Shown: piece after piece, positions 1 to 64,000 of the stretch
How the letters are laid out: every line of letters starts with the position of its first letter
Numbering within the stretch: position 1 is the first letter of the stretch
Virus record (IMG/VR): IMGVR_UViG_3300031669_000007
Coordinates: 1 to 64,000 of that record
Reading direction: 5' to 3' (one strand)
Source: a virus
DNA length: 64,000 nt
Notes under the pieces: generated by a model
What the model saw: the letters and a program-made list of their open reading frames with translations, nothing else
What the model was told of the DNA's origin: nothing
Databases searched by the model: none
Position numbers and translations under genes: made by a program

Positions 1-125
1 ATCGACCCCACTAGAAAAAACGAGTATCCTGCAATGGCGAGATCCACACGGTGAGCCGAGAATGCCACAAGCAATGCACCGACGATATTTCCCGTTACTG
101 CCAAAAAATCACATAGTTTCTTCAT
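1..125 (-). CDS. Small membrane protein, cut by left edge
   Basis: The gene runs off the left edge; 41 codons are visible from an ATG at 125. After a short basic start (MKKLCDFLAV) there is a Gly/Ala-rich hydrophobic helix (GNIVGALLVAFS), a charged turn (HRVD) and the beginning of a second helix (IAGYSFFLVG). At least two membrane segments are expected. The ATG overlaps the stop of the gene at 122-310 (ATGA), so the two are probably translated together. I do not recognise the family. Confidence 0.6.
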   Translation of the reverse strand, partial: MKKLCDFLAVTGNIVGALLVAFSAHRVDLAIAGYSFFLVGS

Positions 126-310
126 ACTGCGTGTTTGCCGAATTCAATTGCCAGCCCGATCAGTTCTATCATAAGAATAGAACCAGCAATGAAGCTTATT
201 GCACCGTAGATTGCTGTTCTCATTCCTGCTTCTTTGCGGATTATTCGACCGAAGTCATCGCCAGCAAACATGAACAGAACTGCGGCAAGAATCATAATAG
301 TGATTGTCAT
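122..310 (-). CDS. Small two-helix membrane protein
   Basis: A 62-residue protein with an N-terminal hydrophobic helix (MTITIMILAAVLFMFAG), a short charged stretch (DDFGRIIRKEAG) and a second hydrophobic helix (AISFIAGSILMIELIGLAIEF). It is a likely inner-membrane protein of the early accessory region. It overlaps the next cistron at its stop (ATGA). No family recognised. Confidence 0.6.
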   Translation of the reverse strand: MTITIMILAAVLFMFAGDDFGRIIRKEAGMRTAIYGAISFIAGSILMIELIGLAIEFGKHAV

Positions 311-349
311 TTGACACTTTCTAAGATTTGTTATGCGATTCTACTGATT

Positions 350-517
350 TTATTTCTTGCTTTTCTTCGGTGCGCGAGCAACTGTATTGATGGCCTTTAC
401 TGCTGCTTCCTGCGACGTGTTAGGCACCTCGCTCATCACAAAACGTGCGGCGCGAGTTGTGTTATATTGCAATCCGTAAACGGCTTTGATTGCTGCATTC
501 TCGATATTTTGGTTCAT
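350..517 (-). CDS. Small basic hypothetical protein
   Basis: A 55-residue protein starting MNQNIENAAIKAVYGL and ending in a lysine-rich tail (RAPKKSKK). The start is fixed by a GGAG ribosome-binding site 8 bases upstream of the ATG at 517. The tail suggests nucleic-acid or membrane contact, but no family is recognised. Confidence 0.55.
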   Translation of the reverse strand: MNQNIENAAIKAVYGLQYNTTRAARFVMSEVPNTSQEAAVKAINTVARAPKKSKK

Positions 518-550
518 TTGTGTTGCTCCTTCTTTGCTGGTTAAAAAAAC

Positions 551-724
551 TTATACTATTGTTTTGGATTTTACCTTTCCACAAATCTCGCATTGTAGAA
601 TATATTTTTTGCCTGTTGCCAATTGCCCTTTTTCTCGAGTCGGGGTATCATATAACGTTGCCTGATTGATAACTTTCCATTTGTGATTGTGGCCGATAAA
701 AAGTCTGTGTAGAAACTCAATCAT
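551..724 (-). CDS. Small protein with CxxC knuckle
   Basis: A 57-residue protein (start MIEFLHRLFIGHNHKW) with a C-terminal CEICGK knuckle that could be half a zinc site. The ATG at 724 overlaps the stop of the 721-813 gene (ATGA), supporting translational coupling. No function can be inferred. Confidence 0.5.
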   Translation of the reverse strand: MIEFLHRLFIGHNHKWKVINQATLYDTPTREKGQLATGKKYILQCEICGKVKSKTIV

Positions 725-813
725 TTCTTGTCCTTCATAATTTTTGCCGCATCTGTAATCGCGCTCCCAATAATAACAGATCCAACAACAATTGCAATAG
801 AGAGCAATATCAT
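721..813 (-). CDS. Single-helix membrane peptide
   Basis: A 30-residue peptide, almost all one hydrophobic helix (LLSIAIVVGSVIIGSAI) followed by a basic tail (KIMKDKK). The ATGA overlap with the next gene and its place between two overlapping cistrons make it likely to be real. Confidence 0.45.
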   Translation of the reverse strand: MILLSIAIVVGSVIIGSAITDAAKIMKDKK

Positions 814-814
814 A

Positions 815-1195
815 TTATTTTACTTTCGGGAAGTCTACGGGATTATCCGTATTTGTTTCGTGAAATTTACCTTCTGCTGCTTCGAGGGCATCCCTTGCTG
901 ATTGGATTGCGAAATCAAAATCTTGCTGGACAAGTGCGCCCTGAATCTGATGGCGTCCTCGTCTCATTGCGCTATATGCTTCGTGAAGTGCGGCGACCAG
1001 TTTCTTACGCAACTGCACCTCAGGGTCATGTTCGTCCCAGTCACACATCTCACAATACATGCCAATCTCTTTTCCGAGAACAACTGGGCAATCCTCGTCT
1101 CCGTATTTGCATCCATGATCTGGGCAACAGTGCGAGTCATGCACTGATTTGAACTCTCGTGTTTTCATTGCTATTTTTCGTTCTTGTGGTGTCAT
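815..1195 (-). CDS. Cys/His-rich early-type protein
   Basis: A 126-residue protein. Residues about 20-55 contain HCCPDHGCKYGDEDC followed by YCEMCDWDEHD, enough Cys and His for two zinc ions. The C-terminal half is helical and charged. The start at 1195 overlaps the stop of the upstream membrane gene (ATGA); an internal ATG at 1168 is an alternative but has no better ribosome-binding site. Putative zinc-binding adaptor; family not recognised. Confidence 0.55.
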   Translation of the reverse strand: MTPQERKIAMKTREFKSVHDSHCCPDHGCKYGDEDCPVVLGKEIGMYCEMCDWDEHDPEVQLRKKLVAALHEAYSAMRRGRHQIQGALVQQDFDFAIQSARDALEAAEGKFHETNTDNPVDFPKVK

Positions 1196-1344
1196 GATAA
1201 TGCCACAATGTAGGCCGTAATTAATGCGGCTGCCTGAAAGTATGATCGCTCAAAAGCTATTAGCCATTCACGTGTTGTGAGAAGCACCCATATGAAATTG
1301 CCGATTGTCAATCCCAGCCAAAGCATAAAGAGTTTTTCTTTCAT
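1192..1344 (-). CDS. Small two-helix membrane protein
   Basis: A 50-residue protein (MKEKLFMLWLGLTIGN) with two hydrophobic segments split by TTREWLIAFERS. GGAG lies 6 bases before the ATG at 1344; an in-frame ATG two codons upstream (1350) overlaps that site and is less likely. Its stop overlaps the next start (ATGA). Confidence 0.5.
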   Translation of the reverse strand: MKEKLFMLWLGLTIGNFIWVLLTTREWLIAFERSYFQAAALITAYIVALS

Positions 1345-1365
1345 TTCCATCTCCGTGCCGGTCGA

Positions 1366-1548
1366 TTAGAAATATCCCATGATCGCGCCAAGTGGCGCAA
1401 CGACGATTCCGAAGCAACGAAGAATAAACATTGCTGTGATCGGATCACTTACTGTGTGGACAATGTCAACGACGTTTGAGATCCAACCATATATTGCTGC
1501 TACCCAAATGCCAAGTATTATTAATCCACCAATTCCTGCTGTTTTCAT
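1366..1548 (-). CDS. Small membrane protein
   Basis: A 60-residue protein with a first hydrophobic helix (IGGLIILGIWVAAIYGW) and a second (FILRCFGIVVAPLGAIMG). GGAG precedes the start. One of a run of tiny membrane proteins at 0-3 kb, typical of host-takeover regions of large phages. No family recognised. Confidence 0.55.
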   Translation of the reverse strand: MKTAGIGGLIILGIWVAAIYGWISNVVDIVHTVSDPITAMFILRCFGIVVAPLGAIMGYF

Positions 1549-1719
1549 TTACTGCTCTCCTTTTGTTGATGTTAATGCACGAATAAAATTTTGTTTCGTG
1601 CGGGCTCGCGACGCGAACTTTCCGTCTTTCGCTTGATGAACTCCTGCACCACTGTTCCCATGTTCTTTGGCGAACTTAGCTGCGTGATTGCGAAATTTTA
1701 TTACCTTTGTATTCTTCAT
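1549..1719 (-). CDS. Small basic protein
   Basis: A 56-residue protein rich in Lys, Arg and His (start MKNTKVIKFRNHAAKF) that reads as a possible nucleic-acid binder. The stop TAA lies directly before the ATG of the 1366-1548 gene. An AAAGAA tract precedes the ATG at 1719. Confidence 0.5.
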   Translation of the reverse strand: MKNTKVIKFRNHAAKFAKEHGNSGAGVHQAKDGKFASRARTKQNFIRALTSTKGEQ

Positions 1720-1747
1720 TTCTTTCTCTTGTTAAGATGTTGAGCAC

Positions 1748-1906
1748 TTAGATATCACACTTGAGGTCAAGGTATATAAGAACTCCAAAAAGCGACAACA
1801 GCAACCCAAATATAGGTTCTTTGTCGCCTATCATCACACCTATCCCCAATATTAGTCCGCCGGCAAAACCTTGATCTGCTGATTTGTTCAGCTTAAATTT
1901 TTTCAT
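1748..1906 (-). CDS. Small membrane protein
   Basis: The start is set at the ATG at 1906 because AAGGA lies 6 bases upstream; the longer in-frame extension to 1933 has no such site. The 52-residue product has a basic N-terminus (MKKFKLNK) and two hydrophobic stretches (GGLILGIGVMIG and IFGLLLSLFGVLIYLDL). Confidence 0.5.
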   Translation of the reverse strand: MKKFKLNKSADQGFAGGLILGIGVMIGDKEPIFGLLLSLFGVLIYLDLKCDI

Positions 1907-1907
1907 T

Positions 1908-1985
1908 CTATTCCTTAATGCAAAACTGTTCAAGAACTGTTTCAGAAAAGTCGAGCATATCTGTTTCGCTCATTTGTATTGTCAT
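1908..1985 (-). CDS. Possible micro-ORF, 25 residues
   Basis: An acidic 25-residue reading frame (MTIQMSETDMLDFSE) whose ATG overlaps the stop of the 1982-2077 frame (ATGA) and whose end carries the ribosome-binding site of the 1748-1906 gene. Position and overlaps fit the local pattern, but the length gives little coding evidence. Confidence 0.3.
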   Translation of the reverse strand: MTIQMSETDMLDFSETVLEQFCIKE

Positions 1986-2077
1986 TCTTTTGCATCTTCG
2001 TCAAATCGCATCGCAAAGCCGTGTGCTCTACACCAGTTGCGAAATTTCTCCATTGACATAAATCCCGGACGATTCAT
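1982..2077 (-). CDS. Possible micro-ORF, 31 residues
   Basis: A 31-residue frame (MNRPGFMSMEKFRNWC, then RAHGFAMRFDEDAKE) filling the gap after the 2080-2370 gene. The W-C and F-DED-A spacing faintly resembles the small tail-family proteins elsewhere in the window, without the terminal L-R-W. Its stop overlaps the next ATG. Confidence 0.3.
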   Translation of the reverse strand: MNRPGFMSMEKFRNWCRAHGFAMRFDEDAKE

Positions 2078-2079
2078 TT

Positions 2080-2370
2080 CTACATCGACCAATATGTTTC
2101 ACTTGCGGGCGAGCAGCAATTTGGCGTATCTTCTGCTTCCATATACTTTTGTCCGCTCAACAAGTTTGTCTTCTCTACCATTTTGACTGGATACAGCACA
2201 CGATATTGATCTGCAGGAATTACTTTCCACTGTCCCACGTTTCCGTATTCTTTGTTCAGCCGTGTGCAAGCTCCTTTGGCACCGCGCTCTGTTTCGTAAT
2301 ATGCCGAGCAAAAATGACCTGGCTTCTTGTAAAGCTGTTCTGTTCCAACATTCACAATAACGTAACTCAT
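2080..2370 (-). CDS. Hypothetical protein (MSYVIVN type)
   Basis: The start is the ATG at 2370 (MSYVIVNVGTEQLYKK), six bases after GGAG; an in-frame ATG at 2382 lies upstream of that site. The 96-residue product has a beta-rich start, a helix with R-G-A-K-G-A-C-T-R-L spacing, and a C-terminus with NCCSPASETYW. I recall similar proteins from early regions of unrelated large phages, without a known role. It is the first cistron after the promoter at 2402-2429. Confidence 0.6.
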   Translation of the reverse strand: MSYVIVNVGTEQLYKKPGHFCSAYYETERGAKGACTRLNKEYGNVGQWKVIPADQYRVLYPVKMVEKTNLLSGQKYMEAEDTPNCCSPASETYWSM

Positions 2371-2401
2371 TTCACACTCCATTTATTAACTGTATAGAGC
2401 T

Positions 2402-2429
2402 ATTATACACTGTTTTACCGGATTGTCAA
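2402..2429 (-). promoter_or_regulatory. Sigma70-like early promoter
   Basis: On the minus strand TTGACA, a 16-base spacer and TATAAT, upstream of the 2080-2370 gene. It belongs to a set of near-identical promoters in this window with AT-rich spacers containing CGGT. Confidence 0.8.
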
Positions 2430-2462
2430 GCACTCTTTTGCTGAAGTAAGTGCTTGATTCTA

Positions 2463-2744
2463 TTAGGCAAATATTGCTTGAACGACCCACCCAAACAATA
2501 ATACCACAAGACCGACGCTAAAGGATTGAATCAGCGCATTTGATATTTCTCTTTTCTGCTGATTGTGTGCTGTGAACATCACTGTTGTGAGCATCAGTCC
2601 GTATAAAACATAGAGTTTTGGGACGGCCAAATGAAATGCCGGCAACAAATACCAGCCCCACATTTTTGAAAAGACCCAAGTGTCGAAAAGGGCCATAGCT
2701 GCTCCGACCAGCATAAAAAATAAAAACTTCAAAAACTTTTCCAT
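2463..2744 (-). CDS. Three-helix membrane protein
   Basis: A 93-residue protein starting MEKFLKFLFFMLVG. The start at 2744 is preceded by AAGGA; the in-frame extension to 2786 has no ribosome-binding site. Hydrophobic segments lie near residues 5-25, 35-57 and 70-92, with the basic loop HNQQKREI between the last two. Probable inner-membrane protein of unknown role. Confidence 0.6.
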   Translation of the reverse strand: MEKFLKFLFFMLVGAAMALFDTWVFSKMWGWYLLPAFHLAVPKLYVLYGLMLTTVMFTAHNQQKREISNALIQSFSVGLVVLLFGWVVQAIFA

Positions 2745-2757
2745 TTCATTCTTCCTT

Positions 2758-2955
2758 TTATTTGTAGTATTCAGAATCAGCGACAATCTGATCGACTAAC
2801 TCATTGAAGTCCGGCAACGTCAATAGTGTGTCAACATCTTTACGCTGAACTGCATCAAGACAGATTGGACCTTTGAAAATCTCGCTGGCAGTCTTTACTG
2901 CTTTAGCAATTGAATGAGTCTTTTTTGTTTTTTCAGAAAACGTGTAGGTGATCAT
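2758..2955 (-). CDS. Hypothetical protein, 65 residues
   Basis: A soluble, charged protein (start MITYTFSEKTKKTHS; end VDQIVADSEYYK) predicted to be mostly helical. It lies in the same cistron run as its neighbours. No family recognised. Confidence 0.55.
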   Translation of the reverse strand: MITYTFSEKTKKTHSIAKAVKTASEIFKGPICLDAVQRKDVDTLLTLPDFNELVDQIVADSEYYK

Positions 2956-2963
2956 TTCTTTTC

Positions 2964-3116
2964 CTAATGTAGGTCTATCTGACGAGGTTTAGTTGTTTGA
3001 CGCATGTTAGCGACATGGTCTAAAAACATTGCTCGGCGACTTTGCTTGTGCCATCTCTTTGACCATCTTGACCACTTGCGTTCACGCATCATCTTTGTTT
3101 CAAAATTTCTATACAT
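2964..3116 (-). CDS. Small Arg/Lys/Trp-rich protein
   Basis: A 50-residue, very basic protein (MYRNFETKMMRERKW, then SRWSKRWHKQSRR). The start at 3116 is preferred over the in-frame extension to 3173 because the extension overlaps the upstream gene and adds nothing conserved-looking. Composition suggests RNA or DNA binding; inference only. Confidence 0.45.
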   Translation of the reverse strand: MYRNFETKMMRERKWSRWSKRWHKQSRRAMFLDHVANMRQTTKPRQIDLH

Positions 3117-3145
3117 TTTTTCTTTAGCTCCCGTTGCTTTTCTGC

Positions 3146-3556
3146 TTATGCCAGAATGTAAGGCTTGTTCCACTTACCAGCTTGGATGCTAATGTAGTAA
3201 GCAGTATGGAAGTAATCAGTCATTATATCGCTCTTGTCGAACCAGGTGTCGCCCTTCATTGCTTCAAGCAACTCGGCCAAACATTTTTGTGCTTTGCCTG
3301 TGAATTGAGTGTGCATCCAATACACGTTGAAGTCGATGTGCTCGCCTTTTTCGCGGCGAAGCGGCTCGCTTGTGGTTTCGCGCTCTGCTGCATAATCGTT
3401 GTAATTTTTTGCGAAGTCGATCTTGCCTGACTTGATTGTGAGAACCAACGTTGAGTGATTATCAACGGACAATGAACCTTTGAGTTTGTATTTTCCCAAA
3501 ACTTTTTTCACATTGGGGGCGATCTTTGCTTTCAACTCTTGGGAAATATATGCCAT
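3146..3556 (-). CDS. Phage conserved hypothetical (MAYISQE type)
   Basis: A 136-residue protein beginning MAYISQELKAKIAP, with a central block NHSTLVLTIKSGKIDF and a C-terminus with TDYFHTAYYISI. I recognise this start and the N-H-S-T-x-V-x-x-I block as a family common in large phages of several hosts. I know of no assigned function. First gene after the promoter at 3589-3616. Confidence 0.7.
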   Translation of the reverse strand: MAYISQELKAKIAPNVKKVLGKYKLKGSLSVDNHSTLVLTIKSGKIDFAKNYNDYAAERETTSEPLRREKGEHIDFNVYWMHTQFTGKAQKCLAELLEAMKGDTWFDKSDIMTDYFHTAYYISIQAGKWNKPYILA

Positions 3557-3588
3557 TTGTTGTGCCTCTTTATTAACTGTATGATGCT

Positions 3589-3616
3589 ATTATACAGCAT
3601 TTAACCGAAAAGTCAA
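3589..3616 (-). promoter_or_regulatory. Sigma70-like early promoter
   Basis: TTGACT, 16-base spacer (containing TTTCGGTTAAA) and TATAAT on the minus strand, followed by AGCATCATACAGTTAATAAA. The same 50-base block recurs almost unchanged at 24219-24246 and closely at 5087-5114. Confidence 0.8.
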
Positions 3617-3648
3617 GCGATTTCTCTATTATTTTGGATTCTGTGGAA

Positions 3649-3960
3649 TCAACGACTTAGCTTGTCCCACATTTCTTGCTGCTCGAGTTTTAAAAATGCT
3701 TCTGAGTGCAAGCGTCGATATTCGTCCACTGTGACTAATGTTCCTCTGTCAGAATCTACAAGTTTGATGCGGACTTTTTCGCTTTTGCCCAACCAACCAG
3801 CGATTTTTCTTGCAAAGTAGGAAATTTTCTTGGGTCCAGTTGGGTCAAGAAGCATAAAATGCTGCACTTCTTCCCATCGACGACCCCAGAGCAACTCTCT
3901 TTTTGATGTGCGCCTGTCGAGCCAGTATGCAACTGTTGAGTATTTTGGTGGGATATTCAT
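3649..3960 (-). CDS. Hypothetical protein, paralogue of 5137-5433
   Basis: Start at 3960 (MNIPPKYSTVAYWLD) directly after the stop of the 3963-4199 gene. The 103-residue product is a paralogue of the protein at 5137-5433: both share PP-K-S-x-V-A-Y-W near the start, E-x-A/V-Q-H-x-x-L-L-D-P, V-R-I-x-L and a terminal M-W. No family recognised outside this pair. Confidence 0.6.
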   Translation of the reverse strand: MNIPPKYSTVAYWLDRRTSKRELLWGRRWEEVQHFMLLDPTGPKKISYFARKIAGWLGKSEKVRIKLVDSDRGTLVTVDEYRRLHSEAFLKLEQQEMWDKLSR

Positions 3961-3962
3961 TG

Positions 3963-4199
3963 TTATTGTTTCTTGAGCAACTCCATTGTCTTTTCTGGAG
4001 TATTGTTTATCCAAGTTTCAATACGAATAGTAAGCTTTCTCAACTTACAATCTGCCCAGAGTCCTATCCTATCGTTTAGTTCTGGAAAATATGTAGCTGT
4101 TATTTTCTCAATAATCCAGCAAGGAAAATATAATACAACAACAGTGATCCATACAGCACAACTAGCGATTTTTTCTCGATTCTCAGAAGTCAATCTCAT
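3963..4199 (-). CDS. Small membrane protein
   Basis: A 78-residue protein with one hydrophobic segment (SCAVWITVVVLYFPCWII) after a polar N-terminus and a long polar C-terminal half (LNDRIGLWADCKLRK). Starts on the stop of the 4196-4414 gene (ATGA). Confidence 0.55.
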   Translation of the reverse strand: MRLTSENREKIASCAVWITVVVLYFPCWIIEKITATYFPELNDRIGLWADCKLRKLTIRIETWINNTPEKTMELLKKQ

Positions 4200-4414
4200 A
4201 GTGTCAGACTCTTGACATATTCAACTGCCTCTTCTTTCGTCGGAAACTCAACTACGGGTGCGCCCATCGTGTATGGATTGACAACCAGCCAGCATGAGCC
4301 GTCTTCTTCAGGAACCACTGAACGATACAGCGAACGGCCGTTATCAAAAGTGAGCGTGACATTAACGCCAGGAACGCCTTTGTTTCGGGTTTCGACTTCA
4401 ACTTTGACAGTCAT
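4196..4414 (-). CDS. Hypothetical beta-rich protein
   Basis: A 72-residue protein (MTVKVEVETRNKGVPG) with alternating hydrophobic residues and a final helix F-P-T-K-E-E-A-V-E-Y-V. The final acidic E-E-A-V-x-Y-V helix faintly echoes the C-terminal tails of the small array genes, without their L-R-W end. Overlaps the next gene (ATGA). Confidence 0.5.
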   Translation of the reverse strand: MTVKVEVETRNKGVPGVNVTLTFDNGRSLYRSVVPEEDGSCWLVVNPYTMGAPVVEFPTKEEAVEYVKSLTL

Positions 4415-4445
4415 TGTGTTGACCTTTCTGCGTACTGCAAAGAAT

Positions 4446-4721
4446 TTATTTGCTGGTGTCAGATGTTGCCATTAAGTATTCTGTGGCAAGACGGTACATC
4501 AACACTGGATAGGACTCTCTTACTTCATATGTCCCTGGAAAAATAAGACGCTTGTATGTGGTTGTTTTGTAAGGCAAATCACCGTGGTCGAGATAACCCT
4601 CGCTTTGAAGAAGTGCCTCGAGATATCCAGCAAAGCGCATTTCTTGATATATCGGATGACTTTGTTGATCCCATCCAGTAAGAACATTGGCGATTCTGCG
4701 TCTATTTGTTAGTGTGGTCAT
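4446..4721 (-). CDS. Hypothetical protein, 91 residues
   Basis: Start MTTLTNRRRIANVLTG at 4721. Contains many Tyr/Arg and a helical C-terminus (LMYRLATEYLMATSD). Lies in the operon served by the promoter at 5087-5114. No family recognised. Confidence 0.55.
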   Translation of the reverse strand: MTTLTNRRRIANVLTGWDQQSHPIYQEMRFAGYLEALLQSEGYLDHGDLPYKTTTYKRLIFPGTYEVRESYPVLMYRLATEYLMATSDTSK

Positions 4722-4730
4722 TTTTGCTCC

Positions 4731-5054
4731 TTAGTCTGCGCGGCTGCAAGCGTAAGCACGGAAGCCGTATTTTTGAAACACTTTGGCAAATGCCGATGCG
4801 CCAGCTTCTTTGACGTCCATGCTTTGCGTTGCCGAACCACCTGTGTTCCAAACGCTCAGACATTTTGGTTTGTAATCTTTGCGGAAGCCAGCTGCAATCA
4901 ATTCTTTAGCTGGTTTGCTGTTTGTGCGGTCAACATAAACTTCGACCCAGGCAAATCCGCAATATGCCATTTCGCCATGCTTGGCACGAAACTCTGCTTC
5001 TGCTGCTTTGGCGGCAGTGACTGCTTCTTGGTAAATAGCTTGAACTGCTGACAT
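4731..5054 (-). CDS. Conserved hypothetical phage protein
   Basis: A 107-residue protein. The N-terminal Ala/Glu-rich helix (AVTAAKAAEAEFRAKHGE) is followed by the block CGFAWVEVYVDRTN, then a Gly-rich loop with WNTGGSATQSMD, and an end F-Q-K-Y-G-F-R-A-Y. I recall this pattern in early regions of other large phages, with no known role. First cistron after the promoter at 5087-5114; GGAG precedes the start. Confidence 0.65.
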   Translation of the reverse strand: MSAVQAIYQEAVTAAKAAEAEFRAKHGEMAYCGFAWVEVYVDRTNSKPAKELIAAGFRKDYKPKCLSVWNTGGSATQSMDVKEAGASAFAKVFQKYGFRAYACSRAD

Positions 5055-5086
5055 TTGTTTCTCCTGTTGTTTAACTGTATGATGCT

Positions 5087-5114
5087 ATTATACAGTCTTT
5101 AACCGAAATGTCAA
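5087..5114 (-). promoter_or_regulatory. Sigma70-like early promoter
   Basis: TTGACA, 16-base spacer with TTTCGGTTAAA, TATAAT on the minus strand, then AGCATCATACAGTTAAAC, nearly the same as the block at 3589-3616. Confidence 0.8.
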
Positions 5115-5136
5115 GAAAAGAATTAACCCTTTAGAA

Positions 5137-5433
5137 TCATGTTTTTAGAATACGCCACATTTTAGTTTTCTCAATTACCAGAGCAATATCCTTATACAAT
5201 TCGTTGTATTCTTGCTCTGTAACGAGTCTTGAGTATCCAAATACTTCAAGTTGAATACGGACCGGCTCTGTTCCTCCACTACGAAAAAGTTTAATTGCAT
5301 CGTAGATTAATGATCCGGGAGCGACCGGATCTAATAAAATGTAATGCTGAGCTCTCTCCCACGGAACATAATCAGAAAAACTATCTATGTCTATCCAATA
5401 CGCAACTACGGAATTTTTTGGTGGTGCCTCCAT
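5137..5433 (-). CDS. Hypothetical protein, paralogue of 3649-3960
   Basis: A 98-residue protein starting MEAPPKNSVVAYWID. Shares P-P-K-x-S-x-V-A-Y-W, A-Q-H-Y-I-L-L-D-P and the V-R-I-x-L strand with the 3649-3960 product and ends in a similar K-M-W helix. The pair points to a local duplication followed by insertion of other small genes between the copies. Confidence 0.6.
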   Translation of the reverse strand: MEAPPKNSVVAYWIDIDSFSDYVPWERAQHYILLDPVAPGSLIYDAIKLFRSGGTEPVRIQLEVFGYSRLVTEQEYNELYKDIALVIEKTKMWRILKT

Positions 5434-5435
5434 AG

Positions 5436-6071
5436 TTAAATCAGTGCGTGAATTTGTTTTGCCTTCTCTAAAACAATCTTAGAGTATTCTCCTGAACTTG
5501 CTGTGCCGTTGTAACAAGCTAACGCTCGAGACATATTGTGATGCTTTTGTCGTAAACATTCTCTTAAAATACTTGCTGCAAGAGTTGAATTGGTGTATGG
5601 ATCATATATGTTTTTAGTTGAGATTTCATCTTCTCTCAACAATAGAAAAACTCTACCTACATGTGGCTTTGTCATAATTTGAAAGAACCCAAGTTCTCCC
5701 TGCGAGCCCAATGCATATTGTTCAAAGTTAGATTCGTGTTTAGCAACTGCCAACTCAATCTCAATTGGTATTCCATACTTCCATGAATTTTCCATAATTG
5801 CATCAGCTAATCTATTTGCAACACTGTCGCTGATATTTGGTCTAACACTTTTGATATAATGAACAATCCGTTGTTGTCTTTTGGCCATTGGCGAAAAAGA
5901 TAACGATCTTGATGGTTGGATCTGCGATGCTTCTGCTGGTGGTATTGCTGCTTTGAGCAATACATTTATTGATACTCCAAATATCAATAAAAATGAAACT
6001 ATTACTACCTTAATCATTGGCACGAAACCTATCTTTGGAACGTAAACCAGTCGTCTTGGTATTTTAGTCAT
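5436..6071 (-). CDS. Membrane-anchored lytic transglycosylase (SLT fold)
   Basis: A 211-residue enzyme predicted to cleave peptidoglycan glycan strands. A basic N-terminus is followed by one hydrophobic helix (residues about 20-40), so the catalytic domain is probably periplasmic. The C-terminal half shows SLT-family motifs: A-V-A-K-H-E-S-N-F with the catalytic Glu, then G-E-L-G-F-F-Q-I and A-L-A-C-Y-N-G. It is preceded by an early-type promoter and a GATAAATA element, so it may be made early and late. It differs from the signal-peptide transglycosylase at 25954-26490. Confidence 0.8.
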   Translation of the reverse strand: MTKIPRRLVYVPKIGFVPMIKVVIVSFLLIFGVSINVLLKAAIPPAEASQIQPSRSLSFSPMAKRQQRIVHYIKSVRPNISDSVANRLADAIMENSWKYGIPIEIELAVAKHESNFEQYALGSQGELGFFQIMTKPHVGRVFLLLREDEISTKNIYDPYTNSTLAASILRECLRQKHHNMSRALACYNGTASSGEYSKIVLEKAKQIHALI

Positions 6072-6100
6072 AACACTTCTCCTTTTTAAGATGCGAGTAG

Positions 6101-6108
6101 TATTTATC
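6101..6108 (-). promoter_or_regulatory. Possible late promoter (GATAAATA)
   Basis: Minus-strand GATAAATA 29 bases upstream of the transglycosylase start; resembles the T4 late consensus TATAAATA with one change. Confidence 0.45.
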
Positions 6109-6138
6109 GGTTAATCCGACAGACACAACATCTTTTTC

Positions 6139-6166
6139 ATTATAACACAACGGTAGAGAAAGTCAA
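6139..6166 (-). promoter_or_regulatory. Sigma70-like early promoter
   Basis: TTGACT, 16-base spacer, TATAAT on the minus strand, upstream of the transglycosylase gene at 5436-6071. Confidence 0.75.
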
Positions 6167-6190
6167 GGACTATTTTGTTCGAAGATACTG

Positions 6191-6424
6191 TTAATTATCA
6201 ACAGTTGTAGAGGTTCCTACCCACTTTAATGCGAATAAAGTAGCATCTTCTTCATTGCTGAAAGTATATTGTTGGTGCCCAAAAACTTCAGACATCTGCC
6301 ATACTCCGCACTCAAAGTTGCCTACTTCGTTTTTAGTCCAGGCAGGTCCATATTGTTGTTCGCACCAATTCCATATTTCAAGCTGCTTGGGATAATACCC
6401 TCTATTTAAGGTAACTTTTATCAT
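6191..6424 (-). CDS. Tail-family small protein (LFALKW)
   Basis: A 77-residue member of the window's largest paralogous family. Layout: N-terminal strand M-I-K-V-T-L, a helix with I-W-N-W-C-E, a middle Trp (GPAWTK), then the tail F-S-N-E-E-D-A-T-L-F-A-L-K-W-V-G. The family's common parts are the W-C-E helix and the final E-x-D-A-x-L-F-x-L-K/R-W. Last cistron of the 6.2-9.7 kb array. Function unknown. Confidence 0.75.
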   Translation of the reverse strand: MIKVTLNRGYYPKQLEIWNWCEQQYGPAWTKNEVGNFECGVWQMSEVFGHQQYTFSNEEDATLFALKWVGTSTTVDN

Positions 6425-6425
6425 G

Positions 6426-6686
6426 TTATTGTTCCGGGCAAATTAATAAAAGCATCGTATAGACCTCATCGGGAATTTCAACTGTCCTAATAAGTGTATC
6501 GTTTTCAATTCGTGTAATAATTATCCCATACTTTTCTCTTACTTCATCATAGAACTCTTTAGTAAAGTCGCTATAATTGTATTTGGTTTTCAGAGAAGTA
6601 AGTAGTCTGGCCATACGTTCTGCTCGAACTTGCGCCTCAAGTCTTTCTTGATGATTTCTATATTCTTCATTAAAATAAAATATCAT
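6426..6686 (-). CDS. Tail-family protein, DEVYTMLLL type
   Basis: Start set at 6686 (MIFYFNEEYRNHQE) with GGAAG upstream and an ATGA overlap with the 6683-6892 gene. Long charged helix, then F-Y-D-E-V-R-E-K-Y-G-I and the tail I-P-D-E-V-Y-T-M-L-L-L. It matches the protein at 57677-57940 (L-P-D-E-V-F-T-M-L-L-L-K-Y) far better than its neighbours, so this subfamily spans both arrays. Its end (ICPEQ) lacks the usual K/R-W/Y. Confidence 0.65.
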   Translation of the reverse strand: MIFYFNEEYRNHQERLEAQVRAERMARLLTSLKTKYNYSDFTKEFYDEVREKYGIIITRIENDTLIRTVEIPDEVYTMLLLICPEQ

Positions 6687-6892
6687 ATTTCTCTTCCTGA
6701 CCAAAGCAAAGAAAACATAACTGCATCTTTCTCGTGTCTAAATAAAAAGATTGACATCTTTAATGGTTTCTCCACGTAGGTTGGATTTACTTCCCAGTCG
6801 ATCCCCTCTTCGCCTATATTTTCTTCACACCAGTCACATCGAGGACTGGTCTCGGGGTATATTAACCTGGGAACAATGACTTTATATTTCAT
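6683..6892 (-). CDS. Tail-family small protein (MFSLLW)
   Basis: Start at 6892 (MKYKVIVPRLIYPET); the in-frame extension upstream reads through the preceding gene's end. Contains C-D-W-C-E-E-N-I-G and the tail F-R-H-E-K-D-A-V-M-F-S-L-L-W-S. Arg/Lys of the L-R-W motif is replaced by Leu. Confidence 0.7.
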   Translation of the reverse strand: MKYKVIVPRLIYPETSPRCDWCEENIGEEGIDWEVNPTYVEKPLKMSIFLFRHEKDAVMFSLLWSGREI

Positions 6893-7133
6893 GACCACTT
6901 TAACAAACAGAGAGTTATGTTTTTTTCGGCGCACCCTTTACAATTTGTATTGCGGGATAATCAATATCACCAGCAAAGTCTGCTCGGTAAAAGCCATCTA
7001 AGTTTACATACTTTTCAATATCACATTCTTTTGCCCACTTAAAGAATTCCTCTTTCTCTTTCTCAGTAGTAAAATCCTTGAGTTCAAGTCCAGTTTGTCC
7101 TTCACTTAAAGTAAGCGTGTTAATAATTTTCAT
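6889..7133 (-). pseudogene. Tail-family gene with tail out of frame (A7 run)
   Basis: From ATG at 7133 the frame stops at 6915 with I-V-K-G-A-P-K-K-T, lacking the family tail. Shifting by one base in the run of seven A gives K-N-I-T-L-C-L-L-K-W-S and a TGA at 6889-6891 that overlaps the next ATG, exactly the usual arrangement. The body has F-F-K-W-A-K-E-C-D where relatives have the W-C-E helix. It may be a -1 frameshift on the A7 run, a decayed gene, or a one-base homopolymer error. Confidence 0.65.
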
Positions 7134-7354
7134 GACCACCTCAACATAAAGAGCATAAGATCTTGTTCACTTGTAAAATCAATATATTCAGTTTTCTCAA
7201 TATTAATTGCTCGCCATTCTAATAATAGCTTAGAGATGATATCATTATCTACCATCTTATGCCCGAGACCCTCGTAGTAATCAACAAAGTTGTCCCACCA
7301 ACCATTGAACTCAAGACTTGCTCCACCATCCTCATATACAGAAATTCGTATCAT
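7130..7354 (-). CDS. Tail-family small protein (LFMLRWS)
   Basis: Start ATG at 7354 (MIRISVYEDGG), overlapping the upstream stop. Shares W-W-x-N-F-V-D-Y-Y near residue 22 and the tail F-T-S-E-Q-D-L-M-L-F-M-L-R-W-S with the next two genes; the three are recent tandem copies. The codons for L-R-W-S and stop (TTGAGGTGGTCATGA) also give the ribosome-binding site and start of the downstream gene. Confidence 0.75.
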   Translation of the reverse strand: MIRISVYEDGGASLEFNGWWDNFVDYYEGLGHKMVDNDIISKLLLEWRAINIEKTEYIDFTSEQDLMLFMLRWS

Positions 7355-7572
7355 GCCCACCTCAATAAAAACAGCGTGACCTCTTCTTCAGTGTTGAAAC
7401 CAATATAGGGACTGTTTTCGACGTTGATTATTCCATATTTCCCCAACGTCTCGGTCATGCCCTCATTTGTTACCATGTCAAACCCTTTTCCTCTATGGTA
7501 GTCAACGAAGTTAGTCCACCATCTATTAAACTGCCTAACACCAGTATTGTCACATACAGTCATCTTAATCAT
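7351..7572 (-). CDS. Tail-family small protein (LFLLRWA)
   Basis: Start ATG at 7572 (MIKMTVCDNTGV). Close relative of the flanking genes: R-W-W-T-N-F-V-D-Y-H and tail F-N-T-E-E-E-V-T-L-F-L-L-R-W-A. Ends TTGAGGTGGGCATGA, again joining the tail codons, a Shine-Dalgarno and the next ATG. Confidence 0.75.
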   Translation of the reverse strand: MIKMTVCDNTGVRQFNRWWTNFVDYHRGKGFDMVTNEGMTETLGKYGIINVENSPYIGFNTEEEVTLFLLRWA

Positions 7573-7790
7573 GACCACCTCAACACGAACAGTAAGTAAT
7601 CTTGCTCGGTTTTAAAACTAATGAATTCAGTTTCTTCAATGTTTGTTGCGTTCCAATCCTCTAATGCTTTGTCAAGTCGATCACCATCTAATAGAAAACT
7701 GCTTAGTTCTTCGTAGTGGGCAATAAAATTTAACCACCATCGATGATTGCTACCTATAGAATCGTAAGCAAATACAGATACCTTAATCAT
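7569..7790 (-). CDS. Tail-family small protein (LFVLRWS)
   Basis: A 73-residue protein, third of the W-W-x-N-F triplet (H-R-W-W-L-N-F-I-A-H-Y). Tail F-K-T-E-Q-D-Y-L-L-F-V-L-R-W-S. ATGA overlaps at its 3' end. Confidence 0.75.
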   Translation of the reverse strand: MIKVSVFAYDSIGSNHRWWLNFIAHYEELSSFLLDGDRLDKALEDWNATNIEETEFISFKTEQDYLLFVLRWS

Positions 7791-8050
7791 TTATTCCACC
7801 TCAACAAAAACAGCATAGCATCTTTTTCTTCTTTAAACATCCAAGTCAACGGAGTCACTGTAGACATTGTATTTAGGGATGTGGTTGTTGGATGCTTGTG
7901 GAATTCATAGACCACGTTTCTCTTATACCATACATCTCTCTCATAGCCAAATATTTCTTCGCACCATTCTTCGCAGGGTCGCCACTGTAGATTTATATCG
8001 GGCACGTTGTGATAAATCTCATACCACCCATTAACAAGTTCATGTTTCAT
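7787..8050 (-). CDS. Tail-family small protein (LFLLRWNK)
   Basis: An 87-residue protein with C-E-E-W-C-E-E-I-F-G, a central W-Y-K-R, and tail F-K-E-E-K-D-A-M-L-F-L-L-R-W-N-K. Its start overlaps the preceding gene by 11 bases. Its end reads TTGAGGTGGAATAAATGA. Confidence 0.75.
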   Translation of the reverse strand: MKHELVNGWYEIYHNVPDINLQWRPCEEWCEEIFGYERDVWYKRNVVYEFHKHPTTTSLNTMSTVTPLTWMFKEEKDAMLFLLRWNK

Positions 8051-8273
8051 TGTTATTGGGATTCACGTTTGTCCAGCGTAGTGAAAATATTACTGCATCT
8101 TCTTCTCTCCTAAACAGGTAGATGGAATTTCCCGGAGAAGAATATGTATCTATATCCCAATCATACTGTCGCCGACCAATACTTTTGGCGCACCAATCAA
8201 CTCTTACATTTACATCTATATTATCACGTAGATTTGATCGACGAAGTGTGGGCAATGTTATCTTATGTATCAT
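8040..8273 (-). CDS. Tail-family small protein (IFSLRW)
   Basis: A 77-residue protein: basic start (MIHKITLPTLRRSN), D-W-C-A-K-S-I-G, a Trp near the middle (YDWDI), tail F-R-R-E-E-D-A-V-I-F-S-L-R-W followed by TNVNPNNNET. Confidence 0.75.
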   Translation of the reverse strand: MIHKITLPTLRRSNLRDNIDVNVRVDWCAKSIGRRQYDWDIDTYSSPGNSIYLFRREEDAVIFSLRWTNVNPNNNET

Positions 8274-8485
8274 GAGAACTGTATAATAAACATCAAATAA
8301 TCTGCTTCGGTCGTAAACTCAAAATCAAGAACTAAATCTTTATAAGGTTTTTGAATAACTCTTACGATATAATCTCCTGGGTAGGTCGTATAGACAAAAG
8401 AACAGATTTCGTCTTCTTCGCTATGAGTGATAATAAAGTTGCCATATATTTCTGTTACTGCCTTCTGTATCTTATCTATTTGCAC
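8270..8485 (-). CDS. Tail-family protein, YPGDYIV type
   Basis: A GTG start at 8485 is supported by AGGA upstream. The 71-residue product has Y-P-G-D-Y-I-V-R-V and ends F-T-T-E-A-D-Y-L-M-F-I-I-Q-F-S. The same Y-P-G-D/N-Y-V/I-V block occurs at 59034-59255 and 60408-60611, so this subfamily is shared by two arrays 50 kb apart. Confidence 0.65.
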   Translation of the reverse strand: MQIDKIQKAVTEIYGNFIITHSEEDEICSFVYTTYPGDYIVRVIQKPYKDLVLDFEFTTEADYLMFIIQFS

Positions 8486-8486
8486 C

Positions 8487-8729
8487 TTAAAAATCCTCTA
8501 TCAAAGTATCCGGCCACTTCATCAACATGATTACTATTAACTTTTCATCAACCCACAGACTATCGCCGCGGTTCTTTGGTTCTATCCAAAGATCCCTGTC
8601 TTGAGTCGTAATCCAATCATACACTTCATTAGAGGCACTGATTAGTTGGAACATATATTCTGTTCCTACACGTTGCTTTGGATTCGTGTTGTTTTCTCTA
8701 ACCCAATGTTTTATTATGGCTATGACCAT
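8487..8729 (-). CDS. Tail-family divergent member (MLMKWPD)
   Basis: An 80-residue protein with V-Y-D-W-I-T-T-Q-D-R-D-L-W and tail D-E-K-L-I-V-I-M-L-M-K-W-P-D followed by TLIEDF. The extension past the Trp resembles the Y-P-E-S-I extension at 25517-25777. Confidence 0.6.
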   Translation of the reverse strand: MVIAIIKHWVRENNTNPKQRVGTEYMFQLISASNEVYDWITTQDRDLWIEPKNRGDSLWVDEKLIVIMLMKWPDTLIEDF

Positions 8730-8941
8730 TTCAATAGATACATCATATAATCAGATTCTGATGAAAGCCATACTTCTGGTCGACCACCCCAGTCATGTTT
8801 AATCTGCCAACCACCGTTGCATGATGCTCTAACCCAAGACATCGATTCTACATGATGATGAGTATTACAATCACATTTATATTTCGGATCAAATACGGAT
8901 ATGTTCGTTGTAGTCGCTGATTGTGTAAAGAAAGAAGTCAT
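8720..8941 (-). CDS. Tail-family small protein (MYLLKWS)
   Basis: A 73-residue protein with a His/Cys-rich N-terminal half (KCDCNTHHHVESMSW), a Gly/Trp-rich middle and tail L-S-S-E-S-D-Y-M-M-Y-L-L-K-W-S. AAGGTGG, encoding R-W of the preceding gene, lies seven bases before its ATG. Confidence 0.65.
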   Translation of the reverse strand: MTSFFTQSATTTNISVFDPKYKCDCNTHHHVESMSWVRASCNGGWQIKHDWGGRPEVWLSSESDYMMYLLKWS

Positions 8942-8942
8942 A

Positions 8943-9167
8943 CTATAACCACCTTAACGAAAACAACATTGCATCTTTCTTGCAGTTAAATGAATATAAT
9001 CTTCCAGGTAAGTCCTCGGACCACAGTAAATGACAATCCCCAAATGTTTTATCGCACCAATCAACTATTTCAATAGAGTTTTCTTTGCGTTCGCGAAATC
9101 TAATTTCGAAGCGAAGACTGCCACGACGTGTTTCCGCCCTCATCCTAGCTTTCTCTAGTGTTGACAT
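8943..9167 (-). CDS. Tail-family small protein (LFSLRWL)
   Basis: Start at 9167 (MSTLEKARMRAETRRG), overlapping the upstream TAA (TAATG). Very basic N-terminus, I-V-D-W-C-D-K-T-F-G, then L-L-W-S-E-D and tail F-N-C-K-K-D-A-M-L-F-S-L-R-W-L. Confidence 0.7.
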   Translation of the reverse strand: MSTLEKARMRAETRRGSLRFEIRFRERKENSIEIVDWCDKTFGDCHLLWSEDLPGRLYSFNCKKDAMLFSLRWL

Positions 9168-9427
9168 TAATGTGATCCCCACTTCAATAAGAACATTGAA
9201 GCATCTTCTTCGTTAAAAAATACAAAATATTCCTTCTTGTTTTCTCTTACGATAATGATACCCTGCGTAAATAGCCAATCCTCAAATTTCTTCATACTGC
9301 CATGATGGCGACTGCTCCCGCCTTGGAAGTAGAATCTTTTCTTCTCTTCTATTTCTAATCCCAGAATCACTTGATTGTGATATTTAAGAAGTTTCTGAAA
9401 ATATGGAAATGCGTGAATTTTTATCAT
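9167..9427 (-). CDS. Tail-family small protein (MFLLKWG)
   Basis: Start at 9427 (MIKIHAFPYFQK) with ATGA overlap. Lys/Gln-rich centre, a W near residue 58 (FEDWLFTQGI) and tail F-F-N-E-E-D-A-S-M-F-L-L-K-W-G-S-H. Confidence 0.7.
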   Translation of the reverse strand: MIKIHAFPYFQKLLKYHNQVILGLEIEEKKRFYFQGGSSRHHGSMKKFEDWLFTQGIIIVRENKKEYFVFFNEEDASMFLLKWGSH

Positions 9428-9732
9428 TGACACTTCCACTTCAAAAGAAAGTAAGAGATAAGAGACTCGTGTTTTTTACTAAGTTTTATCTCAAGAATCG
9501 AAAGATTCTTTTTGTTTAACCTATAATCCCAATCAATGCCACGAATACCGGCTATTTCCATTAGGTCATCGCGATACTGAATATATGACATCAAGTCATC
9601 ATCCGAATATAAAACACAAATAGTCTTTGTTCTGGTCGTTAGCCACCATATACGTTGTTTAAGAGAACCATAGTCAACTAAGTATTTCTTAGTTTCGTTG
9701 TAAAAAATTGATATAGTTGATAACTTAGGCAT
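9424..9732 (-). CDS. Tail-family long member (YFLLKW)
   Basis: A 102-residue protein, first gene of the array. It keeps a G-I-D-W-D-Y Trp and the tail K-H-E-S-L-I-S-Y-F-L-L-K-W-K-C-Q. It directly follows the RNase H gene and the promoter at 10440-10467, so the array is likely expressed early as one message. Confidence 0.6.
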   Translation of the reverse strand: MPKLSTISIFYNETKKYLVDYGSLKQRIWWLTTRTKTICVLYSDDDLMSYIQYRDDLMEIAGIRGIDWDYRLNKKNLSILEIKLSKKHESLISYFLLKWKCQ

Positions 9733-9735
9733 TAA

Positions 9736-10410
9736 CTATTCTGCCATTTCCCAAGCATTAGATGTTTTGCACCATTTAAAAGATACTGTCTTTTCTTTTT
9801 CCAACTCACTCTTTTTCTTATCCGTTATGGATTTTACGAATGGCGGAAACCACTGTGCTTCGCAGTTGTTAACACTATCCCAAGTGCCGAATCCATTGTT
9901 TATCCATAAATGGAACTTCATTATTTTTTTCTCTTTTACTGCTGCTCGAGCCAAATAGTCTGCTCGGCAATTATCTATTATTTGTTTGTGTCCTTTTATC
10001 CAGTGCATCTGTGATAACGCGAGCCAACGCATCAATTTTATCACTGCATGTTTGTCGTTTGGACAGAAGAATTTTTGAAATAACGTGAGACGTTTGTATA
10101 TGTTTGCTCGATGATTACTCTTGTTTGCTCGTTCCAAATGAAATCCTGAATACGCAACCCACGAGCAGTCTGTGTAAAAACTTGTTTGCTCTGGATCAGC
10201 ATTATGTTTTTCTGCGTGAAGAACTGCATGATAAAATGCAAGAAGTTCGTAAAATCCGCCAGCCTGTCGTTTTTCCATGCTGTAATCTACGAACCCGTTT
10301 ATCTCTACTGACTTTCCGGTTAGGTGTCGCGCAACAACTCCCCAACCCTGACGGATAGTGTTTCCTATTTTAGATTCGCTTCCATCAATGTAAAAAGTAA
10401 GTTTTGACAT
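9736..10410 (-). CDS. RNase HI-like ribonuclease
   Basis: A 224-residue protein with the four acidic positions of RNase HI: D in Y-I-D-G-S (residue about 9), E in G-F-Y-E-L-L-A (about 55), D in F-Y-T-D-C-S-W (about 80) and a final D in D-N-C-R-A-D-Y-L-A after W-I-K-G-H. It should hydrolyse RNA in RNA-DNA hybrids, for example replication primers. The C-terminal 60 residues, lysine and tryptophan rich, are extra to the fold. Own early-type promoter at 10440-10467. Confidence 0.75.
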   Translation of the reverse strand: MSKLTFYIDGSESKIGNTIRQGWGVVARHLTGKSVEINGFVDYSMEKRQAGGFYELLAFYHAVLHAEKHNADPEQTSFYTDCSWVAYSGFHLERANKSNHRANIYKRLTLFQKFFCPNDKHAVIKLMRWLALSQMHWIKGHKQIIDNCRADYLARAAVKEKKIMKFHLWINNGFGTWDSVNNCEAQWFPPFVKSITDKKKSELEKEKTVSFKWCKTSNAWEMAE

Positions 10411-10439
10411 GATTGAATATCCCTTGACTTAATAACGCT

Positions 10440-10467
10440 ATTATACACTCTTTTGCTGAAATGTCAA
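10440..10467 (-). promoter_or_regulatory. Sigma70-like early promoter
   Basis: TTGACA, 16-base spacer, TATAAT on the minus strand; drives RNase H and, by layout, the 6.2-9.7 kb array. It lies directly behind a terminator. Confidence 0.8.
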
Positions 10468-10476
10468 GCAAAGAAA

Positions 10477-10507
10477 ACCCCAGAATAATCAACTACTTAT
10501 CTGGGGT
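10477..10507 (-). terminator. Intrinsic terminator after 10530-10793
   Basis: An 8-bp stem (ACCCCAGA paired with TCTGGGGT) with a 15-base loop; on the minus strand it is followed by TTTTCTTT. It separates the AAA ATPase operon from the early promoter at 10440. Confidence 0.7.
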
Positions 10508-10529
10508 AAACCTACATCTTAGGAGATGT

Positions 10530-10793
10530 TTAGTGAGATCCTGACCTGTTATCGCGTATAAAGTCTTGCATTCTTTCGAGTTCTTCGACAGTTTCCCAAT
10601 CTAACTTTTTCATATCATTTGAATCAAGAAGTCTAACTGACAAGTCCTCGTTAAACTCTAGCAGTGAACCACATTTGTAGCAAATGGATAAATCGCCTTC
10701 ACGAGGAATTGCTTCTCCGTCTGTCCCAGTTGCTGCGTTTAATGTCGCGCCGCATCCAGGACATTCGTGATCGTCAGTGAGCGTAGTAACCAT
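10530..10793 (-). CDS. Zinc-ribbon protein
   Basis: Start at 10793 (MVTTLTDDHE) just after the stop of the ATPase gene; the in-frame extension to 10904 lies inside that gene. Residues 11-50 carry C-P-G-C-G and C-Y-K-C-G, a standard zinc ribbon. The C-terminal half is acidic and helical (DWETVEELERMQDFIRD). Position suggests a partner of the AAA ATPase upstream. Confidence 0.65.
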   Translation of the reverse strand: MVTTLTDDHECPGCGATLNAATGTDGEAIPREGDLSICYKCGSLLEFNEDLSVRLLDSNDMKKLDWETVEELERMQDFIRDNRSGSH

Positions 10794-10806
10794 CTTATCT
10801 TTTATA

Positions 10807-11925
10807 TTAGAAGGCATAAGCGTTGTATGTCTGTACGATCTTGGTGAAAGTAACTGTTGCGCCATCATCGTTAGCGTAGACGAATGTTCCTGCGGCCGCA
10901 TCAACTTTCTTCAAGTTAAGATAAGTGAAGTGGTATTCATTGTCTTGATCTTCGCGTCCAACCATACTTGCTGCACCATTTTCTGGTGTTTCGTCCCAGC
11001 ATTCATCGATGTTTTCAGCAGTGTCTGTATCAACTTTAGCGATGCTGAATTTTTCAGAAGTGATTGGGTTACCTCTCCATTCAGCAGGAGCAACTTCGTT
11101 GTCGGGCACCTGAACGCCCTTAACTTTCAGCGACACTTTGTAGCGGCCGCCGTCGCCAGCTTGTGGCTTCGCGTTAAGAAGTTTGATTGCTTCTTGCGCT
11201 GTTTCTTTGTAGCGATTCATTTCTTCGCAAAGTGCCTTGAGCAAGTCGAAGTTGAACTGCGAGAACATTGTGCTAATGCGGCAAACATTGTCGATCTGTC
11301 CTTGGTCATCCAGGTTTTCTTTGCAATACTCAATGATGAAATCAACATCAAGCCCAAGAAAGTCAAGCATGTAAAAAATACGACCAGGACGATTACGCAT
11401 ATTTTCGTCAATGCGCCACTTGTCGTTGCAAGTAAGCACGAACAGTTTCTTGGACGGAAATACGCCGTCGAGCAACGTAAGAATTGCTGTTTGCTCGTTG
11501 CTGTCATACACTTTCTCAAATTCATCAAACAAAATCATGCAGGGCTGCTCGATGGATTGGATAAGCGAATTAAAACCGTCGCCGGAGAAGGGAGTGTTGA
11601 TGATGATTGTTGGCATATTTTGCTCTGCTGCTTTAACAGACAGCATTTTGGCAAGAAGAGTTTTGCCAGAACCTTTTTCTCCAGCAAGCATCACGCCAGT
11701 AGAGTTTGGGCGAGTATTGAAAGTGTTGATCATGCGATCAGCATTTTTCAGAGTGTCGCCATAAATCTTTTGTGACATATCAAACGTGTCAACTATTTCA
11801 AAGAAAAAGTTACCAAACGGATCTTGTTTGATAATGTAATTACCGACCGGCAAGACTTTGTGCAAATCAAGCATTTCTTCATTTGCTGCGCGGAAGGTGT
11901 TGCCGTTCTTCATAAACATTGTCAT
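10807..11925 (-). CDS. AAA+ ATPase
   Basis: A 372-residue protein. Walker A is G-E-K-G-S-G-K-T-L-L-A-K (residues about 83-94), Walker B is C-M-I-L-F-D-E-F-E-K (about 130-140), and sensor 1 and arginine-finger candidates follow (L-T-C-N-D, then R-N-R-P-G-R). The C-terminal 110 residues are a separate charged domain. Classic AAA type, possibly a remodeller of protein complexes; a role in late-gene control or replication is speculation. Promoter at 11965-11993. Confidence 0.75.
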   Translation of the reverse strand: MTMFMKNGNTFRAANEEMLDLHKVLPVGNYIIKQDPFGNFFFEIVDTFDMSQKIYGDTLKNADRMINTFNTRPNSTGVMLAGEKGSGKTLLAKMLSVKAAEQNMPTIIINTPFSGDGFNSLIQSIEQPCMILFDEFEKVYDSNEQTAILTLLDGVFPSKKLFVLTCNDKWRIDENMRNRPGRIFYMLDFLGLDVDFIIEYCKENLDDQGQIDNVCRISTMFSQFNFDLLKALCEEMNRYKETAQEAIKLLNAKPQAGDGGRYKVSLKVKGVQVPDNEVAPAEWRGNPITSEKFSIAKVDTDTAENIDECWDETPENGAASMVGREDQDNEYHFTYLNLKKVDAAAGTFVYANDDGATVTFTKIVQTYNAYAF

Positions 11926-11964
11926 CGTGTTGTCTTTCTATTGAGTTAATTAAATTGTGTAACT

Positions 11965-11993
11965 ACTATACTATGGTTCTTGCTATTTTGCAA
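11965..11993 (-). promoter_or_regulatory. Probable promoter of AAA ATPase
   Basis: TTGCAA, 17-base spacer, TATAGT on the minus strand, 40 bases upstream of the ATPase start. Weaker match than the other early promoters. Confidence 0.5.
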
Positions 11994-12005
11994 CTATTTC
12001 GGTTG

Positions 12006-12182
12006 CTATGATGTGCCTTGCCAGCGTAACGTAAAGAGCAAGGCGTCGGCATCTATCTCAAAATTCATGTAATATGCTTTTCTATACCACCGACCCGCAC
12101 AGTGAAAATCACACCATACCTTATATTCATATAGACGTGTCGTCCAATCTCCGGCACCCCAATCTCCTATATCAACTATCAT
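12006..12182 (-). CDS. Isolated tail-family protein, 58 residues
   Basis: A 58-residue frame from ATG at 12182 (MIVDIGDWGAGDW) with V-W-C-D-F-H and tail F-E-I-D-A-D-A-L-L-F-T-L-R-W-Q followed by GTS. The tail leaves no doubt that it is a family member, stranded between the AAA ATPase and a homing-endonuclease scar. Confidence 0.7.
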   Translation of the reverse strand: MIVDIGDWGAGDWTTRLYEYKVWCDFHCAGRWYRKAYYMNFEIDADALLFTLRWQGTS

Positions 12183-12194
12183 ATTATCGCCGTC

Positions 12195-12347
12195 GGATCA
12201 AAGTATGGACTAAACAATTTCAAAAATGCTGCTCTTACAAGAGTTAAAGAAGGAACTCACCCATCTCAAATTTTAGTATCCTGTATTGTTTGTCACAAAG
12301 CAATTAAGGGAGTAGCTAACCTTACGAAATACCATCAGCACAATTAG
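12195..12347 (+). pseudogene. Remnant of GIY-YIG homing endonuclease 3' end
   Basis: In the frame ending TAG at 12345-12347 the plus strand encodes G-S-K-Y-G-L-N-N-F-K-N, then T-R-V-K-E-G-T-H, and ends C-I-V-C-H-K-A-I-K-G-x-x-N-L-T-K-Y-H. This matches the layout of the end of the endonuclease at 29546-30193 (C-P-Y-C-H-K-L-I-x-x-G-N-Y-S-R-W-H). There is no start and no catalytic domain, so it is a scar. It overlaps the last codons of the 12322-12648 gene on the other strand. Confidence 0.6.
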
Positions 12348-12648
12348 TTATTCGTTCTTTTAAATTAGAATAAAAACTGTCCAGTTCACCACCAAACTTC
12401 CCGATCAGATGTGGCATACCAAAAAGAACCGTTGCGTAATCTTCTTTATCCCATGCTTCGATTACTGCTTGATGTAAATCAGTGAGTCTTTTCATGTCGG
12501 CCATTTCTTCAGGCGGAACCGATGCTGGATCTACGATGCAGTAGGCAGTTTGGTTGTTTCCTGCAATCTCAAATGTCTCGAGTTGAAGAACGACATATTT
12601 TTCTTTTATCTCATCAAAATTTTTGCAGTTGCCAAATATTATATGCAT
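12322..12648 (-). CDS. Hypothetical protein, 108 residues
   Basis: Starts MHIIFGNCKNFDEIKE. Central acidic stretch (PASVPPEEMADMKR) and a helical C-terminus. Its last 9 codons overlap the homing-endonuclease remnant on the opposite strand, so its C-terminus may have been altered by that insertion. No family recognised. Confidence 0.55.
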   Translation of the reverse strand: MHIIFGNCKNFDEIKEKYVVLQLETFEIAGNNQTAYCIVDPASVPPEEMADMKRLTDLHQAVIEAWDKEDYATVLFGMPHLIGKFGGELDSFYSNLKERITNCADGIS

Positions 12649-12690
12649 TTATTATCCTTTAGTTAAATATATTTAGTCTACATTGCGTGG

Positions 12691-12698
12691 TATAAATA
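12691..12698 (+). promoter_or_regulatory. Late promoter TATAAATA, 4 bases before ATG
   Basis: Exact TATAAATA on the plus strand; the endonuclease ATG follows after only 4 bases, so a transcript started at the usual distance would begin at or inside the start codon. Confidence 0.6.
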
Positions 12699-12702
12699 CT
12701 TT

Positions 12703-13455
12703 ATGAAAAAACTTACATTAGATGAATTTCTATATCGATCAGAAAAGCAACATAAAAACAAATATGACTACTCTTTAGTAAATTATCAAAATGTAGATGC
12801 CGAAGTTCAAATTAAATGCATCAAACATAATTTTATTTTTTCTCAAACTCCATATTATCATATGCGTGGTTTTTGTAGATGCCCATCGTGTAAGATTGAA
12901 AAACAAAAAGAAACATTCTTAAAAAATTTCGGTGTTGATAACCCAATGAAAGACACCAACAAACAAAAGCAAGCAATCAAAACTAAAAAACAAAAATATA
13001 ATGATGACTGGAATAACACCAAAAAATTAAGATCTACTTTATTGGAACGATATGGAGTAGACTGGAATTCTAAAATACCTGAGGTGTTTGAAAAACAACA
13101 AAGTAGGCAGCGAACTAATAAATCTTATTCTTTCCCATCTGGCAATACATATAATGTTCAAGGATATGAGTCAATGGCAATCGACCTCTTACTAAAAGAG
13201 GGTTATGCAGAAGAAGATATTCTCTTAAAAAATCGACCATCAATAACTTATCAAACATATGATTCTAAATTAAGTCTATACCACCCAGATATTATCTTAT
13301 CAAAAGAAAAAAGAATAATAGAAGTTAAATCTACATATACGGTTACTATTGATAAAAACTTGCAACAAAAACAAAATGCCTGCAAAAATCAAGGTTGGTT
13401 ATTTGAAGTCTGGGTATTTGATAAGAAAGCAAATTTAGTTAGAAAATTTTCATAA
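12703..13455 (+). CDS. Homing endonuclease, PD-(D/E)XK (Vsr-like) type
   Basis: A 250-residue free-standing endonuclease on the plus strand among minus-strand genes. The N-terminal 65 residues form a zinc-bearing recognition module (H-K-N-K-Y-D-Y-S-L-V-N-Y; I-K-C-I-K-H; C-R-C-P-S-C). The middle holds two F-G/Y-G-V-D repeats. The C-terminus has Y-H-P-D-I-I-L and I-I-E-V-K-S, the catalytic core of PD-(D/E)XK enzymes. It is AT-rich compared with its neighbours and overlaps the 3' end of the HD hydrolase gene by 67 bases. Confidence 0.75.
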   Translation: MKKLTLDEFLYRSEKQHKNKYDYSLVNYQNVDAEVQIKCIKHNFIFSQTPYYHMRGFCRCPSCKIEKQKETFLKNFGVDNPMKDTNKQKQAIKTKKQKYNDDWNNTKKLRSTLLERYGVDWNSKIPEVFEKQQSRQRTNKSYSFPSGNTYNVQGYESMAIDLLLKEGYAEEDILLKNRPSITYQTYDSKLSLYHPDIILSKEKRIIEVKSTYTVTIDKNLQQKQNACKNQGWLFEVWVFDKKANLVRKFS

Positions 13456-13982
13456 GCCTCTGTTGAAGTAAGAATTTCTGGATAATCTTGCAAGTCTCTA
13501 AGAGAGACGGGATAATTTTCTTTTTCCGGCCAGTGTTGACCACGACTATGCATAAAGTGATATGCTTCAATAAACTGCGCTTTCTTATCATAATAATGAC
13601 AAATTTTTTGTTCTTCTTCTGTTGGTTGTCTACCTAAAAATTTCTCATTGACAATAAATAATAGTCGATCTTCAACCTCCTTAACTGCTTTTCTAATAGA
13701 TACAATGTGTTTAACCGGTGACGGTATATCGCCAATATATGTTTCTGCCGCATCATGCAATAAACCTATCATTGCCAATCCATTGTTTTTATATTCGTGA
13801 AACATTAAATCAGCAACAAAAATACAATGTTGAGCAACTGTTGGCGGAACTGCTGTTACCGTCTGTCCGCAGAAGCGCGACATTCGCGATAATCCCCACG
13901 CAATATCTTCAATATTTATAGTGTTTGGGTCAGGGTTTGATAAATCAACGAGTTGCCCAGTAACTGTTTCTAATTTACGCAT
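13389..13982 (-). CDS. HD-domain hydrolase (YfbR-like nucleotidase)
   Basis: A 197-residue protein with the HD-domain metal ligands: Q-H-C-I-F-V-A-D (His, residue about 46), L-L-H-D-A-A-E (His-Asp, about 72) and a later D-K-K-A-Q. Family members dephosphorylate deoxynucleoside monophosphates, which fits a phage with its own ribonucleotide reductase. The last 22 codons lie over the converging endonuclease gene, so the extreme C-terminus may be acquired. Confidence 0.75.
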   Translation of the reverse strand: MRKLETVTGQLVDLSNPDPNTINIEDIAWGLSRMSRFCGQTVTAVPPTVAQHCIFVADLMFHEYKNNGLAMIGLLHDAAETYIGDIPSPVKHIVSIRKAVKEVEDRLLFIVNEKFLGRQPTEEEQKICHYYDKKAQFIEAYHFMHSRGQHWPEKENYPVSLRDLQDYPEILTSTEAYENFLTKFAFLSNTQTSNNQP

Positions 13983-14256
13983 TGTCTTCTTCTTTGTGTA
14001 GTGAGACTACGTTTGATTCGCTAATTTCTTTATATCGGATAGACTTAACATAATCAATCTTAATCTCTAACCACCCATCACTTGTTTGAAAGTTAATAAA
14101 GTGATCGGTAGTCAGAATATTCCAAACCTTGAGCTCCAATACTTCGTTATCAATTAATATAATCTCTACGTCGCCGTATTCTTTTGGTTCATCATCAACT
14201 TCTGTTAGTTCATCGACAACTTCTGTCTGTTTTACTTTATTACTAAATGGCCACAT
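13975..14256 (-). CDS. Hypothetical protein, 93 residues
   Basis: Start at 14256 (MWPFSNKVKQTEVVDE) with AGGAAG upstream. Acidic N-terminal third, then a beta-rich domain (VEIILIDNEVLELKVW; DGWLEIKIDYVKSIRY). Overlaps the HD gene start by 8 bases. Function unknown. Confidence 0.6.
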   Translation of the reverse strand: MWPFSNKVKQTEVVDELTEVDDEPKEYGDVEIILIDNEVLELKVWNILTTDHFINFQTSDGWLEIKIDYVKSIRYKEISESNVVSLHKEEDNA

Positions 14257-14257
14257 G

Positions 14258-14518
14258 TTATTCTTCCTCTTCTTCGTCGTTATTAGTTTCTTTCCTGACA
14301 GGAGCAAATGCTGCCCATAGTATGTATCCAAGAGTTATAACAAGAGCAGAACCAATCAATACAGCAAGAATTATTGGATGTAGAAAAATAAGAATTAAAA
14401 CAGAAATAAGCAACAGGGTGCCGATAATACTTTTCACGCTATTTCTTAGATCTTTTCTTGCCAGTGCTCTATCCTTTTCTGTCGGTAGAATGCCATTGAT
14501 ATACTTCTTAACTTTCAT
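14258..14518 (-). CDS. Two-helix membrane protein
   Basis: Start at 14518 (MKVKKYINGILPTEKD) with AAAGGA upstream and an ATGA overlap with the preceding gene. Two adjacent hydrophobic segments (IIGTLLLISVLILIF and LAVLIGSALVITLGYILW) and a poly-Glu end. Probable inner-membrane protein. Confidence 0.6.
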   Translation of the reverse strand: MKVKKYINGILPTEKDRALARKDLRNSVKSIIGTLLLISVLILIFLHPIILAVLIGSALVITLGYILWAAFAPVRKETNNDEEEEE

Positions 14519-14838
14519 ACTTGTTCCTTTGGTAAATAAGTTAGCACTTCCCATACTCGTTCTTTATCTCTCTCGAGTTCTCGCTCTGTCATTTCTCTTC
14601 GATAAGTATTTTCTGTCCAACACTCACATAAAGAATGCTTGTCTTCCATAAATGTAATATCAGGGAAAAATTCAGGACAGAGACAACCATACCCAATTAT
14701 CTCTGTAACTTTTCCTTTTACAAAAGGATCTTTATTCCACGGATGAGCGTTAATTGGTTGTTGAAACTGACAATTGCAACAACAACTACCGTGAGCTGAG
14801 AATCCATTTATATCATTCTTGTCACACGGGTTATTCAT
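14515..14838 (-). CDS. Cys-rich hypothetical protein
   Basis: A 107-residue protein with an N-terminal Cys cluster (GSCCCNCQF), then G-C-L-C-P-E-F-F and L-C-E-C-W-T: four pairs able to bind two metals. The C-terminal third is a charged helix. No family recognised. Confidence 0.55.
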   Translation of the reverse strand: MNNPCDKNDINGFSAHGSCCCNCQFQQPINAHPWNKDPFVKGKVTEIIGYGCLCPEFFPDITFMEDKHSLCECWTENTYRREMTERELERDKERVWEVLTYLPKEQV

Positions 14839-15602
14839 TATAAAAGTCTATTTGAAGAATATATCTTTTTCATCATTCCTTTGGTCCATCCTTGAGAAAT
14901 ATATTCATCTAACTTTTCTATTTCAATTCGACGAGAAATTTGTGCCCAAGGTAAAGTTGCCCAACAGGTCCCAAACTGTGAATTCTTTTTTCCTTGTGCA
15001 TGACCAATTTTTTTGAATGTATTTTTCTGTTTTTCTCTAGCTTTTGGTGTTTTTGAATTTATTCGTGCCGTGCAGTTTGGATCAAAGAAGGCAGTTTTAT
15101 TTTGTCTTTGAAGATTTGTGGCAGCTTTCCCTCCAAGTTTCCCCCATTTACTCTGTGTCTCTGAACTAAATCTACCCAATTTTCTTTCTCTTAGCATTGT
15201 TACAAATGTCATGTCTCCAGGTTTGTTTGTGACACTGCCGCCGTTTAATCCATTATTGTTGATATAATCAAATCCGCCATCTAATCCATTTTCAGGTTTT
15301 TCATTTGCCCACACCTTTTTGCCGGTTATTGTATCTTTTGCTTTGACAATATCCCATTGTTCTGAACACATTAAAGCAAACTTAGTGAGTTCTTCTTTCT
15401 CTGTATATAAGCAATACCAAATAGTTTCAACTTGATCTTCTCCGTGGATTCGTAGGTGGTTCCCCCAATAATTTCCAGATCCGTTATATTCATATAGTAG
15501 ATAATTTTCTGATCCAGATGTCTTACCCAAATACAATAAGCCGGTAACCGCATGTCGCTTAATATAAAGGTATGTAGGATTAAATATTTTTTCTATTAAC
15601 AC
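14838..15602 (-). CDS. GIY-YIG-type homing endonuclease
   Basis: A 254-residue protein from a GTG at 15602 that overlaps the exonuclease 3' end by 23 bases. The N-terminus has a degenerate GIY-YIG signature (T-Y-L-Y-I-K-R-H-x-V-T-G-L-L-Y-L-G-K-T), then G-S-G-N-Y-W-G-N-H, E-T-I-W-Y-C-L and the asparagine block E-K-P-E-N-G-L-D-G-G. The C-terminal half is a basic DNA-binding region with S-K-W-G-K-L-G-G-K-A repeats. Shares its first 110 residues with the proteins at 29546-30193 and 37518-38108. Confidence 0.75.
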   Translation of the reverse strand: MLIEKIFNPTYLYIKRHAVTGLLYLGKTSGSENYLLYEYNGSGNYWGNHLRIHGEDQVETIWYCLYTEKEELTKFALMCSEQWDIVKAKDTITGKKVWANEKPENGLDGGFDYINNNGLNGGSVTNKPGDMTFVTMLRERKLGRFSSETQSKWGKLGGKAATNLQRQNKTAFFDPNCTARINSKTPKAREKQKNTFKKIGHAQGKKNSQFGTCWATLPWAQISRRIEIEKLDEYISQGWTKGMMKKIYSSNRLL

Positions 15603-16137
15603 CCAACATCCCTAATTCTTTGAAGACTTGCTGAACTCCTCTTGCTTGATGATAGGCATCTGCTAATGCATTATGAGCATCTAAATTATTTTTGGGTCTT
15701 GGGTCTCCTATTAAAGAAAACAATGTTCTGCTGTCTCGGATTTGCCAATAATTCCAAGGGATTGGCTTACCTAACATGCGATATAAGTTTTCTAAAATTA
15801 CAATATCAAATGTCGTCCCGTGAGCATAAATGTCATTGACGCCAACAATATACTTGTTGAGTTGAGTTGTAAAATCTTCAAGCGATATGCGATTCTCTAC
15901 TGAGAATGCTTCTTCTTGCGATTCTTTAGATTGCTTTCCCCACCACTCAACTGTGTCGTGATTTATTGTCCTACCAAGTGCTGTTTGTTCGTCCATATCA
16001 AGTCTCAGATAAATTGCAGACGAATCGTCTGGATCCTTTTCTGAAAACTTATCAAACTTTACTGCACCAAAAGTTAATACTACTGATGTTGGGCTCGTAT
16101 CCAACGTTTCTAAGTCGAGCATTAGGTCTTGAGCCAT
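15580..16137 (-). CDS. dexA: DEDD 3'-5' exonuclease (DexA-like)
   Basis: A 185-residue DnaQ-fold nuclease. ExoI is D-L-M-L-D-L-E-T-L-D (residues 4-13), ExoII is H-G-T-T-F-D-I-V-I-L (about 107-116) and ExoIII is D-A-H-N-A-L-A-D-A (about 155-163), all four acids and the His present. The H-D-T-V-E-W-W block is typical of phage members. It matches T4 exonuclease A in size and motifs. The start overlaps the ClpS stop. Confidence 0.75.
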   Translation of the reverse strand: MAQDLMLDLETLDTSPTSVVLTFGAVKFDKFSEKDPDDSSAIYLRLDMDEQTALGRTINHDTVEWWGKQSKESQEEAFSVENRISLEDFTTQLNKYIVGVNDIYAHGTTFDIVILENLYRMLGKPIPWNYWQIRDSRTLFSLIGDPRPKNNLDAHNALADAYHQARGVQQVFKELGMLGVNRKNI

Positions 16138-16448
16138 TAAATTGCCTGCTCCAAACGAACCAGCAACGGAAATCCGTTGTTTCGTGCAAGAACACTCACG
16201 TCCATGCCTTTTTGTTCTGCGAGCTCGTAAGGTAAAACAGCAACCACCGCTGATCCATCTTCATGAACCTTAGCGCATAGTTCTGCTGCTGATTCTTCTG
16301 AGTGATCAAAAATTTCAACTAAACTCGTGATAACGAATTCCATTGTTGTTATCTCATCATTCATATAAATTACATTATAGAGCGAAGGTGGAGCCAAGTC
16401 AGTTTTAGGCTTAATCTTCTCTCTTGTTGATGTGTCTGTCATTGCCAT
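16137..16448 (-). CDS. clpS: ClpS-like adaptor
   Basis: A 103-residue protein matching ClpS, the adaptor that hands N-degron substrates to ClpAP. The core reads Y-N-V-I-Y-M-N-D-E-I-T-T-M-E-F-V, with N-D and T-T/M positions of the substrate pocket, then A-x-L-C-A-K-V-H-E-D-G and A-V-L-P-Y-E-L-A-E-Q-K. The phage copy may redirect host proteolysis; that role is inferred. Directly downstream of Hsp20 and the hairpin at 16466-16483. Confidence 0.85.
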   Translation of the reverse strand: MAMTDTSTREKIKPKTDLAPPSLYNVIYMNDEITTMEFVITSLVEIFDHSEESAAELCAKVHEDGSAVVAVLPYELAEQKGMDVSVLARNNGFPLLVRLEQAI

Positions 16449-16465
16449 GCTATTTCCTTTAGTGT

Positions 16466-16483
16466 GGGCGGGTTTCCCCGCCC
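16466..16483 (-). other. GNRA-capped hairpin between hsp20 and clpS
   Basis: On the minus strand GGGCGGG-GAAA-CCCGCCC, a perfect 7-bp GC stem with a GAAA tetraloop in the 40-base gap between the two genes. No U-run follows (ACACTAAAGG), so it is not a classic terminator; mRNA stabilisation or processing is possible. Confidence 0.65.
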
Positions 16484-16489
16484 GTTAGT

Positions 16490-16960
16490 TTACTCTGCTT
16501 TTTTCAACTGTTTCAGTTTTCTAATTTCAATCTTTCGAGGTTTATGTTCCTCTGGGACTTCAACTTCAAGGTCGATGATAAGCATTCCGTCTTCGCATTT
16601 TGCTCCTCTTACGACTACATGTTCTGCAAGATTAAATGTGCGCTCAAATGAACGAGCACTTATTCCCTGAAATACATAGTCTTGTTTTTCGCGCTCTTGT
16701 TGTTTGCCTTTAACCGTTAGAACATTTCTTTCTAATGTAATGTCGAGTTCGGAATCTTTAAATCCCGCAACTGCTATATGAATAGCATAGCACATATCGT
16801 TCAATTTTACAATATCATACGGTGGATAATTAACCGAAACCGATGCAGCGGATGCACGGTCTAAGTCGGCGAACATTCGGTCGAATCCGATTGAAGAGCG
16901 ATGTAAGTTTGCAACAAGTGAGGGTAGATCGAGGGTTGTGAGACGTGTAGATTGATTCAT
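16490..16960 (-). CDS. Hsp20 / small heat-shock protein
   Basis: A 156-residue protein of the IbpA type. N-terminal helical region (IGFDRMFADLDRA), alpha-crystallin domain with Y-D-I-V-K-L-N-D, I-A-V-A-G-F-K-D-S-E-L-D-I-T, L-T-V-K-G-K-Q and the A-R-S-F-E-R-T-F-N-L block, and a C-terminal P-R-K-I-E-I. Holds unfolded proteins; in phages it may aid capsid assembly. Late promoter at 17028-17035. Confidence 0.9.
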   Translation of the reverse strand: MNQSTRLTTLDLPSLVANLHRSSIGFDRMFADLDRASAASVSVNYPPYDIVKLNDMCYAIHIAVAGFKDSELDITLERNVLTVKGKQQEREKQDYVFQGISARSFERTFNLAEHVVVRGAKCEDGMLIIDLEVEVPEEHKPRKIEIRKLKQLKKAE

Positions 16961-17027
16961 TGTTTTTCTCCTTTATTAAGCAAGATCAATATATGTAAGA
17001 CCCGGCTAATCCAGCATCTTACATTAT

Positions 17028-17035
17028 TATTTATA
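17028..17035 (-). promoter_or_regulatory. Late promoter TATAAATA (hsp20-clpS)
   Basis: Exact minus-strand TATAAATA 67 bases upstream of the Hsp20 start. Suggests late transcription of hsp20 and clpS. Confidence 0.7.
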
Positions 17036-17084
17036 CGCGGTTATGGGAGAAAAGTAAAGATAACCGGTTAGAAATTTAACCGAT

Positions 17085-17339
17085 TTAATACATCTTCTTT
17101 GGCATTGATTCAGCGGCCAATTTTTTATTCCAACGATTTTTCCCTGCTGCCATCTTTTCCTTACGGCGTGTGGTTGGTTTAACGTATGCTTCTCTACTGC
17201 GTAGGTCAAGCAAAAGACCAGAGTCTCTTACTTTGTTTTTCCATTTTCTGAGTGCTTGGTCGAATTTTCCGTCACGAACATGAACGGTGTTTCCTTCACA
17301 AATTACTGCATCGGTTGTGTTATTTCGGTAGTTTGCCAT
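17085..17339 (-). CDS. rpsU: Ribosomal protein bS21 homologue
   Basis: An 84-residue basic protein with the bS21 pattern: N-T-V-H-V-R-D-G-K-F-D-Q-A-L-R-K-W-K-N-K-V-x-x-S-G, then R-x-R-E-A-Y-V-K-P-T-T-R-R-K-E-K and N-R-W-N-K-K. bS21 sits on the 30S subunit near the Shine-Dalgarno duplex; phage copies may bias initiation toward phage messages. An extra 13-residue N-terminus precedes the core. Late promoter at 17364-17371. Confidence 0.85.
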   Translation of the reverse strand: MANYRNNTTDAVICEGNTVHVRDGKFDQALRKWKNKVRDSGLLLDLRSREAYVKPTTRRKEKMAAGKNRWNKKLAAESMPKKMY

Positions 17340-17363
17340 TGGTTCCTTATTAAGTGTTAGTAT

Positions 17364-17371
17364 TATTTATA
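17364..17371 (-). promoter_or_regulatory. Late promoter TATAAATA (rpsU)
   Basis: Exact minus-strand TATAAATA 24 bases upstream of the bS21 start, with a short leader GGAACCA before the ATG. Confidence 0.7.
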
Positions 17372-17393
17372 TATCTAAAATGCAGTGAAAATA

Positions 17394-19226
17394 TTATTTT
17401 GGTTGATCAAGATACCTTGCAACTTGCTCCTGTTCAGTGTGGTTTAAATCATCGATGTCGTATTCGCCTGTGCTAATCTTTTCAACAAGCAAGCGAATAT
17501 ATTCTTTGTCATATGCGTAAGCTGAAGTGACATCTTTATCAATCTCGATCCACCTTGTGCCTACCCACTTGAACAGCTTGCTTGGCATATAATCAACTCT
17601 TAGAAATAAATCTCCGTTACCTGGATTGGGCGGGAAAATTACACCAAAGCTTGCGTTTCCTCCTTTTGGCATATCTGCTGTTACTACAAATACATTTTCT
17701 TCTGCCTTATCGACATCGCTATTGCTCTCCATTTGAGTATGTTCTTTAACTTTATCAATTGAATTAGATTCTTCGATTTGCTCAAGCAACGAACTTTTTT
17801 CGTGTAGTTCTGTTTGAAGTGCCGAATATAAGTCTTTTATTGTTACTTCTTTATTATATATTTCCTGAGTCAACGATAATTCTTTATCAGTTAGATTTTT
17901 CTTAGCAATGACGATCTCATTATTTTTTTCTTCTATTATTTTTTGTAAGTCTGTTAGGTCTAACAGAGCAGAATTAATTTGAGTATCCTTGCTATCTATT
18001 TCAGCTTGCAATGCTGTTAGCATCTCTTCATACAAAGAACTTTGTTCTTCGCTTGCCTTCTTTGCCTTTTCTTCTAACTCAGATTTCTCATCAAGTAACG
18101 AGTCGTAGCTATCTATTAGCGTTTTAAGCTGTCCCCTTAATGTGCTATCAGCAGTTACTAAATCAGAACACTCTTCCTCAAGTGAGAATATAACAGGAAC
18201 CAAGTTGTTAAAATCGTCTGTTACTTTTTTCAATGACGCAGTAAGCTCTGTTATTTCCTCCTCAATCTGCGAAGTTTCTGCTTGTCGCTGCTGTAACTCA
18301 TCGTTTCTCTTTCTTTCCTCATCAAGCAATGCTGCTAGTCTATCGCTCTCTGATGTATCAACAACAATTTTCTCTGCGACTATTTCTTTAGGAGGTAAGT
18401 CAACTATTTGTTTTGATGCTATTCTTTTTCGTTCTTCTTTAATCCAATCCATCGAAGTTGTTGCCGCAAGCAATAGCATAATTGCAAGCGGATCAAACAC
18501 AACAACGATAATAATAATTACAAGTCTGACTGCTGCTTCAAGAGTATTTTGGTCGGGGTTTGCTCCATAAATAACTGCTGCAATATACTGTATTGGCCCA
18601 ACATCTGCAATCGCAGTTCTTAATTTGCTCGCAATTGGTGCTTTCTCTGATTGCAATTTAACGATATCATTTTGCGCCCTATCTATGTCGTCGGATAACC
18701 TTGCTCTATCTTTTGATTGACTGCGACGAATGTATAAAGCTCTCTCTGCTGCGCTCTGAGTATATGTTCGCCCATCTCTAAGTTTTATATCTCTGCTTGT
18801 GCCCTGAGATATTTCGTTATTTACTACATCATCTAATTGTTTTATAAGATTTCTATCGCTTGCAATGTTATCTCTGTCGTTCTGAATTTTCTCATCAAAC
18901 ACAGAAACCTGAGCTGCAATATCGCCTGACGGAACAGCCTGGTCTAAGTGAGCCTTGCTCAAGAAACCAAACGACCCCATACTGGTAATTCCCATCAATA
19001 TGATAACGGCCGGAACCAAGTAAAGTTTTAGTCTTAGCGGTGACTTATCCCAGTTATAATGCAACCATGCCGTCGTAACAATCTTCGAGAATTCTAACGT
19101 GGCTCCCATTATTATGATAGGAAGTGGCATAGCTGCAAAGATTGCGACCAGTCCCAATACGCTATAATAAGCACTTACAGCAGACAAAGATAGTGCGGCA
19201 AACAAAGTAATCAGTGATACAAACAT
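17394..19226 (-). CDS. Large membrane coiled-coil protein
   Basis: A 610-residue protein. Three hydrophobic segments occur in the first 90 residues, a fourth pair near 225-260 (RLVIIIIVVVFDPLAIMLLLA), a coiled coil between TM groups (about 100-200), and a long coiled coil from about 290 to 500 rich in E, K, L and S. The C-terminal 100 residues form a small domain (G-D-L-F-L-R-V-D-Y; K-W-V-G-T-R-W-I-E-I) that looks like a virion or adhesin cap. I recall similar proteins in marine T4-like phages without a known role. Confidence 0.65.
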   Translation of the reverse strand: MFVSLITLFAALSLSAVSAYYSVLGLVAIFAAMPLPIIIMGATLEFSKIVTTAWLHYNWDKSPLRLKLYLVPAVIILMGITSMGSFGFLSKAHLDQAVPSGDIAAQVSVFDEKIQNDRDNIASDRNLIKQLDDVVNNEISQGTSRDIKLRDGRTYTQSAAERALYIRRSQSKDRARLSDDIDRAQNDIVKLQSEKAPIASKLRTAIADVGPIQYIAAVIYGANPDQNTLEAAVRLVIIIIVVVFDPLAIMLLLAATTSMDWIKEERKRIASKQIVDLPPKEIVAEKIVVDTSESDRLAALLDEERKRNDELQQRQAETSQIEEEITELTASLKKVTDDFNNLVPVIFSLEEECSDLVTADSTLRGQLKTLIDSYDSLLDEKSELEEKAKKASEEQSSLYEEMLTALQAEIDSKDTQINSALLDLTDLQKIIEEKNNEIVIAKKNLTDKELSLTQEIYNKEVTIKDLYSALQTELHEKSSLLEQIEESNSIDKVKEHTQMESNSDVDKAEENVFVVTADMPKGGNASFGVIFPPNPGNGDLFLRVDYMPSKLFKWVGTRWIEIDKDVTSAYAYDKEYIRLLVEKISTGEYDIDDLNHTEQEQVARYLDQPK

Positions 19227-19288
19227 TAATTTTCCTTTTGTGGTAGAGATATCAAGTGTATCTAATATTTACCAAATATTAAAAATAG

Positions 19289-19316
19289 TATATACGACTT
19301 TAATACAGGAAATCAA
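19289..19316 (-). promoter_or_regulatory. Probable early promoter
   Basis: TTGATT, 16-base spacer, TATATA on the minus strand, about 60 bases upstream of the 17394-19226 gene. Same 16-base spacing as the other early promoters but a poorer match. Confidence 0.5.
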
Positions 19317-19329
19317 GAAAACCGAACGA

Positions 19330-19572
19330 TTAAAGAACTGTTGCGTCCTTACCGATACCGCTAACATAGTTAGGGTCTTTTGTGAATGGGTGCGGTTCTG
19401 TTGGAGAAACCGTTCCGGGTGACGTGTATTGGTTGTATGGACGATAACTGTTTGTTCCAACACTCTGTCTATCTGGTGCTGCTTCGACACCCAACTTACG
19501 GTCTCGGCGTTGCGCCTTAGTTAGAGGGTTAAATAACAGGTTATTTCCGAAATTTTGGTATGAGTTGGACAT
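19330..19572 (-). CDS. Probable small virion protein
   Basis: An 80-residue Asn/Pro/Tyr-rich protein (MSNSYQNFGNNLLFNP; YRPYNQYTSPGTVSP) with little predicted secondary structure. A perfect late promoter lies 5 bases before its ATG, so it is late and probably leaderless. Composition suggests a structural or neck peptide; inference. Confidence 0.55.
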   Translation of the reverse strand: MSNSYQNFGNNLLFNPLTKAQRRDRKLGVEAAPDRQSVGTNSYRPYNQYTSPGTVSPTEPHPFTKDPNYVSGIGKDATVL

Positions 19573-19577
19573 ACAAG

Positions 19578-19585
19578 TATTTATA
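19578..19585 (-). promoter_or_regulatory. Late promoter TATAAATA, 5 bases before ATG
   Basis: Exact TATAAATA on the minus strand followed by CTTGT and the ATG of the 19330-19572 gene. It overlaps the 3' end of the 19581-19799 gene. Confidence 0.65.
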
Positions 19586-19799
19586 CAGAATTTCGATTTC
19601 CTTTCAGAATACGCATTATTGCCTCTTCTTCGGTAAGTGAGTCTGATTCTCTAACAATCATCGTGGTTGGGAGTTTAACTCTTTCACTTATTATTTGTAG
19701 AGTTATATATCTGGGTTCTACTGCTATTATTTGGCAGACGTTGTCAGCCCAATAAATCCAAGACCCTATACTCAATTGTGTTTCTTTATCAATTATCAC
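19581..19799 (-). CDS. TEEEA-family protein 6 (SH3/KOW-like)
   Basis: A 72-residue protein from a GTG at 19799. Begins with a small beta-barrel-like region (I-G-S-W-I-Y-W-A-D-N-V-C-Q-I-I) and ends L-T-E-E-E-A-I-M-R-I-L-K-G. Last of six tandem copies sharing 'G-D-x-V/I-x-x-x-N-x-V/C-x-V-I' near the start and 'T/S-E-E-E-A/T-x-M/F-x-L-L-K' at the end. Confidence 0.65.
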   Translation of the reverse strand: MIIDKETQLSIGSWIYWADNVCQIIAVEPRYITLQIISERVKLPTTMIVRESDSLTEEEAIMRILKGNRNSV

Positions 19800-19995
19800 T
19801 CTTTGTATGACCTTTGAGAATGAGCATAGCTGCTTCTTCTTCTGTAATTACTGTCATTTCTGATGATCGATAGGTGCTTAGTCTGAAGTCGTAATTAAAT
19901 CCTGCTCCACGTATTATAAGAATATCCTCAACGTTGATAACCTTACAAACATAGTTGGACCACATAACCCAGTCTCCGACCCTAATAGAAGTCAT
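19789..19995 (-). CDS. TEEEA-family protein 5
   Basis: A 68-residue copy: V-G-D-W-V-M-W-S-N-Y-V-C-K-V-I-N near the start, end I-T-E-E-E-A-A-M-L-I-L-K-G. Closest to the 19581-19799 protein; the genes overlap by 11 bases. Confidence 0.65.
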   Translation of the reverse strand: MTSIRVGDWVMWSNYVCKVINVEDILIIRGAGFNYDFRLSTYRSSEMTVITEEEAAMLILKGHTKSDN

Positions 19996-20216
19996 CTATT
20001 TGCACAGCTCTTTAAGAGAAAAATAGTAACTTCTTCCTCAGTTAGCACTTCTACATCTTTAATTCTACTTTGCGGTATTCTAACAACAACTGATTCATAA
20101 GGACGAAGAAGCATCTCAAGTCTGGTTTTATCTACGGCAACAACTGTTCCAAGATAATTATCATATCCAAGAATATTGCCGATCTTAATTTTTTTTCCGT
20201 TTTTATCAGTTGGCAT
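19992..20216 (-). CDS. TEEEA-family protein 4
   Basis: A 74-residue copy starting MPTDKNGKKIKIGNIL; D-N-Y-L-G-T-V-V-A-V-D resembles a KOW-type turn. End L-T-E-E-E-V-T-I-F-L-L-K. This F-L-L-K end comes close to the F-L-L-K/R-W tail of the larger family. Confidence 0.65.
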   Translation of the reverse strand: MPTDKNGKKIKIGNILGYDNYLGTVVAVDKTRLEMLLRPYESVVVRIPQSRIKDVEVLTEEEVTIFLLKSCANR

Positions 20217-20451
20217 TTTTTAATAAATACATTGTTGTTTCTTCTTCAGAAAGCATTATTAGTTCTTTCTCTGGGTGGTGTGACCACTGTAATCCGACAG
20301 GGAACAAATATTCTTCTTTAAAAGGACGAGTCAGAACGATTGTGGTTCCTTCATACTCATCTAATCCCTGAACAACAAAACATCGTCCCGCAGTGTTTAA
20401 TACTAAACGACCAATAAGTATTTGATTACCATTTATATCGTACGCTATCAT
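20206..20451 (-). CDS. TEEEA-family protein 3
   Basis: An 81-residue copy starting MIAYDINGNQILIGRL. Beta-rich core (RCFVVQGLDEYEGTTIVL) and end L-S-E-E-E-T-T-M-Y-L-L-K-N. Its end overlaps the next start. Confidence 0.65.
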   Translation of the reverse strand: MIAYDINGNQILIGRLVLNTAGRCFVVQGLDEYEGTTIVLTRPFKEEYLFPVGLQWSHHPEKELIMLSEEETTMYLLKNAN

Positions 20452-20698
20452 TTTTTAACAGTTCAAAGACTGCCTCTTCTTCGGTCATTGCAATGATATC
20501 AACTGCATTTTGCCAACATTGCAGGGTTCCACCTTTTAATTTAAGTAGCACAGCATCTGTTCTTATTTTGTATACAGAAGTCTTCAGTGATCTAATTTCA
20601 ACAACATCAAAGACACCATAATCATACATTATGCCACCGCCGAGAACTGAGAAGGCGCAATCGCCAACTTCTATGTTGCGGCCGTTTTTATCCTTCAT
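20426..20698 (-). CDS. TEEEA-family protein 2
   Basis: A 90-residue copy starting MKDKNGRNIEVGDCAF, with F-D-V-V-E-I-R-S-L-K and end M-T-E-E-E-A-V-F-E-L-L-K-N. Overlaps the next gene by 26 bases, the largest overlap of the set. Confidence 0.65.
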   Translation of the reverse strand: MKDKNGRNIEVGDCAFSVLGGGIMYDYGVFDVVEIRSLKTSVYKIRTDAVLLKLKGGTLQCWQNAVDIIAMTEEEAVFELLKNDSVRYKW

Positions 20699-20936
20699 TT
20701 GCTTGCCTCTTCAAGATCCACATGATCATGTCTTCTTCTGGCAAGAGAACAAGAGAGTTGCAAGGTTGATTTTTCTTTTTAGTAGTAGGCGACGGTTCTC
20801 TTAGAAAGATAATTGCATCTCTTCCTTTGAATCTGAATCCCATAATCTTATAAATGTTGTTGAATGAAACAACATGGTCGCCGACTTTAAGAGGGCGACC
20901 AATTATATCTAAATACTCTTTTGGTGATTTATCCAT
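20688..20936 (-). CDS. TEEEA-family protein 1
   Basis: An 82-residue copy, first of the tandem: V-G-D-H-V-V-S-F-N-N-I-Y-K-I-M-G-F near residue 18 and end L-P-E-E-D-M-I-M-W-I-L-K-R. The 'E-E-D-M-I-M-W-I-L-K' end bridges this family and the E-E-D-A-M-L-F-x-L-R-W family. Confidence 0.65.
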   Translation of the reverse strand: MDKSPKEYLDIIGRPLKVGDHVVSFNNIYKIMGFRFKGRDAIIFLREPSPTTKKKNQPCNSLVLLPEEDMIMWILKRQANEG

Positions 20937-21127
20937 TAGTTGAGGCGTTGTTCGGGTGCCTCGATGTAGAAACTGCGACCAACCGCTGCGTTGATTGCGT
21001 CGTCGAAATCAGTCGGCGTGAAAATGTATTGCAGGTCTTTCAAGAGCAATAACAACTCATCTTCAGAAACATTTTGATCGAGCAAATCTGCAAGTATTTC
21101 GCTGTGTTTTTCATTTTGGTCTTCCAT
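20936..21127 (-). CDS. Small acidic helical protein
   Basis: A 63-residue acidic protein (MEDQNEKHSEILADLL; V-S-E-D-E-L-L-L-L-L-K-D-L). First cistron after the promoter at 21170-21197, so it heads the TEEEA operon. No family recognised. Confidence 0.55.
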   Translation of the reverse strand: MEDQNEKHSEILADLLDQNVSEDELLLLLKDLQYIFTPTDFDDAINAAVGRSFYIEAPEQRLN

Positions 21128-21169
21128 GTTAGTCTCCTAAGTTGATCGATTTCTTTATTTACAAGTTAT

Positions 21170-21197
21170 ATTATACACTCTTTTACCGAAAAGTCAA
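21170..21197 (-). promoter_or_regulatory. Sigma70-like early promoter
   Basis: TTGACT, 16-base spacer with TTTCGGTAAAA, TATAAT on the minus strand; heads the operon 21127 to 19581. Confidence 0.8.
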
Positions 21198-21200
21198 GGA

Positions 21201-21506
21201 TTATTTTTGTTTAAGTTTGACCCATGCTTCTGGCTCTGGCTCATAGATTGTTACTTTTGTGTTTTCTTTTTTTCTTTGTTTTTCTCTTTCAATCCGAGCC
21301 AGTGTATCATACATACCAATGGTTGCTTCATCGAGAGTGTTATAAGAACAGTAGTTTAGTTGAGAATCTCGGTCCGCCCATTGATTCGTATCTCTTTGAG
21401 AAAGCCCATACCACGTTAGTTTTTTACGAATTTGAGGAATATATTTTCCTCGAACTTTGATGATACGCTTCTTTTTAAAGAAAGACTTGATTGCTACTAA
21501 AACCAT
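21201..21506 (-). CDS. Hypothetical basic protein
   Basis: Start at 21506 (MVLVAIKSFFKKKRII) with AAAGGAG upstream; a longer reading frame upstream overlaps the 21526-22077 gene in another frame and is a shadow. 101 residues with a basic start, a Trp/Gln-rich middle (YGLSQRDTNQWADRD) and a Lys/Glu-rich end. Confidence 0.55.
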   Translation of the reverse strand: MVLVAIKSFFKKKRIIKVRGKYIPQIRKKLTWYGLSQRDTNQWADRDSQLNYCSYNTLDEATIGMYDTLARIEREKQRKKENTKVTIYEPEPEAWVKLKQK

Positions 21507-21525
21507 AATTAGCTCCTTTCGTAAA

Positions 21526-22077
21526 TTATCGTGCCAATGAGCAAGATTTAAGCAAAGCGATGAGTTCATGCTCTGCTGTTCCTGGTAAATAACGTGCAGT
21601 AATGACGTTATCGTTAATAAAGAAGAAACATTCGCGCGCCTCATATGTCGATTGCGGCATAAATGCTCTTGCATCAAGCAAGTCGGATGCTTTACGAAAA
21701 TCAACTGCTTCGTAGATTTCTTGAGGCAACACGCAACCGCAGGCAGTAATAATTCCGCCAAGAGACTTGCTATCTTCGTTGAATTTTGCAAATGGCAGCG
21801 GAAATGAAAGTGACCGAGACAGTTCCTCGAGTTTGTAATATGTGTCTTCGATGTCTGCATTTGCTCCGCCGTTCAGCACGATTAGCGTTTTGTGATTTGT
21901 TGACCAGTCGCGTAGACGCTTAGATGCAGCAAGTTTCTGATCATCTCGAAGAGAAATGTTTAGTGCTATTGCGTGATACTTGTTAAACATTTCGTGCAAC
22001 ACGTGAAACGACTGAACGCCCTGCTGGATGCTCGACAGGTAAAAATTGACGAATGTATAAAATCGTAAATCGCTCAT
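21526..22077 (-). CDS. Putative peptidyl-tRNA hydrolase 2-like protein
   Basis: A 183-residue protein. I-Q-Q-G-V-Q-S-F-H-V-L-H-E (residues about 17-29) resembles the Q-x-x-H helix of Pth2 enzymes; W-S-T-N-H-K-T-L-I-V-L-N-G-G is a following strand; F-P-L-P-F-A-K-F-N-E-D-S-K-S-L-G-G-I-I-T-A-C-G matches the later strand-loop. Similar proteins are common in large phages. The fold call is tentative, and hydrolase activity is not shown. Confidence 0.55.
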   Translation of the reverse strand: MSDLRFYTFVNFYLSSIQQGVQSFHVLHEMFNKYHAIALNISLRDDQKLAASKRLRDWSTNHKTLIVLNGGANADIEDTYYKLEELSRSLSFPLPFAKFNEDSKSLGGIITACGCVLPQEIYEAVDFRKASDLLDARAFMPQSTYEARECFFFINDNVITARYLPGTAEHELIALLKSCSLAR

Positions 22078-22217
22078 TGTTTTCCCCTCGGTAGCATTGA
22101 AACTAACAATACCAGCATCGACGCGTTAATTGCTAAATTAACCCAGCTGTGTGTCAAAAATGATATAACCGCCGCAAGTGCATTTACGCTTATGGCAACG
22201 ATAAAAAGTTTCCTCAT
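22074..22217 (-). CDS. Small two-helix membrane protein
   Basis: A 47-residue protein (MRKLFIVAISVNALAA) with two hydrophobic helices joined by THSWVN and a basic end (LPRGKQ). Stop and start overlap with the next gene (ATGA). Confidence 0.5.
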   Translation of the reverse strand: MRKLFIVAISVNALAAVISFLTHSWVNLAINASMLVLLVSMLPRGKQ

Positions 22218-22218
22218 G

Positions 22219-22485
22219 TTATTCTTCATCCTTTATTTGTTTAAGCAGTTCTCGGTTATTGCGCTTACGATCAATGCGACGATCAATTACTTTTTCTTTT
22301 GCGATGCCGTGCCTGTTGTTGCCGTGTCGCATAGGACCACGATAGAATTCATCAGACGCGCGATTGAAATCTGCATAGTGGCTATCAGAGCACATCCCCA
22401 CATAAGAGAGTGGGCCGAGCTTCTCTTGCTCTGCTCGCATAAGGCGCTTTAGACTACACTGTTTCTTGCTCACTGAATTTGACAT
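22219..22485 (-). CDS. Small basic hypothetical protein
   Basis: An 88-residue protein (MSNSVSKKQCSLKRLM) with a very basic C-terminal half (VIDRRIDRKRNNRELLKQ). Possible nucleic-acid binder; family unknown. Confidence 0.55.
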   Translation of the reverse strand: MSNSVSKKQCSLKRLMRAEQEKLGPLSYVGMCSDSHYADFNRASDEFYRGPMRHGNNRHGIAKEKVIDRRIDRKRNNRELLKQIKDEE

Positions 22486-22486
22486 A

Positions 22487-22807
22487 TTACTTCACCTTGT
22501 TAGAAAGAACGGCCATCATCAAGTGCTTCTCGACGTCGTCCTTAAAGTTAGGAAAGATTGTAAAAAGTTGAAATGCATCAACTTCGTTGTATTCTTTTTC
22601 GCCGCGAACTGTTGAGTTCTGTTTCTTTCTCTGAACTGCTGCAAGAGTGTGTTGCGAATCATGTTTCTTAAAGGAAAGCTTTTTATCGCGCCTTCCCCAG
22701 CCAGCATAATAAGCATTCCCCATTTTGAATGCAGTCCAAATTTTATCGTGTTTGGTGCCGTTCTCCATGAGAGTGCTCCAACCAATATAAAGAAATTCTG
22801 GTTCCAT
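22487..22807 (-). CDS. WGR-like domain protein
   Basis: A 106-residue protein. F-L-Y-I-G-W-S-T-L at the start, then I-W-T-A-F-K-M-G-N-A-Y-Y-A-G-W-G-R-R-D-K-K-L-S-F-K, which matches the Trp-Gly-Arg signature of WGR domains, nucleic-acid-binding modules also seen with PARPs. A stand-alone copy in phage early regions is familiar to me; its role is unknown. Confidence 0.55.
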   Translation of the reverse strand: MEPEFLYIGWSTLMENGTKHDKIWTAFKMGNAYYAGWGRRDKKLSFKKHDSQHTLAAVQRKKQNSTVRGEKEYNEVDAFQLFTIFPNFKDDVEKHLMMAVLSNKVK

Positions 22808-22819
22808 CTTATCTTCTCC

Positions 22820-22987
22820 TTAAATCAACCACTGCAACGTAACGAAGATCGTTATCCCTGCAGACATTAAATAGTTGTTTGCCTCTGAAATATCCTGCCT
22901 ATATGTTACTTTGGCTATATTAATAAATCCAAAAGCAATGGCTATAAACAAACTAATCATCTTCCCTACTAAAATTAAATCGTGCAT
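22820..22987 (-). CDS. Small membrane protein
   Basis: A 55-residue protein (MHDLILVGKMISLFIA) with two hydrophobic segments around TYRQDISEANN. AGGAG precedes the ATG at 22987. Confidence 0.5.
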   Translation of the reverse strand: MHDLILVGKMISLFIAIAFGFINIAKVTYRQDISEANNYLMSAGITIFVTLQWLI

Positions 22988-22999
22988 CTGATTCTCCTG

Positions 23000-23278
23000 T
23001 TATTGCCAGCGTAAACTGAACATCAGCATATCTTGCTCGTTCTCAAAGTAGTAAATTATGTCGCCCAACTCTGCACCATCAAATGTGCGGTCAACAATAA
23101 CTTTGTCTGTTTTCCAGTCATATCTGGTAGCAGGGGAATATTCTTCTGACGAGTGCTTCCCCGAACAGCATTCGTATTGCCATACCCTACGCGGGTCACG
23201 GTTAACGTGATCAGGGTGACGAGCAAGACAGATAAACCAGTCATATCGTAGAGTAGGACCAACGCGTCTTGCGATCAT
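23000..23278 (-). CDS. Tail-family small protein (MFSLRWQ)
   Basis: A 92-residue member away from the big arrays: basic start (MIARRVGPTLRYDW), a His/Cys/Arg-rich middle and tail F-E-N-E-Q-D-M-L-M-F-S-L-R-W-Q. Overlaps the upstream stop (ATGA). Confidence 0.7.
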   Translation of the reverse strand: MIARRVGPTLRYDWFICLARHPDHVNRDPRRVWQYECCSGKHSSEEYSPATRYDWKTDKVIVDRTFDGAELGDIIYYFENEQDMLMFSLRWQ

Positions 23279-23454
23279 TTCAGCAACTCATACAAGTATG
23301 CAGTTAATTCTTCATCAGCACCTTCGCGCTCACACCAATCTGCATACCACACAGGATCAAGTTCATCTGCCAACTCGCATTGTTCATACATTGGCATGAT
23401 AGAAAGGCGCTTTTTTACGTTGTAACAAAGCCGCTTAAACATTTCGTGTTCCAT
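23275..23454 (-). CDS. Small acidic protein, W-C-E type
   Basis: A 59-residue frame from ATG at 23454 (MEHEMFKRLCYNVKK). It has W-Y-A-D-W-C-E-R-E-G followed by D-E-E-L-T-A-Y-L-Y-E-L-L-K at the end. This resembles the W-C-E helix and tail of the neighbouring family, with L-L-K in place of L-R-W. ATGA overlap downstream. Confidence 0.55.
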   Translation of the reverse strand: MEHEMFKRLCYNVKKRLSIMPMYEQCELADELDPVWYADWCEREGADEELTAYLYELLK

Positions 23455-23490
23455 CTTACTGTTCCTTTGTGCCGGTCATTAGGGTTCTTT

Positions 23491-23868
23491 TCACTTCAAT
23501 CCCAACAGCTCGCGTTCTTCTGGGTCAAGTTTTGCAAGAGCAGCCTGACGCTTTTCATAACGACGCTGTGCTTCCAATCGATCATCGATTTTGCGGTTCA
23601 CTGCTCGCTCAAGCTCTTCGAGAGACCAATCACTTTGACCAGCAAGGCCGAATTCATCGTAGACATAATATTCTGTTTCTGCGTCGCGGTCGTAAAACGT
23701 GTATTTTCCATAGTCGACGTCGACTTTAGTCAACTCAAAACCTTCGTTCACTGCGGCTGCGACTGTTTCACGGAAACGCCGAGGGTATGTTTCCCGACGA
23801 GCCTGCATCAATGCTGCACGTTCTGCTTCTTCACGTGCGCGACGGTCTGCTGCTTTTTCTCGTGCCAT
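23491..23868 (-). CDS. Charged helical hypothetical protein
   Basis: Start at 23868 (MAREKAADRRAREEAE) following the stop of the 23870-24187 gene. The 125-residue product is Arg/Glu rich with a central V-D-V-D-Y-G-K-Y-T-F-Y-D-R-D-A strand region and a C-terminal helix (LEAQRRYEKRQAALAK). Confidence 0.55.
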   Translation of the reverse strand: MAREKAADRRAREEAERAALMQARRETYPRRFRETVAAAVNEGFELTKVDVDYGKYTFYDRDAETEYYVYDEFGLAGQSDWSLEELERAVNRKIDDRLEAQRRYEKRQAALAKLDPEERELLGLK

Positions 23869-23869
23869 T

Positions 23870-24187
23870 TTATACTCCTGCTTTCTTAGATTCAGCGGCG
23901 ATTGCCAGTTGTTTCCAGTAGATGCCAATTTTCATATTGCCATCTTTCATCTTTTTGCGCCAGTATGCAACTTGCTTTGCCGTCAAAAATCCACGATTCA
24001 AATAAAATGTTGCCATCGATGTCCCTACTCGGGCGTGGCACGGGCGAAATCCTTCGCCATTACGATATTTCGTATCTTCTGTTCTTTGTTCGTCTGCTGT
24101 TTGATTTTTGTAGAGCACCACAAGAGCGTGAGCAACTGCTTTGTCATTTATTTCAAGCAATTTTACAATGGCTTCTTTGGATAACAT
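23870..24187 (-). CDS. Conserved phage hypothetical (MLSKEAIVKLL)
   Basis: A 105-residue protein: helical N-terminus, then Y-K-N-Q-T-A-D-E-Q, F-R-P-C-H-A-R-V-G-T-S-M-A, and a conserved-looking end F-L-T-A-K-Q-V-A-Y-W-R-K. I recall this pattern from other phage early regions. No known role. First cistron after the promoter at 24219-24246. Confidence 0.6.
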   Translation of the reverse strand: MLSKEAIVKLLEINDKAVAHALVVLYKNQTADEQRTEDTKYRNGEGFRPCHARVGTSMATFYLNRGFLTAKQVAYWRKKMKDGNMKIGIYWKQLAIAAESKKAGV

Positions 24188-24218
24188 TTTGCGCTCTCTT
24201 TATTAACTGTATGATGCT

Positions 24219-24246
24219 ATTATACAGCATTTAACCGAAAAGTCAA
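24219..24246 (-). promoter_or_regulatory. Sigma70-like early promoter
   Basis: TTGACT, 16-base spacer, TATAAT on the minus strand. The block from -35 through the leader is almost identical to 3589-3616, 20 kb away, a dispersed repeat. Confidence 0.8.
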
Positions 24247-24280
24247 GCGATTTTTACCATCTATGGAATCAACAGTTTAG

Positions 24281-24589
24281 CTATTCGTCTTCGTTGTTTT
24301 TAGCCAGTTCTCGCAACATTTTTAGTTTATCTGATACCGAAATCTTATAAACTATTGGATGCAGGCGAAATTCTATTTTGTCGGTGAATTTAATCCAAAA
24401 ATCTACTGCACGGTGACATATCAAACAATTCTTTTTTGTGAGCATCTCTTTTAAAAAATCAAAGATACCAAATGGTACAAGAGGAAGAGCACTAAGAATT
24501 AAGAATATGAGATATATAAGAACGATCAAATAACCCAACAGCATTCTCGCTGTTGTCTCTGCGTCAATGTTAAATGGATTCACATCCAT
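24281..24589 (-). CDS. Membrane protein, 102 residues
   Basis: One strong hydrophobic segment (LLGYLIVLIYLIFLILSALP) after a polar start, then a Lys/Cys region (KKNCLICHRAVDFW) and a charged end. Probable inner-membrane protein with a cytoplasmic C-terminal half. Confidence 0.55.
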   Translation of the reverse strand: MDVNPFNIDAETTARMLLGYLIVLIYLIFLILSALPLVPFGIFDFLKEMLTKKNCLICHRAVDFWIKFTDKIEFRLHPIVYKISVSDKLKMLRELAKNNEDE

Positions 24590-24789
24590 TTTAATTTAAA
24601 CACCACTGCTTCTTCGTCAGAATAAAACCTAAATTTAACACGGTCAGGTTGTTGTCCGTCTGCCCACCCAACCATCCACGATACGCCATTGTATTCCATT
24701 TTGCCAAATACATTTTCGCACCATTCATAGATTTTAATCATATGCTCGTATTCTTCGTTTGTCCCACGCTCAACAATAAATTCTGTCAT
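24580..24789 (-). CDS. Tail-family small protein (VFKLKWM)
   Basis: Start at 24789 (MTEFIVERGTNEEYEH), in an ATGA overlap, with GGGGAGG upstream encoded by the preceding W-G-G-I codons. I-Y-E-W-C-E-N-V-F-G, then V-S-W-M-V-G-W and tail F-Y-S-D-E-E-A-V-V-F-K-L-K-W-M. Confidence 0.75.
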   Translation of the reverse strand: MTEFIVERGTNEEYEHMIKIYEWCENVFGKMEYNGVSWMVGWADGQQPDRVKFRFYSDEEAVVFKLKWM

Positions 24790-25043
24790 AATTTTATACC
24801 TCCCCAACGCAATGCAAATAATGTTGCATCGTGTCCATTGACAAAGCAGTAATACAAAATATTATTCTCATCTTCGTCTTCGTCTATTTTCCACTCATCA
24901 TATGACGTGGCTTCTGTTGTCCATAACTCATGTCTCTCGCCAATGTTTTCTTCGCACCATATAATTCGGACATGGGTGCGATCGGCAAAACGAACGCTTG
25001 GCACACCTACCCTAAAGATCATTTCTTTTTCCGATTTTGCCAT
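24786..25043 (-). CDS. Tail-family small protein (LFALRWGG)
   Basis: Start at 25043 (MAKSEKEMIFRVGVPS) in a TAATG overlap. I-I-W-C-E-E-N-I-G, W-T-T-E-A, an acidic middle (DEDEDENN) and tail V-N-G-H-D-A-T-L-F-A-L-R-W-G-G. Closest to the next gene. Confidence 0.75.
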   Translation of the reverse strand: MAKSEKEMIFRVGVPSVRFADRTHVRIIWCEENIGERHELWTTEATSYDEWKIDEDEDENNILYYCFVNGHDATLFALRWGGIKL

Positions 25044-25279
25044 TATACAGTTACGTTGGCCCACCGCAATGCAAATAACATTGCATCTTGTTCATTGAGA
25101 AACATGAAAAGAGTTTTCCGATCGTTTCCTTCTCCAAGAGGTAACTTAATTGTCCACGATTTATATATTTCGCCGACGTGTTCTTCGCACCATTCAACTC
25201 TTATCATCGAGTTATTTGAAAAAATAAATTTTGGCACACTTACCGCAAACTTTAGATCTTGCATGTCTTGTCGGTCCAT
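25043..25279 (-). CDS. Tail-family small protein (LFALRWAN)
   Basis: A 78-residue protein with AAAGG before the ATG at 25279. R-V-E-W-C-E-E-H-V-G, S-W-T-I-K-L and tail F-L-N-E-Q-D-A-M-L-F-A-L-R-W-A-N. With 24786-25043 it forms a tandem pair of close copies. Confidence 0.75.
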   Translation of the reverse strand: MDRQDMQDLKFAVSVPKFIFSNNSMIRVEWCEEHVGEIYKSWTIKLPLGEGNDRKTLFMFLNEQDAMLFALRWANVTV

Positions 25280-25515
25280 ATAATGCCTTTTCCCTCAACT
25301 AACAACTCAAACACGTCGTTGACCTGAACAAGCTGTGGCCTGCCAGGCGAGGAGTAGCATTCTGGTGTTTCTTTTGGCTGCTTCACCCAATAGGCGTCGA
25401 TATATTCGTTTGCTTCGGCAATGCTGCGATGATACGAAAACCCGTCAGGCCGTTGACCCCAGCCACGTTCGTATTCAGTCCATTCAACTTCTGTTACTGC
25501 TGATATTTTTGCCAT
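25252..25515 (-). CDS. Hypothetical protein, 87 residues
   Basis: MAKISAVTEVEWTEYE start; Trp, Tyr and Pro rich (R-G-W-G-Q-R-P-D-G-F). It overlaps the following tail-family gene by 28 bases. No family recognised. Confidence 0.55.
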   Translation of the reverse strand: MAKISAVTEVEWTEYERGWGQRPDGFSYHRSIAEANEYIDAYWVKQPKETPECYSSPGRPQLVQVNDVFELLVEGKGIIWTDKTCKI

Positions 25516-25516
25516 A

Positions 25517-25777
25517 TTATTCCTTTGCCCACTCTCTTGGGTTAGTATAAATTTTCTTAATTGACTCTGGGTATTTTAGTAGCAACATTGACTCAATGCC
25601 GTCTATGCGAACAAAATATACGCCGTCGTGCTGCGCGTAGTAGTCATCCTCGCCGAGAAGACTCAATATCCAGTCACATATTTCTGTGCGATTTTTCATC
25701 TCATATTGACTCTTAATTCTTAGGCCAATGAAGCCGCAACTAAGAAGTTTCTTGGGAGTATTTCTAATTTTTAACAC
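25517..25777 (-). CDS. Tail-family divergent member (LLLKYPES)
   Basis: An 86-residue protein from a GTG at 25777. I-C-D-W-I-L-S-L-L-G takes the place of the W-C-E helix; the end is D-G-I-E-S-M-L-L-L-K-Y-P-E-S followed by a 13-residue extension. The L-L-L-K-Y form matches the 56-58 kb subfamily, and the P-E-S extension echoes 8487-8729. Confidence 0.6.
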   Translation of the reverse strand: MLKIRNTPKKLLSCGFIGLRIKSQYEMKNRTEICDWILSLLGEDDYYAQHDGVYFVRIDGIESMLLLKYPESIKKIYTNPREWAKE

Positions 25778-25944
25778 TATTCGCCTTTTTTGATTTGTTC
25801 AAGACGAGCCAAAACTTCTTCAAGTATGTCAACCTTTGCTTCACATTTTGCATACCACTCCTGCTCCTGATATGAACCAGGATGAGCATAATCATCAATA
25901 CGAGATTTTACATACTCAATTGCTTTATCTATTTTTTTTGCCAC
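25777..25944 (-). CDS. Small helical protein, 55 residues
   Basis: A GTG at 25944 opens a 55-residue charged helical protein (KKIDKAIEYVKSRIDD; KCEAKVDILEEVLARLEQ). Its stop and the next GTG overlap. Likely coiled coil. Confidence 0.5.
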   Translation of the reverse strand: MAKKIDKAIEYVKSRIDDYAHPGSYQEQEWYAKCEAKVDILEEVLARLEQIKKGE

Positions 25945-25953
25945 AATGACCTC

Positions 25954-26490
25954 TTACTTTGCTAAACGTTTTTGCAACCAGTACGGAACACCGTTGTTTC
26001 GACCACAGCCAAGTTTCTTGCCGAGTTTTACCAACTTGCCTTTTGGCCAATGTGCATAAACTCGTTTTTGAAGCAAGAATTTGTCGTAGTATGCTTCGCC
26101 GCTATAACGCAACTTATGATTAAGGTAATTTCGAGGGCCGATATTGTATGATTCAACTGCGCCGCGAACTGAGTGTGTCAGTTTGTAATATTCGCGAAGT
26201 TTTGCAATTCCCTGAGCAATGTTTGTGTGAATGTTGAAGGATCCGTTTTGGACTTGCATTAGTCCATTGGACGATTCTCTTGCAGTATGGTTCCTAGCGA
26301 GTGGGTTCATTGAAGACTCGTTACGCATAATTGCGAAAACATCTGATGCTCTTGGGAAATCACTGTAAGCAAGGCGCGTCACAGTTTTTGTTATCTCTCT
26401 GTTTGGAGTGATCTCGCCGCAGGCATATACTGATGCTGTCATTGCTGTCATCGTGAGGGCAAGTGCTAAGAATATCTGACTTCGGTTCAT
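25954..26490 (-). CDS. Secreted lytic transglycosylase (SLT fold)
   Basis: A 178-residue enzyme. Residues 1-24 are a signal peptide (basic MNRSQ, hydrophobic core, V-Y-A-C near the end). Catalytic motif F-A-I-M-R-N-E-S-S-M-N-P carries the Glu; S-S-N-G-L-M-Q-V and A-V-E-S-Y-N-I-G-P are the matching SLT motifs. Acts on peptidoglycan in the periplasm. Preceded by AGGAG and the early promoter at 26519-26546, which is unusual for a lysis enzyme. Confidence 0.8.
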   Translation of the reverse strand: MNRSQIFLALALTMTAMTASVYACGEITPNREITKTVTRLAYSDFPRASDVFAIMRNESSMNPLARNHTARESSNGLMQVQNGSFNIHTNIAQGIAKLREYYKLTHSVRGAVESYNIGPRNYLNHKLRYSGEAYYDKFLLQKRVYAHWPKGKLVKLGKKLGCGRNNGVPYWLQKRLAK

Positions 26491-26518
26491 TATTTCTCCT
26501 TAATTAGGCAACAGTTCT

Positions 26519-26546
26519 ATTATACGCTTTCGGTAAGAAAAGTCAA
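26519..26546 (-). promoter_or_regulatory. Sigma70-like early promoter
   Basis: TTGACT, 16-base spacer, TATAAT on the minus strand, 28 bases upstream of the transglycosylase ATG. Confidence 0.75.
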
Positions 26547-26607
26547 GGTTTTTGTGATTTTAATCACTTTTAGAATCAATGATTTAAAATTTAATCCTGT
26601 GTTTTCA

Positions 26608-26615
26608 ACTAAATA
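26608..26615 (+). promoter_or_regulatory. Late-type element ACTAAATA, 4 bases before ATG
   Basis: Plus-strand ACTAAATA followed by CTGA and the ATG at 26620. Differs from TATAAATA at two positions but has the same close spacing to the start as several others. Confidence 0.4.
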
Positions 26616-26619
26616 CTGA

Positions 26620-27075
26620 ATGCAACTATCAGAAATTAAACCCCAATTCGTAATTGTGATGGGCGGTGCAGGAAGCGGTAAGAACCACTTTATTGCTAAC
26701 AATCCACCCTACTCTGGATACGAACTTATTGACGTCGACGCTATTAAAGGCGAAGTAGGTCTGGATGCAGCTATTTCTCAAATTAAGCCCTTAATAATAT
26801 CATCGTTTGAAGTACAAGAAAACGTAGTTCATCCGACAACAGGTACTAATCTCAAGGCTCAACAAAATAAGATTGCCTTAGCGCATGACTATGGATACGT
26901 TGTTACGCTTATTTTAGTCGATGTTCCCATTGAGCAAGCAATTGATCAAGTCAGACAGCGTGTAAGAGCAGGTGGTCACGATGTATCTCTTGAGAAGATT
27001 GTATCGTCAAATAAGATAGCAAAAGAAAACTTTAATTCTCTTTCCCAGCTTGTAGATAAAGCTCAGGTTGTTTAG
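26620..27075 (+). CDS. P-loop kinase-like protein (zeta/PNK type)
   Basis: A 151-residue plus-strand protein. Walker A is G-G-A-G-S-G-K-N-H-F (residues about 14-23), followed by L-I-D-V-D-A-I-K as a likely Walker-B-like or substrate Asp, and R-Q-R-V-R-A-G-G-H as a lid with Arg. Layout fits small phosphotransferases such as zeta toxins or polynucleotide kinases. The N-terminus MQLSEIKP is a weak match to the capsid-targeting-like leader seen at 34-50 kb. Confidence 0.6.
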   Translation: MQLSEIKPQFVIVMGGAGSGKNHFIANNPPYSGYELIDVDAIKGEVGLDAAISQIKPLIISSFEVQENVVHPTTGTNLKAQQNKIALAHDYGYVVTLILVDVPIEQAIDQVRQRVRAGGHDVSLEKIVSSNKIAKENFNSLSQLVDKAQVV

Positions 27076-27305
27076 TGTACGACGTGCCCTAGTCGAGCAT
27101 GTACTTCTTCTATATCAGTTACTCCGTATAGCTTAAAAATCTCAATTAGCTTTTCTGGAATCTCATCATATACTTCGGGCATTAGAATGGATTTAAGATT
27201 TCCGTCAGCATCAAGTATTATTGCATAATCATCTAACCCAATTTCTTCTAGATCAACTTCGTCTTCTGTATCAACCTCATTCAACTTCTTGTAATCTTCT
27301 TTCAT
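27072..27305 (-). CDS. Acidic hypothetical protein
   Basis: A 77-residue acidic protein (MKEDYKKLNEVDTEDE, then VDLEEIGLDDYAIILD). Converges with the kinase-like gene, overlapping its end by 4 bases. No family recognised. Confidence 0.5.
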   Translation of the reverse strand: MKEDYKKLNEVDTEDEVDLEEIGLDDYAIILDADGNLKSILMPEVYDEIPEKLIEIFKLYGVTDIEEVHARLGHVVH

Positions 27306-27942
27306 GACTGCCCTCTGCTAGTGCTTCATAATACTTAACAACATATAATAATAGTTGATTTACTACCTTATGTTCTCTTCCAAAAGCTGCCTCATAACAT
27401 TTAAACATTGCAGTCTTAGATATGTGTTTAATTGTTATCTTTTTTGGATACTCTTTAATTAGAATATCTACTGCGATTGAATAACCGAAAGCTTCTACTT
27501 CATCTGAGTTGCCCAAGTATTCCTGTTCTAATCTTTTGCTTTCTTCTGTCGATAAGCTTACAAAAATAGTGTGGCCAATATCAAAACCACGCAATCTATA
27601 TTGTGTCTGATGTACAATTTCATGCCCGGAACATTCTATTAGATCAAGACATAACTTTGGCCAATCTATATCCTTCATTAGAATTTTTTTCTGAGTATTG
27701 CTGTATGTGACATATATCACAATAGGCGGGATATTTGATTCGTCATCTTCTGGATCATATGTGCCACTAATCACAATGTGGTTTTTTAATATAGATTTAT
27801 CTCTTGCTGTTCTAACACGAATGTCAGTAGTTGCAATAAGACTGCGTATTAATCTTGTAAATTCTGGTACTGTAAATTTTTTAGTTGAGATGGATTCTCC
27901 GTACTTAATCATCTCTTGATAATGATCTCTAATCTCTGACAT
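27277..27942 (-). CDS. Putative zinc metallopeptidase (HExxH)
   Basis: A 221-residue protein with C-S-G-H-E-I-V-H-Q-T-Q, the HExxH zincin motif (residues about 109-119), and an acidic E in N-S-D-E-V-E-A-F-G-Y about 35 residues later that could be the third ligand. No signal peptide, so a cytoplasmic or virion enzyme. Lies next to the PAAR and virion-like genes. Peptidase activity is inferred from the motif only. Confidence 0.55.
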   Translation of the reverse strand: MSEIRDHYQEMIKYGESISTKKFTVPEFTRLIRSLIATTDIRVRTARDKSILKNHIVISGTYDPEDDESNIPPIVIYVTYSNTQKKILMKDIDWPKLCLDLIECSGHEIVHQTQYRLRGFDIGHTIFVSLSTEESKRLEQEYLGNSDEVEAFGYSIAVDILIKEYPKKITIKHISKTAMFKCYEAAFGREHKVVNQLLLYVVKYYEALAEGSHERRLQEVE

Positions 27943-27946
27943 GGTG

Positions 27947-28237
27947 TCAGCCCACGAAAACGTTCGGTGATCCTGCTGCTGCTATATCACCACATGATAT
28001 AGCATCCCCTATGCGATGTATGAATTTTCCTTCTGCTTGAACTGTAGATGAAGCTCCGACTGCTTTAGCTTCTTGCACGTCTTGTCCGTCATTGCATACA
28101 TGTGTTGTGTAGTGATCTCCTACTCTAAGAACTGAGATACCATTAATAATAACAGTGGATGATCCTTCTATAGGAGTTAGTGGACCGTGACAGTGTCCTG
28201 CGCTTAGATCTACACCTTTTCTAACTGGAGCGGGCAT
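27947..28237 (-). CDS. PAAR-domain spike-tip protein
   Basis: A 96-residue protein with the PAAR-fold pattern: D-L-S-A-G-H-C-H-G-P, V-I-I-N-G-I-S-V-L-R-V-G-D, H-V-C-N-D-G, and I-H-R-I-G-D-A-I-S-C-G. His and Cys in these positions bind the metal at the needle tip. In T4 the equivalent (gp5.4) caps the central spike. Overlaps the 28237-28752 start. Confidence 0.8.
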   Translation of the reverse strand: MPAPVRKGVDLSAGHCHGPLTPIEGSSTVIINGISVLRVGDHYTTHVCNDGQDVQEAKAVGASSTVQAEGKFIHRIGDAISCGDIAAAGSPNVFVG

Positions 28238-28752
28238 TAAAATTTCCCCTTTTTAACACTTGCAACTAATGATGCATTTGCTGATACATAATCCGTTAAT
28301 ACAGTTATATCAAATTTCTGTGTTGAATTGTCCGAAAATAACACATCGACCTGTACTGTTTTGCTTGAAACACTTGGTGCTATGTATTTATACAAAGAGT
28401 TAAAAGTTTCTGGTAATTTGCCGAAAGAGGTGGTCTCTTTATATGCATTGTTAACGTCAAGATAATCAAGTATTCGACTAAACACGTCTTGGAATTGCCC
28501 AGAAATGACAAAGGAATTAGATGGTATATGAATATCAGATAAATGAGTTGCGATAGTTATGCCAGAGTCTACCAATACAGCACTAACAATCTCGGGCTGC
28601 GTGGGAGTAATTCCGATTCCTATACCACCAGAACCTAATCCAGATTCTTCAATCGTATATGTCACAGTTAGCGAAAACGGCGTAAACTCGGTGTAGATAG
28701 GAGTTATTTTGGGCGTTATTACTAACTTTGATGTAGACGATACTGCTGACAT
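28237..28752 (-). CDS. Probable baseplate or tail protein
   Basis: A 171-residue Ser/Thr/Ile-rich, beta-strand-rich protein (S-L-T-V-T-Y-T-I-E-E-S-G-L-G-S-G) with no charged helices, directly upstream of the PAAR gene (TAATG overlap). Virion role inferred from composition and neighbour. Confidence 0.5.
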   Translation of the reverse strand: MSAVSSTSKLVITPKITPIYTEFTPFSLTVTYTIEESGLGSGGIGIGITPTQPEIVSAVLVDSGITIATHLSDIHIPSNSFVISGQFQDVFSRILDYLDVNNAYKETTSFGKLPETFNSLYKYIAPSVSSKTVQVDVLFSDNSTQKFDITVLTDYVSANASLVASVKKGKF

Positions 28753-29051
28753 TATGCTTTCGCTAATGTAATGCCTGTAGTCTTTTGAATATAGTGATCA
28801 GACATTTCACGCATAGTTAAACCGTGCAGCATAATATGCTGGAAATGTATTGGCATTGCCAACTCTGATTCACTTGTAAAGATTGTAGGCACTAATACGA
28901 TACCCTGTTGAGTAGGCATCACTGTCATTGGTTTCTTAATCATAAATCCAGTTTCTGTTTCTTCGTCGAACTTAGCAACAACCTCATCTCCGTTTGAAAT
29001 TTTCATTGAGATGATGTCTCCTGATTTGTATTTCTTTTTATTTAATAACAT
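28752..29051 (-). CDS. LSm-like small protein
   Basis: A 99-residue protein. Y-K-S-G-D-I-I-S-M-K-I-S-N-G-D-E-V-V-A-K-F looks like the first strands of an Sm/Hfq barrel, followed by K-K-P-M-T-V-M-P-T-Q-Q-G and Y-I-Q-K-T-T-G-I. Proteins of this form are common in T4-like marine phages. RNA binding is inferred from the fold resemblance. Confidence 0.6.
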   Translation of the reverse strand: MLLNKKKYKSGDIISMKISNGDEVVAKFDEETETGFMIKKPMTVMPTQQGIVLVPTIFTSESELAMPIHFQHIMLHGLTMREMSDHYIQKTTGITLAKA

Positions 29052-29344
29052 GTTTTTTCCTTTTTAATTGGTTGCCATGTTTGGCAGTATAGATTACTAT
29101 ATTTCTGACGACCCCTAAATTTTCGTCTAATGATCCTAAAATGAAACGAACATCTTTCTGAACGAGTATCAAATGTCATCGGATCGACGTAATTTTTAAC
29201 ATTCTTCTTTATAAAAGGAAGTATGACAGTAAGATGCCAGCCGTTGTGATAGTCTTTTCCTTCAATCTGTTTCCCGAAGCAAATTATGACATCAGCTGGT
29301 GTTCTGCATCCTTCATGGCGATCTTCATATTTAAAGAGTTTCAT
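29042..29344 (-). CDS. Hypothetical basic protein
   Basis: A 100-residue protein (MKLFKYEDRHEGCRT) ending in a basic, Tyr-rich stretch (RRKFRGRQKYSNLYCQTW). Overlaps both neighbours. No family recognised. Confidence 0.5.
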   Translation of the reverse strand: MKLFKYEDRHEGCRTPADVIICFGKQIEGKDYHNGWHLTVILPFIKKNVKNYVDPMTFDTRSERCSFHFRIIRRKFRGRQKYSNLYCQTWQPIKKEKTCY

Positions 29345-29535
29345 TCTGTTCCTGACGAAGTAGGTTTAAACCACCCGTTACCTTTAAGAATAAAGTTTGT
29401 TCCTGATTGATCAAATGTTTTACGCATTGTGCTGCCGCAGTCTGTGCAACTTGCAGGCAAATCACTTTCAGTAACTTTTCTAATCTTTGTTTCTATGTTT
29501 TCACATTTAGTGCATTTGTATGTATATAACGGCAT
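29341..29535 (-). CDS. FmdB-type zinc-ribbon protein
   Basis: A 64-residue protein with the FmdB family start M-P-L-Y-T-Y-K-C-T-K-C and a second pair S-C-T-D-C-G-S. Four Cys bind zinc. The C-terminus is unstructured and Gly/Ser rich. Role unknown; sometimes linked to transcription. Confidence 0.75.
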   Translation of the reverse strand: MPLYTYKCTKCENIETKIRKVTESDLPASCTDCGSTMRKTFDQSGTNFILKGNGWFKPTSSGTE

Positions 29536-29545
29536 TATATTCCCT

Positions 29546-30193
29546 TTAGTTTTTTAATTTACAGTTTTCGCCGTGCCATCGAGAATAATTTCCCTGAGCA
29601 ATTAATTTGTGGCAATAAGGACACTCTATTTTTAATCTAGCTATCCTAAATCTTGGATTCTTTTCGCCTATTTTGCCGAACATTGGATTCTTATCTCCAA
29701 GATGCGATATTGATTTTTTAATTTTTGTTTCTTCGGAATCTTTAATAATTCCGGTTACTCCTTTATTCCATGCTACTACTCCTGGCTTACCTTTATTGTG
29801 TGCTGGTTGACCTTGTCTTGCTTCAGATATTTTAGCTCGGGTTATGTCTGAGTGTCTGCTTCCTGGTGTTGCTCCATCTAACCCGTTTTCTGGTTTTTCA
29901 TTTGCCCATATCTTTTTGCCAGTTAAACTATCTTTGGCATTTACTATATCCCATTGATCTGAACACATTAACGCAAATTTAACTAATTCGTCTTTCTCGG
30001 TGAATAAACAGTACCAAATAGTTTCAACTTTGCTGCCGTGTTTCTTTAAGTGCCTTTTCCAATATCGGCCAGATCCTCTATATGAAATCACTCTGCCATG
30101 ACTACCCGTTGTTTTACAAAAATATTTTAAGCCTGTTACAGAATGCTGTTTAATACACAAATAAGTTGTTCTGAATTCCGCCTCATTATTCAT
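29546..30193 (-). CDS. GIY-YIG-type homing endonuclease
   Basis: A 215-residue paralogue of the 14838-15602 endonuclease: T-Y-L-C-I-K-Q-H-S-V-T-G-L-K-Y-F, R-G-S-G-R-Y-W, E-T-I-W-Y-C-L-F and E-K-P-E-N-G-L-D-G. The usual 'Y-I-G' Gly is changed here (K-Y-F-C-K-T). The C-terminus holds H-S-D-I-T-R-A-K-I-S-E-A-R-Q-G (NUMOD-like) and a zinc knuckle (C-P-Y-C-H) not present in its paralogues. Inserted next to nrdB, a frequent target of such genes. Confidence 0.7.
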   Translation of the reverse strand: MNNEAEFRTTYLCIKQHSVTGLKYFCKTTGSHGRVISYRGSGRYWKRHLKKHGSKVETIWYCLFTEKDELVKFALMCSDQWDIVNAKDSLTGKKIWANEKPENGLDGATPGSRHSDITRAKISEARQGQPAHNKGKPGVVAWNKGVTGIIKDSEETKIKKSISHLGDKNPMFGKIGEKNPRFRIARLKIECPYCHKLIAQGNYSRWHGENCKLKN

Positions 30194-30215
30194 ACTATTC
30201 CTTGAACTATAATAG

Positions 30216-30223
30216 TATTTATT
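30216..30223 (-). promoter_or_regulatory. Late-type promoter AATAAATA
   Basis: Minus-strand AATAAATA 22 bases before the endonuclease ATG, with AAGGA between them. Gives the inserted gene its own late promoter and ribosome-binding site. Confidence 0.5.
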
Positions 30224-30243
30224 CTATTGTTAGAGACGATAAA

Positions 30244-31341
30244 TTAAAAGTCGGTGTCAAACATAATATCGTCGTCATCCTTAGTTACTACTCCGACCTT
30301 GTACTGGTTATTATCCTGTTCTTGTGGTGCTGCCTGTGTCTTACTAATATTAATCCAGTCTTCCATGTGAGGCATTGGATTATGACGAGGAAACTTGTAC
30401 TCGCTTTCCAGATCTAAAAATTTATGAACTGGTGCTGCGTTATACATTACCCACGACTTAACTGTGGCTGCATTTGCTCCAACTAATTCTCTGCCTTCAC
30501 TAAACAAATAGTCAGTCCACACCATCTCTGATTCAACTATGTCATTAAATAGTTTTTCAATACGCGGCTTTAATCTTAAATATGCTTCTTTACCTCGCTC
30601 AGTTTGCAGTTCTACTCTCAATACTTCCTTATCGAGCTCAACGTGTACTTCAAGCTCGTCCTGTGCAATCTTTTGAACTGCTTTTCCAATACTTTGGAAC
30701 CAGCCCGTGCTGCAAATAGTAAATGTGATTGCAAAGCTTGCCATAAATTGCACTCTCTCTAATAAGAACAATGCAATGATTGCCATAAAGAGTGAATCAT
30801 ACGATTGTTCTGCTGTCATCTCTCCTAATGCATAACGATGTGAAACTTTGAATACATCATCAAATACTTCTTTGATAGTAGTTAAGCGAACTAAGCTTTC
30901 TCTTACTGCAAGGATATCTGTTAATACTAACTCTGGATTATCAAAGCTCATACGAACAATTTCACTGTAGGTTGCTGAGTGAATAACCTCGTTATCTGAA
31001 ATTCTTTGCCATGCTGCCCACAATGAACTATCAGTAATGAATGGAGCTAGTACAGGAGCAATGTTTCTTGATGCAACACTGTCTGCTTCCCATTGCCACG
31101 CGAGTGTTCGTATCATCATATCATACACTGACTTAGGACAGTTCTTAAAATCTAAGTTGCACTGACTATAGTCAAACTCATCCTCTGACCAGTCTAAGCT
31201 TTTCATTGTTTTATAGATTGCCCAAATTTTAGGATAGTGTTTATTTACTGTGTCAAACACACCAGGATCTTCACCAAAAAATAGCGGTGACTTATCGTGA
31301 TATTGTTTTACTGTTTTATTTACGTTAAATACTTTTGTCAT
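30244..31341 (-). CDS. nrdB: Ribonucleotide reductase small subunit, class I
   Basis: A 365-residue protein that holds the diiron-tyrosyl radical cofactor. Ligands are visible as W-E-A-D-S (Asp 86), E-V-I-H-S-A-T-Y (Glu 117, His 120 and radical Tyr 124) and the later E-x-x-H of E-L-E-V-H-V-E-L. The acidic end D-D-D-D-I-M-F-D-T-D-F binds the large subunit. With NrdA it makes dNDPs for phage DNA synthesis. Confidence 0.95.
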   Translation of the reverse strand: MTKVFNVNKTVKQYHDKSPLFFGEDPGVFDTVNKHYPKIWAIYKTMKSLDWSEDEFDYSQCNLDFKNCPKSVYDMMIRTLAWQWEADSVASRNIAPVLAPFITDSSLWAAWQRISDNEVIHSATYSEIVRMSFDNPELVLTDILAVRESLVRLTTIKEVFDDVFKVSHRYALGEMTAEQSYDSLFMAIIALFLLERVQFMASFAITFTICSTGWFQSIGKAVQKIAQDELEVHVELDKEVLRVELQTERGKEAYLRLKPRIEKLFNDIVESEMVWTDYLFSEGRELVGANAATVKSWVMYNAAPVHKFLDLESEYKFPRHNPMPHMEDWINISKTQAAPQEQDNNQYKVGVVTKDDDDIMFDTDF

Positions 31342-31365
31342 TTGTCTTCTTTCTTCGTTGTGTTG

Positions 31366-33672
31366 TTATAAACTGCACGACTCACAGTAGTCGTCGCCAT
31401 TATTTGAATCAGATACTGTGTCGCTTGTAATAGCGTTACTACTTTCAATTGCATTTTCATTTGATCCAAGCTCAACGCCCTTGCTTGTTAAACTATTTAC
31501 ATAATAGCGTGATTTCATTCCATACTTTATCATATCTATGTAGTCTTGTATCATTTCCGTACTAGATACTTTCTGGTCACCTTGTATTTTTACAAAGAAG
31601 TCAGCACTAATTCCTTGATCGCACCATTTTTGCATAATAGCATAAACTTTAATCATGTCGCTAGTTTTTATATCCCATGCGAATTGATATTTGTTCTTTA
31701 ACTTTGTTGCGTCAGGAGCACACCAATGGTTGATTAGTGTATCGTTTGTTTTCATTAAATAGAACTCACGGATTGGGTACGGCCCGTTTGTGGTGCCAGA
31801 TGAAATAGTTGAGGATTCTCCTGGCATGTGTGCAACTAACACTGAATTACGAATACCACCGTTCTTAATAATGTCTTTACGCAATAAGTCCCAGTCACGC
31901 TTGTTCTCTACTGTAACTAACTCATCGACACGTTTTTCGTATGTATCAAGCGGTAACCATCCCTGTGGCCATTTTGTTTTGTGCATCCAAGGAGCATTCC
32001 CTAGCTCTTTGCCTAATCTTAGGCTTGCGTTGATTAAGTGCCACATATGAGTCTCTGATAACTCATGAATAAAATCCCTACCGCCTTGCTCTGAGTATAA
32101 GAAACCTTTCTTCGCCATTAGATGTGCAAGACCTAATATACCAACACCTGCGCTCAGTCTTGCTTTTGCTGTGTGTTCCAAGTTAGGGAACACATAGTCG
32201 CTTTTGAAGATACATTTGTCAATCATCTTCAGTGCATAGTAGGCTGCATCGGCGTATTGATCATCTGACTCAATATTACTGACGATAATGCCCGCAATAC
32301 TGCAAAGACCAATTTCTCCGTCGCCTTCTTCGTATTCTTCTTTATACAATTCTGCTACGCTCTCGTATCCTTTAGTTACAAGGTCAATCTCTTGGCACAA
32401 ATTGCTTGAATAGATTTTTTCTAAGAAAGGAGTATGCTGGTTCATCATATCAGTAATATGTAGATATTGAACACCAGTTTCGTAGCTCTGTGTTAAGGCA
32501 CCAAGCAACAACTCACGAGCATTTACTTTGATGGTTGCTTTTCCCGATTCGACATATTCGTTATATAGTCTCTCAAACTCGGATGTATCACTACTGTACT
32601 GTGCTTCGTATAAGTCGGGAGCATCGGCAATAGAGAAGAGGTAAATGTCTTCTTTCTTTGCTACTTTGCGGGCAAAAAACTTGTTTGAACCAAAGCTGTA
32701 ATGACATCCACCAATCTTTTTATTTGCTGGTGTCATTGGGTGACGTAATTTCTGAATTACTTCTACTTCTGGATCATAAGCCGTGTAATGAACAGTGCTT
32801 GCTCCGCCACGCCCATTTTGTAGATTAGCTTGAATAGCACCAACCATTGATCTATAATATGGAAGCTTTCCTTGATGCTGGATCATTCCGCTTCTAATTG
32901 AATCACCCAACGAACGTGTCTTAATATGTGTTCCGATACCTGCACTCATACATGTCATCATATATGAAATGTGATCACCTGCTGCTAAACTTGGAGCAGA
33001 ATCTTTCGTAGTGTAAAGACAGCAAGATGCGTAGCCGTTTAATTTTGTTCCAAGGTTTACGAAGTTTGGTGTTGGGCAGTTAATGCGATTATAACTAAAG
33101 TGATCATACCATGCCTTCACATGAACTAAACGTTCCGCTGGATTTTCGTCTTCGGCAAGAGCCATTGCCATACGCATATAAACAAACTGCGGAGATTCAT
33201 ATTCTTTACCTGTCAGCTTGTTGCGTAAAGAATATTTGTATCTGATTTGATTTAGTTGATAATGTGGATATTTAAGATCTCGCTTATGGTCAATTATCTT
33301 CTCCACTGCACTGTATTCCTCGTCTGAGTAATCTAATGTTACCATTAAACCATCAGTGGCCAATGATCTATGTAGATCATTTACGGTAGGGCGACCGTCA
33401 GGGTAAGTTATGCGCTCAATCAATGACGCATATAGTCTACCGGCCATTCTATTGTATTCCCAAGTTTTCTTACTCAGACACACTTTAATTAATGTTTCTT
33501 GTAGCTGTTGACTTGTGCATTCCTCTGGACATTGGTTAACTGTATCAATTACTATGGTTGACCAATCTACATGTGGTCCGAGAGTTTTTGCTGCCCACAC
33601 TCCCCACCCATTTAATTTACTAGGAATGAATTCTTCCGTAGTACCGTTACGTTTCAAAATAGTTTTTATCAT
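31366..33672 (-). CDS. nrdA: Ribonucleotide reductase large subunit, class I
   Basis: A 768-residue protein with a shortened ATP-cone region, then the catalytic barrel: Y-A-S-C-C-L-Y-T and G-L-C-S-I-A-G supply the redox cysteines, N-L-C-Q-E-I the thiyl-radical Cys with its Asn/Glu neighbours, and S-G-T-T-N-G-P-Y-P-I-R the radical-transfer end. The C-terminal pair C-E-S-C reduces the active site. Adjacent nrdB is downstream. AAAAAAGG lies before the ATG. Length matches T4 NrdA. Confidence 0.95.
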   Translation of the reverse strand: MIKTILKRNGTTEEFIPSKLNGWGVWAAKTLGPHVDWSTIVIDTVNQCPEECTSQQLQETLIKVCLSKKTWEYNRMAGRLYASLIERITYPDGRPTVNDLHRSLATDGLMVTLDYSDEEYSAVEKIIDHKRDLKYPHYQLNQIRYKYSLRNKLTGKEYESPQFVYMRMAMALAEDENPAERLVHVKAWYDHFSYNRINCPTPNFVNLGTKLNGYASCCLYTTKDSAPSLAAGDHISYMMTCMSAGIGTHIKTRSLGDSIRSGMIQHQGKLPYYRSMVGAIQANLQNGRGGASTVHYTAYDPEVEVIQKLRHPMTPANKKIGGCHYSFGSNKFFARKVAKKEDIYLFSIADAPDLYEAQYSSDTSEFERLYNEYVESGKATIKVNARELLLGALTQSYETGVQYLHITDMMNQHTPFLEKIYSSNLCQEIDLVTKGYESVAELYKEEYEEGDGEIGLCSIAGIIVSNIESDDQYADAAYYALKMIDKCIFKSDYVFPNLEHTAKARLSAGVGILGLAHLMAKKGFLYSEQGGRDFIHELSETHMWHLINASLRLGKELGNAPWMHKTKWPQGWLPLDTYEKRVDELVTVENKRDWDLLRKDIIKNGGIRNSVLVAHMPGESSTISSGTTNGPYPIREFYLMKTNDTLINHWCAPDATKLKNKYQFAWDIKTSDMIKVYAIMQKWCDQGISADFFVKIQGDQKVSSTEMIQDYIDMIKYGMKSRYYVNSLTSKGVELGSNENAIESSNAITSDTVSDSNNGDDYCESCSL

Positions 33673-33756
33673 ATTGCCTTTTTTATTGTATTGTATTTAC
33701 GAGTGACGCTGAGTAACCAAACTATTTACTGTTCGATTTGTGTTTTCTTGTTTATC

Positions 33757-34287
33757 TTATATAAATGATATGCTGTTGTAGGTAAGTATTGCAGGATTTC
33801 CTGAAGATGATGTGTATGTCATGCTCAGTGAGTTTGCCGTAATAGTTGTGTTTGGTATCAACGTAATACCCAGATTATTTGTTTCAACGTAATCATCTTC
33901 GTATGCTACTGCAGAACCATCGGACAACATTGCTATTTTCATTGATCCTGTTCTCTCATCTAAATCACGAGTAATTGAGTAACTCATTATAACTGAACTG
34001 AAATTACTGTCAATTACTGTGGATAGAGTCGGTACAGAAACATTTGCAGATAACGGTGTATATAACATGGCTGCCCCGTTTCCGGAAATGCCTGCTAAAT
34101 CTAAGTCAGTTAGTATTCTAGTACTCTGTCCAGGAAGAGGAGAACCTTCAGATAACGTTCCATTGCCAATATATAATTCTCTAGTATCAACTGCCCAACC
34201 AAGTTCTGCGCTTGTTAGTGTGCTTGAAGATAAATCTGATCGTAATCCTCTTCGAAGTTGTATGCGACTGATTTGTAAAATTGCCAT
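33757..34287 (-). CDS. Tail-fibre-like structural protein
   Basis: A 176-residue protein. The start I-Q-L-R-R-G-L-R-S-D and A-E-L-G-W-A-V-D-T-R-E-L-Y-I-G-N-G form the repeat-like unit common at the N-terminus of phage fibre and structural proteins ('LRRG ... GELxxxxDTxxLxIGxG'). The rest is beta-rich and Ser/Thr rich. Virion surface role inferred. Confidence 0.65.
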   Translation of the reverse strand: MAILQISRIQLRRGLRSDLSSSTLTSAELGWAVDTRELYIGNGTLSEGSPLPGQSTRILTDLDLAGISGNGAAMLYTPLSANVSVPTLSTVIDSNFSSVIMSYSITRDLDERTGSMKIAMLSDGSAVAYEDDYVETNNLGITLIPNTTITANSLSMTYTSSSGNPAILTYNSISFI

Positions 34288-34302
34288 TGTTTTATGTCCT
34301 AA

Positions 34303-34872
34303 TTACTCAATAATTGCTGTATAATCTTCTTTAATGTATGATGAACCTGTCTTAAACATTGGCCAGTCAGAAAAATCGCCAGTATTTTCTATCATAATAC
34401 GCCAATCCGTAGATCCACCACTACTGTAAAAATTATTTAATGTATCAATATCAAATGGTTCATTCTGCCCAGCTTTGATATTATGCCATTGTTTCTTAAA
34501 TCTTGATAATCCCTTAACTACTTCTTGCATATCAGGAGAATGTATCTTACCCAAAAATAATGGGTTTTTCGCCAATCTTGATTTATAAAACCAGAGCATT
34601 TTAGAAAATATCTTTTGTCCTCTATATTCTTCTTTAACCCAAATATCATCGACTATGTTCTTATCATTCAATGAAGTATATGCTATTAGTTGATTCCTGT
34701 ACCATAAAGAATAATAGTCATTATATTGTCTAACTTGATATTGTTCAATATCTGCGATATATTTCCCGTGTGTTAGCCACAACTCAGAGTGTTCTTCCCC
34801 AAACTTTTTTGCAAGGTTAGAATAATCTGGACCTCGCCAAGGCATTTCGCTTATAAATTCTATGGATCTCAT
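34303..34872 (-). CDS. GNAT-like acetyltransferase with capsid-targeting-like leader
   Basis: A 189-residue protein. The N-terminus M-R-S-I-E-F-I-S-E-M resembles the T4 internal-protein leader, with a cleavage-type I-S-E. The body has W-V-K-E-E-Y-R-G-Q-K-I-F-S-K-M-L, matching GNAT motif A (acetyl-CoA binding). Start 34872 is chosen because CATAAATA ends 4 bases upstream; an adjacent in-frame ATG at 34875 is possible. Likely packaged and delivered enzyme; inference. Confidence 0.55.
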   Translation of the reverse strand: MRSIEFISEMPWRGPDYSNLAKKFGEEHSELWLTHGKYIADIEQYQVRQYNDYYSLWYRNQLIAYTSLNDKNIVDDIWVKEEYRGQKIFSKMLWFYKSRLAKNPLFLGKIHSPDMQEVVKGLSRFKKQWHNIKAGQNEPFDIDTLNNFYSSGGSTDWRIMIENTGDFSDWPMFKTGSSYIKEDYTAIIE

Positions 34873-34876
34873 CATG

Positions 34877-34884
34877 TATTTATG
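34877..34884 (-). promoter_or_regulatory. Late-type promoter CATAAATA abutting start
   Basis: Minus-strand CATAAATA followed by CATG-ATG. A transcript started at the usual distance would begin in the start codons. Confidence 0.5.
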
Positions 34885-35595
34885 CTAAGAGAGGCGATAG
34901 AACTTCTCAACCCTCGCCAACCATTTTTCTACATAAATATCCCACTCATCGCCTTCGACCACCCACTGTTGATACTCACATGCTCGACTACACATTAAGA
35001 TAACGCCAGTGCGTATATTTGTTTTATGTACTTCGTTGTGTGCCATTGCATAGGCAACAAGCTGAGTCTTATAATCCTCAACCCACTCGTCCTTTTTAGG
35101 CTTATTGGTCTGTTTATAGTCGAGAATTGACTCTTTTCCGTTCCAAATACCAGCCAAATCTGTTGACCCTGCATAGAGTCCTGGATAGTAAACGGGGACT
35201 TCCGTTCCCCATATCTCGTCCATATGAACTAGGCCCTTTTCTATAATTTGTTGTGCCATTGGATGAGCAATCTGTTGAACAGTGTTTGTTCCTGGGGCTT
35301 TGGATTCACCCAAGCAATATTGTTCGAGCATCTTATGCATCGTCGTTCCAACTCCGGCTGCTTCTGTTGTGATAGTTTGGGCTGCTTGATGTCCTACTCT
35401 TTTACGCCAATTTTGTAGGGCTGCTTTAGATTCCTCAGACTTGGTCTTATCTAAGATAGTTGTGACCGAGGGGAGTTTGCTACCGTCAGGAGTATCATAT
35501 AATCGTTTGCCATCTACTATGGCTCTGGACATTGCTTGATACGTGAATTTTTCTACAATCGGTATTTGTTTTTGTGGGTTAGTTATAAGTGTCAT
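34885..35595 (-). CDS. PD-(D/E)XK nuclease (RecB/Cas4-like)
   Basis: A 236-residue nuclease. G-T-T-M-H-K-M-L-E gives the N-terminal His; Y-A-G-S-T-D-L-A-G-I-W gives the first Asp; S-I-L-D-Y-K-Q-T gives the D-x-K pair; Y-K-T-Q-L-V-A-Y-A gives the Q-x-x-x-Y motif. Likely acts on phage DNA during recombination or packaging. The Cys cluster of Cas4 is absent. A TTGCTT-16-TATACA promoter lies upstream. Confidence 0.75.
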   Translation of the reverse strand: MTLITNPQKQIPIVEKFTYQAMSRAIVDGKRLYDTPDGSKLPSVTTILDKTKSEESKAALQNWRKRVGHQAAQTITTEAAGVGTTMHKMLEQYCLGESKAPGTNTVQQIAHPMAQQIIEKGLVHMDEIWGTEVPVYYPGLYAGSTDLAGIWNGKESILDYKQTNKPKKDEWVEDYKTQLVAYAMAHNEVHKTNIRTGVILMCSRACEYQQWVVEGDEWDIYVEKWLARVEKFYRLS

Positions 35596-35603
35596 GCATT
35601 AAT

Positions 35604-35631
35604 TGTATAACAACATACCATCAAAAAGCAA
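35604..35631 (-). promoter_or_regulatory. Possible promoter of the nuclease gene
   Basis: TTGCTT, 16-base spacer, TATACA on the minus strand just before the nuclease ATG. Weaker than the other early promoters. Confidence 0.4.
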
Positions 35632-35633
35632 GT

Positions 35634-36056
35634 TTATTGGCGATTTTTTGCTGCGCTTTTTGCCATATTCGAAACTGTTTCTTCCGAATCTTGTTCCGGC
35701 GACGTGTGTTCTTCACCGCTATCTTCGCCGTCGCCAGTATGCTCTTCATCGGAATCTTCATCCGAATCAGATGCAAGCTCGATTGTATCTTTATTGAAGG
35801 TTTTGATTAGGTCTTTTACTGCGTCATTGTTTTCGAATGCGTCAACAAGTGCATTATAATCGAATGTAGTATCGCCAGCGTTCTGAACCAATTGAATCAA
35901 GCTATCGGTGCGTAGTTTTGCAGATAGTTCTTTATCTTCAGAACGCTTCTTTAAGAACATAAGAACAGGCATAAGATTTGAAGATAGTGTATCTTCGCCG
36001 CCACCTAATTGATCTTCTGCTGATGCATCTTCAAATACTATTTCTCTTATTTTCAT
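35634..36056 (-). CDS. Acidic protein with capsid-targeting-like leader
   Basis: A 140-residue protein starting M-K-I-R-E-I-V-F-E-D-A, which fits the T4 internal-protein leader with an F-E or V-F-E cleavage position. The C-terminal 45 residues are extremely acidic (repeats of D-S-D-E-D-S-D-E-E). Acidic tail and leader fit a head-core or packaged protein. Starts at the stop of the 36056-36787 gene. Confidence 0.55.
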   Translation of the reverse strand: MKIREIVFEDASAEDQLGGGEDTLSSNLMPVLMFLKKRSEDKELSAKLRTDSLIQLVQNAGDTTFDYNALVDAFENNDAVKDLIKTFNKDTIELASDSDEDSDEEHTGDGEDSGEEHTSPEQDSEETVSNMAKSAAKNRQ

Positions 36057-36787
36057 TAACGACGCTCTCTACCAAGTGATTCCGGACCACCTGCGGCTGC
36101 ATCATCTGCGCCAAATTCATCTGGAGGAGCTTCACCGCCAAACTCATCTGCGCCGCCCATTTCGTCTGGAAGTCCTGCACCAGGCATACCTTCTGCTCCT
36201 GCTACGCCCGACATATCCATTGGTTCTTCTTGAGCTTCGCCGGTTAATGCGCGAGCTGCGCCGTCTACGCCATCGCGTGATTGGTTAAGTTGTTGTGATA
36301 ATGTTCCTAATACTTGTCCTACTGAGTTTTTGAATTGATCTGCTTGTGCTGCGCCAATCTGATCACGGATAGTGTCAATAAGTGCAGGAAGCTGTTCGTT
36401 CTGTAGTTTGCCTACTTTTTCGATCATGTCTTGAACTGTGTCAACCATGTCTTTTGCTGCAAGAATAGCTTCTGACTTTCCTAGCTCGCCTTCTTTTAAT
36501 TTACGCTTTGTTCTTTCTTTTGATTCTACTAATTTAGTTGCATCAATGAAGCGGGATAATCCTTCAAAGACAATAAGCATTTCTAAATACTGCGGGTCTT
36601 GTTCAGCTGTATGGATTAGGCTGCTTTTACGGATAGCATTGACTGCCTCCATAATCTTATCACGCATTGCTTCTGCTTTTGCTAGTGTTAGAGCTTCATA
36701 ATTGATTTTGAATCCAAAACGTGACTCGGTCACTTTGTTTAGTTTCTTCATTGATGGCTTGTTTTTTGTCATATCTGTCAGTTTCAT
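36056..36787 (-). CDS. Putative prohead core/structural protein
   Basis: A 243-residue protein: basic start (MKLTDMTKNKPSMKKLN), a helical body with long amphipathic helices (about 30-170) and a Gly/Asp/Glu/Pro-rich C-terminal 60 residues (M-P-G-A-G-L-P-D-E-M-G-G). Candidate V-T-E-S and L-K-E-G sites could be prohead-protease sites. Behind an exact late promoter at 36819-36826. Head role is inferred. Confidence 0.5.
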   Translation of the reverse strand: MKLTDMTKNKPSMKKLNKVTESRFGFKINYEALTLAKAEAMRDKIMEAVNAIRKSSLIHTAEQDPQYLEMLIVFEGLSRFIDATKLVESKERTKRKLKEGELGKSEAILAAKDMVDTVQDMIEKVGKLQNEQLPALIDTIRDQIGAAQADQFKNSVGQVLGTLSQQLNQSRDGVDGAARALTGEAQEEPMDMSGVAGAEGMPGAGLPDEMGGADEFGGEAPPDEFGADDAAAGGPESLGRERR

Positions 36788-36818
36788 GTTTGTGGTTTCC
36801 TATTAAAAACGCTTAATG

Positions 36819-36826
36819 TATTTATA
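36819..36826 (-). promoter_or_regulatory. Late promoter TATAAATA
   Basis: Exact minus-strand TATAAATA 31 bases upstream of the 36056-36787 gene, with AGGAAA near the ATG. Confidence 0.7.
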
Positions 36827-36840
36827 CTCAATTAAATAAT

Positions 36841-37347
36841 TTAAGAAAGTTTTCTAATTAATCGCTTCACCGCTGCAACATTGTTCTCTAAATCTTGTTT
36901 AATTAATCTAAGTTTACCTTTTGTTTCTTCATAGCGGCTTGAGTATAAGTCTATCTTAAATTGATCCTTGGCCGCATGAGCAGCATCTAATCTAACCCTG
37001 AATATAGACTTATCCAAGTCAAGTTTCCCTACATATAAATCTATTCTATATAATTCTTTTGCGGCATCTACTCTGCCCAAGTGCATTAAAGAACAATAGA
37101 AAATAGCACTTCTCTTATCAGTGAACTCTAACTCTTCTACACGCCAACATATATCTGACACCTTCTCTACTTTATATGTTGCAACGAGATAGTCTCCATT
37201 CTGAAGTAGCATACAGATGGGTAACTTGCTCTTTTTTTGAAGTTCTAGCAGTTCGTTTCTTGTCCACTCAGTTACGCGATGTAAGCCGTATGCCTCAATG
37301 ACGTCTAATTTTTTATCGGATTTTTTTAAGATAGATTGTTTTGCCAT
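36841..37347 (-). CDS. Conserved T4-like phage hypothetical
   Basis: Start at 37347 (MAKQSILKKSDKKLDV). The 168-residue product contains I-E-A-Y-G-L-H-R-V-T-E-W-T-R-N-E-L-L-E and R-S-A-I-F-Y-C-S-L-M-H-L-G, a pattern I associate with a protein family widespread in marine T4-like phages. The C-terminal half is helical with Tyr/Lys repeats. Function unknown. Confidence 0.65.
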   Translation of the reverse strand: MAKQSILKKSDKKLDVIEAYGLHRVTEWTRNELLELQKKSKLPICMLLQNGDYLVATYKVEKVSDICWRVEELEFTDKRSAIFYCSLMHLGRVDAAKELYRIDLYVGKLDLDKSIFRVRLDAAHAAKDQFKIDLYSSRYEETKGKLRLIKQDLENNVAAVKRLIRKLS

Positions 37348-37522
37348 CGTTTTTAGTTCTCTTAAGGACATCTTTCTTAACTAGGCTACTGGCAATTAGC
37401 TGTTCTCTTGGATTTAGACTCTTCTTAAATACTCCGCCTGTCTCATTAAATTTCGACAATACTTCCCATTCCTCATTATTAAGTGGTATAGAAATATTGT
37501 TTAATAACTCGACGATTTTAAT
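37313..37522 (-). CDS. Hypothetical protein, start codon lost or ATT
   Basis: The frame ending TAA at 37313 encodes I-K-I-V-E-L-L-N-N-I-S, E-E-W-E-V-L-S-K-F, R-E-Q-L-I-A-S-S-L-V-K-K-D-V-L and D-G-K-T-I-Y-L-K, an ordered helix-turn-helix-like sequence. It has no ATG, GTG or TTG at the expected place. An ATT at 37522 lies 7 bases after GGGAG and overlaps the stop of the homing endonuclease upstream. That insertion probably replaced the original start. 69 residues; may still be translated from ATT. Confidence 0.55.
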   Translation of the reverse strand: MKIVELLNNISIPLNNEEWEVLSKFNETGGVFKKSLNPREQLIASSLVKKDVLKRTKNDGKTIYLKKIR

Positions 37523-38108
37523 TTTGTATCTCCCTGTTCTTTTTACGTTTAAGCCCTGTCCTAATTTTAACCCAGGCTTCTTTGCGTTCAGCCGACCATT
37601 TCTTGTCTGTCATTGCCTTAGCTATTTTCTTGCTTGTTTCTTTTAATTTAGGGCTCGTTTCTTTAGTAAGTCCGGTATTCCAGGACGTTGATACACCAAG
37701 CTCTTTTTTAAGTTTATTGTTCTTCTTTCTTGATTCATTCAGATTACGGGTATGTTCAGCAGTGCGTGGTTTATGATAAGCATGTTTACTGCATATTCTA
37801 CCCTTCTCGCCACCACCGTTTAATCCATTTTCAGGTCTTAAATTAGCCCAATTTTTTGATTCAACTATCTTTTCTTGTTCTGAAAAAATCTCAGCAAATT
37901 TTTTGCATTCTTCTTTATCATAAAATAAACAGAACCAAACTGTTTCAACATATTCTTTACCGTGTTTCATATTATGATTTTGCCAATATTTTCCAGATCC
38001 AAAATATGTAAGCATTTCTTCATAATTAGCAACCGTTTTGCCAAAATACAACTTGCCGGTTATGCGGTGTCTCTTTATATAAAGATATGTTGGTTTAAAC
38101 TCTCTCAT
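37518..38108 (-). CDS. GIY-YIG-type homing endonuclease
   Basis: A 196-residue paralogue of the genes at 14838 and 29546. Start at 38108 (MREFKPTYLYIKRH) overlaps the upstream stop (ATGA). Keeps T-Y-L-Y-I-K-R-H-R-I-T-G-K-L-Y-F-G-K-T, E-T-V-W-F-C-L-F and R-P-E-N-G-L-N-G-G. C-terminus is a basic NUMOD-like region (T-R-N-L-N-E-S-R-K-K-N). It has fitted itself into an operon using overlaps at both ends. Confidence 0.75.
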   Translation of the reverse strand: MREFKPTYLYIKRHRITGKLYFGKTVANYEEMLTYFGSGKYWQNHNMKHGKEYVETVWFCLFYDKEECKKFAEIFSEQEKIVESKNWANLRPENGLNGGGEKGRICSKHAYHKPRTAEHTRNLNESRKKNNKLKKELGVSTSWNTGLTKETSPKLKETSKKIAKAMTDKKWSAERKEAWVKIRTGLKRKKNREIQN

Positions 38109-38539
38109 GACTGTAGCCAAGGCTCGATAAAAATATTCTTAATGGCACCGTATGGGTGAAAGATGGGTAATATAAAACGTGCCGTCTCATCTAATCCAGT
38201 GATGACTGGCACTTGCTCAAAATCGGCATTTAGTGCAGACATTGGCTTGCCAGGCAAGTCATATACGCCCTCTGCTTCAATGGCCCAAGACCACTGCCAT
38301 ATAGTCTGGACTCCCGAGTAGAATTCTCCGAAATTATAAAAATCTACGTTGTCTTCGAATTTCTGCGGTAATTTGATATTCAAGGGTTGTGTTTTTAATC
38401 CAATACATTGTAGCACTGTTTCCCAGTTGCGCTGCTGGTTTCTTGCGATATCTTCTGTGTCAGAGCTTCGTGTTACTCCGGTAGCAGTTATATCTACTAA
38501 GGAATAGCCTATAAAGAATTGTGGATTCGCCGCGCTCAT
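38105..38539 (-). CDS. Probable virion protein, 144 residues
   Basis: Starts MSAANPQFFIGYSLVD. The block R-N-Q-Q-R-N-W-E-T-V-L-Q-C-I-G-L-K-T-Q-P is one I associate with a structural protein of marine T4-like phages. Trp/Phe rich centre (QTIWQWSWAIE). A GCTAAATA late-type element ends 4 bases before the ATG. Baseplate or tail role inferred. Confidence 0.6.
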   Translation of the reverse strand: MSAANPQFFIGYSLVDITATGVTRSSDTEDIARNQQRNWETVLQCIGLKTQPLNIKLPQKFEDNVDFYNFGEFYSGVQTIWQWSWAIEAEGVYDLPGKPMSALNADFEQVPVITGLDETARFILPIFHPYGAIKNIFIEPWLQS

Positions 38540-38543
38540 ACAG

Positions 38544-38551
38544 TATTTAGC
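38544..38551 (-). promoter_or_regulatory. Late-type promoter GCTAAATA, 4 bases before ATG
   Basis: Minus-strand GCTAAATA followed by CTGT and ATG of the 38105-38539 gene. Directly behind a terminator, so a promoter is expected here. Confidence 0.5.
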
Positions 38552-38571
38552 TTATGAAGTTATAGTCACAA

Positions 38572-38601
38572 AAAAGCCAGGTCTGACCTGGCCTGGCTTT
38601 T
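38572..38601 (-). terminator. Intrinsic terminator, works both ways
   Basis: AAAAGCCAGG pairs with CCTGGCTTTT over 10 bp around a 10-base loop. A-run on one side and T-run on the other make it usable on both strands. Ends the unit containing 38625-39047. Confidence 0.8.
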
Positions 38602-38624
38602 AATGTGTGGATTCTAATTAACTA

Positions 38625-39047
38625 TTAAGCTAACTTGAAACCTTCTGTGCTTGAAACTGTGAAACCTACTGGCACAATGTTAGCAACGTTTGCAGTTGTA
38701 GATAACACCGGCGAATTCAATGCTGTTGCAAGAGTTGTGTCAGTGAAGCCTGTTGCTTCAACTAACAAGCTGATTACTGAACCGTCAACTTGATACATAG
38801 TTGTTGTTGATTCAACACCAACTCTGCGTAGTGTTGATTCAACAACTCCGCCCACTCCCATTTCAACTGTCAAATCTACGTTTGAAGTAAGTTTGAAAGC
38901 TGTTGGGCTTTTTGTAAGACCAGGTGCAATGATAATTCCAACTGAATTATCACCTGTCATACCGATATCGAAGTTAACAACACCGTCTGCATCTCCGTGT
39001 ACTCTTGTTGCGCCTAATGGTTGATTATTGTTGATTGGTAATGCCAT
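38625..39047 (-). CDS. Probable structural (capsid or tail) protein
   Basis: A 140-residue protein, Val/Thr/Gly rich and Cys-free, starting MALPINNNQPLGATRV. It stands alone between an exact late promoter and a strong terminator and has AGGAG before the ATG, the layout of a highly expressed structural protein. Head decoration or tail-associated role possible; not recognised. Confidence 0.6.
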   Translation of the reverse strand: MALPINNNQPLGATRVHGDADGVVNFDIGMTGDNSVGIIIAPGLTKSPTAFKLTSNVDLTVEMGVGGVVESTLRRVGVESTTTMYQVDGSVISLLVEATGFTDTTLATALNSPVLSTTANVANIVPVGFTVSSTEGFKLA

Positions 39048-39093
39048 AATATTTCTCCTAAAGTAAGTGGGATCTATACGATCCGCATATACT

Positions 39094-39101
39094 TATTTAT
39101 A
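39094..39101 (-). promoter_or_regulatory. Late promoter TATAAATA
   Basis: Exact minus-strand TATAAATA 46 bases upstream of the 38625-39047 gene. Confidence 0.75.
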
Positions 39102-39152
39102 CGAGTGGAGAAAAATCGTCGAATTTCGATCTGAAGATTTATCCAACTGCAT

Positions 39153-40412
39153 CTACTTTTTAATGACCTTACCGTCCTGTACGTATAGGAATCGTCTGAT
39201 CCATTCTGCGGTTGATTCTAGTATTTCTCTCTCATCCCTAGTGTAGAAGTGATCTGATGACATCATATGTACAATGACGTCGTCTATATCTTTAATCATT
39301 GGCACATCTTCCTCATCGTTCATATATATTATGGCTGCTTCTTTAAGCTTATCTACACCTGGGTTAATTGCATCTAATATCAGTTCATACTCTCTTTTTG
39401 CGTCGTCGTTATAATATAAATAACCAGGTGCATTTTCATAATCTACGTCACCGTTTTCGTCGACGAACCCTTCTTCCTGAAGCCAAGTATAATAATACTC
39501 GTCGTTCACTTCCCAGTCCGTCAGTCTATCGTCTGCTGACTCTGATGCATATTCACTGATCTGGTCAATGATCCTATTTAATACATTATCATATGCAAAT
39601 ATAATCATCTTAGAAAAATTAGGGTCAAACTGACGTAAGTTATTAATTAAATTACCAAAGCGTTTAGTTAATATATCAATTGGATCAACTGGCTCATCCT
39701 CTTCGTTCATAAACTGACCTGATGCAGCATGAACCTGATATTTTTCACCGTCGTATGCTGGCTGCTTAGGCAGAAGAATAAACATTGGTCCCTGGCGATT
39801 ATATCTGTCAAACATGTTATTATTCGTCGCTGCCGTGCACCAGGTTGTGCCCTGACCATAGTAGCAGGCTGCATCAGTATCTTCTGGCTGTACAATTCTG
39901 ACCGCTGCGTTACTATATATCTCTTTTGATTTGCCCTTAGGTATTGCTGTCTGAGCAGCGGTCTTTAGCTTATCTACTAATTCTGGTGTATGGGTAATCG
40001 TATATAGATCCTTAAAATTAATTCTATTTATGTCTCTGAGTTCGACCGGCAATATCTTTCTAAGTTTCATTTGTGCGAAGGTTTTGAGCCAGTCTGCGCC
40101 CTTTGATAATATGTCCTCTAGTGCCACGCCGCCGTTAGCATAAATTTTAGCCAGCCATGGTGTGTATTCTTTGTGTGTGGTAGGGTCTGCATTCTTCAAG
40201 AATTCAAGTATAAGATTTGAAATATGAGAAATAGTCTGCTGGTCGAGTTCTATTCCCTTCATGTCTGGTGATAGTAATAAAGATATCTGCCTATCTAAGG
40301 CAGGAGCAGGCATATTCCTTTCGTCTTTAAGCATGGCATTGACCAGTTTGCGCCCAAAGACCTGTATTGTCTTAGCTTGATTATATTCTACTAGAAATTC
40401 ATTGGCTCTCAT
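39153..40412 (-). CDS. Large packaged-type protein (WCTA motif)
   Basis: Start at 40412 (M-R-A-N-E-F-L-V-E-Y-N-Q); the leader has L-V-E before Y, like a prohead-protease site. The 419-residue product has a central block C-Y-Y-G-Q-G-T-T-W-C-T-A-A and R-Q-G-P-M-F-I-L-L-P-K (residues about 190-215), and a very acidic C-terminal third. I recognise the G-T-x-W-C-T-A block as recurrent in proteins of marine T4-like phages, with no known activity. Confidence 0.6.
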   Translation of the reverse strand: MRANEFLVEYNQAKTIQVFGRKLVNAMLKDERNMPAPALDRQISLLLSPDMKGIELDQQTISHISNLILEFLKNADPTTHKEYTPWLAKIYANGGVALEDILSKGADWLKTFAQMKLRKILPVELRDINRINFKDLYTITHTPELVDKLKTAAQTAIPKGKSKEIYSNAAVRIVQPEDTDAACYYGQGTTWCTAATNNNMFDRYNRQGPMFILLPKQPAYDGEKYQVHAASGQFMNEEDEPVDPIDILTKRFGNLINNLRQFDPNFSKMIIFAYDNVLNRIIDQISEYASESADDRLTDWEVNDEYYYTWLQEEGFVDENGDVDYENAPGYLYYNDDAKREYELILDAINPGVDKLKEAAIIYMNDEEDVPMIKDIDDVIVHMMSSDHFYTRDEREILESTAEWIRRFLYVQDGKVIKK

Positions 40413-40413
40413 C

Positions 40414-41064
40414 TTATGCAACCCATGGGTCGACGATCACCGGGAAGTCTGATCCTCTAGACATTACGTTGTCGTTATGTAAATCCCAATACCAGTTCTT
40501 CTTGTCGGATATATTGAATAAATCAAGTATAGTAGACAATAATAAAGCGGTCTTCTCACGTCCAAGATTCTTGGTTAATTGATTAAACCATTTTTCTCCA
40601 TCGTGCTCTGCCTCTGTGCCCAGTTCGTGAAACACATTTGATGCATTTAGTCTATGAGCTGACCAAGAAATATTTACGCCTGCTCTTGCGACTGCTAACC
40701 CAATGACATCATTTTCATTGAGTTTCTCCTGACGAATCTGTAGATATGGGTTACCATTGAACATAAAGCTCTCAAACCCATAGAACTTAGGTAGAAAAGG
40801 ATTGTTTTGTCTATCCATGCAATACTTGGCCCAGAAGAAGAACATTTTTTGCCCTTTAGTAAATTGCGGTTTTCCCGACGTCGTTAGACCTTTCCCAAAC
40901 TGAGTTCCAAATATCTTTAAGACTTGACCCGTGCTTGGTTCTAAGAATGCCATCTGATCGACTCCCTGACCCAACTTCTTATATCCTTTTGCCCTAAGAA
41001 TCTTAGTAATGTCTACGTGATTATCGCTATATTCATCTATTTGTTCTATTTCGATTATTTTCAT
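40414..41064 (-). CDS. Protein-kinase-fold protein with leader
   Basis: A 216-residue protein. Leader M-K-I-I-E-I-E-Q-I-D-E. Kinase-like features: L-G-Q-G-V-D-Q-M-A-F (glycine loop), V-L-K-I-F (Lys), W-D-L-H-N-D-N-V-M (catalytic loop with D-x-H-x-x-N) and V-I-V-D-P-W at the metal-binding Asp. It is shorter than typical kinases and ends just after the last motif. Likely a phosphotransferase delivered with the DNA; substrate unknown. Confidence 0.6.
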   Translation of the reverse strand: MKIIEIEQIDEYSDNHVDITKILRAKGYKKLGQGVDQMAFLEPSTGQVLKIFGTQFGKGLTTSGKPQFTKGQKMFFFWAKYCMDRQNNPFLPKFYGFESFMFNGNPYLQIRQEKLNENDVIGLAVARAGVNISWSAHRLNASNVFHELGTEAEHDGEKWFNQLTKNLGREKTALLLSTILDLFNISDKKNWYWDLHNDNVMSRGSDFPVIVDPWVA

Positions 41065-41660
41065 CTTATTCTCTTTGTAGCAACTAGTTCCATATTTTTA
41101 GCATCTAATAGTTCGGGACTGTATTCTCCACCGTAATCCCAGGTATCTGTGTCTTTTGAATGAGTATATTCTGGATCGCGCATATCTACATTGACTGGCT
41201 TCCCGTTTAACCATCCGTGTATCTCAACATTTTTATGATACTTCTGTAGTTGTTTCCACACTGCGTGGCCACCAGGCGATTGGCTTGATGCAACTAATGT
41301 CTTCCCTAATTTAGTAATTAAAAAGGCATAGAAATTATGAGCCTTGAGTGTATTATTTTTATTAATAGCGTATAGACTTATATTCGTTAATATATTATTA
41401 TCTTCGTTTGCCCCAACTACTAAATCAACTTTTCCGTCTGGCGACACAGCATAATATCCATGCCAATCCCCGCCCTGAGGATCTTTCTCAAAATATACTT
41501 TGTGACCGTCTGGCATCTTAGCAATCTGAACACCGCCAATCTTTAGAAGTTGCTTTTCGTTAGATGGATCTTCCGGGTGCCATTTCCCCTTACGTTTAGT
41601 AATATAATCAAGCTCTTCAACCTCGTCAATTGTAGTCTGAATTACTTCATTGATTTTCAT
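41061..41660 (-). CDS. Packaged-type protein with leader MKINEV
   Basis: Start at 41660, overlapping the preceding stop (ATGA); leader M-K-I-N-E-V-I-Q-T-T-I-D-E. The 199-residue body is beta-rich (H-K-V-Y-F-E-K-D-P-Q-G-G-D-W) and ends in a segment L-G-K-T-L-V-A-S-S-Q-S-P-G-G-H-A-V-W-K-Q-L, a block I recall from hypothetical proteins of marine phages. Activity unknown. Confidence 0.55.
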   Translation of the reverse strand: MKINEVIQTTIDEVEELDYITKRKGKWHPEDPSNEKQLLKIGGVQIAKMPDGHKVYFEKDPQGGDWHGYYAVSPDGKVDLVVGANEDNNILTNISLYAINKNNTLKAHNFYAFLITKLGKTLVASSQSPGGHAVWKQLQKYHKNVEIHGWLNGKPVNVDMRDPEYTHSKDTDTWDYGGEYSPELLDAKNMELVATKRIR

Positions 41661-43153
41661 AAATCTAATTCCCAATAGTTTCCGCTGTCATTATGATCAA
41701 CGGACTTAAATCCTGCTTTCTTAAACATATCTTTTGAACCCACATTAGTCCATTCCGTGTATGCCTTAACCGTGTAATAACCATGTGCTTTTGATTGCTC
41801 AACTATGTATTTAAGCAATTCTGAGCCAAACCCTTGTCCCGTAGGTGTTGCGTCTATGCGATTAATATATGCAATTCCAGAACTATTATCTAAATCTAAC
41901 GTGGCTGATCCGCGTTTTGCTTGTGTTTCGCCTATTCTATCAATCCAGTTCTTAGCTGAGTTTGTTATGTGTGCATTTAAGAATACTCTCAGATTCCAGT
42001 CGCCTTTCTCTTCTATGTCTAATCGTTCTGTTTCTGACGATTCTTTTATTGATATCGACTTAATTTTACGAACTATTTCCCAGGTGTTTAACCCCTCCGA
42101 TATTGTTAATTTAGATTTAAATTCAAATTCAGGAAAATACTTACTGATAGATTTGGCAAATCTATCATATAATTTATTTCGACTTGGTAAATCTATCTTA
42201 CTTGAAAAGTAAATAGCTCCTATAGATTTATTTTCTCTGTCAAAATCAACGAGAATCAATGATAATATTTCTTTAATAGTTGCAAAAATTCTAAATGCAT
42301 CCCCTGTATTTTCTATATCCTGACTCAAATCCGACTTTTCTTCTCCTTTAATCAATGAAAATAAAACATTGATTACATTCTCATTCCCTCTAAATTCTTT
42401 TGCATATTTGACGGTAACAAGATAAGCTAATCCCGAATCAGTCTTAAATTTATAAGATTTTTTCGGCATTAAAGAATCTGAGTTATTGCTGTATTCGGGG
42501 GAATACTTAAACGGATACGGAGCATCGGCTAACTCGGTTAGCATTTTATTATCTTCTAATACAGTAGATGACTCTGTAATCTTAAATTCTGATTTATACC
42601 ACAAGTAGATGTCTGCAGAAGAACAACGCTTGTCGAACTCTCTGCGTAAGATATAATAAATTTGCTGTTTATCTGCTCTCGATAAATCATCCCAGTTACC
42701 AATGTCGCGACGCAATTGCCTTAATAAGGAATTAGACGATAGCTTTAGATAATCTTCTAATCTCCAAAAGAATGTAACATCGTCGTTGTGAGATGATTTT
42801 GACTTAGTCTTAGATGCCAATACACCCAAGTATCTATTAATTTGGAATAACGGAATGCTCACGCCGATATGAGTTTTAATATCCTTCTTAAATGTGTCTT
42901 GGTTATTTAATACAGCAAGCAAATTGCCCAGGTCAGAGCCTGAATAATGCAGTTGATCATAGGTATTATATTTTAGTGTATCTCTTGCGTAATCTGCTGT
43001 ATAATTTGGTTTGTAATGTCTTATTACTTCTAACATCATAAACATCAAAAAGACTATCTGTGCTATTTCGTCAGCAGACATGCCTTTAATGTCCTTTACT
43101 CCATAAAACATGCGAGCTTCGACGAGAGAATCAATGAAAGGTAGTAGTGACAT
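41657..43153 (-). CDS. Large protein with C-terminal GNAT domain
   Basis: A 498-residue protein. N-terminus L-L-P-F-I-D-S-L-V-E-A-R fits a leader with cleavage after L-V-E. A 350-residue helical region of unknown type is followed, from about residue 390, by a GNAT domain: R-I-D-A-T-P-T-G-Q-G-F-G-S-E-L-L-K-Y (acetyl-CoA loop) and M-F-K-K-A-G-F-K. Likely acetylates a host protein after delivery; inference. Confidence 0.6.
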   Translation of the reverse strand: MSLLPFIDSLVEARMFYGVKDIKGMSADEIAQIVFLMFMMLEVIRHYKPNYTADYARDTLKYNTYDQLHYSGSDLGNLLAVLNNQDTFKKDIKTHIGVSIPLFQINRYLGVLASKTKSKSSHNDDVTFFWRLEDYLKLSSNSLLRQLRRDIGNWDDLSRADKQQIYYILRREFDKRCSSADIYLWYKSEFKITESSTVLEDNKMLTELADAPYPFKYSPEYSNNSDSLMPKKSYKFKTDSGLAYLVTVKYAKEFRGNENVINVLFSLIKGEEKSDLSQDIENTGDAFRIFATIKEILSLILVDFDRENKSIGAIYFSSKIDLPSRNKLYDRFAKSISKYFPEFEFKSKLTISEGLNTWEIVRKIKSISIKESSETERLDIEEKGDWNLRVFLNAHITNSAKNWIDRIGETQAKRGSATLDLDNSSGIAYINRIDATPTGQGFGSELLKYIVEQSKAHGYYTVKAYTEWTNVGSKDMFKKAGFKSVDHNDSGNYWELDL

Positions 43154-43161
43154 CTATATCC

Positions 43162-43716
43162 TTATGGCATGTTGGGCCAAGTTAAGTTATTCTTGGTAAT
43201 ATTTTGTTTTGCTTCTAGTATCTGCAAATTCGCGAGACAGTGTAATCCTTGTACGAGCGGCGAGTTAAGTGGCACAATGTGATCTACGTGATAAGACACA
43301 CCTGTTAATTCAGTCAATGCTTTTGCTTGAGAATATAATGCCAAAATCTGATCTTTCTCGGCGATCGCCCATTGAGGTGTCGCCTGTAGCTTAGTTGCTC
43401 TTCTATTTGCGTTTTTTGCGTTGATCTTATCTGGATTGTTCTTTCTCCATTTTCTATTTGATTCTCTATGAAATTCTGGATTATTGCGCCTGAACTTATT
43501 CACTGATTCTTTGCTTCCTTCCGGATCTGCTATATATCTTTTATGAGCCGACTTCGTTTTATACAATGCAACCTTGTCTAAGTTGGCAGATTTCCATGCA
43601 TCGTTTTCAGTATTAATACAGATTTTGCATCTTGTCGTTAAGCCGCACTTATAGCCTTTATTTTTATAGAAAGAATCAAGCGATTTACTTTCGTTACATT
43701 TTGTGCATGTTTTCAT
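43162..43716 (-). CDS. HNH homing endonuclease
   Basis: A 184-residue protein. Zinc site at the start (C-T-K-C-N-E-S-K and C-K-I-C), a basic middle with N-P-D-K-I-N-A-K-N-A-N-R-R-A, and an HNH core Y-H-V-D-H-I-V-P-L-N-S-P-L-V-Q-G-L-H-C-L-A-N-L-Q. Paralogue of the endonuclease at 55294-55758. It sits within the packaged-protein block behind GATAAATA. Confidence 0.85.
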   Translation of the reverse strand: MKTCTKCNESKSLDSFYKNKGYKCGLTTRCKICINTENDAWKSANLDKVALYKTKSAHKRYIADPEGSKESVNKFRRNNPEFHRESNRKWRKNNPDKINAKNANRRATKLQATPQWAIAEKDQILALYSQAKALTELTGVSYHVDHIVPLNSPLVQGLHCLANLQILEAKQNITKNNLTWPNMP

Positions 43717-43722
43717 AATAAG

Positions 43723-43730
43723 TATTTATC
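43723..43730 (-). promoter_or_regulatory. Late-type promoter GATAAATA, 6 bases before ATG
   Basis: Minus-strand GATAAATA then CTTATT and the ATG of the HNH endonuclease. Confidence 0.45.
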
Positions 43731-43772
43731 TTAGTGATGGCTCCAGTCTGGAGCAACATACGGTGTCTCTGG

Positions 43773-44549
43773 TCATGTAATAGGAGTGCCGCCAACGCGA
43801 AGTGTTTCTAATAGATCAGATCTAACTATAATACACGGTCCGCCTATCCACAATTCTTTATCTCGCATTCCACCGCCAGCAAATTCTTCTAAGTCATATA
43901 ATTGAAACCCGGTATTTTGTGGAGCCATTGCTTCTTCAATTTCTGGTAAAAAATCCTTAGGCTCAATTGGTTTAATTTTATTATCTTTAATTAAGTAGTT
44001 CAGTTCTCTCGCGAAGAAATCAGATTGAACTTCTTTAACCATTGAATTATAGTCCTGAGATAATCTCAGGTCTTCAAGAAATTCATTTAGGTCTGGAAAA
44101 TCAAGACCACTATAGACAAACGGTAGATCAATTCGTGTTTCCCATATATCAATGGCAGGACACACGGCAACCTTAACTCCTCTTGCTGGAAATACGGCAT
44201 AGGTTGCAGCCGACCACGGTGCTCCATGAGCATAATCAGATGCTCTGTCAAATTCAGTTGAACAAATTATGCTTCTACTTCTTTTTGGCCATCCATTGAA
44301 ATAAGGAGAATTATCCATTAATTCTGTGTAATAGTTAGATGTATTTTGTGATTGTCTAACGCCTGTGCTTGGATAAATCTTTAATATCTCCTGATTATGA
44401 TTGTTAAATCCGCGCCAGATAGGTTCTCTAATTAGTTCATCTACTACGGGGCAGAATTGCCTTAGTAATGTCTCTACCTTGTCGGTGTTGATTACTTCTT
44501 TTTCGTAAGGTTTAACCTCTGCTTCAGATATTATCTCATTGATTTTCAA
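43773..44549 (-). CDS. ADP-ribosyltransferase-like protein with leader
   Basis: A 258-residue protein from a TTG at 44549 that overlaps the preceding TGA (TTGA). Leader M-K-I-N-E-I-I-S-E-A, an exact I-S-E/A prohead-protease-type site. The body has I-W-R-G-F (Arg), S-R-S-I-I-C-S-T (Ser-Thr block) and D-K-E-L-W-I-G-G (Glu), the R-S-E order of ADP-ribosyltransferases. T4 Alt is a packaged ADP-ribosyltransferase with the same kind of leader. Activity is inferred. Confidence 0.6.
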   Translation of the reverse strand: MKINEIISEAEVKPYEKEVINTDKVETLLRQFCPVVDELIREPIWRGFNNHNQEILKIYPSTGVRQSQNTSNYYTELMDNSPYFNGWPKRSRSIICSTEFDRASDYAHGAPWSAATYAVFPARGVKVAVCPAIDIWETRIDLPFVYSGLDFPDLNEFLEDLRLSQDYNSMVKEVQSDFFARELNYLIKDNKIKPIEPKDFLPEIEEAMAPQNTGFQLYDLEEFAGGGMRDKELWIGGPCIIVRSDLLETLRVGGTPIT

Positions 44550-45307
44550 AATGGGTCATCCTCTATTGAATCATTGTCATCGTCGGCAGTGTCGTTTGTA
44601 TATCCTACCGTGCTACCCGAGAAAGGATTATATCCGGCTGCAATAGAACTGCCATTGTCTTGAAGAGGATCAGTTAATACTAATTGTATGCCAGTTGGTC
44701 CAAGCCGAATCATTATATTCCCTGCGTGTACATCAGTGCTAAACGCTGAATTAGAGTTATATACTTCTTGAATTAACTGTATAGCTTGAATTAATTTTTC
44801 ATCACTGAAAATCTCGTACATATTAATGCTTGACTCAATTCCTTTTTCAATGTCACTTGAAATATTCCACAGTAATAATTCTCCTAGACGATGGTAGGCC
44901 AGAGCTTTCTCAGTGTAAATCTTTTCGGCTATTATCTCAACTAAGTTTTCTATCTCAGAGTTTGCTTCACTAATTGTCATTAGTTTTTCCATATTATAAG
45001 CTGGTTTAACTAATCCATCGCTATATCTTTTAAAGACAACTTCATAGACTCTTGGGAAATATGGGTTGCTTTTCATAAAAGGAGAACATGCTTTGATATA
45101 TTGATAATATGCATCGTTCTTTAGATTAGATGGCATTCTTATTTTCTTACGATACATGTGAGTATCAAGAGGATCTGGTGTCCCACGAGCATACGCCCCA
45201 CCATTTGTAGTGTCGATTTTTTGTCTTTGCCCCATCTTTTCAATGTTGTATGGTTTGCTTATCGGACGCTCGACATGTATTGGTTCTATTATCTCATTGA
45301 TTTTCAT
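44546..45307 (-). CDS. Second kinase-fold protein with leader
   Basis: A 253-residue protein with leader M-K-I-N-E-I-I-E-P. Kinase-like elements: P-R-V-Y-E-V-V-F-K-R (strand and Lys), L-G-E-L-L-L-W-N helix, S-T-D-V-H-A-G-N-I-M-I-R (D-x-H-x-x-N catalytic loop) and L-V-L-T-D-P-L (metal Asp). The glycine loop is not clear. Acidic end (TADDDNDSIEDD). A paralogue in fold, not in sequence, of 40414-41064. Confidence 0.55.
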   Translation of the reverse strand: MKINEIIEPIHVERPISKPYNIEKMGQRQKIDTTNGGAYARGTPDPLDTHMYRKKIRMPSNLKNDAYYQYIKACSPFMKSNPYFPRVYEVVFKRYSDGLVKPAYNMEKLMTISEANSEIENLVEIIAEKIYTEKALAYHRLGELLLWNISSDIEKGIESSINMYEIFSDEKLIQAIQLIQEVYNSNSAFSTDVHAGNIMIRLGPTGIQLVLTDPLQDNGSSIAAGYNPFSGSTVGYTNDTADDDNDSIEDDPF

Positions 45308-46432
45308 TTATGTATTCCTTGCGAAATTAGCCTGGCTAAATTGGGTGCGATTAACCAATTTAATTGGTCCTCCCTCGTCGCTAGATACATAGCCCTCACC
45401 GCCACGTGCGCCTGCAATGTGTGCGATAACTGTTCCTTCATGTGAATCTAATTGATGAAGTATATCTAATTTTAGTCCGGTAATTAAATCGAATATATTA
45501 AATACTGCCTGTAATCCTGCTGCGTTTTGTTCTGAATAGGCAATTACCTTACCGACCATTGCCTTAGATATCTTTGGGTTAGATTGAACCCAAGAACCGA
45601 ACTTAGCATATAGATTGGTTAAATCTCTTGTCTTAACCTGTGCATTGACGTATGTGTATAATAGATCAGGCAATGCTGCCATCTTTTGTTCACGCAATAC
45701 ATCTTCGTCAAGGAACGCATCTACCACTTTGGCATTCTTCTTAACGTATTGTGTGATCTGTTTGGCTTTTACTTTGTCTGCTTGAAGAGTAGCTTCGTTC
45801 TTAATCTCCGGGCCTAAGATGCATAATGGGCCATTGAGGTTTAGTCCTGCTGTATTCTTTAATGGAACACCGTCTGCACCCACGTCTGAATAAAAGGTGT
45901 GAACAGCCATCCCAGCTTTTGATTGAGCTATGTGATGTCCGAGTTCAGAGTTCTTATCTACTTCATACGTTACCGTATTAGGCGTAAAGATGAATCGCTT
46001 AGTTGTTTCTTTTAGTTCGCCAGGGAACCACATAATATCGCCAAACACAAAACCACGATAATTAGAAGGCACCGAAGCCTGAACGATAGGCCAGATTGCG
46101 ACGATTTTAGCGAGATAATCTTCATCTCCACCTTTGCTGCGCTTTTGCTTAACAAATTCTTTAGCTGATTTATATAGTCCATTGTATCCTTTCGCGCCAA
46201 ATCCCGCTTTGTCAGTGAAGATGAATTCTCCATCTTCATTACGACCGAATACACAACTTGGTTTTCCATCCCATTTGATTGACAAAATATCTTTACTCTT
46301 GCTTAGACTTAATAAGTTATTAACTGCTCTGAGAGCACCAGCAGATTTTTCCCAAAAAACTAAGTCCTCGGCGTGCTGAATGCGAGCACCCTCATTGAGA
46401 ACTGATTCTACTATTATTTCATTGATTTTCAT
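45308..46432 (-). CDS. Ligase-like nucleotidyltransferase with leader
   Basis: A 374-residue protein with leader M-K-I-N-E-I-I-V-E-S. L-S-I-K-W-D-G-K-P-S (residues about 50-59) matches motif I (K-x-D-G) of the covalent nucleotidyltransferases; G-F-V-F-G-D-I-M-W is like motif III, E-G-T-V-I-A like motif IV and P-I-K-L-V like motif V. Similar proteins occur in many marine T4-like phages. DNA or RNA ligation is not shown; capping-type or decayed activity is possible. Confidence 0.6.
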   Translation of the reverse strand: MKINEIIVESVLNEGARIQHAEDLVFWEKSAGALRAVNNLLSLSKSKDILSIKWDGKPSCVFGRNEDGEFIFTDKAGFGAKGYNGLYKSAKEFVKQKRSKGGDEDYLAKIVAIWPIVQASVPSNYRGFVFGDIMWFPGELKETTKRFIFTPNTVTYEVDKNSELGHHIAQSKAGMAVHTFYSDVGADGVPLKNTAGLNLNGPLCILGPEIKNEATLQADKVKAKQITQYVKKNAKVVDAFLDEDVLREQKMAALPDLLYTYVNAQVKTRDLTNLYAKFGSWVQSNPKISKAMVGKVIAYSEQNAAGLQAVFNIFDLITGLKLDILHQLDSHEGTVIAHIAGARGGEGYVSSDEGGPIKLVNRTQFSQANFARNT

Positions 46433-47174
46433 TTTTTAATCGTTCCTTTAGTAATGGCAACAATGTTTTTCTAAATTCATTCTCATTCATATGCCCTTTA
46501 ACAGTATTCACTATTCTAAGACAAAAGACTAAATTTTCTGCGGCGGCGGTTTTCTCAGTAGGCCAGTTATAAAAGAATGCTTCATTGACCGAAATCTTAT
46601 GATCGATTGTCCTCTTCAGCGGGTCATTTGGGTTGACTTTTTCTAATAAATTGTCATTGAATGCAATGTCGGTATAATAGCATGTGTTAGGTATTAGGTT
46701 AATTTTCTTAATTTTGTCAACCTGTTTTTTAGTCATTGACTCTACTTCTTTTCTATAATTATTAAATTCCTCATTGATTTTTAATTTTTTATAAGGTATT
46801 AAGTTTTGTTTCTTGAACCCTTCTCCGGGTCGTTGGCCATTATTAATAACGCCATATCGATTAAGCATTGATGCCTGCATTTTACTTTGTCTCTTATCAT
46901 TGGTGTTTTTACCGCTAATCCCTTCATAAACACCGCCCTTCTTCAAAATTTCTGTGATCAAATTTCGCAATTTCCCACCAAAAACTTTAGTGCTTTCTTT
47001 CTCAATAACATATTTACAACATTCAGAAACCGAATATGTCTCTAAGTAATACTTAGCTATATAATCATTGAGAACATCCTTTAATCGTAATACTTCCTTC
47101 TGATAATCAGAACAATTTCTAAAATGAGCCGTATTTCCCTTAGGTATCTCTAATCCACAAACACATTCACACAT
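46419..47174 (-). CDS. HNH-type homing endonuclease
   Basis: A 251-residue protein. N-terminal C-E-C-V-C-G zinc motif with a later H-F-R-N-C, a basic middle with R-Y-G-V-I-N-N-G, and an HNH-like core R-T-I-D-H-K-I-S-V...A-A-E-N-L-V-F-C-L-R-I-V-N-T-V-K-G. Family differs from the other two HNH genes. Overlaps the start of the leader-bearing gene downstream by 14 bases. Confidence 0.65.
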   Translation of the reverse strand: MCECVCGLEIPKGNTAHFRNCSDYQKEVLRLKDVLNDYIAKYYLETYSVSECCKYVIEKESTKVFGGKLRNLITEILKKGGVYEGISGKNTNDKRQSKMQASMLNRYGVINNGQRPGEGFKKQNLIPYKKLKINEEFNNYRKEVESMTKKQVDKIKKINLIPNTCYYTDIAFNDNLLEKVNPNDPLKRTIDHKISVNEAFFYNWPTEKTAAAENLVFCLRIVNTVKGHMNENEFRKTLLPLLKERLKNENQ

Positions 47175-47442
47175 AATAGTTCTCCTTACTATTATTTATG
47201 CTGGATAGCGTCTTATCTAATAGAAGTTCGTTAATCTTCATAACTTCCATCCTTTCTGAGATAGGTACAGTTAATAATATTTGTTCAACTTTCTCATAAT
47301 ACTGATATGCGTCCATAATTCTTGGAATGGCAATACCAACACCGAGAGATATAATACCGGCAGCGGCCAATTTAGCAACTTTTGCTTTAATACTTTCTTC
47401 AAGTATTTGTGATTCTGTTAATATAAATTCGCTTGATTTCAT
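47167..47442 (-). CDS. Small leader-bearing membrane-type protein
   Basis: Start at 47442 (M-K-S-S-E-F-I-L-T-E-S-Q), an ATGA overlap; L-T-E/S is a good prohead-protease-type site. The 91-residue product has one hydrophobic helix (KLAAAGIISLGVGIAIP), so it could insert into the membrane after delivery. Its 3' end overlaps the HNH gene start. Confidence 0.5.
   Translation of the reverse strand: MKSSEFILTESQILEESIKAKVAKLAAAGIISLGVGIAIPRIMDAYQYYEKVEQILLTVPISERMEVMKINELLLDKTLSSINNSKENYYV
47193..47200 (-). promoter_or_regulatory. Late-type promoter CATAAATA
   Basis: Minus-strand CATAAATA 18 bases before the HNH gene at 46419-47174, with AAGGAG in between. Confidence 0.5.
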
Positions 47443-48197
47443 AATGTCCATCCCTCATTCTGATAATAGTGTTTAGCCAAAACAAGCCAATTTGAATTAA
47501 CCACTATTGCTTTGTCTGCTATTAGCATTATTTCGTGTGATGATCTAATGCCACCTATTAAATCTTTATTAAACTGATAATCACCGTCGATCATAAAATC
47601 ATTGACATAATTATAATTATCGAATACTTGTTTCATCTTTTCTTTTAAAGAAAAAGAACTAGCGTGTTCATCTCCGTCGCCAGCTGCATCAGTGAAGTGT
47701 TCCATACTTTCATACATATCGACATAATTTCTGGACCAGCAGAAGCTAAAATTACCCATTGGTATTACCACGACGGTATCACCGTATCCAGATGCCTTAG
47801 CTTCCTTACCAAAACAAAATAACGATTGGCGTCTAATTCTGATGTTTGTTCTTTCTTCAAACCAATCATCTATTGCTGCGCTAACATTCTTGGGTGTGTC
47901 TTTTGGGTTACGGTCTTTTCTGATGTTCACAGTGTTAAACGGATGCTCTTCTGGTATATCCATTGCCTGATGGTCAGGAATACCCACACCTCTGAATAAC
48001 GGGTAATTAAACAAAGCATTCTCGATGCCGCCGACCTGAGTCAGGTATGGTTGTGATGTTCTCGTCAGAAGAGCCGCTAACTCTGACAGCGACGATTTTA
48101 TTTTATTTACTTCATTTGCATCTGACCATTCGATATCATTCTCTATTTTTGCTGTGTCAGAATCAAGGTCTTCTAAGATTATGTCTTTAATTTTCAT
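47439..48197 (-). CDS. ADP-ribosyltransferase-like protein with leader
   Basis: A 252-residue protein with leader M-K-I-K-D-I-I-L-E-D. Core motifs: Y-P-L-F-R-G-V (Arg), R-R-Q-S-L-F-C-F-G (Ser block), V-V-V-I-P-M-G and S-S-H-E-I-M-L (Glu). Clear paralogue of the next gene (48194-48862): D-D-W-F-E-E-R and D-Y-Q-F-N-K-D are shared. ADP-ribosyl transfer is inferred from the R-S-E order. Confidence 0.55.
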   Translation of the reverse strand: MKIKDIILEDLDSDTAKIENDIEWSDANEVNKIKSSLSELAALLTRTSQPYLTQVGGIENALFNYPLFRGVGIPDHQAMDIPEEHPFNTVNIRKDRNPKDTPKNVSAAIDDWFEERTNIRIRRQSLFCFGKEAKASGYGDTVVVIPMGNFSFCWSRNYVDMYESMEHFTDAAGDGDEHASSFSLKEKMKQVFDNYNYVNDFMIDGDYQFNKDLIGGIRSSHEIMLIADKAIVVNSNWLVLAKHYYQNEGWTL

Positions 48198-48862
48198 TCT
48201 GGCTCCACCAATTTCTTTAAGAATTTCTGTCGTATTACTAATGCCTTTTTACAGGAGAGCATTATTTCTGTCCCGGAAAATATCGCACCTCGAATATTGG
48301 TATCAAATCGATAATCTCCTGAATCCATAAATTCGTTTATTCTAGCTTTGTAAAACTGTTCTGCCTCATGCACAGACATGCCAGCACCTCCGTTGGGCGG
48401 CTTGTAGTTAAATTTGCCTAATGCAACAAATAAGTCTCTATACTGGGCAGAATATGCATAGTGGTATTCTCCCATTGGTATTACAATTAATGCACCGGTT
48501 GCCATTCCTGAATAAGAAATAGCGATATCAAATCGACCAGTGCAATGCAACGATGTCTGTCTAAATCTGACACCTACACGCTCTTGAAACCAGTCGTCAA
48601 TGAGAATCTGAACTCCTTCAGGGGTATCTGTCGGAATCCGATTTTGATTTACTATAACAGTTTTGGCGTGAGAACCAGGCGGAAATTCTATTTTCTCTAT
48701 TCCTCGATACATTGGATAGTCGATTATTGCAGCGTCGAATCCACCTATCTCTTGAAGATATGGTTGACATTGTTCTTCTGCGAACATTCTTATGCCAGCA
48801 AACTCTTTAAGAAGCTCTTTTTTAGTGTCACTGTCTTCAGTAATTATCTCTTGTATTTTCAC
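48194..48862 (-). CDS. ADP-ribosyltransferase-like protein with leader
   Basis: A 222-residue paralogue of 47439-48197: leader M-K-I-Q-E-I-I-T-E-D; Y-P-M-Y-R-G-I, R-Q-T-S-L-H-C-T-G, L-I-V-I-P-M-G and G-T-E-I-M-L. The I-T-E/D site matches the T4 cleavage pattern. ATGA overlap on both sides. Possible target: host RNA polymerase or ribosome, by analogy with T4 Alt; speculative. Confidence 0.55.
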   Translation of the reverse strand: MKIQEIITEDSDTKKELLKEFAGIRMFAEEQCQPYLQEIGGFDAAIIDYPMYRGIEKIEFPPGSHAKTVIVNQNRIPTDTPEGVQILIDDWFQERVGVRFRQTSLHCTGRFDIAISYSGMATGALIVIPMGEYHYAYSAQYRDLFVALGKFNYKPPNGGAGMSVHEAEQFYKARINEFMDSGDYRFDTNIRGAIFSGTEIMLSCKKALVIRQKFLKKLVEPE

Positions 48863-49620
48863 TTTGGGTTCACCATCTGAGATAACGATCTATACCAGGA
48901 TGGAGAACCTACTTGAATAGATTCTGGCAAGTTAATTAATCCCTTTTTGGCATCTTCTCTTGCCTGTGCTAGTTTTGCATCTCTAGCTGGGTCAGATGCC
49001 AATGCTTTCATTATTGTTTTAATGCTGGCCAGGTCTGCTGCTGTTGCCTTAGGATTAAGCAGTATCTTAGCCACAGAATCTTTGTCGTCTGCTACCACCA
49101 CGCCTGTCTCTCTGTTAACTAGCTTGCCCTCAAATGGGCTGAACTTTAAGCCTAATGATTTGGCAATGCTTGAATATAATATGAATAGCTGACCGCCCTT
49201 AAAGTCTGGATCATCGTATTGTCCTGACGGACCATGCTGATGGAACGGTGCGACTTTAGCTGCATTCGGAATGACCATAATATCTAGCTGAACAAACGTG
49301 CCATCTGGCACTGGCATACGAACGTGGACATTACGTCCCGACAATGCGACCTGAAACCCCTCTTTCTCAATGTATTGCTTTAATGCTAATTTAGTATATT
49401 TCTCGTCTGGTGTATTAAATAACTGTGCTAATTTACCGGCATCAACAAATACATCCATGTCACCTGACTCAACCTTATATCCAGCCGATCCGATATCTGG
49501 AATAATATTAATTCCAAATGGCATTATCTTCTGAATATCTTTAATTATTCCTGGGACATATTCTCTTTTAATTGGAGATACGTCAGGAAATACATTTCCG
49601 CCTTCATTTAATTGATGCAT
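48859..49620 (-). CDS. Pol-beta-type nucleotidyltransferase-like protein
   Basis: Start at 49620 (M-H-Q-L-N-E-G-G) with AAAAGGA upstream; L-N-E/G is a prohead-protease-type site. The 253-residue body has I-G-S-A-G-Y-K-V-E-S-G-D-M-D-V-F-V (residues about 45-62), the G-S-x(n)-D-x-D pattern of pol-beta nucleotidyltransferases, and V-Q-L-D-I-M-V-I as the third Asp strand. Nucleotide transfer onto RNA or protein is possible. Confidence 0.6.
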   Translation of the reverse strand: MHQLNEGGNVFPDVSPIKREYVPGIIKDIQKIMPFGINIIPDIGSAGYKVESGDMDVFVDAGKLAQLFNTPDEKYTKLALKQYIEKEGFQVALSGRNVHVRMPVPDGTFVQLDIMVIPNAAKVAPFHQHGPSGQYDDPDFKGGQLFILYSSIAKSLGLKFSPFEGKLVNRETGVVVADDKDSVAKILLNPKATAADLASIKTIMKALASDPARDAKLAQAREDAKKGLINLPESIQVGSPSWYRSLSQMVNPK

Positions 49621-49621
49621 A

Positions 49622-50605
49622 TTAATTCCTTTTAGCTTTACCGCCATATGTTGGAGCTAACACCTGGTTCAACGTTGGCTTGTCCTTAGGCAGTGGATCA
49701 TTGACTGTTTTGTGCCATTCTTTGCCGGTTCTCGGCGTATCTAAGCTATTTTTCTTCTTTTTATTTTTTGCTTCTTCTAACTTCTCTTTCTTTAAGCGTC
49801 TGACAGCCATCTCCTTAACTGTGTATTCATTGATCAGCTTTTTAGCTTTGTTAATTGATTCGGTCATTTCTAGTTCCTCGTTATTTGTGCTGCGATTACC
49901 GACTATGCGGTTATACAGATCTGGCCGTACTCCGACTTTATCAGTGTGCTGTTTTGTTGCCTTAGCATAATAGTTGCCGGCCAAGTTCTTAGATATTTCA
50001 TTGACTTGTGATTCTTCGGTTGGCTGCGGTTCTTGCTTAGGCCGTCTATTAGCTCTAGCTTGCATTCTTCTTTGATAGCTAGGAGCCATTTTGTAAGGAG
50101 TTTGTGGAGATGGTGGAGCAGGAATAAACGTTCCTGTCTGATTGTCGGCCATTTTCTCTAATGCCTGAACTTGTGTAGGATCGACAATTTTTTGATTTAA
50201 TTCATTGACCCAACCTGCATTAGTTTTATAATATTTTCCCTTACTTCTAGGGTCAATGATCATAAACTTTTCCCCTGGCCTTAGAGCAGGCTCCTTCTGA
50301 GGCGTCTGAGACGTCTGACCTTGAGTAGGCATATTTGATGCTCTATTTGGGTTTGGTTTTACTTGCATCTGAGCTTGGCTTCTGGCTTGCGTAACTTCTT
50401 GGCGTTTTTGTTGAAAGTTTTTTTCTGCTTGATGACTTAAACTATGCTCTAAGTCGTGGGCGCCTAACCCCCTTGCCAGACCAGAATAGGCATTAGCGTT
50501 TCTATCAATGTGGCTACTAGCTGCGGCAGCGGCGTTAGCTGCACCCTTCTTAATAGCGTCCCATATTCCTTCGTCTAACTCACTGCTAAATTCATTGATC
50601 TTCAT
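49622..50605 (-). CDS. Basic, disordered internal head protein candidate
   Basis: A 327-residue protein. Leader M-K-I-N-E-F-S-S-E-L-D-E-G. Long Gln/Pro/Asn/Arg-rich, low-complexity body; further L/I/V-x-E sites (V-N-E-I, M-T-E-S, I-N-E-Y) could be cut during maturation. Lysine-rich end (KKEKLEEAKNKKKKN). This resembles the composition of T4 internal proteins that bind packaged DNA. Confidence 0.55.
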   Translation of the reverse strand: MKINEFSSELDEGIWDAIKKGAANAAAAASSHIDRNANAYSGLARGLGAHDLEHSLSHQAEKNFQQKRQEVTQARSQAQMQVKPNPNRASNMPTQGQTSQTPQKEPALRPGEKFMIIDPRSKGKYYKTNAGWVNELNQKIVDPTQVQALEKMADNQTGTFIPAPPSPQTPYKMAPSYQRRMQARANRRPKQEPQPTEESQVNEISKNLAGNYYAKATKQHTDKVGVRPDLYNRIVGNRSTNNEELEMTESINKAKKLINEYTVKEMAVRRLKKEKLEEAKNKKKKNSLDTPRTGKEWHKTVNDPLPKDKPTLNQVLAPTYGGKAKRN

Positions 50606-50846
50606 TCTTGTTCACTCTCCTGACTCCCCGGGCGAACTTTGATGTGTCTTGTGCTCTGATGCTATTAAGTAATCTACGCTCTAAGTCAGCGGCTGTTTCG
50701 GGGTCATAGTTCTCCCGTATCAAATTGATTAAATTAATTGCACCCTGAATAATGTGCGTGGCGCGGCTTTCTAGTAGTTTTTCTCTATCTCGATGGACTA
50801 ATAGACTATCGAGCTCATCTAAGATGCTTTTTGTTTGTTTTTTCAC
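50592..50846 (-). CDS. Small helical protein, GTG start
   Basis: An 84-residue protein from GTG at 50846, preceded by GGGGAGAGG. Helical: K-S-I-L-D-E-L-D-S-L, H-I-I-Q-G-A-I-N-L-I-N-L, T-A-A-D-L-E-R-R-L-L-N-S-I. I recall similar proteins of marine T4-like phages in the same place before structural or internal proteins. First cistron of the leader block after AATAAATA at 50875-50882. Confidence 0.55.
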   Translation of the reverse strand: MKKQTKSILDELDSLLVHRDREKLLESRATHIIQGAINLINLIRENYDPETAADLERRLLNSIRAQDTSKFARGVRRVNKNEDQ

Positions 50847-50874
50847 AAGAAATGCCTCTCCCCTGGGGTTATTG

Positions 50875-50882
50875 TATTTATT
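50875..50882 (-). promoter_or_regulatory. Late-type promoter AATAAATA for packaged block
   Basis: Minus-strand AATAAATA 28 bases upstream of the GTG at 50846. By layout it may start the message for the 47-50.8 kb leader-bearing genes. Confidence 0.5.
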
Positions 50883-50897
50883 CGGAATTGTGAATGG

Positions 50898-51134
50898 TTA
50901 CTTTTTAATCGACGAAGCAATGACCTTAAGGTCATTGAATTCTTCTTCAGAATACTCTTTTCCGTATAGATACCAACGCTGCCAGATCGGAAAGCATAAT
51001 TCTTTGGCATATATAACTGCAGGACCATCTTCCCTATGAAAGATATTATTAAGCATATAGAATTTACTACCATTTGAATCAATGATAATCTTAGTCTTTA
51101 AGACATTGATAAGTTGATCGTCTGTCAGTTCCAT
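50898..51134 (-). CDS. MORN-like small protein
   Basis: A 78-residue protein with F-H-R-E-D-G-P-A-V-I and R-W-Y-L-Y-G-K-E-Y-S-E-E-E-F, one unit of the 'HREDGPAx...WYLxGK' repeat common in phage and bacterial MORN-like proteins. Sits between the helicase and the late block. Role unknown. Confidence 0.6.
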   Translation of the reverse strand: MELTDDQLINVLKTKIIIDSNGSKFYMLNNIFHREDGPAVIYAKELCFPIWQRWYLYGKEYSEEEFNDLKVIASSIKK

Positions 51135-51135
51135 A

Positions 51136-52569
51136 TTATTTCTTAGCTCCTAATCCTGATATCATTGATTTAAGTCTGGCGGCATTAATTTCTCCTGCTC
51201 CCTTACCTGTAATCTCTGCCTCAGTCTGACTTACTGCGGTTGTGGTTGTTGATTTTGGCTTAATCTTACTCAGGATACTATTTGCTACTGATGGTGGTAT
51301 TCCCGAATCTTCCTCGCCAGTTCCGGCATCTACAATACGCAAGCTGTCTACATTAAAGTCTAATTCCACCTTGGTGCCGATACCAGAGCTTGAACGAGTT
51401 TTCAACAGTTGAAGTTGATACTTGCCGCGCTCTCGCATTGCGCGGGACGTAAAGATACCAAACACGTTATCTGCTGTGTTGATCTTGCTAATACCGCCTG
51501 AAATGTGACTGTGGTCAAATTCAACTTCATCTACTGCTGATCTATTTAACTGTGATGCTGTAATGAATAAAATATTTAATTCCCTAGCCAAGTTACGCAA
51601 TTCTTCTGAAACATACTTATCCTTGACGAATAAGTCGTTCGGGCTAACCTTGGCTGATACTGGCATCAGCAGATCCAAATAATCCACCATTAAGAAATCT
51701 ACCTTCTTTCCAGTCTGAATCTGAAACTCTCTAATATAAGCACGAATATCGTTTACGTTAGATTGCGCTGGCATATATTTAATTTGAAATGCTCCAGACT
51801 TCTTAGCTGCCATTCGAACCTTAAGTTCTACGTCGTCTAGGTTCTTAAATAGCTCACGTGTGCTTACGTTTGCAATCATTGAATCGATACGCATTGAACA
51901 TAGGCCCTCGCTTAATTCTAATGTTAAATAGATACCATTTAATCCCGCCGTAATCCAGTTTACGGATATATTTTGCATGAATAATGATTTACCTGAGCCA
52001 GATCCTCCCGCAAAGATGTTTAGCTCGCCTCTATTCATACCGCCAAATAATGCTTTATCCAATGCTGGCCAACCTGTGCTAAATTGCCCGTTGCCTGACT
52101 TAATTGCCATAAGCCGCGCTCTTGGGTCTGCAAAGTAATCAGTTCCAATATCCTTAACAAGTCCAATTTGAACTGCATCTTTAATTAACTTCTCAATTGG
52201 TGCGCGATTGCCTTTCTCTAAGTAGTCTGCTGCCTTTAATATGGCGCGTTCTAATGCTTTACTCTGACTAAATCCCTCAAACTCTTCTAAGAACCAATCA
52301 GTGTGTTCTTCTGTCAGATCCTTTGTCGGTTTAAGCGTTGTGCCAACCGACGCGTTAATTTGCTCGATTGTTGGCATTGCTTTATATTTCTCTGTGTGCT
52401 CTTTAATGAATGTTGCCGCTGGCTGCAATGAACGAGCAAAGTTCTTTGAATCAAATATATTCTGCACCCTGACATATGATTCGGGGTGGTCTAACATTAT
52501 TTCTAAGAATAGTTTCTGTAGGTCGTCGGTATATTCTTTTGCTTGTGTTTTTTCTTCTTTATTATACAT
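51136..52569 (-). CDS. DnaB-type replicative helicase (T4 gp41-like)
   Basis: A 477-residue protein. N-terminal helical domain, then RecA-like core: Walker A F-A-G-G-S-G-S-G-K-S-L-F-M, Walker B F-L-M-V-D-Y-L-D-L-L, and downstream S-Q-L-N-R-S-A and G-K-Y-Q-L-Q-L-L-K-T-R-S (motifs H3/H4 region). It unwinds the fork 5'-3' and is coupled to the primase whose gene overlaps its start by 8 bases. C-terminal 50 residues are polar and variable. Confidence 0.9.
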   Translation of the reverse strand: MYNKEEKTQAKEYTDDLQKLFLEIMLDHPESYVRVQNIFDSKNFARSLQPAATFIKEHTEKYKAMPTIEQINASVGTTLKPTKDLTEEHTDWFLEEFEGFSQSKALERAILKAADYLEKGNRAPIEKLIKDAVQIGLVKDIGTDYFADPRARLMAIKSGNGQFSTGWPALDKALFGGMNRGELNIFAGGSGSGKSLFMQNISVNWITAGLNGIYLTLELSEGLCSMRIDSMIANVSTRELFKNLDDVELKVRMAAKKSGAFQIKYMPAQSNVNDIRAYIREFQIQTGKKVDFLMVDYLDLLMPVSAKVSPNDLFVKDKYVSEELRNLARELNILFITASQLNRSAVDEVEFDHSHISGGISKINTADNVFGIFTSRAMRERGKYQLQLLKTRSSSGIGTKVELDFNVDSLRIVDAGTGEEDSGIPPSVANSILSKIKPKSTTTTAVSQTEAEITGKGAGEINAARLKSMISGLGAKK

Positions 52570-53641
52570 ACTTCTTCCTCAATAATTTTATCTTTAGTGG
52601 ATTAGATTCTATAGAATCTAATATAGTTTTAAGCACGAATAATTTTCCATATTTTTGAACTGCTTGGTTAATATCTACGCACGTCTCTGCCCATATTGGG
52701 AAACTAACTGACCAGGAATTGGCCAGTGCCACATCTATAAGATTTCCGCCAGTCTTGTTCCAATCCGGAACCACAATAATTTCTCTATCTAATCCTTCTA
52801 TAATATCAATTTGAGTTTTGGTTATGTCTGATTTAAGAACAGCGACCGCATCAATACTTATCGCATCAAATACACCCTCGCAAACAATTACAACCTTCCA
52901 GTCTTTTTTCTGTTTATCAATATTAAATACATAACCAGTGTCGATATGCTGAATATACTTAGGCGTAATGTCATCATTTAATGCTCTGGCGGTAAATCCT
53001 ATTATTTCATTTTTCCAAGTAAATGGTATAATCACCCGTTTATTCATTTTATTTTTCGTATCTGTTGACCAATAGAAATCATATTTTTGCATGTCTATCT
53101 TACGGTCATATACATATTCAACCGAATCTATTAATCCTCGAGGAAGTGGTTTAAAGTGTTCAGGCGTGGGTTGATGCTCGTCTATTCCTTCATTTGCTAA
53201 GATAAAGAAATCCATCATACCCATGAAAGATAGTGCCTCGTCTGGTAAAGGTTCTTTCTTAAAGTCTACCTTTACTTCTTCTTTCTTGTGTTCAATCTTT
53301 ACCAAGCCGAGAAGTTCTTGTCTTTGCTGTTCACGCTTTGCTTCAATGTTTAGCCGCTGTATCTCTGCTTCGTCTACGTTGAGCCATCTTAGCAACTTAC
53401 GGAATTTGTAGTATAGCGGATAGCCTGGAGTATAACTGGCTCTGAAGTTGCAGTTGAAGCAAGAATACGACACTGTTCCATCAGCATTTGCAATCATTCC
53501 TCCACGACCACGCGTATCTGCACTTTCGCCATTGTGCGGGCAGCAGACGGCATTACCTGAGATCCATCCCTTAGCATCGCGCCTTGTCTTCCTGCCGCTT
53601 GTCCATGCGCTTACTGCCGTCGATTGTATAGGGTTAGTCAT
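52562..53641 (-). CDS. DNA primase, zinc ribbon plus Toprim (T4 gp61-like)
   Basis: A 359-residue protein. N-terminal zinc ribbon with C-C-P-H-N-G-E and S-Y-S-C-F-N-C-N-F; core primase region with I-P-F-T-W-K-N-E-I-I-G-F-T-A-R-A-L; Toprim motifs V-I-V-C-E-G-V-F-D-A-I (Glu) and I-V-V-P-D-W-N-K-T-G (Asp). It makes primers for lagging-strand synthesis with the adjacent helicase. First gene of the minus-strand unit. Confidence 0.9.
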   Translation of the reverse strand: MTNPIQSTAVSAWTSGRKTRRDAKGWISGNAVCCPHNGESADTRGRGGMIANADGTVSYSCFNCNFRASYTPGYPLYYKFRKLLRWLNVDEAEIQRLNIEAKREQQRQELLGLVKIEHKKEEVKVDFKKEPLPDEALSFMGMMDFFILANEGIDEHQPTPEHFKPLPRGLIDSVEYVYDRKIDMQKYDFYWSTDTKNKMNKRVIIPFTWKNEIIGFTARALNDDITPKYIQHIDTGYVFNIDKQKKDWKVVIVCEGVFDAISIDAVAVLKSDITKTQIDIIEGLDREIIVVPDWNKTGGNLIDVALANSWSVSFPIWAETCVDINQAVQKYGKLFVLKTILDSIESNPLKIKLLRKKYV

Positions 53642-53706
53642 AATATATTATATAGAATCGTGCTTACAAGAAGCAAGTAATTCGAAGTATTCAGCACTAA
53701 AACCGG

Positions 53707-53735
53707 TTGACATTCTAACCGAAAGAGTGTATAAT
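53707..53735 (+). promoter_or_regulatory. Perfect sigma70 promoter
   Basis: TTGACA, 17-base spacer (with TAACCGAAAGAG), TATAAT on the plus strand. The ATG at 53742 lies 6 bases after the -10 box, which would make the message leaderless. The spacer element is the inverse-complement-like relative of the CGGTTAAA element in the minus-strand set. Confidence 0.85.
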
Positions 53736-53741
53736 AGTCTT

Positions 53742-54002
53742 ATGATACATGTCAAAACACTAGTCGAGGATTTCCCGCATCTCGTGCATAAAGCACGGAA
53801 AATCTGGTGCATCGAAACCTTTGGGAAACCATTTGGCGGTAAGCCTGCACCCGGAAAGAATTCTGAAACTAAGTGGGTAGACTGTCGCTGGTCACAGTAT
53901 AATACATATTTTCGGTTTAAGTATGAAGAAGATGCAATGATATTCATACTTAGGTGGGGCGGAGAAGTTAAGAATAAAGTTAAATGGAAAGTAAAAGAAT
54001 GA
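53742..54002 (+). CDS. Tail-family small protein on plus strand (IFILRWGG)
   Basis: An 86-residue protein (MIHVKTLVEDFPHLVH) with K-I-W-C-I-E-T-F-G, W-V-D-C-R-W, and tail F-K-Y-E-E-D-A-M-I-F-I-L-R-W-G-G followed by a basic extension. The only family member on the plus strand, under its own strong promoter. The reading frame is open further upstream but the promoter lies inside that extension, so 53742 is the start. Confidence 0.7.
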   Translation: MIHVKTLVEDFPHLVHKARKIWCIETFGKPFGGKPAPGKNSETKWVDCRWSQYNTYFRFKYEEDAMIFILRWGGEVKNKVKWKVKE

Positions 54003-54412
54003 AAAACACATGGGATAACTTGCCAAACGGAAAAGCCATTGATCGAGTCTTAGTCGATGTCTTTAAGAATCCACAAATTTGGGAAGAAATGTATAACGAA
54101 ATGTATAATATTCCTGTAGTGTCAGACCAAAGAAATAGTAATTGTTGGAATGCAGTGTGGATCAGATCCAGAGAAAAGTTAAAAACTATGGATCGTTATG
54201 ATCTGTGGTTAGACATTTCAGAAAGAATAGTCACACCGGAAAATGAAATGTCATGGGAAGGTGCAAAGATTTGTGCTAGAAGCACGATTTTAGGGTTGCT
54301 TAGTAACGACGAGTGCGGAAATCTTCTAGACAGTGATCCTGAACATATCAAGTTACTAACGATTCTTGGTGACGATTCAATAATGATGATATGCCCGGCT
54401 GTATGTCGTTAA
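53999..54412 (+). CDS. Hypothetical protein, 137 residues
   Basis: Start at 53999 (MKNTWDNLPNGKAIDR), overlapping the tail-family stop (ATGA); an in-frame ATG at 53984 is an alternative. Cys/Trp containing (R-N-S-N-C-W-N-A-V-W-I) with a helical middle. Pattern of small phage proteins built around W-N-A-V-W-I-R; no family recognised. Confidence 0.55.
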   Translation: MKNTWDNLPNGKAIDRVLVDVFKNPQIWEEMYNEMYNIPVVSDQRNSNCWNAVWIRSREKLKTMDRYDLWLDISERIVTPENEMSWEGAKICARSTILGLLSNDECGNLLDSDPEHIKLLTILGDDSIMMICPAVCR

Positions 54413-54424
54413 ATCCTAATCGAG

Positions 54425-55204
54425 TTAAACACGGTATAAAATCTGAGTCACATGTGACGGATTAACGTTTCCGCTTGTTGGCGCAACAACAAACCTAACC
54501 GCAGTATAAACACCATCAAAATTGCAATATGATGTGGCCGTTTGTGCTGTATAATTTAAGATAGATGTGTTTCCTGACAACGGCATGACATTTGCAGTTG
54601 ATGTCAATTCAACGACTCCCCAACTTACCTGTGGGCTCCCCGCTCCAACCAAAGCCAATGAATCAAGCGTTCCCTCTACAGTAATATTTCCGGTAAAGCC
54701 AACTGTATCAAAATTGATCTGCGCTGTGTGATGTGCCGACTGTTGTAGTGAATTAATATCTGCACTAATTGCAGCAGATGTAATCGTAGTATTGTTATTG
54801 CTTGGCAAATCTACAACTATGCTAGGCAATAGCGTTGGATATGGACCATCTCGTAGTAGTATTTCTCCACGAGATTCATAGTTTTCGTCGGTGTAGACCA
54901 CCTCTGTTATTCCTGTTACTGGGTCAGATACCGTTAATGCATAGTTATAGTAGGGTTGTGATAAGTCAATGAGATCAAAAGCAGTTAATCGAACAGAGAT
55001 AATTCCTTTGACTGCATCAACGATTGTAATTCCGCCGTTTGTGTTACTATTCTTAGTTACTACAACTGCACTCTCAGAATCTGATATCATATTAAATGTA
55101 ATGACCCAACCAGTGATATTAACTGCTTTCTGATCTGAGTTTTTCCATACAAACTGTATGATGTTGTCAACGCCTTTATAAATCTTTACTTGTCTTTGAT
55201 ACAT
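54425..55204 (-). CDS. Probable tail or baseplate protein (BppU-like N-terminus)
   Basis: The start is set at ATG 55204 (MYQRQVKIYKG) because GAGGTGG lies 6 bases upstream; an in-frame ATG at 55282 is possible. N-terminal domain V-K-I-Y-K-G-V-D-N-I-I-Q-F-V and I-T-G-W-V-I-T-F-N-M, G-G-I-T-I-V-D-A, I-I-S-V-R-L-T-A resembles the beta-sandwich at the start of BppU-type baseplate proteins. The rest is a Ser/Thr/Asn-rich beta region. Virion role inferred. Confidence 0.55.
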   Translation of the reverse strand: MYQRQVKIYKGVDNIIQFVWKNSDQKAVNITGWVITFNMISDSESAVVVTKNSNTNGGITIVDAVKGIISVRLTAFDLIDLSQPYYNYALTVSDPVTGITEVVYTDENYESRGEILLRDGPYPTLLPSIVVDLPSNNNTTITSAAISADINSLQQSAHHTAQINFDTVGFTGNITVEGTLDSLALVGAGSPQVSWGVVELTSTANVMPLSGNTSILNYTAQTATSYCNFDGVYTAVRFVVAPTSGNVNPSHVTQILYRV

Positions 55205-55293
55205 GGTTTTCCACCTCGCGGTAATAGTTGGGTCAAGGTTGCATTGAACCGTGACGGAGTTTGGATAAAAATAAGTGTTCATTCTTTGCAAAA

Positions 55294-55758
55294 TTACCTC
55301 TTTTCAGAATCTGGCATATCGAGCCAAGTTCTATTTCCTTTTGATATATTTATCTTACCCTCTAATATCTGTAAATTGGATAGACAATGGAAACCCTGAA
55401 CAATTTTTGAGTTAAGTGGAACGATATGATCTACATGATAATCTATATTGGTAATTATAGATTTTGTGTGTGCAACAATATATAATTCGGTTATACATAA
55501 TTTCTCTAACCAATTATCTGACCATGCAGGTGTGGCCTTTATTTTCTTGGCTCTTCGTTTAGCATTTATCTCTTTGACTTTTTCTGGGTTAGCAGTGCGC
55601 CATTTCTTATTGTATTCTGCATTCTTTTCTGGATTGGCATCTCTCCATTTTTTGATCTGTTCTGTTCCAGATTCTCTAAACTTTTTTTGATATTGCCTAA
55701 CTTTATCCGCATTTTCTTTACGCCATATCAGGCGGTGATTTTCTTTTTTAGTGTCCAT
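55294..55758 (-). CDS. HNH homing endonuclease
   Basis: Start at 55758 (MDTKKENHRLIWRKEN). A 154-residue protein with tandem basic repeats (W-R-D-A-N-P-E-K-N-A-E-Y-N-K-K-W-R-T-A-N-P-E-K) and HNH core Y-H-V-D-H-I-V-P-L-N-S-K-I-V-Q-G-F-H-C-L-S-N-L-Q. Close in layout to 43162-43716 but without the N-terminal zinc site. CATAAATA ends 3 bases before the ATG. Confidence 0.85.
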   Translation of the reverse strand: MDTKKENHRLIWRKENADKVRQYQKKFRESGTEQIKKWRDANPEKNAEYNKKWRTANPEKVKEINAKRRAKKIKATPAWSDNWLEKLCITELYIVAHTKSIITNIDYHVDHIVPLNSKIVQGFHCLSNLQILEGKINISKGNRTWLDMPDSEKR

Positions 55759-55761
55759 TAT

Positions 55762-55769
55762 GTATTTAT
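55762..55769 (-). promoter_or_regulatory. Late-type promoter CATAAATA, 3 bases before ATG
   Basis: Minus-strand CATAAATA followed by CAT and the ATG of the HNH gene at 55294-55758. Confidence 0.5.
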
Positions 55770-55801
55770 GCAAGTTTTTCTTCCGCACCTGATTCCGAAT
55801 T

Positions 55802-55809
55802 GCTAAATA
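55802..55809 (+). promoter_or_regulatory. Late-type element GCTAAATA, 5 bases before ATG
   Basis: Plus-strand GCTAAATA followed by TTCGT and the ATG at 55815. Confidence 0.45.
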
Positions 55810-55814
55810 TTCGT

Positions 55815-56192
55815 ATGGAAGAAAACGATATTAAACGTATTATGGCAGACAAGCCTTACCTGTCACTATTGACGTATGGCGGCAATGATTATTTGGGTAT
55901 TATTCAGAACATCGACGACACCATTACCACAATCTATGATTTTGGTTCTCTCAAAACAGAAGATCAGAAGATTGTATTCTTAGAGTTGGCTGAGATATGG
56001 TGGATGGAGAGTAATCGACTTGTCCCAATCAATGTATTCTTGCGCGTAGAATGGGCAATCTTCCGTCCTACACTAAAGACACTAAACTCTAAGGATGTTG
56101 ATGTTAAGCTAGGTCCTCATCTAAGTCTTAAAGAGATGGCTGCTAAGAAATCAAAACGTAGATCAATTACTCTTGTTCGTCGTATGCAGTAA
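55815..56192 (+). CDS. Conserved T4-like hypothetical protein
   Basis: A 125-residue plus-strand protein (MEENDIKRIMADKPYL). L-T-Y-G-G-N-D-Y-L-G-I-I-Q-N and E-I-W-W-M-E-S-N-R-L-V-P-I-N-V-F-L are blocks I recall from marine T4-like phages. Basic end (KKSKRRSITLVRRMQ). Late-type element immediately before the start. Role unknown. Confidence 0.6.
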   Translation: MEENDIKRIMADKPYLSLLTYGGNDYLGIIQNIDDTITTIYDFGSLKTEDQKIVFLELAEIWWMESNRLVPINVFLRVEWAIFRPTLKTLNSKDVDVKLGPHLSLKEMAAKKSKRRSITLVRRMQ

Positions 56193-56424
56193 ACGGCGAT
56201 CCATACTTAATAACTGCCAATGGATAGGTTTCATCAGTAAACTCTAATGAGTCGAGAGACTTATTAAACTTCCCTTTCCCCAAGTTTGCTTTACAATTCC
56301 ATTCGTTTTCTAACCAGCTTAGCCAGTCAGGTATATCACCGTCGTATTGAGCACGGTGTTGATCATTTATGATTTTCTTCCAATTATACGGATATGGATT
56401 AGGACCGCTAAACGATATTTTCAT
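56167..56424 (-). CDS. Tail-family protein, LAVIKYGSP type
   Basis: An 85-residue protein starting MKISFSGPNPYPYNW. W-L-S-W-L-E-N-E-W-N-C-K-A-N-L-G is the helix, and the end is F-T-D-E-T-Y-P-L-A-V-I-K-Y-G-S-P. Close tandem copy of the next gene. Confidence 0.7.
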   Translation of the reverse strand: MKISFSGPNPYPYNWKKIINDQHRAQYDGDIPDWLSWLENEWNCKANLGKGKFNKSLDSLEFTDETYPLAVIKYGSPFTAYDEQE

Positions 56425-56660
56425 AATGCAGGTGGTCCATACTTAAGAACTGCTAAGAGATAGTTATCATCCTCAAAGATTAGTGCAGCTATGCATTTAT
56501 CATCACCAAATTTCCCCATCTCTACTTTACATTTCCATTCGTTTTCTAACCAGTTTATCCACTCAACTAAATTACCGTAATACATTATGCTGTGTTGATC
56601 TGAGATAACCATAGCCCAGTTAGTTGTCTTTTCATAATTATCTTTAAACGATATTTTCAT
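56421..56660 (-). CDS. Tail-family protein, LAVLKYGPP type
   Basis: Start at 56660 (MKISFKDNYEKTTNW), overlapping the previous gene by 17 bases. W-I-N-W-L-E-N-E-W-K-C-K-V-E-M-G and end F-E-D-D-N-Y-L-L-A-V-L-K-Y-G-P-P. About half the residues match 56167-56424. Confidence 0.7.
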   Translation of the reverse strand: MKISFKDNYEKTTNWAMVISDQHSIMYYGNLVEWINWLENEWKCKVEMGKFGDDKCIAALIFEDDNYLLAVLKYGPPAL

Positions 56661-56916
56661 TGTTTGCATACCTCAATAATAAAAGTGTGTAATGTTCATC
56701 ATCTACTTCTATCCTCGTAATTTTTTCATCTCTGATAGTGATTACAATTCCTAGCGTATTATATGCCCACTCTATAAATATTCTCTCGCCTACAGATGAC
56801 TCAAGGTCTTCTTTTGGTAGAGAATTTCCAATGGATTCCATAAAGTCATCCCATACACCAGCTATAGGCGGCCTGTCAGGAACATTGTCTAATGTATCAA
56901 TAGAAAAGAGTATCAT
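56644..56916 (-). CDS. Tail-family protein, LLLLRYAN type
   Basis: A 90-residue protein: F-I-E-W-A-Y-N-T-L-G-I-V-I-T-I helix-strand and tail V-D-D-E-H-Y-T-L-L-L-L-R-Y-A-N. The final Trp of L-R-W is Tyr throughout this 56-58 kb subgroup. Confidence 0.7.
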   Translation of the reverse strand: MILFSIDTLDNVPDRPPIAGVWDDFMESIGNSLPKEDLESSVGERIFIEWAYNTLGIVITIRDEKITRIEVDDEHYTLLLLRYANNENIV

Positions 56917-57191
56917 GCGGCATACTGTAATAAAAACATTGTTAATTCTTCATCATCTACTGTTACGGCATAGATAGCGTTTTCTTCTTTATCTTTGCCA
57001 ATCTTTCTTCTTTTATAGATGACCTTGCTTGATGGTATTCTTTCAGTCAATGACTGAACATATTCTTCTGTTGTTACGTCTGTTCCATCGTCGAATACTT
57101 CTCTAAAATACCTGGCCGCTGCTCTCTTAAAGGACTCGGCGTTGTGGTCGAGATATTTTCCATCTACAGCTTCAAAACTAATTGTTATCAT
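56913..57191 (-). CDS. Tail-family protein, MFLLQYAA type
   Basis: A 92-residue protein (MITISFEAVDGKYLDH) with a helical middle and tail V-D-D-E-E-L-T-M-F-L-L-Q-Y-A-A. ATGA overlap on both sides. Confidence 0.65.
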   Translation of the reverse strand: MITISFEAVDGKYLDHNAESFKRAAARYFREVFDDGTDVTTEEYVQSLTERIPSSKVIYKRRKIGKDKEENAIYAVTVDDEELTMFLLQYAA

Positions 57192-57472
57192 GGCGGAAAC
57201 CTTATTAAGAGCATAGTATAGGCAGAGTCCTCTACATCTATTCCGGCAATATGCCCAGGAAAAAGTCCGCCCGGATCGTTAAGAACTGTTATCTGCCAGG
57301 TATCTTTAAGCCAGGCACGAAACTCTTCGTATTCATTGGCATGACCAATTCCCTTCCACGGGGATTCTTCTCTAAGTGCTCGAAGTATCTTAGCCCAATG
57401 AATAGGCGAAGTGCCTCTAATTGGAAAATATCCGGCATAATCAACGATGCGATCAGTGAAAGATACTATCAT
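57188..57472 (-). CDS. Tail-family protein, MLLIRFPP type
   Basis: Start at 57472 (MIVSFTDRIVDYAGYF) by ATGA overlap; the long upstream extension is a shadow of the 57469-57684 gene. F-R-A-W-L-K-D-T-W-Q-I helix, end V-E-D-S-A-Y-T-M-L-L-I-R-F-P-P. Confidence 0.65.
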   Translation of the reverse strand: MIVSFTDRIVDYAGYFPIRGTSPIHWAKILRALREESPWKGIGHANEYEEFRAWLKDTWQITVLNDPGGLFPGHIAGIDVEDSAYTMLLIRFPP

Positions 57473-57684
57473 TCTCCGAACCTCAACATAAAAAACATTG
57501 CGTCCTTCTCCTCTTTGAAAGCATAAATGTGATACTTTAAGAAAACTACCGTCCAATCTTCGTTTTTCTTCCCCATACAAGTATTAAGCCAAGCTAAACG
57601 ATTACAGTAGTCTTGATAGGTATGCTTCTTATTAGCTCTAATAATATAGGGAAACCTGGCGTTATAGGGTAATTTTTCAATCAT
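57469..57684 (-). CDS. Tail-family protein, MFFMLRFGE type
   Basis: A 71-residue protein: C-N-R-L-A-W-L-N-T-C-M-G-K-K-N-E-D-W and tail F-K-E-E-K-D-A-M-F-F-M-L-R-F-G-E. Its end TTGAGGTTCGGAGAATGA provides GGAG to the next gene. Confidence 0.7.
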   Translation of the reverse strand: MIEKLPYNARFPYIIRANKKHTYQDYCNRLAWLNTCMGKKNEDWTVVFLKYHIYAFKEEKDAMFFMLRFGE

Positions 57685-57940
57685 ATCCGTATTTTAAGAG
57701 TAGCATGGTAAAAACTTCGTCGGGCAAATCAATATATTCAAGGTGTCTAACCATTGTATATTTTTCGGAAAACATAGCATCTATGCCGTGTTCTCCTCTG
57801 ACATAATTGTAGAAATCATCATCAAAGAAGCCAAACCCGGCATCATTTCTTAAATTAATCAAGATCTCTGACATCTTCCGACGAAGAGCATACTCTTTTT
57901 CACCGGGTGCAGGAAGGTGGTTATTGTATATTATTCTCAT
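57677..57940 (-). CDS. Tail-family protein, DEVFTMLLLKY type
   Basis: An 87-residue protein: M-R-I-I-Y-N-N-H start, long charged helix, F-Y-N-Y-V-R-G-E-H-G-I and L-P-D-E-V-F-T-M-L-L-L-K-Y. Its nearest relative in the window is 6426-6686, 51 kb away. Confidence 0.65.
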   Translation of the reverse strand: MRIIYNNHLPAPGEKEYALRRKMSEILINLRNDAGFGFFDDDFYNYVRGEHGIDAMFSEKYTMVRHLEYIDLPDEVFTMLLLKYGYD

Positions 57941-58172
57941 TCAAATATTTAAGTAACAAAAATGTATATTCTTCATCATTGACCTCTAATCCTATAATGT
58001 TCGAATTGATATCATCATTTTTAAATGTTAAATTGATTGTCCATTTTTTGTTAAGCATTGATATAAAGCCCTCTTTATCAATTTGATCGCTTTTACTGGT
58101 CACTTTATACTCTTCCGCAAGTCCGCGCAATACAGCAAAACAGGGGTGACGGTTAGTTGGTTTTATTTTCAT
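57921..58172 (-). CDS. Tail-family protein, FLLLKYLN type
   Basis: An 83-residue protein: helical N-terminus, W-T-I-N-L-T-F strand and tail V-N-D-E-E-Y-T-F-L-L-L-K-Y-L-N. Starts inside the last codons of the DnaE-like gene (20-base overlap). Confidence 0.65.
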   Translation of the reverse strand: MKIKPTNRHPCFAVLRGLAEEYKVTSKSDQIDKEGFISMLNKKWTINLTFKNDDINSNIIGLEVNDEEYTFLLLKYLNENNIQ

Positions 58173-58785
58173 TCTTAAATTCCCACAACGAGTTTTTCTC
58201 TTGTTCTGCTATTAAATTCATATGGACCACAACAAGGTGAGCATATCCAACAGCATGTGCTTTCTTGAAGGTGTATCCATCGTCTGTTTTATCCCATATT
58301 GTTTTTGCAATCTCTGCCCAACTCTTTCCTTGCAAGTGTTTCTTTCCTGGACGGATCAATGCTAGGAACATAGCCATGCGTGGTATTGAATTGATTGGTT
58401 CCGGCAGCTTGCTTATCGTTTCGTGATAATTGCCAATGTGTATTAACTGCTCGCAAAAGTCTTTCTCAAGCAATCGTGTCCACGGCGGATCAGTAAGCAT
58501 CAGTTTCAACAAGTGTGCCTCTGATTGAACTTTTTCATATACTGATACATTGAGTAGGTCTACTTTAAAATACCCGCGTTCTTCCGCTGCCTTATAGTCA
58601 ATTGTTGCCAAGTTATTTACATCGTGCGGTATGTCTGTAAAATATACACCGGTCGCATGTTTACTAAGAGCTGCATCTGTTCTTATCATGCTCGCGTTGA
58701 TATGCTTGAGATGAGCCAAAGCAGCATCTCTGCTGCCAAAGTCTATGTCGATGTCACCTTTAAATTTTTTAATTTCTTCGCTCAT
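58153..58785 (-). CDS. Miniature DnaE-like (C-family polymerase) protein
   Basis: A 210-residue protein whose segments line up in order with bacterial Pol III alpha: G-D-I-D-I-D-F-x-x-R (the P-D-x-D-x-D-F metal Asp pair), H-A-T-G-V-Y-F, Y-K-A-A-E-E-R-G-Y-F-K-V-D-L-L-N (third Asp, K-x-D-F-L-G-L), A-M-F-L-A-L-I-R-P-G-K, and F-K-K-A-H-A-V-G-Y-A (F-N-K-S-H-A-A-A-Y). It keeps the palm acids but has lost most of the fingers, PHP, beta-binding and tau-binding parts; about one sixth of DnaE length. Whether it polymerises DNA is unknown. Confidence 0.7.
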   Translation of the reverse strand: MSEEIKKFKGDIDIDFGSRDAALAHLKHINASMIRTDAALSKHATGVYFTDIPHDVNNLATIDYKAAEERGYFKVDLLNVSVYEKVQSEAHLLKLMLTDPPWTRLLEKDFCEQLIHIGNYHETISKLPEPINSIPRMAMFLALIRPGKKHLQGKSWAEIAKTIWDKTDDGYTFKKAHAVGYAHLVVVHMNLIAEQEKNSLWEFKNENKTN

Positions 58786-59037
58786 GCTGTAATAAACTCC
58801 AACGGACGTGGTTCTATTCTTATTTCTACGGGAAACCTCGGTAAACTCTCGTCTAACTCTTCGTCACAGTATATACCGTCAGCTACAATGTTATCACCTA
58901 AGAAATAAACAAACTTCTCTATCGACGGCCGCGATGCTCCTGAGTCAAATATAATAAAGTATATACGGGTCAGGATTCTTCATCGCTGCTAAAATCTGCT
59001 TTGAAAATCTTGCCGTTACGTTGGTTACTCCATTCAT
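58782..59037 (-). pseudogene. Gene with +1 frame break at ATT-TGA-C
   Basis: From ATG at 59037 (ATGA overlap with the upstream gene) 30 codons run to TGA at 58945-58947. The next frame is open from before that stop to TGA at 58782-58784, which overlaps the DnaE-like ATG, but has no start codon. A +1 shift at ATT-TGA-C gives an 84-residue protein (...Y-I-L-Y-Y-I / D-S-G-A-S-R-P-S). The site resembles the CTT-TGA-C of the prfB frameshift, without the upstream Shine-Dalgarno. A decayed gene or a one-base error is equally possible. Confidence 0.55.
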
Positions 59038-59255
59038 TGCTGATACCTTAGAATAAACATTGTTTCGTCTTCTGGCTTATCAAATACTAACTTTGCTTTA
59101 AATGCCATTCTATGAAAATCGTAGTATTCTTGTACGACATAATTCCCAGGATAATTTTTTTGCATTTGTTCTGCCACATATAGTATTGTATCCTCTTTGC
59201 CAGGATTGAATGTTTTCTCTGAGTAGATCTTATCTAAATATCTGTTATAGTTCAT
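59034..59255 (-). CDS. Tail-family protein, YPGNYVV type (MFILRYQQ)
   Basis: A 73-residue protein (MNYNRYLDKIYSEKTF): Y-P-G-N-Y-V-V-Q-E-Y and end K-P-E-D-E-T-M-F-I-L-R-Y-Q-Q. Same subfamily as 8270-8485 and 60408-60611. Confidence 0.7.
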   Translation of the reverse strand: MNYNRYLDKIYSEKTFNPGKEDTILYVAEQMQKNYPGNYVVQEYYDFHRMAFKAKLVFDKPEDETMFILRYQQ

Positions 59256-59274
59256 GCTTTATTCTCAATGACGA

Positions 59275-59484
59275 TTATCTTCCCCACCGCAGTGAGAACA
59301 ACGTCGCATCTATATCGTTAAAAAATCTAATGCCTGATCTTCCTGTCCCATCGTTTGCTTCCCCTATAGTCCAACGCTGTTCATCTGGAAGCGGAGGATT
59401 AGGCATGTTTTCCTCTAACCACAAGCCTATATCTATCTCGGACTTACCCTTTGTTGCCGAGAAGTAAAATTCTAAATCAACCAT
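59275..59484 (-). CDS. Tail-family small protein (LFSLRWGR)
   Basis: Start at 59484 (MVDLEFYFSATKGKSE), TAATG overlap. G-L-W-L-E-E-N-M, R-W-T-I-G-E and tail F-N-D-I-D-A-T-L-F-S-L-R-W-G-R. Confidence 0.75.
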   Translation of the reverse strand: MVDLEFYFSATKGKSEIDIGLWLEENMPNPPLPDEQRWTIGEANDGTGRSGIRFFNDIDATLFSLRWGR

Positions 59485-59717
59485 TATGCCCACTTCAATG
59501 CGAACAATATCGCATCCTTCTCGTTGTCGAAGCACCACACTACTTCTCCTTCTTTGACACCTGCGTATGTAATCATACTGCTATCGTCATCATCAAGACA
59601 AGTATTTTCTTCGCACCACTTTGCCATCTCTTCCATTTTTGCATTTCGAGACTTTCCCCAAATTGAGTCTAATATAGTTGATACTCTGTGGTCACCAAAC
59701 AACGAATCTTTCTTCAT
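59484..59717 (-). CDS. Tail-family small protein (LFALKWA)
   Basis: A 77-residue protein: M-A-K-W-C-E-E-N-T-C, E-V-V-W and tail F-D-N-E-K-D-A-I-L-F-A-L-K-W-A. GGAG before its ATG is encoded by the W-S codons that end the preceding gene. Confidence 0.75.
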   Translation of the reverse strand: MKKDSLFGDHRVSTILDSIWGKSRNAKMEEMAKWCEENTCLDDDDSSMITYAGVKEGEVVWCFDNEKDAILFALKWA

Positions 59718-59718
59718 G

Positions 59719-59940
59719 CTAACTCCACTTCAATAAAAACAAGGTAAACTGTTCTTCATCCATATATGCAGTCCACAGGGTTGATCCTTTGTATATTTCT
59801 ACGGTTAGACCAAATTTTCTATCGAGTAATCTCTTAATTTCTTCTATGCTTATTAACGCAGTAGAAAACTTGTTTGCGTTCATCTCAGATCTAAAGCAAT
59901 CATAAAACTTTGGATAATCCTGGAAATCAAACTGTATCAT
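59719..59940 (-). CDS. Tail-family small protein (LFLLKWS)
   Basis: Start at 59940 (MIQFDFQDYPKFYD). L-D-R-K-F-G-L-T-V helix-strand, L-W-T-A-Y and tail M-D-E-E-Q-F-T-L-F-L-L-K-W-S. AAGGTGG upstream encodes L-R-W of the preceding gene. Confidence 0.75.
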   Translation of the reverse strand: MIQFDFQDYPKFYDCFRSEMNANKFSTALISIEEIKRLLDRKFGLTVEIYKGSTLWTAYMDEEQFTLFLLKWS

Positions 59941-60167
59941 TTCCACCTTAATAAGAAAAGCATCAAGTCTTGTTCATTAACAAAATAATATGTATCACCA
60001 TTTACTATATACCAATCTGACTCTTTAAGATTGTCTTTCAACCAATCATATCTATTTTCGAAAAGATCGCTGTTCGTTTTTCCATATCTATTTTCGAAAA
60101 GATCGCTGTTCGTTTTTCCATGCAGCCTTGTCTTAAAGGGCCAAATCTTTTTATTCAATTCTCTCAT
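59937..60167 (-). CDS. Tail-family small protein with internal 12-residue repeat
   Basis: Start at 60167 (MRELNKKIWPFKTRL). Contains the exact tandem G-K-T-N-S-D-L-F-E-N-R-Y twice, then Y-D-W-L-K-D-N-L-K-E-S-D-W and tail V-N-E-Q-D-L-M-L-F-L-L-R-W-K. The repeat is a recent 36-bp in-frame duplication. Confidence 0.75.
   Translation of the reverse strand: MRELNKKIWPFKTRLHGKTNSDLFENRYGKTNSDLFENRYDWLKDNLKESDWYIVNGDTYYFVNEQDLMLFLLRWK
60047..60118. repeat. Tandem 36-bp direct repeat, two exact copies
   Basis: Two identical 36-base units (60047-60082 and 60083-60118) inside a tail-family gene. The length is a multiple of three and keeps the frame. Confidence 0.9.
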
Positions 60168-60406
60168 AGCCAACGCAATGTAAACATTGTAGCATGAATT
60201 GGGTCACGAAAGTAGAAGATCATGCCGTCTCTATACCACATTTTTTCACCGAAAGTCTCCGTGCAATAGGGTTCATATTTGAATCCCTCTGACATAAATG
60301 CTCTTGTTGTCATCTCAACTCGAACCCAAAAGATTTCTTTCCACAATAGATGCAACGGCATACTTGTTATTGTTGTTAATTTATCGAACCAAGTCTCTTT
60401 TCTCAT
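60164..60406 (-). CDS. Tail-family small protein (MFTLRWL)
   Basis: An 80-residue protein: basic N-terminus (MRKETWFDKLTTITS), Y-C-T-E-T-F-G-E-K-M-W-Y and tail F-R-D-P-I-H-A-T-M-F-T-L-R-W-L. Confidence 0.7.
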   Translation of the reverse strand: MRKETWFDKLTTITSMPLHLLWKEIFWVRVEMTTRAFMSEGFKYEPYCTETFGEKMWYRDGMIFYFRDPIHATMFTLRWL

Positions 60407-60407
60407 G

Positions 60408-60611
60408 TCAGCTACACTGTAAGATAAACAATGTTAGATCTTCTTCTGTATTAAATATTATCGAAAATACCAAGTCTTCTGCGACTTCAACCACATAGTT
60501 TCCTGGATATTGAGATTTGATGTAACTTTCAACTTTTTCTTGTAGTCTTGTATCTATGGGTTCTCCTCGAAATCGAGTAGAAACGTCTTTATATAAATTA
60601 TCTAATATCAT
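60408..60611 (-). CDS. Tail-family protein, YPGNYVV type (LFILQCS)
   Basis: Start at 60611 (MILDNLYKDVSTRFRG) because it overlaps the TGA that ends the preceding gene once its frame is restored. Y-P-G-N-Y-V-V-E-V and end F-N-T-E-E-D-L-T-L-F-I-L-Q-C-S, with Cys in place of the final Trp. Confidence 0.7.
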   Translation of the reverse strand: MILDNLYKDVSTRFRGEPIDTRLQEKVESYIKSQYPGNYVVEVAEDLVFSIIFNTEEDLTLFILQCS

Positions 60612-60807
60612 TGCCATCTCAACCTAAAAGCAATGCGTCGGGTTCGTATTTGAACCAAAAAAGAACAGAGGTTTGGAACGTGATTGGGTTTGTGACTCCT
60701 GCAGTTTTAAACCAATTATCCTCGCCTACTCCGTGATTTAACCACTCAACTATTTTTTCTCTGTTTTCCGTAACGCAGTCGGATGACAGTTGAACCTTAT
60801 ATTCCAT
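60608..60807 (-). pseudogene. Tail-family gene with tail out of frame (T4 run)
   Basis: From ATG at 60807 (MEYKVQLSSDCVTENR) the frame has I-V-E-W-L-N-H-G-V-G, N-W-F-K and reaches Y-E-P-D-A-L-L-L-G then stops at 60619. A -1 shift in CTTTTA gives D-A-L-L-F-R-L-R-W-Q and a TGA at 60608-60610 that overlaps the next ATG. One missing T explains everything. Decay, a sequencing error or -1 slippage cannot be told apart here. Confidence 0.7.
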
Positions 60808-61018
60808 TGTTACCCATCCACCGTAACGCGAAAATAGTTGCGTCCTCTGACTGACTAAACCAGAACCGTGTTCGACCAACTGAGTATGATCCATCGCTCT
60901 CATATTCCTCGCACCATCTCTGCATTTTACCAAACTCTTCGGGCATCAAGTGTTCAGCTATAGTCACTCTATACCAAGATCCTATCTGTTCCATATTTAA
61001 TGCGCCAGAATAGTTCAT
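60797..61018 (-). CDS. Tail-family small protein (IFALRWMG)
   Basis: A 73-residue protein (MNYSGALNMEQIGSWY): M-Q-R-W-C-E-E-Y-E, R-F-W-F-S-Q and tail S-E-D-A-T-I-F-A-L-R-W-M-G. Overlaps neighbours at both ends. Confidence 0.75.
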   Translation of the reverse strand: MNYSGALNMEQIGSWYRVTIAEHLMPEEFGKMQRWCEEYESDGSYSVGRTRFWFSQSEDATIFALRWMGNNGI

Positions 61019-61245
61019 CTGCTGTGCCTTAATAAGAATAAAGTAGCATCTTCGTCATTTTGAAAATATACGCTAGAATAGCTAGATGTGTATTCAAGAT
61101 TGCCTTGATATTTTATATTGAACCAAGAAATCACAAATGAATATACCTCGGCGTTAGAAAAATCTTTACCCGCAACAATATCACATTCTCGACTGAATTC
61201 ATTTATAATTTTGTTAAGATCAAAGTTAGTAATTTTTGTCCCCAT
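61015..61245 (-). CDS. Tail-family small protein (LFLLRHSR)
   Basis: Start at 61245 (MGTKITNFDLNKIINE), just after the stop of the 61247-61414 gene; the longer upstream frame is a shadow of that gene. Tail F-Q-N-D-E-D-A-T-L-F-L-L-R-H-S-R, with His for the final Trp. Confidence 0.7.
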   Translation of the reverse strand: MGTKITNFDLNKIINEFSRECDIVAGKDFSNAEVYSFVISWFNIKYQGNLEYTSSYSSVYFQNDEDATLFLLRHSR

Positions 61246-61246
61246 C

Positions 61247-61414
61247 TTATGACCACCGTAATAAAAATAAAGTCGCGCCTTGTTCACTCTCAAAATACCA
61301 ATCTTTACCACAAGCAATAAATGTATCTCTCCCGAAGTTTTTTATTGCCCATTGATATGCTGTATGCCAGGATGTATTATCCCACAATGACAAACCAGAA
61401 ACAACGTGTATCAT
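61247..61414 (-). CDS. Shortest tail-family protein, 55 residues (LFLLRWS)
   Basis: A 55-residue protein from ATG at 61414 (MIHVVSGLSLWDNTSW): A-Y-Q-W-A-I-K-N-F-G-R-D, D-W-Y and tail F-E-S-E-Q-G-A-T-L-F-L-L-R-W-S. It begins M-I-H-V like the plus-strand copy at 53742. Confidence 0.7.
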   Translation of the reverse strand: MIHVVSGLSLWDNTSWHTAYQWAIKNFGRDTFIACGKDWYFESEQGATLFLLRWS

Positions 61415-61415
61415 A

Positions 61416-61658
61416 CTAACTCCATTTCAGTAAGAACATAACAAGATCTGAGTCAGTTGCAAATTCCAACGATACTGTTTCTATCCAGGATGTACCGATT
61501 CCTTCATGCAGCACTCTATTTACCTTTACACTGTTTTCTTTTTCCATATATTTAATGTGGTCGTCTGGCACAAGGTGATAATACTGATGTCCGCCCTCAT
61601 TTCTATAAGCGTTTCGAAACGGAGTAGATATCTTTTCGATGGGGATTACTATGCTCAT
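61416..61658 (-). CDS. Tail-family small protein (MFLLKWS)
   Basis: An 80-residue protein (MSIVIPIEKISTPFRN), first of the array: H-I-K-Y-M-E-K-E-N, S-W-I-E-T-V and tail F-A-T-D-S-D-L-V-M-F-L-L-K-W-S. Its ATG overlaps the zinc-finger gene stop. Confidence 0.7.
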   Translation of the reverse strand: MSIVIPIEKISTPFRNAYRNEGGHQYYHLVPDDHIKYMEKENSVKVNRVLHEGIGTSWIETVSLEFATDSDLVMFLLKWS

Positions 61659-62353
61659 ACTTTGGCCTCTATCAACACAGATTTAATAAACTCGGTGTCG
61701 GCAACATAGTCTTTGAATTTGCGATTCCAAAAGTCTGGGTCAATAAATCTGAAGATCAATGTGACTTGTTCTTCGTTTAGTCCAGATAAGAATGCTATGC
61801 CGCTATCGCAGTTATATAGAATCCACGGAGAGATACGACCATTGACTATCATATTGCATATCTTATTGGGTGCGCCTTCTCGGAAGATATTGTTAAACTG
61901 TTTGTCTGTATCGTCTGCCCAGTTCTGCATCTCAGTGAATGAACGCTCTAATGCATCATTGGGATGTTCTTTACGCAGATAGTCGTGTAAGTATTCGTCG
62001 TAGAACGATTCCTTCGTCCATTGATCTAACTTTTTGTTTTCTTTAATGATCCACGCAATAAACATAGGCACATTGATTGCGCGTATTTGCACCAAGTATT
62101 GACCAAACTTAACAAATGCAGAATAGTATGGCGAATCTACAAAGTCGGCATAGGTTTTGGTCTTTGCTGATCCCTGTGTCATCTCATAGAATTTGAGATA
62201 TGCTTGCATACCAAGTCTTACTCCTGATTCGTTCTCTTGCTGATATCTGCGTTTCTTTTCACACATATGAACAGACAGCGTAGAGAGTTTTCTAAAACTC
62301 TTCTCGCAGTATTTACAAGTATATTTTTCTACTGTTGCTTCAATATTTGCCAT
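61655..62353 (-). CDS. C2H2-type zinc-finger phage protein
   Basis: A 232-residue protein. Residues 12-33 carry C-K-Y-C-E-K-S-F-R-K...S-V-H-M-C, a C2H2/C2HC finger. The rest (G-M-Q-A-Y-L-K-F-Y-E-M-T-Q-G; A-F-V-K-F-G; R-I-S-P-W-I-L-Y-N-C) matches a family I recall as conserved in marine T4-like phages. Function unknown; DNA or RNA binding likely. Confidence 0.7.
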   Translation of the reverse strand: MANIEATVEKYTCKYCEKSFRKLSTLSVHMCEKKRRYQQENESGVRLGMQAYLKFYEMTQGSAKTKTYADFVDSPYYSAFVKFGQYLVQIRAINVPMFIAWIIKENKKLDQWTKESFYDEYLHDYLRKEHPNDALERSFTEMQNWADDTDKQFNNIFREGAPNKICNMIVNGRISPWILYNCDSGIAFLSGLNEEQVTLIFRFIDPDFWNRKFKDYVADTEFIKSVLIEAKV

Positions 62354-62583
62354 ACTTTATTCATTTCCATGTAGTCTACAACACAAACAAACCTATCTTC
62401 TGAAAGTTGTTTGACCGGCAACAGCCCATAAAAAATATATTCCCCGTTATCAACAATACTAGCTTTCTTCCCCAGACTTATTCCATTACTTCTTACTGTG
62501 AACGCAGAGAATATTGCTTGCTTGTCAACATAAGAACACACTGGCAAACTCTCTACATCAAGATCCACTTTAGTAGTTGTCAT
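62329..62583 (-). CDS. Hypothetical protein, 84 residues
   Basis: Start MTTTKVDLDVESLPVC. A beta-rich protein ending in a helix (DYMEMNKVWQILKQQ). Overlaps the zinc-finger gene by 25 bases. The end V-W-Q-I-L-K faintly echoes the array tails. Confidence 0.5.
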   Translation of the reverse strand: MTTTKVDLDVESLPVCSYVDKQAIFSAFTVRSNGISLGKKASIVDNGEYIFYGLLPVKQLSEDRFVCVVDYMEMNKVWQILKQQ

Positions 62584-62648
62584 TTGATACTAGTCTTTTC
62601 TAGTTGTTTCCACATAGCTGAGTATCTTCCGAAGAAGATCAACAAAAA

Positions 62649-62762
62649 ATGTTAGATGTTCGAGCAACTCGAAAAGGTGCTGCTGGAGATGCAGCAAGAA
62701 AAGAGTTAGAACAAAAAAGAATTCTTGAAGAAATTAGATCAAGAAATCGATCAAGAAATTGA
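62649..62762 (+). CDS. Possible plus-strand micro-ORF, 37 residues
   Basis: A 37-residue charged helical frame (MLDVRATRKGAAGDAA; ILEEIRSRNRSRN) in the only sizeable gap of this region. No convincing ribosome-binding site. May be a fragment of a longer lost gene. Confidence 0.3.
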   Translation: MLDVRATRKGAAGDAARKELEQKRILEEIRSRNRSRN

Positions 62763-63008
62763 TGATTCATCTTCTCTCATGAGAATCCAGATACCAAGAA
62801 TTGCACGAATTATAAATACAACTAATGCAGCAAGTGGACTAAAAATAATAGCAACTACTGCATAAAAAATACAGTTAAGTAAAAATTTAGTTGATGATTT
62901 TAAAGGGAAAATGCTTGGTTGTTCTTTAATGATTTCGAATACTTCTGCTATTATAAAGAAAAGAATTAAAGCAACAAAAACGGAAAGAACTGAATAAAGT
63001 GCTGACAT
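62751..63008 (-). CDS. Two-helix membrane protein
   Basis: An 85-residue protein: N-terminal hydrophobic helix (LYSVLSVFVALILFFIIAEVF) and a C-terminal pair (NCIFYAVVAIIFSPLAALVVFIIRAILGIW quoted in part only as F-Y-A-V-V-A-I-I-F and A-L-V-V-F-I-I). Exact late promoter upstream and AAGGAG before the ATG. Confidence 0.6.
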   Translation of the reverse strand: MSALYSVLSVFVALILFFIIAEVFEIIKEQPSIFPLKSSTKFLLNCIFYAVVAIIFSPLAALVVFIIRAILGIWILMREDESSIS

Positions 63009-63035
63009 TAGTGACTCCTTAAAATTATGTAATAG

Positions 63036-63043
63036 TATTTATA
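63036..63043 (-). promoter_or_regulatory. Late promoter TATAAATA
   Basis: Exact minus-strand TATAAATA 27 bases before the membrane-protein start at 63008. Confidence 0.65.
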
Positions 63044-63221
63044 CAAGTGTATCTGACCATTTTTTTAAATATTCAAGTTTCTCCGTTCTTCTCTGCTCTA
63101 TCTCCGGGTACTTAAGAATACAAAACTCTTTTATCTGTTTGAGCATATCTGCCAGTGCTTCGTCTGTCTCTGCCAATGCAACAATTTCTTCAACCTCTGA
63201 TGTTGTAAATATTTTCCCCAT
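63039..63221 (-). CDS. Small helical protein (LAETDEAL)
   Basis: A 60-residue protein: E-I-V-A-L-A-E-T-D-E-A-L-A-D-M-L and C-I-L-K-Y-P-E. Paralogue of the next gene (shared L-A-E-T-D-x-A, L-L/M-K, V/I-L-K). ATG follows the upstream stop directly. Confidence 0.6.
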   Translation of the reverse strand: MGKIFTTSEVEEIVALAETDEALADMLKQIKEFCILKYPEIEQRRTEKLEYLKKWSDTLV

Positions 63222-63419
63222 TTAACCTGGTCCTGGATAGTCTGTTCCTTTAATTGCTGGTTGTCGATATCTCGGTGAACCTTTGAGAACATAATATACC
63301 TCGGCCTTATCCAAGAGTTCTTTCATTGCGGGATCAGTTTCTGCAAGTTGCATGATTCCCTTCATGGTGTTTATTCTCTTTTGTTCTTTTTTTACCCAAC
63401 CATCAATCCATGTTGCCAT
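63222..63419 (-). CDS. Small helical protein, paralogue of 63039-63221
   Basis: A 65-residue protein: M-Q-L-A-E-T-D-P-A-M-K-E-L-L-D-K-A and Y-V-L-K-G-S-P-R-Y. Tandem duplicate of the gene downstream with a basic N-terminal extension. Overlaps the clamp-loader-like gene by one base. Confidence 0.6.
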   Translation of the reverse strand: MATWIDGWVKKEQKRINTMKGIMQLAETDPAMKELLDKAEVYYVLKGSPRYRQPAIKGTDYPGPG

Positions 63420-63892
63420 TATCCAAGTTCTTTCTTAATCTGTTCTTTAGTCATTCCTAAATCTACGGCCAACTTTTTAATATCTGCCGCTGTGTTTAGA
63501 TTTGCCATTAGAGTAATGTCCTCTGCCTTCATTGTTGGATACATCTTTACTAAAAACTTTTCTGCCTTGTTGTTTGCTGCTGCCTTCTTAGGCGCTGCTA
63601 ACCACTGATGATTTTGATTGCCCATACCAGGAGAAATCGTTGATGCTGCGAGCCAGTTCAGTTTATCGTGTGCTTTTTTGATATCAAAAAAGTTTTTGTT
63701 CAATCGCAAGTTAGTCGACTGTAGATAATATTGCTGTAGTTCAGGAATACCGCTCACGCTTGAACCATATCGTATCATCAAGAAAGTGCTGAACTTTTTC
63801 TTTTCCTCATCTGTGAGACTATCGTAGAACTCGCGGTCTTTTGAATCAAGAGCCCGCATCTCTGATGCTACGCTAAGTCTATCAATTGCCAT
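63419..63892 (-). CDS. Putative clamp-loader small subunit (gp62-like)
   Basis: A 157-residue protein: S-V-A-S-E-M-R-A-L-D-S-K-D-R-E-F-Y-D-S-L-T, F-S-T-F-L-M-I-R-Y-G, Y-Y-L-Q-S-T-N-x-R-L-N-K-N-F-F, T-I-S-P-G-M-G and a C-terminal helix-turn-helix-like end. I recall this sequence type as the clamp-loader accessory protein of marine T4-like phages; no resemblance to T4 gp62 is obvious by eye. If right, the large subunit and clamp genes should lie beyond the right edge. Confidence 0.5.
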   Translation of the reverse strand: MAIDRLSVASEMRALDSKDREFYDSLTDEEKKKFSTFLMIRYGSSVSGIPELQQYYLQSTNLRLNKNFFDIKKAHDKLNWLAASTISPGMGNQNHQWLAAPKKAAANNKAEKFLVKMYPTMKAEDITLMANLNTAADIKKLAVDLGMTKEQIKKELG

Positions 63893-63995
63893 CTTTTATC
63901 ACATCCAAAAGTGTTCCGTTTTTTCTAAATCTGTCGATGAATATGTGGTCTCTTGAGTAATATGTCTTCAGCCATATAGTTTCGTCTTCGCTCAT
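63882..63995 (-). CDS. Small or partial gene at right edge
   Basis: A frame with stop at 63882 encoding S-E-D-E-T-I-W-L-K-T-Y-Y-S-R-D-H and D-R-F-R-K-N-G-T-L-L. An ATG at 63995 gives 37 residues; the gene may start further right outside the window. Overlaps the clamp-loader-like ATG by 11 bases. Confidence 0.45.
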   Translation of the reverse strand: MSEDETIWLKTYYSRDHIFIDRFRKNGTLLDVIKDGN

Positions 63996-64000
63996 ATATG

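What the first reader, a model, noticed from the sequence alone, without database searches (positions are those of the whole stretch)
7130..7790. The L-R-W codons double as the next gene's Shine-Dalgarno
In the arrays the tail is encoded as TTG-AGG-TGG-TCA-TGA or close variants, so AGGTGG or GAGG sits 4-9 bases before the next ATG, which overlaps the stop. Seen at 7133, 7354, 7572, 7790, 8941, 59717 (GGAG from TGG-AGT), 59940, 57472 and 24789. Part of the tail's conservation may thus come from translational coupling. The architecture lets a new cassette be inserted with its translation signal carried by the upstream gene's protein end.
Basis: partly seen in the sequence, partly recalled or inferred. 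Interest (0 to 1): 0.75.

Follow-up and report, generated by a model that had tools for sequence, protein, structure and literature searches.

The report
Protein tail codons double as ribosome signal
In many environmental phages, the last codons of a family of small proteins of unknown function also form the ribosome-landing signal of the next gene, which may let these genes be strung together and swapped while the string stays translatable.

Summary
I tested it on 924 non-redundant tail genes (664 with Arg) from 372 IMG/VR stretches plus the window's contig, found with patterns that left the Arg codon free. Arg is AGG in 383 of 553 tails with a start codon within 16 nt after the Trp, and in 18 of 96 otherwise; background is 8.4%. 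AGG reaches 77% when ATG follows TGG by 2 or 5 nt and falls to 17% at 9-16 nt. With the protein held fixed, coupled Arg tails pair far better with the 16S tail than synonymous recodings (-9.6 vs -5.0 kcal/mol); other tails do not. Strong codon bias is confined to Leu and Arg. So Shine-Dalgarno selection on these codons is well supported. The peptide is mostly conserved for another reason: it persists uncoupled and is predicted to be a domain's C-terminal helix; LKW tails lack a strong SD. Gene neighbours turn over, and similarity breaks at the ATGA junction.

The parts
7787..8050 (-). tail gene (87 aa, ...DAMLFLLRWNK); AlphaFold2 model has the tail as C-terminal helix 75-85
7796..7804 (-). TTG-AGG-TGG (L-R-W) acting as SD for the ATG at 7790
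   Evidence: duplex -10.3 kcal/mol
7569..7790 (-). tail gene (73 aa, ...LFVLRWS), ATG at 7790 in an ATGA overlap
7575..7583 (-). TTG-AGG-TGG as SD for the ATG at 7572
   Evidence: -14.1
7351..7572 (-). tail gene (...LFLLRWA), ATG at 7572 in an ATGA overlap
7357..7365 (-). TTG-AGG-TGG as SD for the ATG at 7354
   Evidence: -10.4
7130..7354 (-). tail gene (...LFMLRWS), ATG at 7354 in an ATGA overlap
7136..7144 (-). TTG-AGG-TGG as SD for the ATG at 7133
   Evidence: -14.1
6915..7133 (-). next gene, no LRW tail, ATG at 7133 overlapping the stop of the gene above
8949..8957 (-). TTA-AGG-TGG as SD for the ATG at 8941 (longer spacing, TAG stop between)
   Evidence: -10.2
59943..59951 (-). TTA-AGG-TGG as SD for the ATG at 59940
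   Evidence: -7.7
59723..59726 (-). GGAG from TGG-AGT of an LKWS tail, before the ATG at 59717
   Evidence: read by eye, no energy computed
57474..57477 (-). GGAG in an LRF-GE tail, before the ATG at 57472
   Evidence: read by eye, no energy computed
24799..24803 (-). GGAGG from LRWGG (CGT-TGG-GGA-GGT), before the ATG at 24789
   Evidence: -12.8
60164..60433 (-). counter-example: LRWL tail with CGT at an ATGA overlap, almost no pairing (-1.5)

Best explanation
The tail is first a protein feature: the C-terminal helix (D-A-x-x-F-x-L-R-W) of a small alpha/beta domain shared by a large, fast-diverging family of phage proteins. Because Trp is always TGG and mostly sits next to last, the codon before it lies just where a Shine-Dalgarno core is wanted when the next gene begins at the ATGA or TAATG overlap. 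Selection for translating the next gene therefore biases the synonymous choices to TTG-AGG (GAGG, 5 or 8 nt before ATG) and mildly favours Arg over Lys. A ribosome that ends the upstream gene, or a new one bound at the same site, then starts the next gene. Since each cassette runs from ATG to tail, it uses the SD of the gene before it and supplies one for the gene after it, so cassettes can be exchanged without breaking the chain. Shown: codon bias beyond the protein, its dependence on spacing, and neighbour turnover at the junction. Inferred: reinitiation, the effect on expression, and the benefit for cassette exchange.
For: AGG in 297 of 447 coupled against 11 of 77 other Arg tails (p 5e-18). 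One per protein cluster and class (start within 10 nt): example draw 201 of 279 vs 12 of 82, median odds ratio 13.7 over 50 draws. Within-locus odds ratio 12.8 over 50 loci that hold both kinds. Spacing: 77% at 2 nt (228 of 298) and 5 nt (77 of 100), 12 of 26 at 7, 10 of 24 at 8, 5 of 29 at 9-16 nt. Duplex energy beats synonymous recoding in coupled Arg tails only. AGA is not enriched (78 of 553; interior 25.9%, background 15.4%), nor is CGG (30 of 553), which would make the same in-frame GTG. Strong codon bias sits in the Leu and Arg codons. Lys tails lean to AAG when coupled (59 of 121 vs 10 of 45, p = 0.002), the Lys codon that pairs better (-7.5 vs -4.1). Tail genes of different loci at 70% identity or more: 78 pairs without and 37 with a related next gene; DNA identity drops from about 0.8 to 0.3 just past the ATGA (66 pairs).
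Against: Coupled LKW tails almost never have a strong SD (1% of 121; 31% pass the weak cut-off), and their energy does not beat recoding (77 tails). 170 of 553 coupled Arg tails are not AGG, so a strong SD is not essential at these junctions. Tails without a close start still use AGG about twice as often as background (18 of 96; 11 observed vs 4.1 expected in non-seeds). Ser after Trp, which would lengthen the pairing, is not associated with AGG (97 of 225 vs 53 of 122, p = 1). In the 35 pairs with the same next gene behind different tail genes, both contexts passed the weak SD cut-off in 19, one in 12, none in 4. Codons at -9 (Asp) and -5 (Phe) also deviate in coupled genes (chi2/df 13.3 and 8.6). 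Among homologous pairs that differ in coupling, AGG only in the coupled one 38, only in the other 17, not independent. No expression data; host unknown.
Confidence: 0.85

Rival explanations
1. The shared DNA at the junction is mainly a boundary homology for recombination between cassettes, and the SD match is secondary.
For: Neighbour turnover with similarity ending at the ATGA; mild bias also at the -9 Asp, -6 Leu, -5 Phe and -4 codons in coupled genes.
Against: Strong bias is limited to the two codons that form the SD and depends on spacing to the start. A cut-off at gene borders is also expected if only exchanges that keep genes whole survive.
Confidence: 0.15
2. AGG is chosen as a rare codon that slows the ribosome before the stop, not as an SD.
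For: AGG is the rarest Arg codon in background ORFs (8.4%).
Against: AGA shows no enrichment; the neighbouring Leu codon is biased to TTG, which completes GAGG; the effect weakens sharply when no start follows within range.
Confidence: 0.03
3. The peptide L-R-W is itself a by-product of the SD, with no protein function.
For: Arg over Lys is somewhat commoner when coupled. Five of seven profile relatives in Atu_ph07 were read; none ends in LRW, and one of them (L476 21224-21556) overlaps its next gene by 4 nt with GGAG from other codons.
Against: LRW/LKW is kept in 54 of 88 domain hits without a close next start, often with CGN codons; Lys tails keep Trp without a strong SD; the motif reaches back through F and DA, outside the SD; the model places it in a helix in blocks of mean pLDDT 96 and 89.
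Confidence: 0.05
4. It is nothing but the ordinary presence of an SD in the end of an upstream gene, as at many overlapping gene pairs.
For: In 20 of 24 prokaryote groups about half or more of overlapping pairs carry an SD inside the upstream gene (PMC6728339, passages read). Arg codons among the last three before non-tail ATGA overlaps are also AGG more often than background (18 of 59).
Against: Mean duplex energy at mechanically called non-tail ATGA overlaps is near the recoded expectation (-4.92 vs -4.61, 249 pairs; many may not be real genes, so this control is weak), against -9.6 in coupled Arg tails. Here the SD sits at one fixed place in a conserved peptide across hundreds of diverged proteins.
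Confidence: 0.3

Closest known systems
Translational coupling by termination-reinitiation at ATGA/TGATG overlaps (Huber et al. 2019, PMC6728339; review PMC12548453)
   Same: 4-nt and 1-nt overlaps dominate (441 and 105 of 751 first ATG starts); [quoted passage not shown]
   Different: Here one conserved peptide tail supplies the SD at a fixed distance throughout a family of often tandem phage genes, with gene order reshuffled. The passages I read do not describe such a tail.
Codon and stop-codon use shaped by the next gene's SD (Palleja et al. 2009, PMC2784483; Eyre-Walker 1996 as cited there)
   Same: Coding ends adapt to carry the SD of the next gene
   Different: There a genome-wide statistical trend and stop-codon effect (passages read); here a single Leu-Arg-Trp site with up to 77% AGG
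Boundary or linker sequences at module borders of lambdoid phages (recalled; one search found nothing relevant)
   Same: Short shared sequence at exchange borders
   Different: Here the shared stretch is explained by protein tail plus SD; a recombination role was not shown
Agrobacterium phage Atu_ph07 small proteins
   Same: Weak fold matches (BFVD, best E 0.23) and profile relatives of the domain (7 hits, best E 5e-5)
   Different: The five of seven read end in LRY, ITF or others, not LRW; the pattern TTYNNNYTNMGNTGG is no commoner there than its reversed control (13 vs 11)

Membership tests
Overlapping gene pairs translated by termination-reinitiation | co-directed genes with overlapping stop and start (ATGA, TAATG, TGATG) | tested here: met
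   start minus stop of -4 in 441 and -1 in 105 of 751 tail genes with an ATG-started ORF of 40+ codons within 60 nt
Overlapping gene pairs translated by termination-reinitiation | downstream translation depends on upstream translation | not testable with these tools
   needs a reporter or profiling
Shine-Dalgarno site | pairing with the 16S 3' end beyond what the protein requires | tested here: met
   -9.61 observed vs -4.97 recoded, 447 coupled Arg tails, p 1e-62; coupled Lys tails (77) no excess
Shine-Dalgarno site | fixed window of spacing to the start codon | tested here: met
   AGG 77% at 2 and 5 nt after TGG, 5 of 29 at 9-16 nt
Shine-Dalgarno site | host 16S rRNA carries the matching CCUCC | not tested
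   host not identified
Described phage protein family | match to a PHROG or Pfam model | tested here: not met
   10 window proteins: best E 0.031 (PHROGs) and 0.049 (Pfam); 70 representatives: 2 PHROGs matched by one member each at E 0.0037 and 0.0084, best Pfam 0.013
Recombination boundary sequence | conservation beyond what protein and SD require | tested here: inconclusive
   mild bias at codons -9, -6, -5 and -4; strong bias only in Leu and Arg codons

The most novel reading that the evidence does not exclude
The LRW tail is a standard connector: a structural helix whose codons are kept as a ribosome-loading site, so that any cassette running from ATG to tail can be plugged behind any other and be translated at once. 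Large phages would use it to hold and reshuffle a fast-evolving stock of small, perhaps host-directed, proteins, and the connector would itself influence which residues (Arg over Lys) the protein end may carry.
Probability: 0.4. Interest if true: 0.8.

Novelty: new variant of a known kind. Interest (0 to 1): 0.62.

Why it matters
It is a clear natural case of one short stretch read two ways, as a predicted folded protein end and as a ribosome site, with the two constraints separable in the data. It also suggests how phages could add and swap small genes without losing translation, and it marks a large family of small phage proteins, not matched in PHROGs or Pfam by the members tried, that can be found by its ending.

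Tried and rejected
Rare-codon pausing (AGA not enriched) and selection for the in-frame GTG inside AGGTGG (CGG not enriched) were rejected on counts. Extended pairing through Ser (TCA) after Trp: no association. Relatives of the window's own array trio: the scan of viral contigs gave 91 pattern stretches, none confirmed by tblastn; profile comparison with the wider family aligns only the last 28-30 columns, and its fold prediction failed (pLDDT 46.9), so I do not claim that the trio shares the whole domain. tblastn of two full-length members and of a 21-residue consensus against named phages: no match; the last has little power. PDB fold search: no clear match (best Foldseek E 1.9; best VIA Z 6.7 to DCoH, in the range that the tool calls common). 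Profile search of BcepSauron: no match; of Atu_ph07: seven, of which I read five. A pattern scan of bacterial genomes gave 3 stretches, of which one (L380) looks like a phage contig in a MAG; with a loose tail pattern L378 gave no ORF and L379 two without resemblance. Non-tail overlapping ORFs as control are weak because the ORFs are mechanical. 15 of the first 119 loci held no tail ORF by my pattern. Papers: listings only (none found); passages read of PMC6728339, PMC12548453 and PMC2784483, and a term search of PMC6102473 without hits. No title listed there was on such a tail; most subscription papers are not held.

Full report
What was checked. The window is part of a 92,630-base virus contig. 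Its primase-helicase stretch matches, at about 65% identity over a quarter of the query, large Pseudomonas phages such as PA5oct. On the minus strand it holds runs of small ORFs ending in D-A-x-x-F-x-L-R/K-W plus a few residues. All nine coordinates in the finding were located; six carry TTG/TTA-AGG-TGG shortly before the next ATG and three have GGAG or GGAGG from other codons. The window also has tails without the signal, which the finding did not list (CGN or Lys codons).

A wider sample. I scanned IMG/VR with patterns that fix parts of DA..LF and TGG but leave the Arg codon as MGN, or the residue as NRN. Tail genes were called mechanically; the reversed sequences gave 0 and 4 (any residue before Trp) hits. 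After removing repeats of the last 40 residues there were 630 tails with Arg or Lys in 292 sequences, and added 924 tails with any residue (664 Arg, 171 Lys) in 373 sequences, the window's contig included; 270 of these still hold a tail after that removal.

Codon choice depends on the next gene. 'Coupled' means a start codon of an ORF of 40 or more codons within 16 nt after TGG. Of 447 coupled Arg tails 297 use AGG; of 77 others, 11; 10 near sequence ends were set aside. In the larger set it is 383 of 553 and 18 of 96, with 15 set aside. Background AGG is 8.4% of 35,634 Arg codons in long ORFs and 9.6% of 2,653 in the interior of the tail genes, so the uncoupled tails are still about twofold above background. 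Taking one gene per protein cluster and class leaves the odds ratio near 14, and within loci it is 12.8 over 50 loci. AGG is 77% at 2 nt (298 tails) and 5 nt (100 tails) between TGG and ATG, 46% at 7 (26), 42% at 8 (24), and 17% at 9-16 nt (29), as expected for an SD that must lie close to the start. The rows '17-60' (25 of 63) and 'no ATG' (36 of 98) of that table include genes coupled to GTG or TTG starts, so they are not a clean zero.

Protein held fixed. Recoding the tail synonymously with each locus's own codon use gives -4.97 kcal/mol against the 16S tail; the real coupled Arg tails have -9.61 (447 genes, p 1e-62), while uncoupled (32) and intermediate (45) Arg tails and all classes of Lys tails (77, 6 and 10) do not differ significantly from recoding. 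In non-seed coupled tails (372) the codon bias sits in the Arg/Lys codon (chi2/df 206) and the Leu codon before it (47); other positions reach at most 13.3, and in the 76 non-seed tails without a close start all are under 3. AGA and CGG are not enriched, which argues against rare-codon pausing and against selection for the GTG inside AGGTGG. Lys tails lean to AAG when coupled (59 of 121 against 10 of 45, p = 0.002), which could reflect better pairing or avoidance of the ATG inside AAATGG.

The peptide has its own reason. With a profile built without the LRW slot, [LIMV][RK]W fills the slot in 417 of 582 coupled and 54 of 88 other non-seed hits (p = 0.06). Trp is next to last in uncoupled tails too (28 of 42). 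The AlphaFold2 model of the window protein 7787-8050 (91-row alignment, mean pLDDT 81.7, weak around residues 51-60) is a small beta-beta-alpha-beta-beta-alpha domain with the tail as its last helix. The amino acid is mildly influenced: R:K is 278:94 in coupled and 43:33 in other non-seed tails (p = 0.002). Coupled Lys tails rarely have a strong SD (1% of 121), so the junction may work without one, in line with the variable SD dependence reported in PMC6728339 (passages read).

Cassettes. Among pairs of coupled tail genes from different loci at 70% identity or more, the next gene has no blastp match in 78 and one in 37. In 66 such pairs DNA identity is about 0.8 up to the ATGA and about 0.3 after it; in 35 pairs with the same next gene behind different tail genes it rises at the ATG. 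In those 35, both junctions passed the weak SD cut-off in 19, one in 12, none in 4; their 51 distinct junctions use AGG in 31. Pairs are not independent, some loci may belong to one contig, and no set of genes without tails was used as control, so the turnover is shown but a special recombination role is not.

Family and novelty. The members tried match no described PHROG or Pfam family with confidence. The best predicted viral structures are unnamed proteins of uncultured phages (best E 3e-5); Atu_ph07 proteins follow with weak scores (from E 0.23). Five of seven Atu_ph07 profile relatives were read: none ends in LRW, and one lies at a 4-nt overlap with GGAG from other codons. An SD within the upstream gene and coupling at ATGA overlaps are well known (PMC6728339, PMC2784483, PMC12548453; passages read). 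What is new here, as far as my searches show, is a conserved protein end that carries the SD at a fixed place through a large shuffled family.

Noticed in passing
L380 (DLXM01000070.1), about 1-2615: A contig binned into a Bacteroidetes MAG carries 12 ORFs ending in LRW- or IKW-like tails, 7 of them with AGG before TGG; it looks like a phage fragment, and the SD use sits oddly with a Bacteroidetes host, a group reported to use little SD (PMC6728339).
   Followed up: partly
window 8720-9732, 59484-61682; wider sample: Lys-tailed members in the same arrays mostly have close starts but rarely a strong SD. AAA-TGG always contains an ATG in frame with the usual next start; AAG is relatively commoner when coupled.
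   Followed up: partly
L476 21224-21556 and 22523-22831, L477 9346-9771 (Atu_ph07): Profile relatives of the domain in a cultured 490-kb phage, without LRW; a cultured starting point for function.
   Followed up: partly
window 25043-25279 and L364: An IMG/VR locus holds a gene whose last 40 residues are identical to the window's tail gene at 25043, so a close relative of this phage is in the collection.
   Followed up: no
window 5436-6071: A 211-aa protein matching PHROG endolysin and lytic tail families (E 2.5e-12) lies downstream of the array.
   Followed up: no
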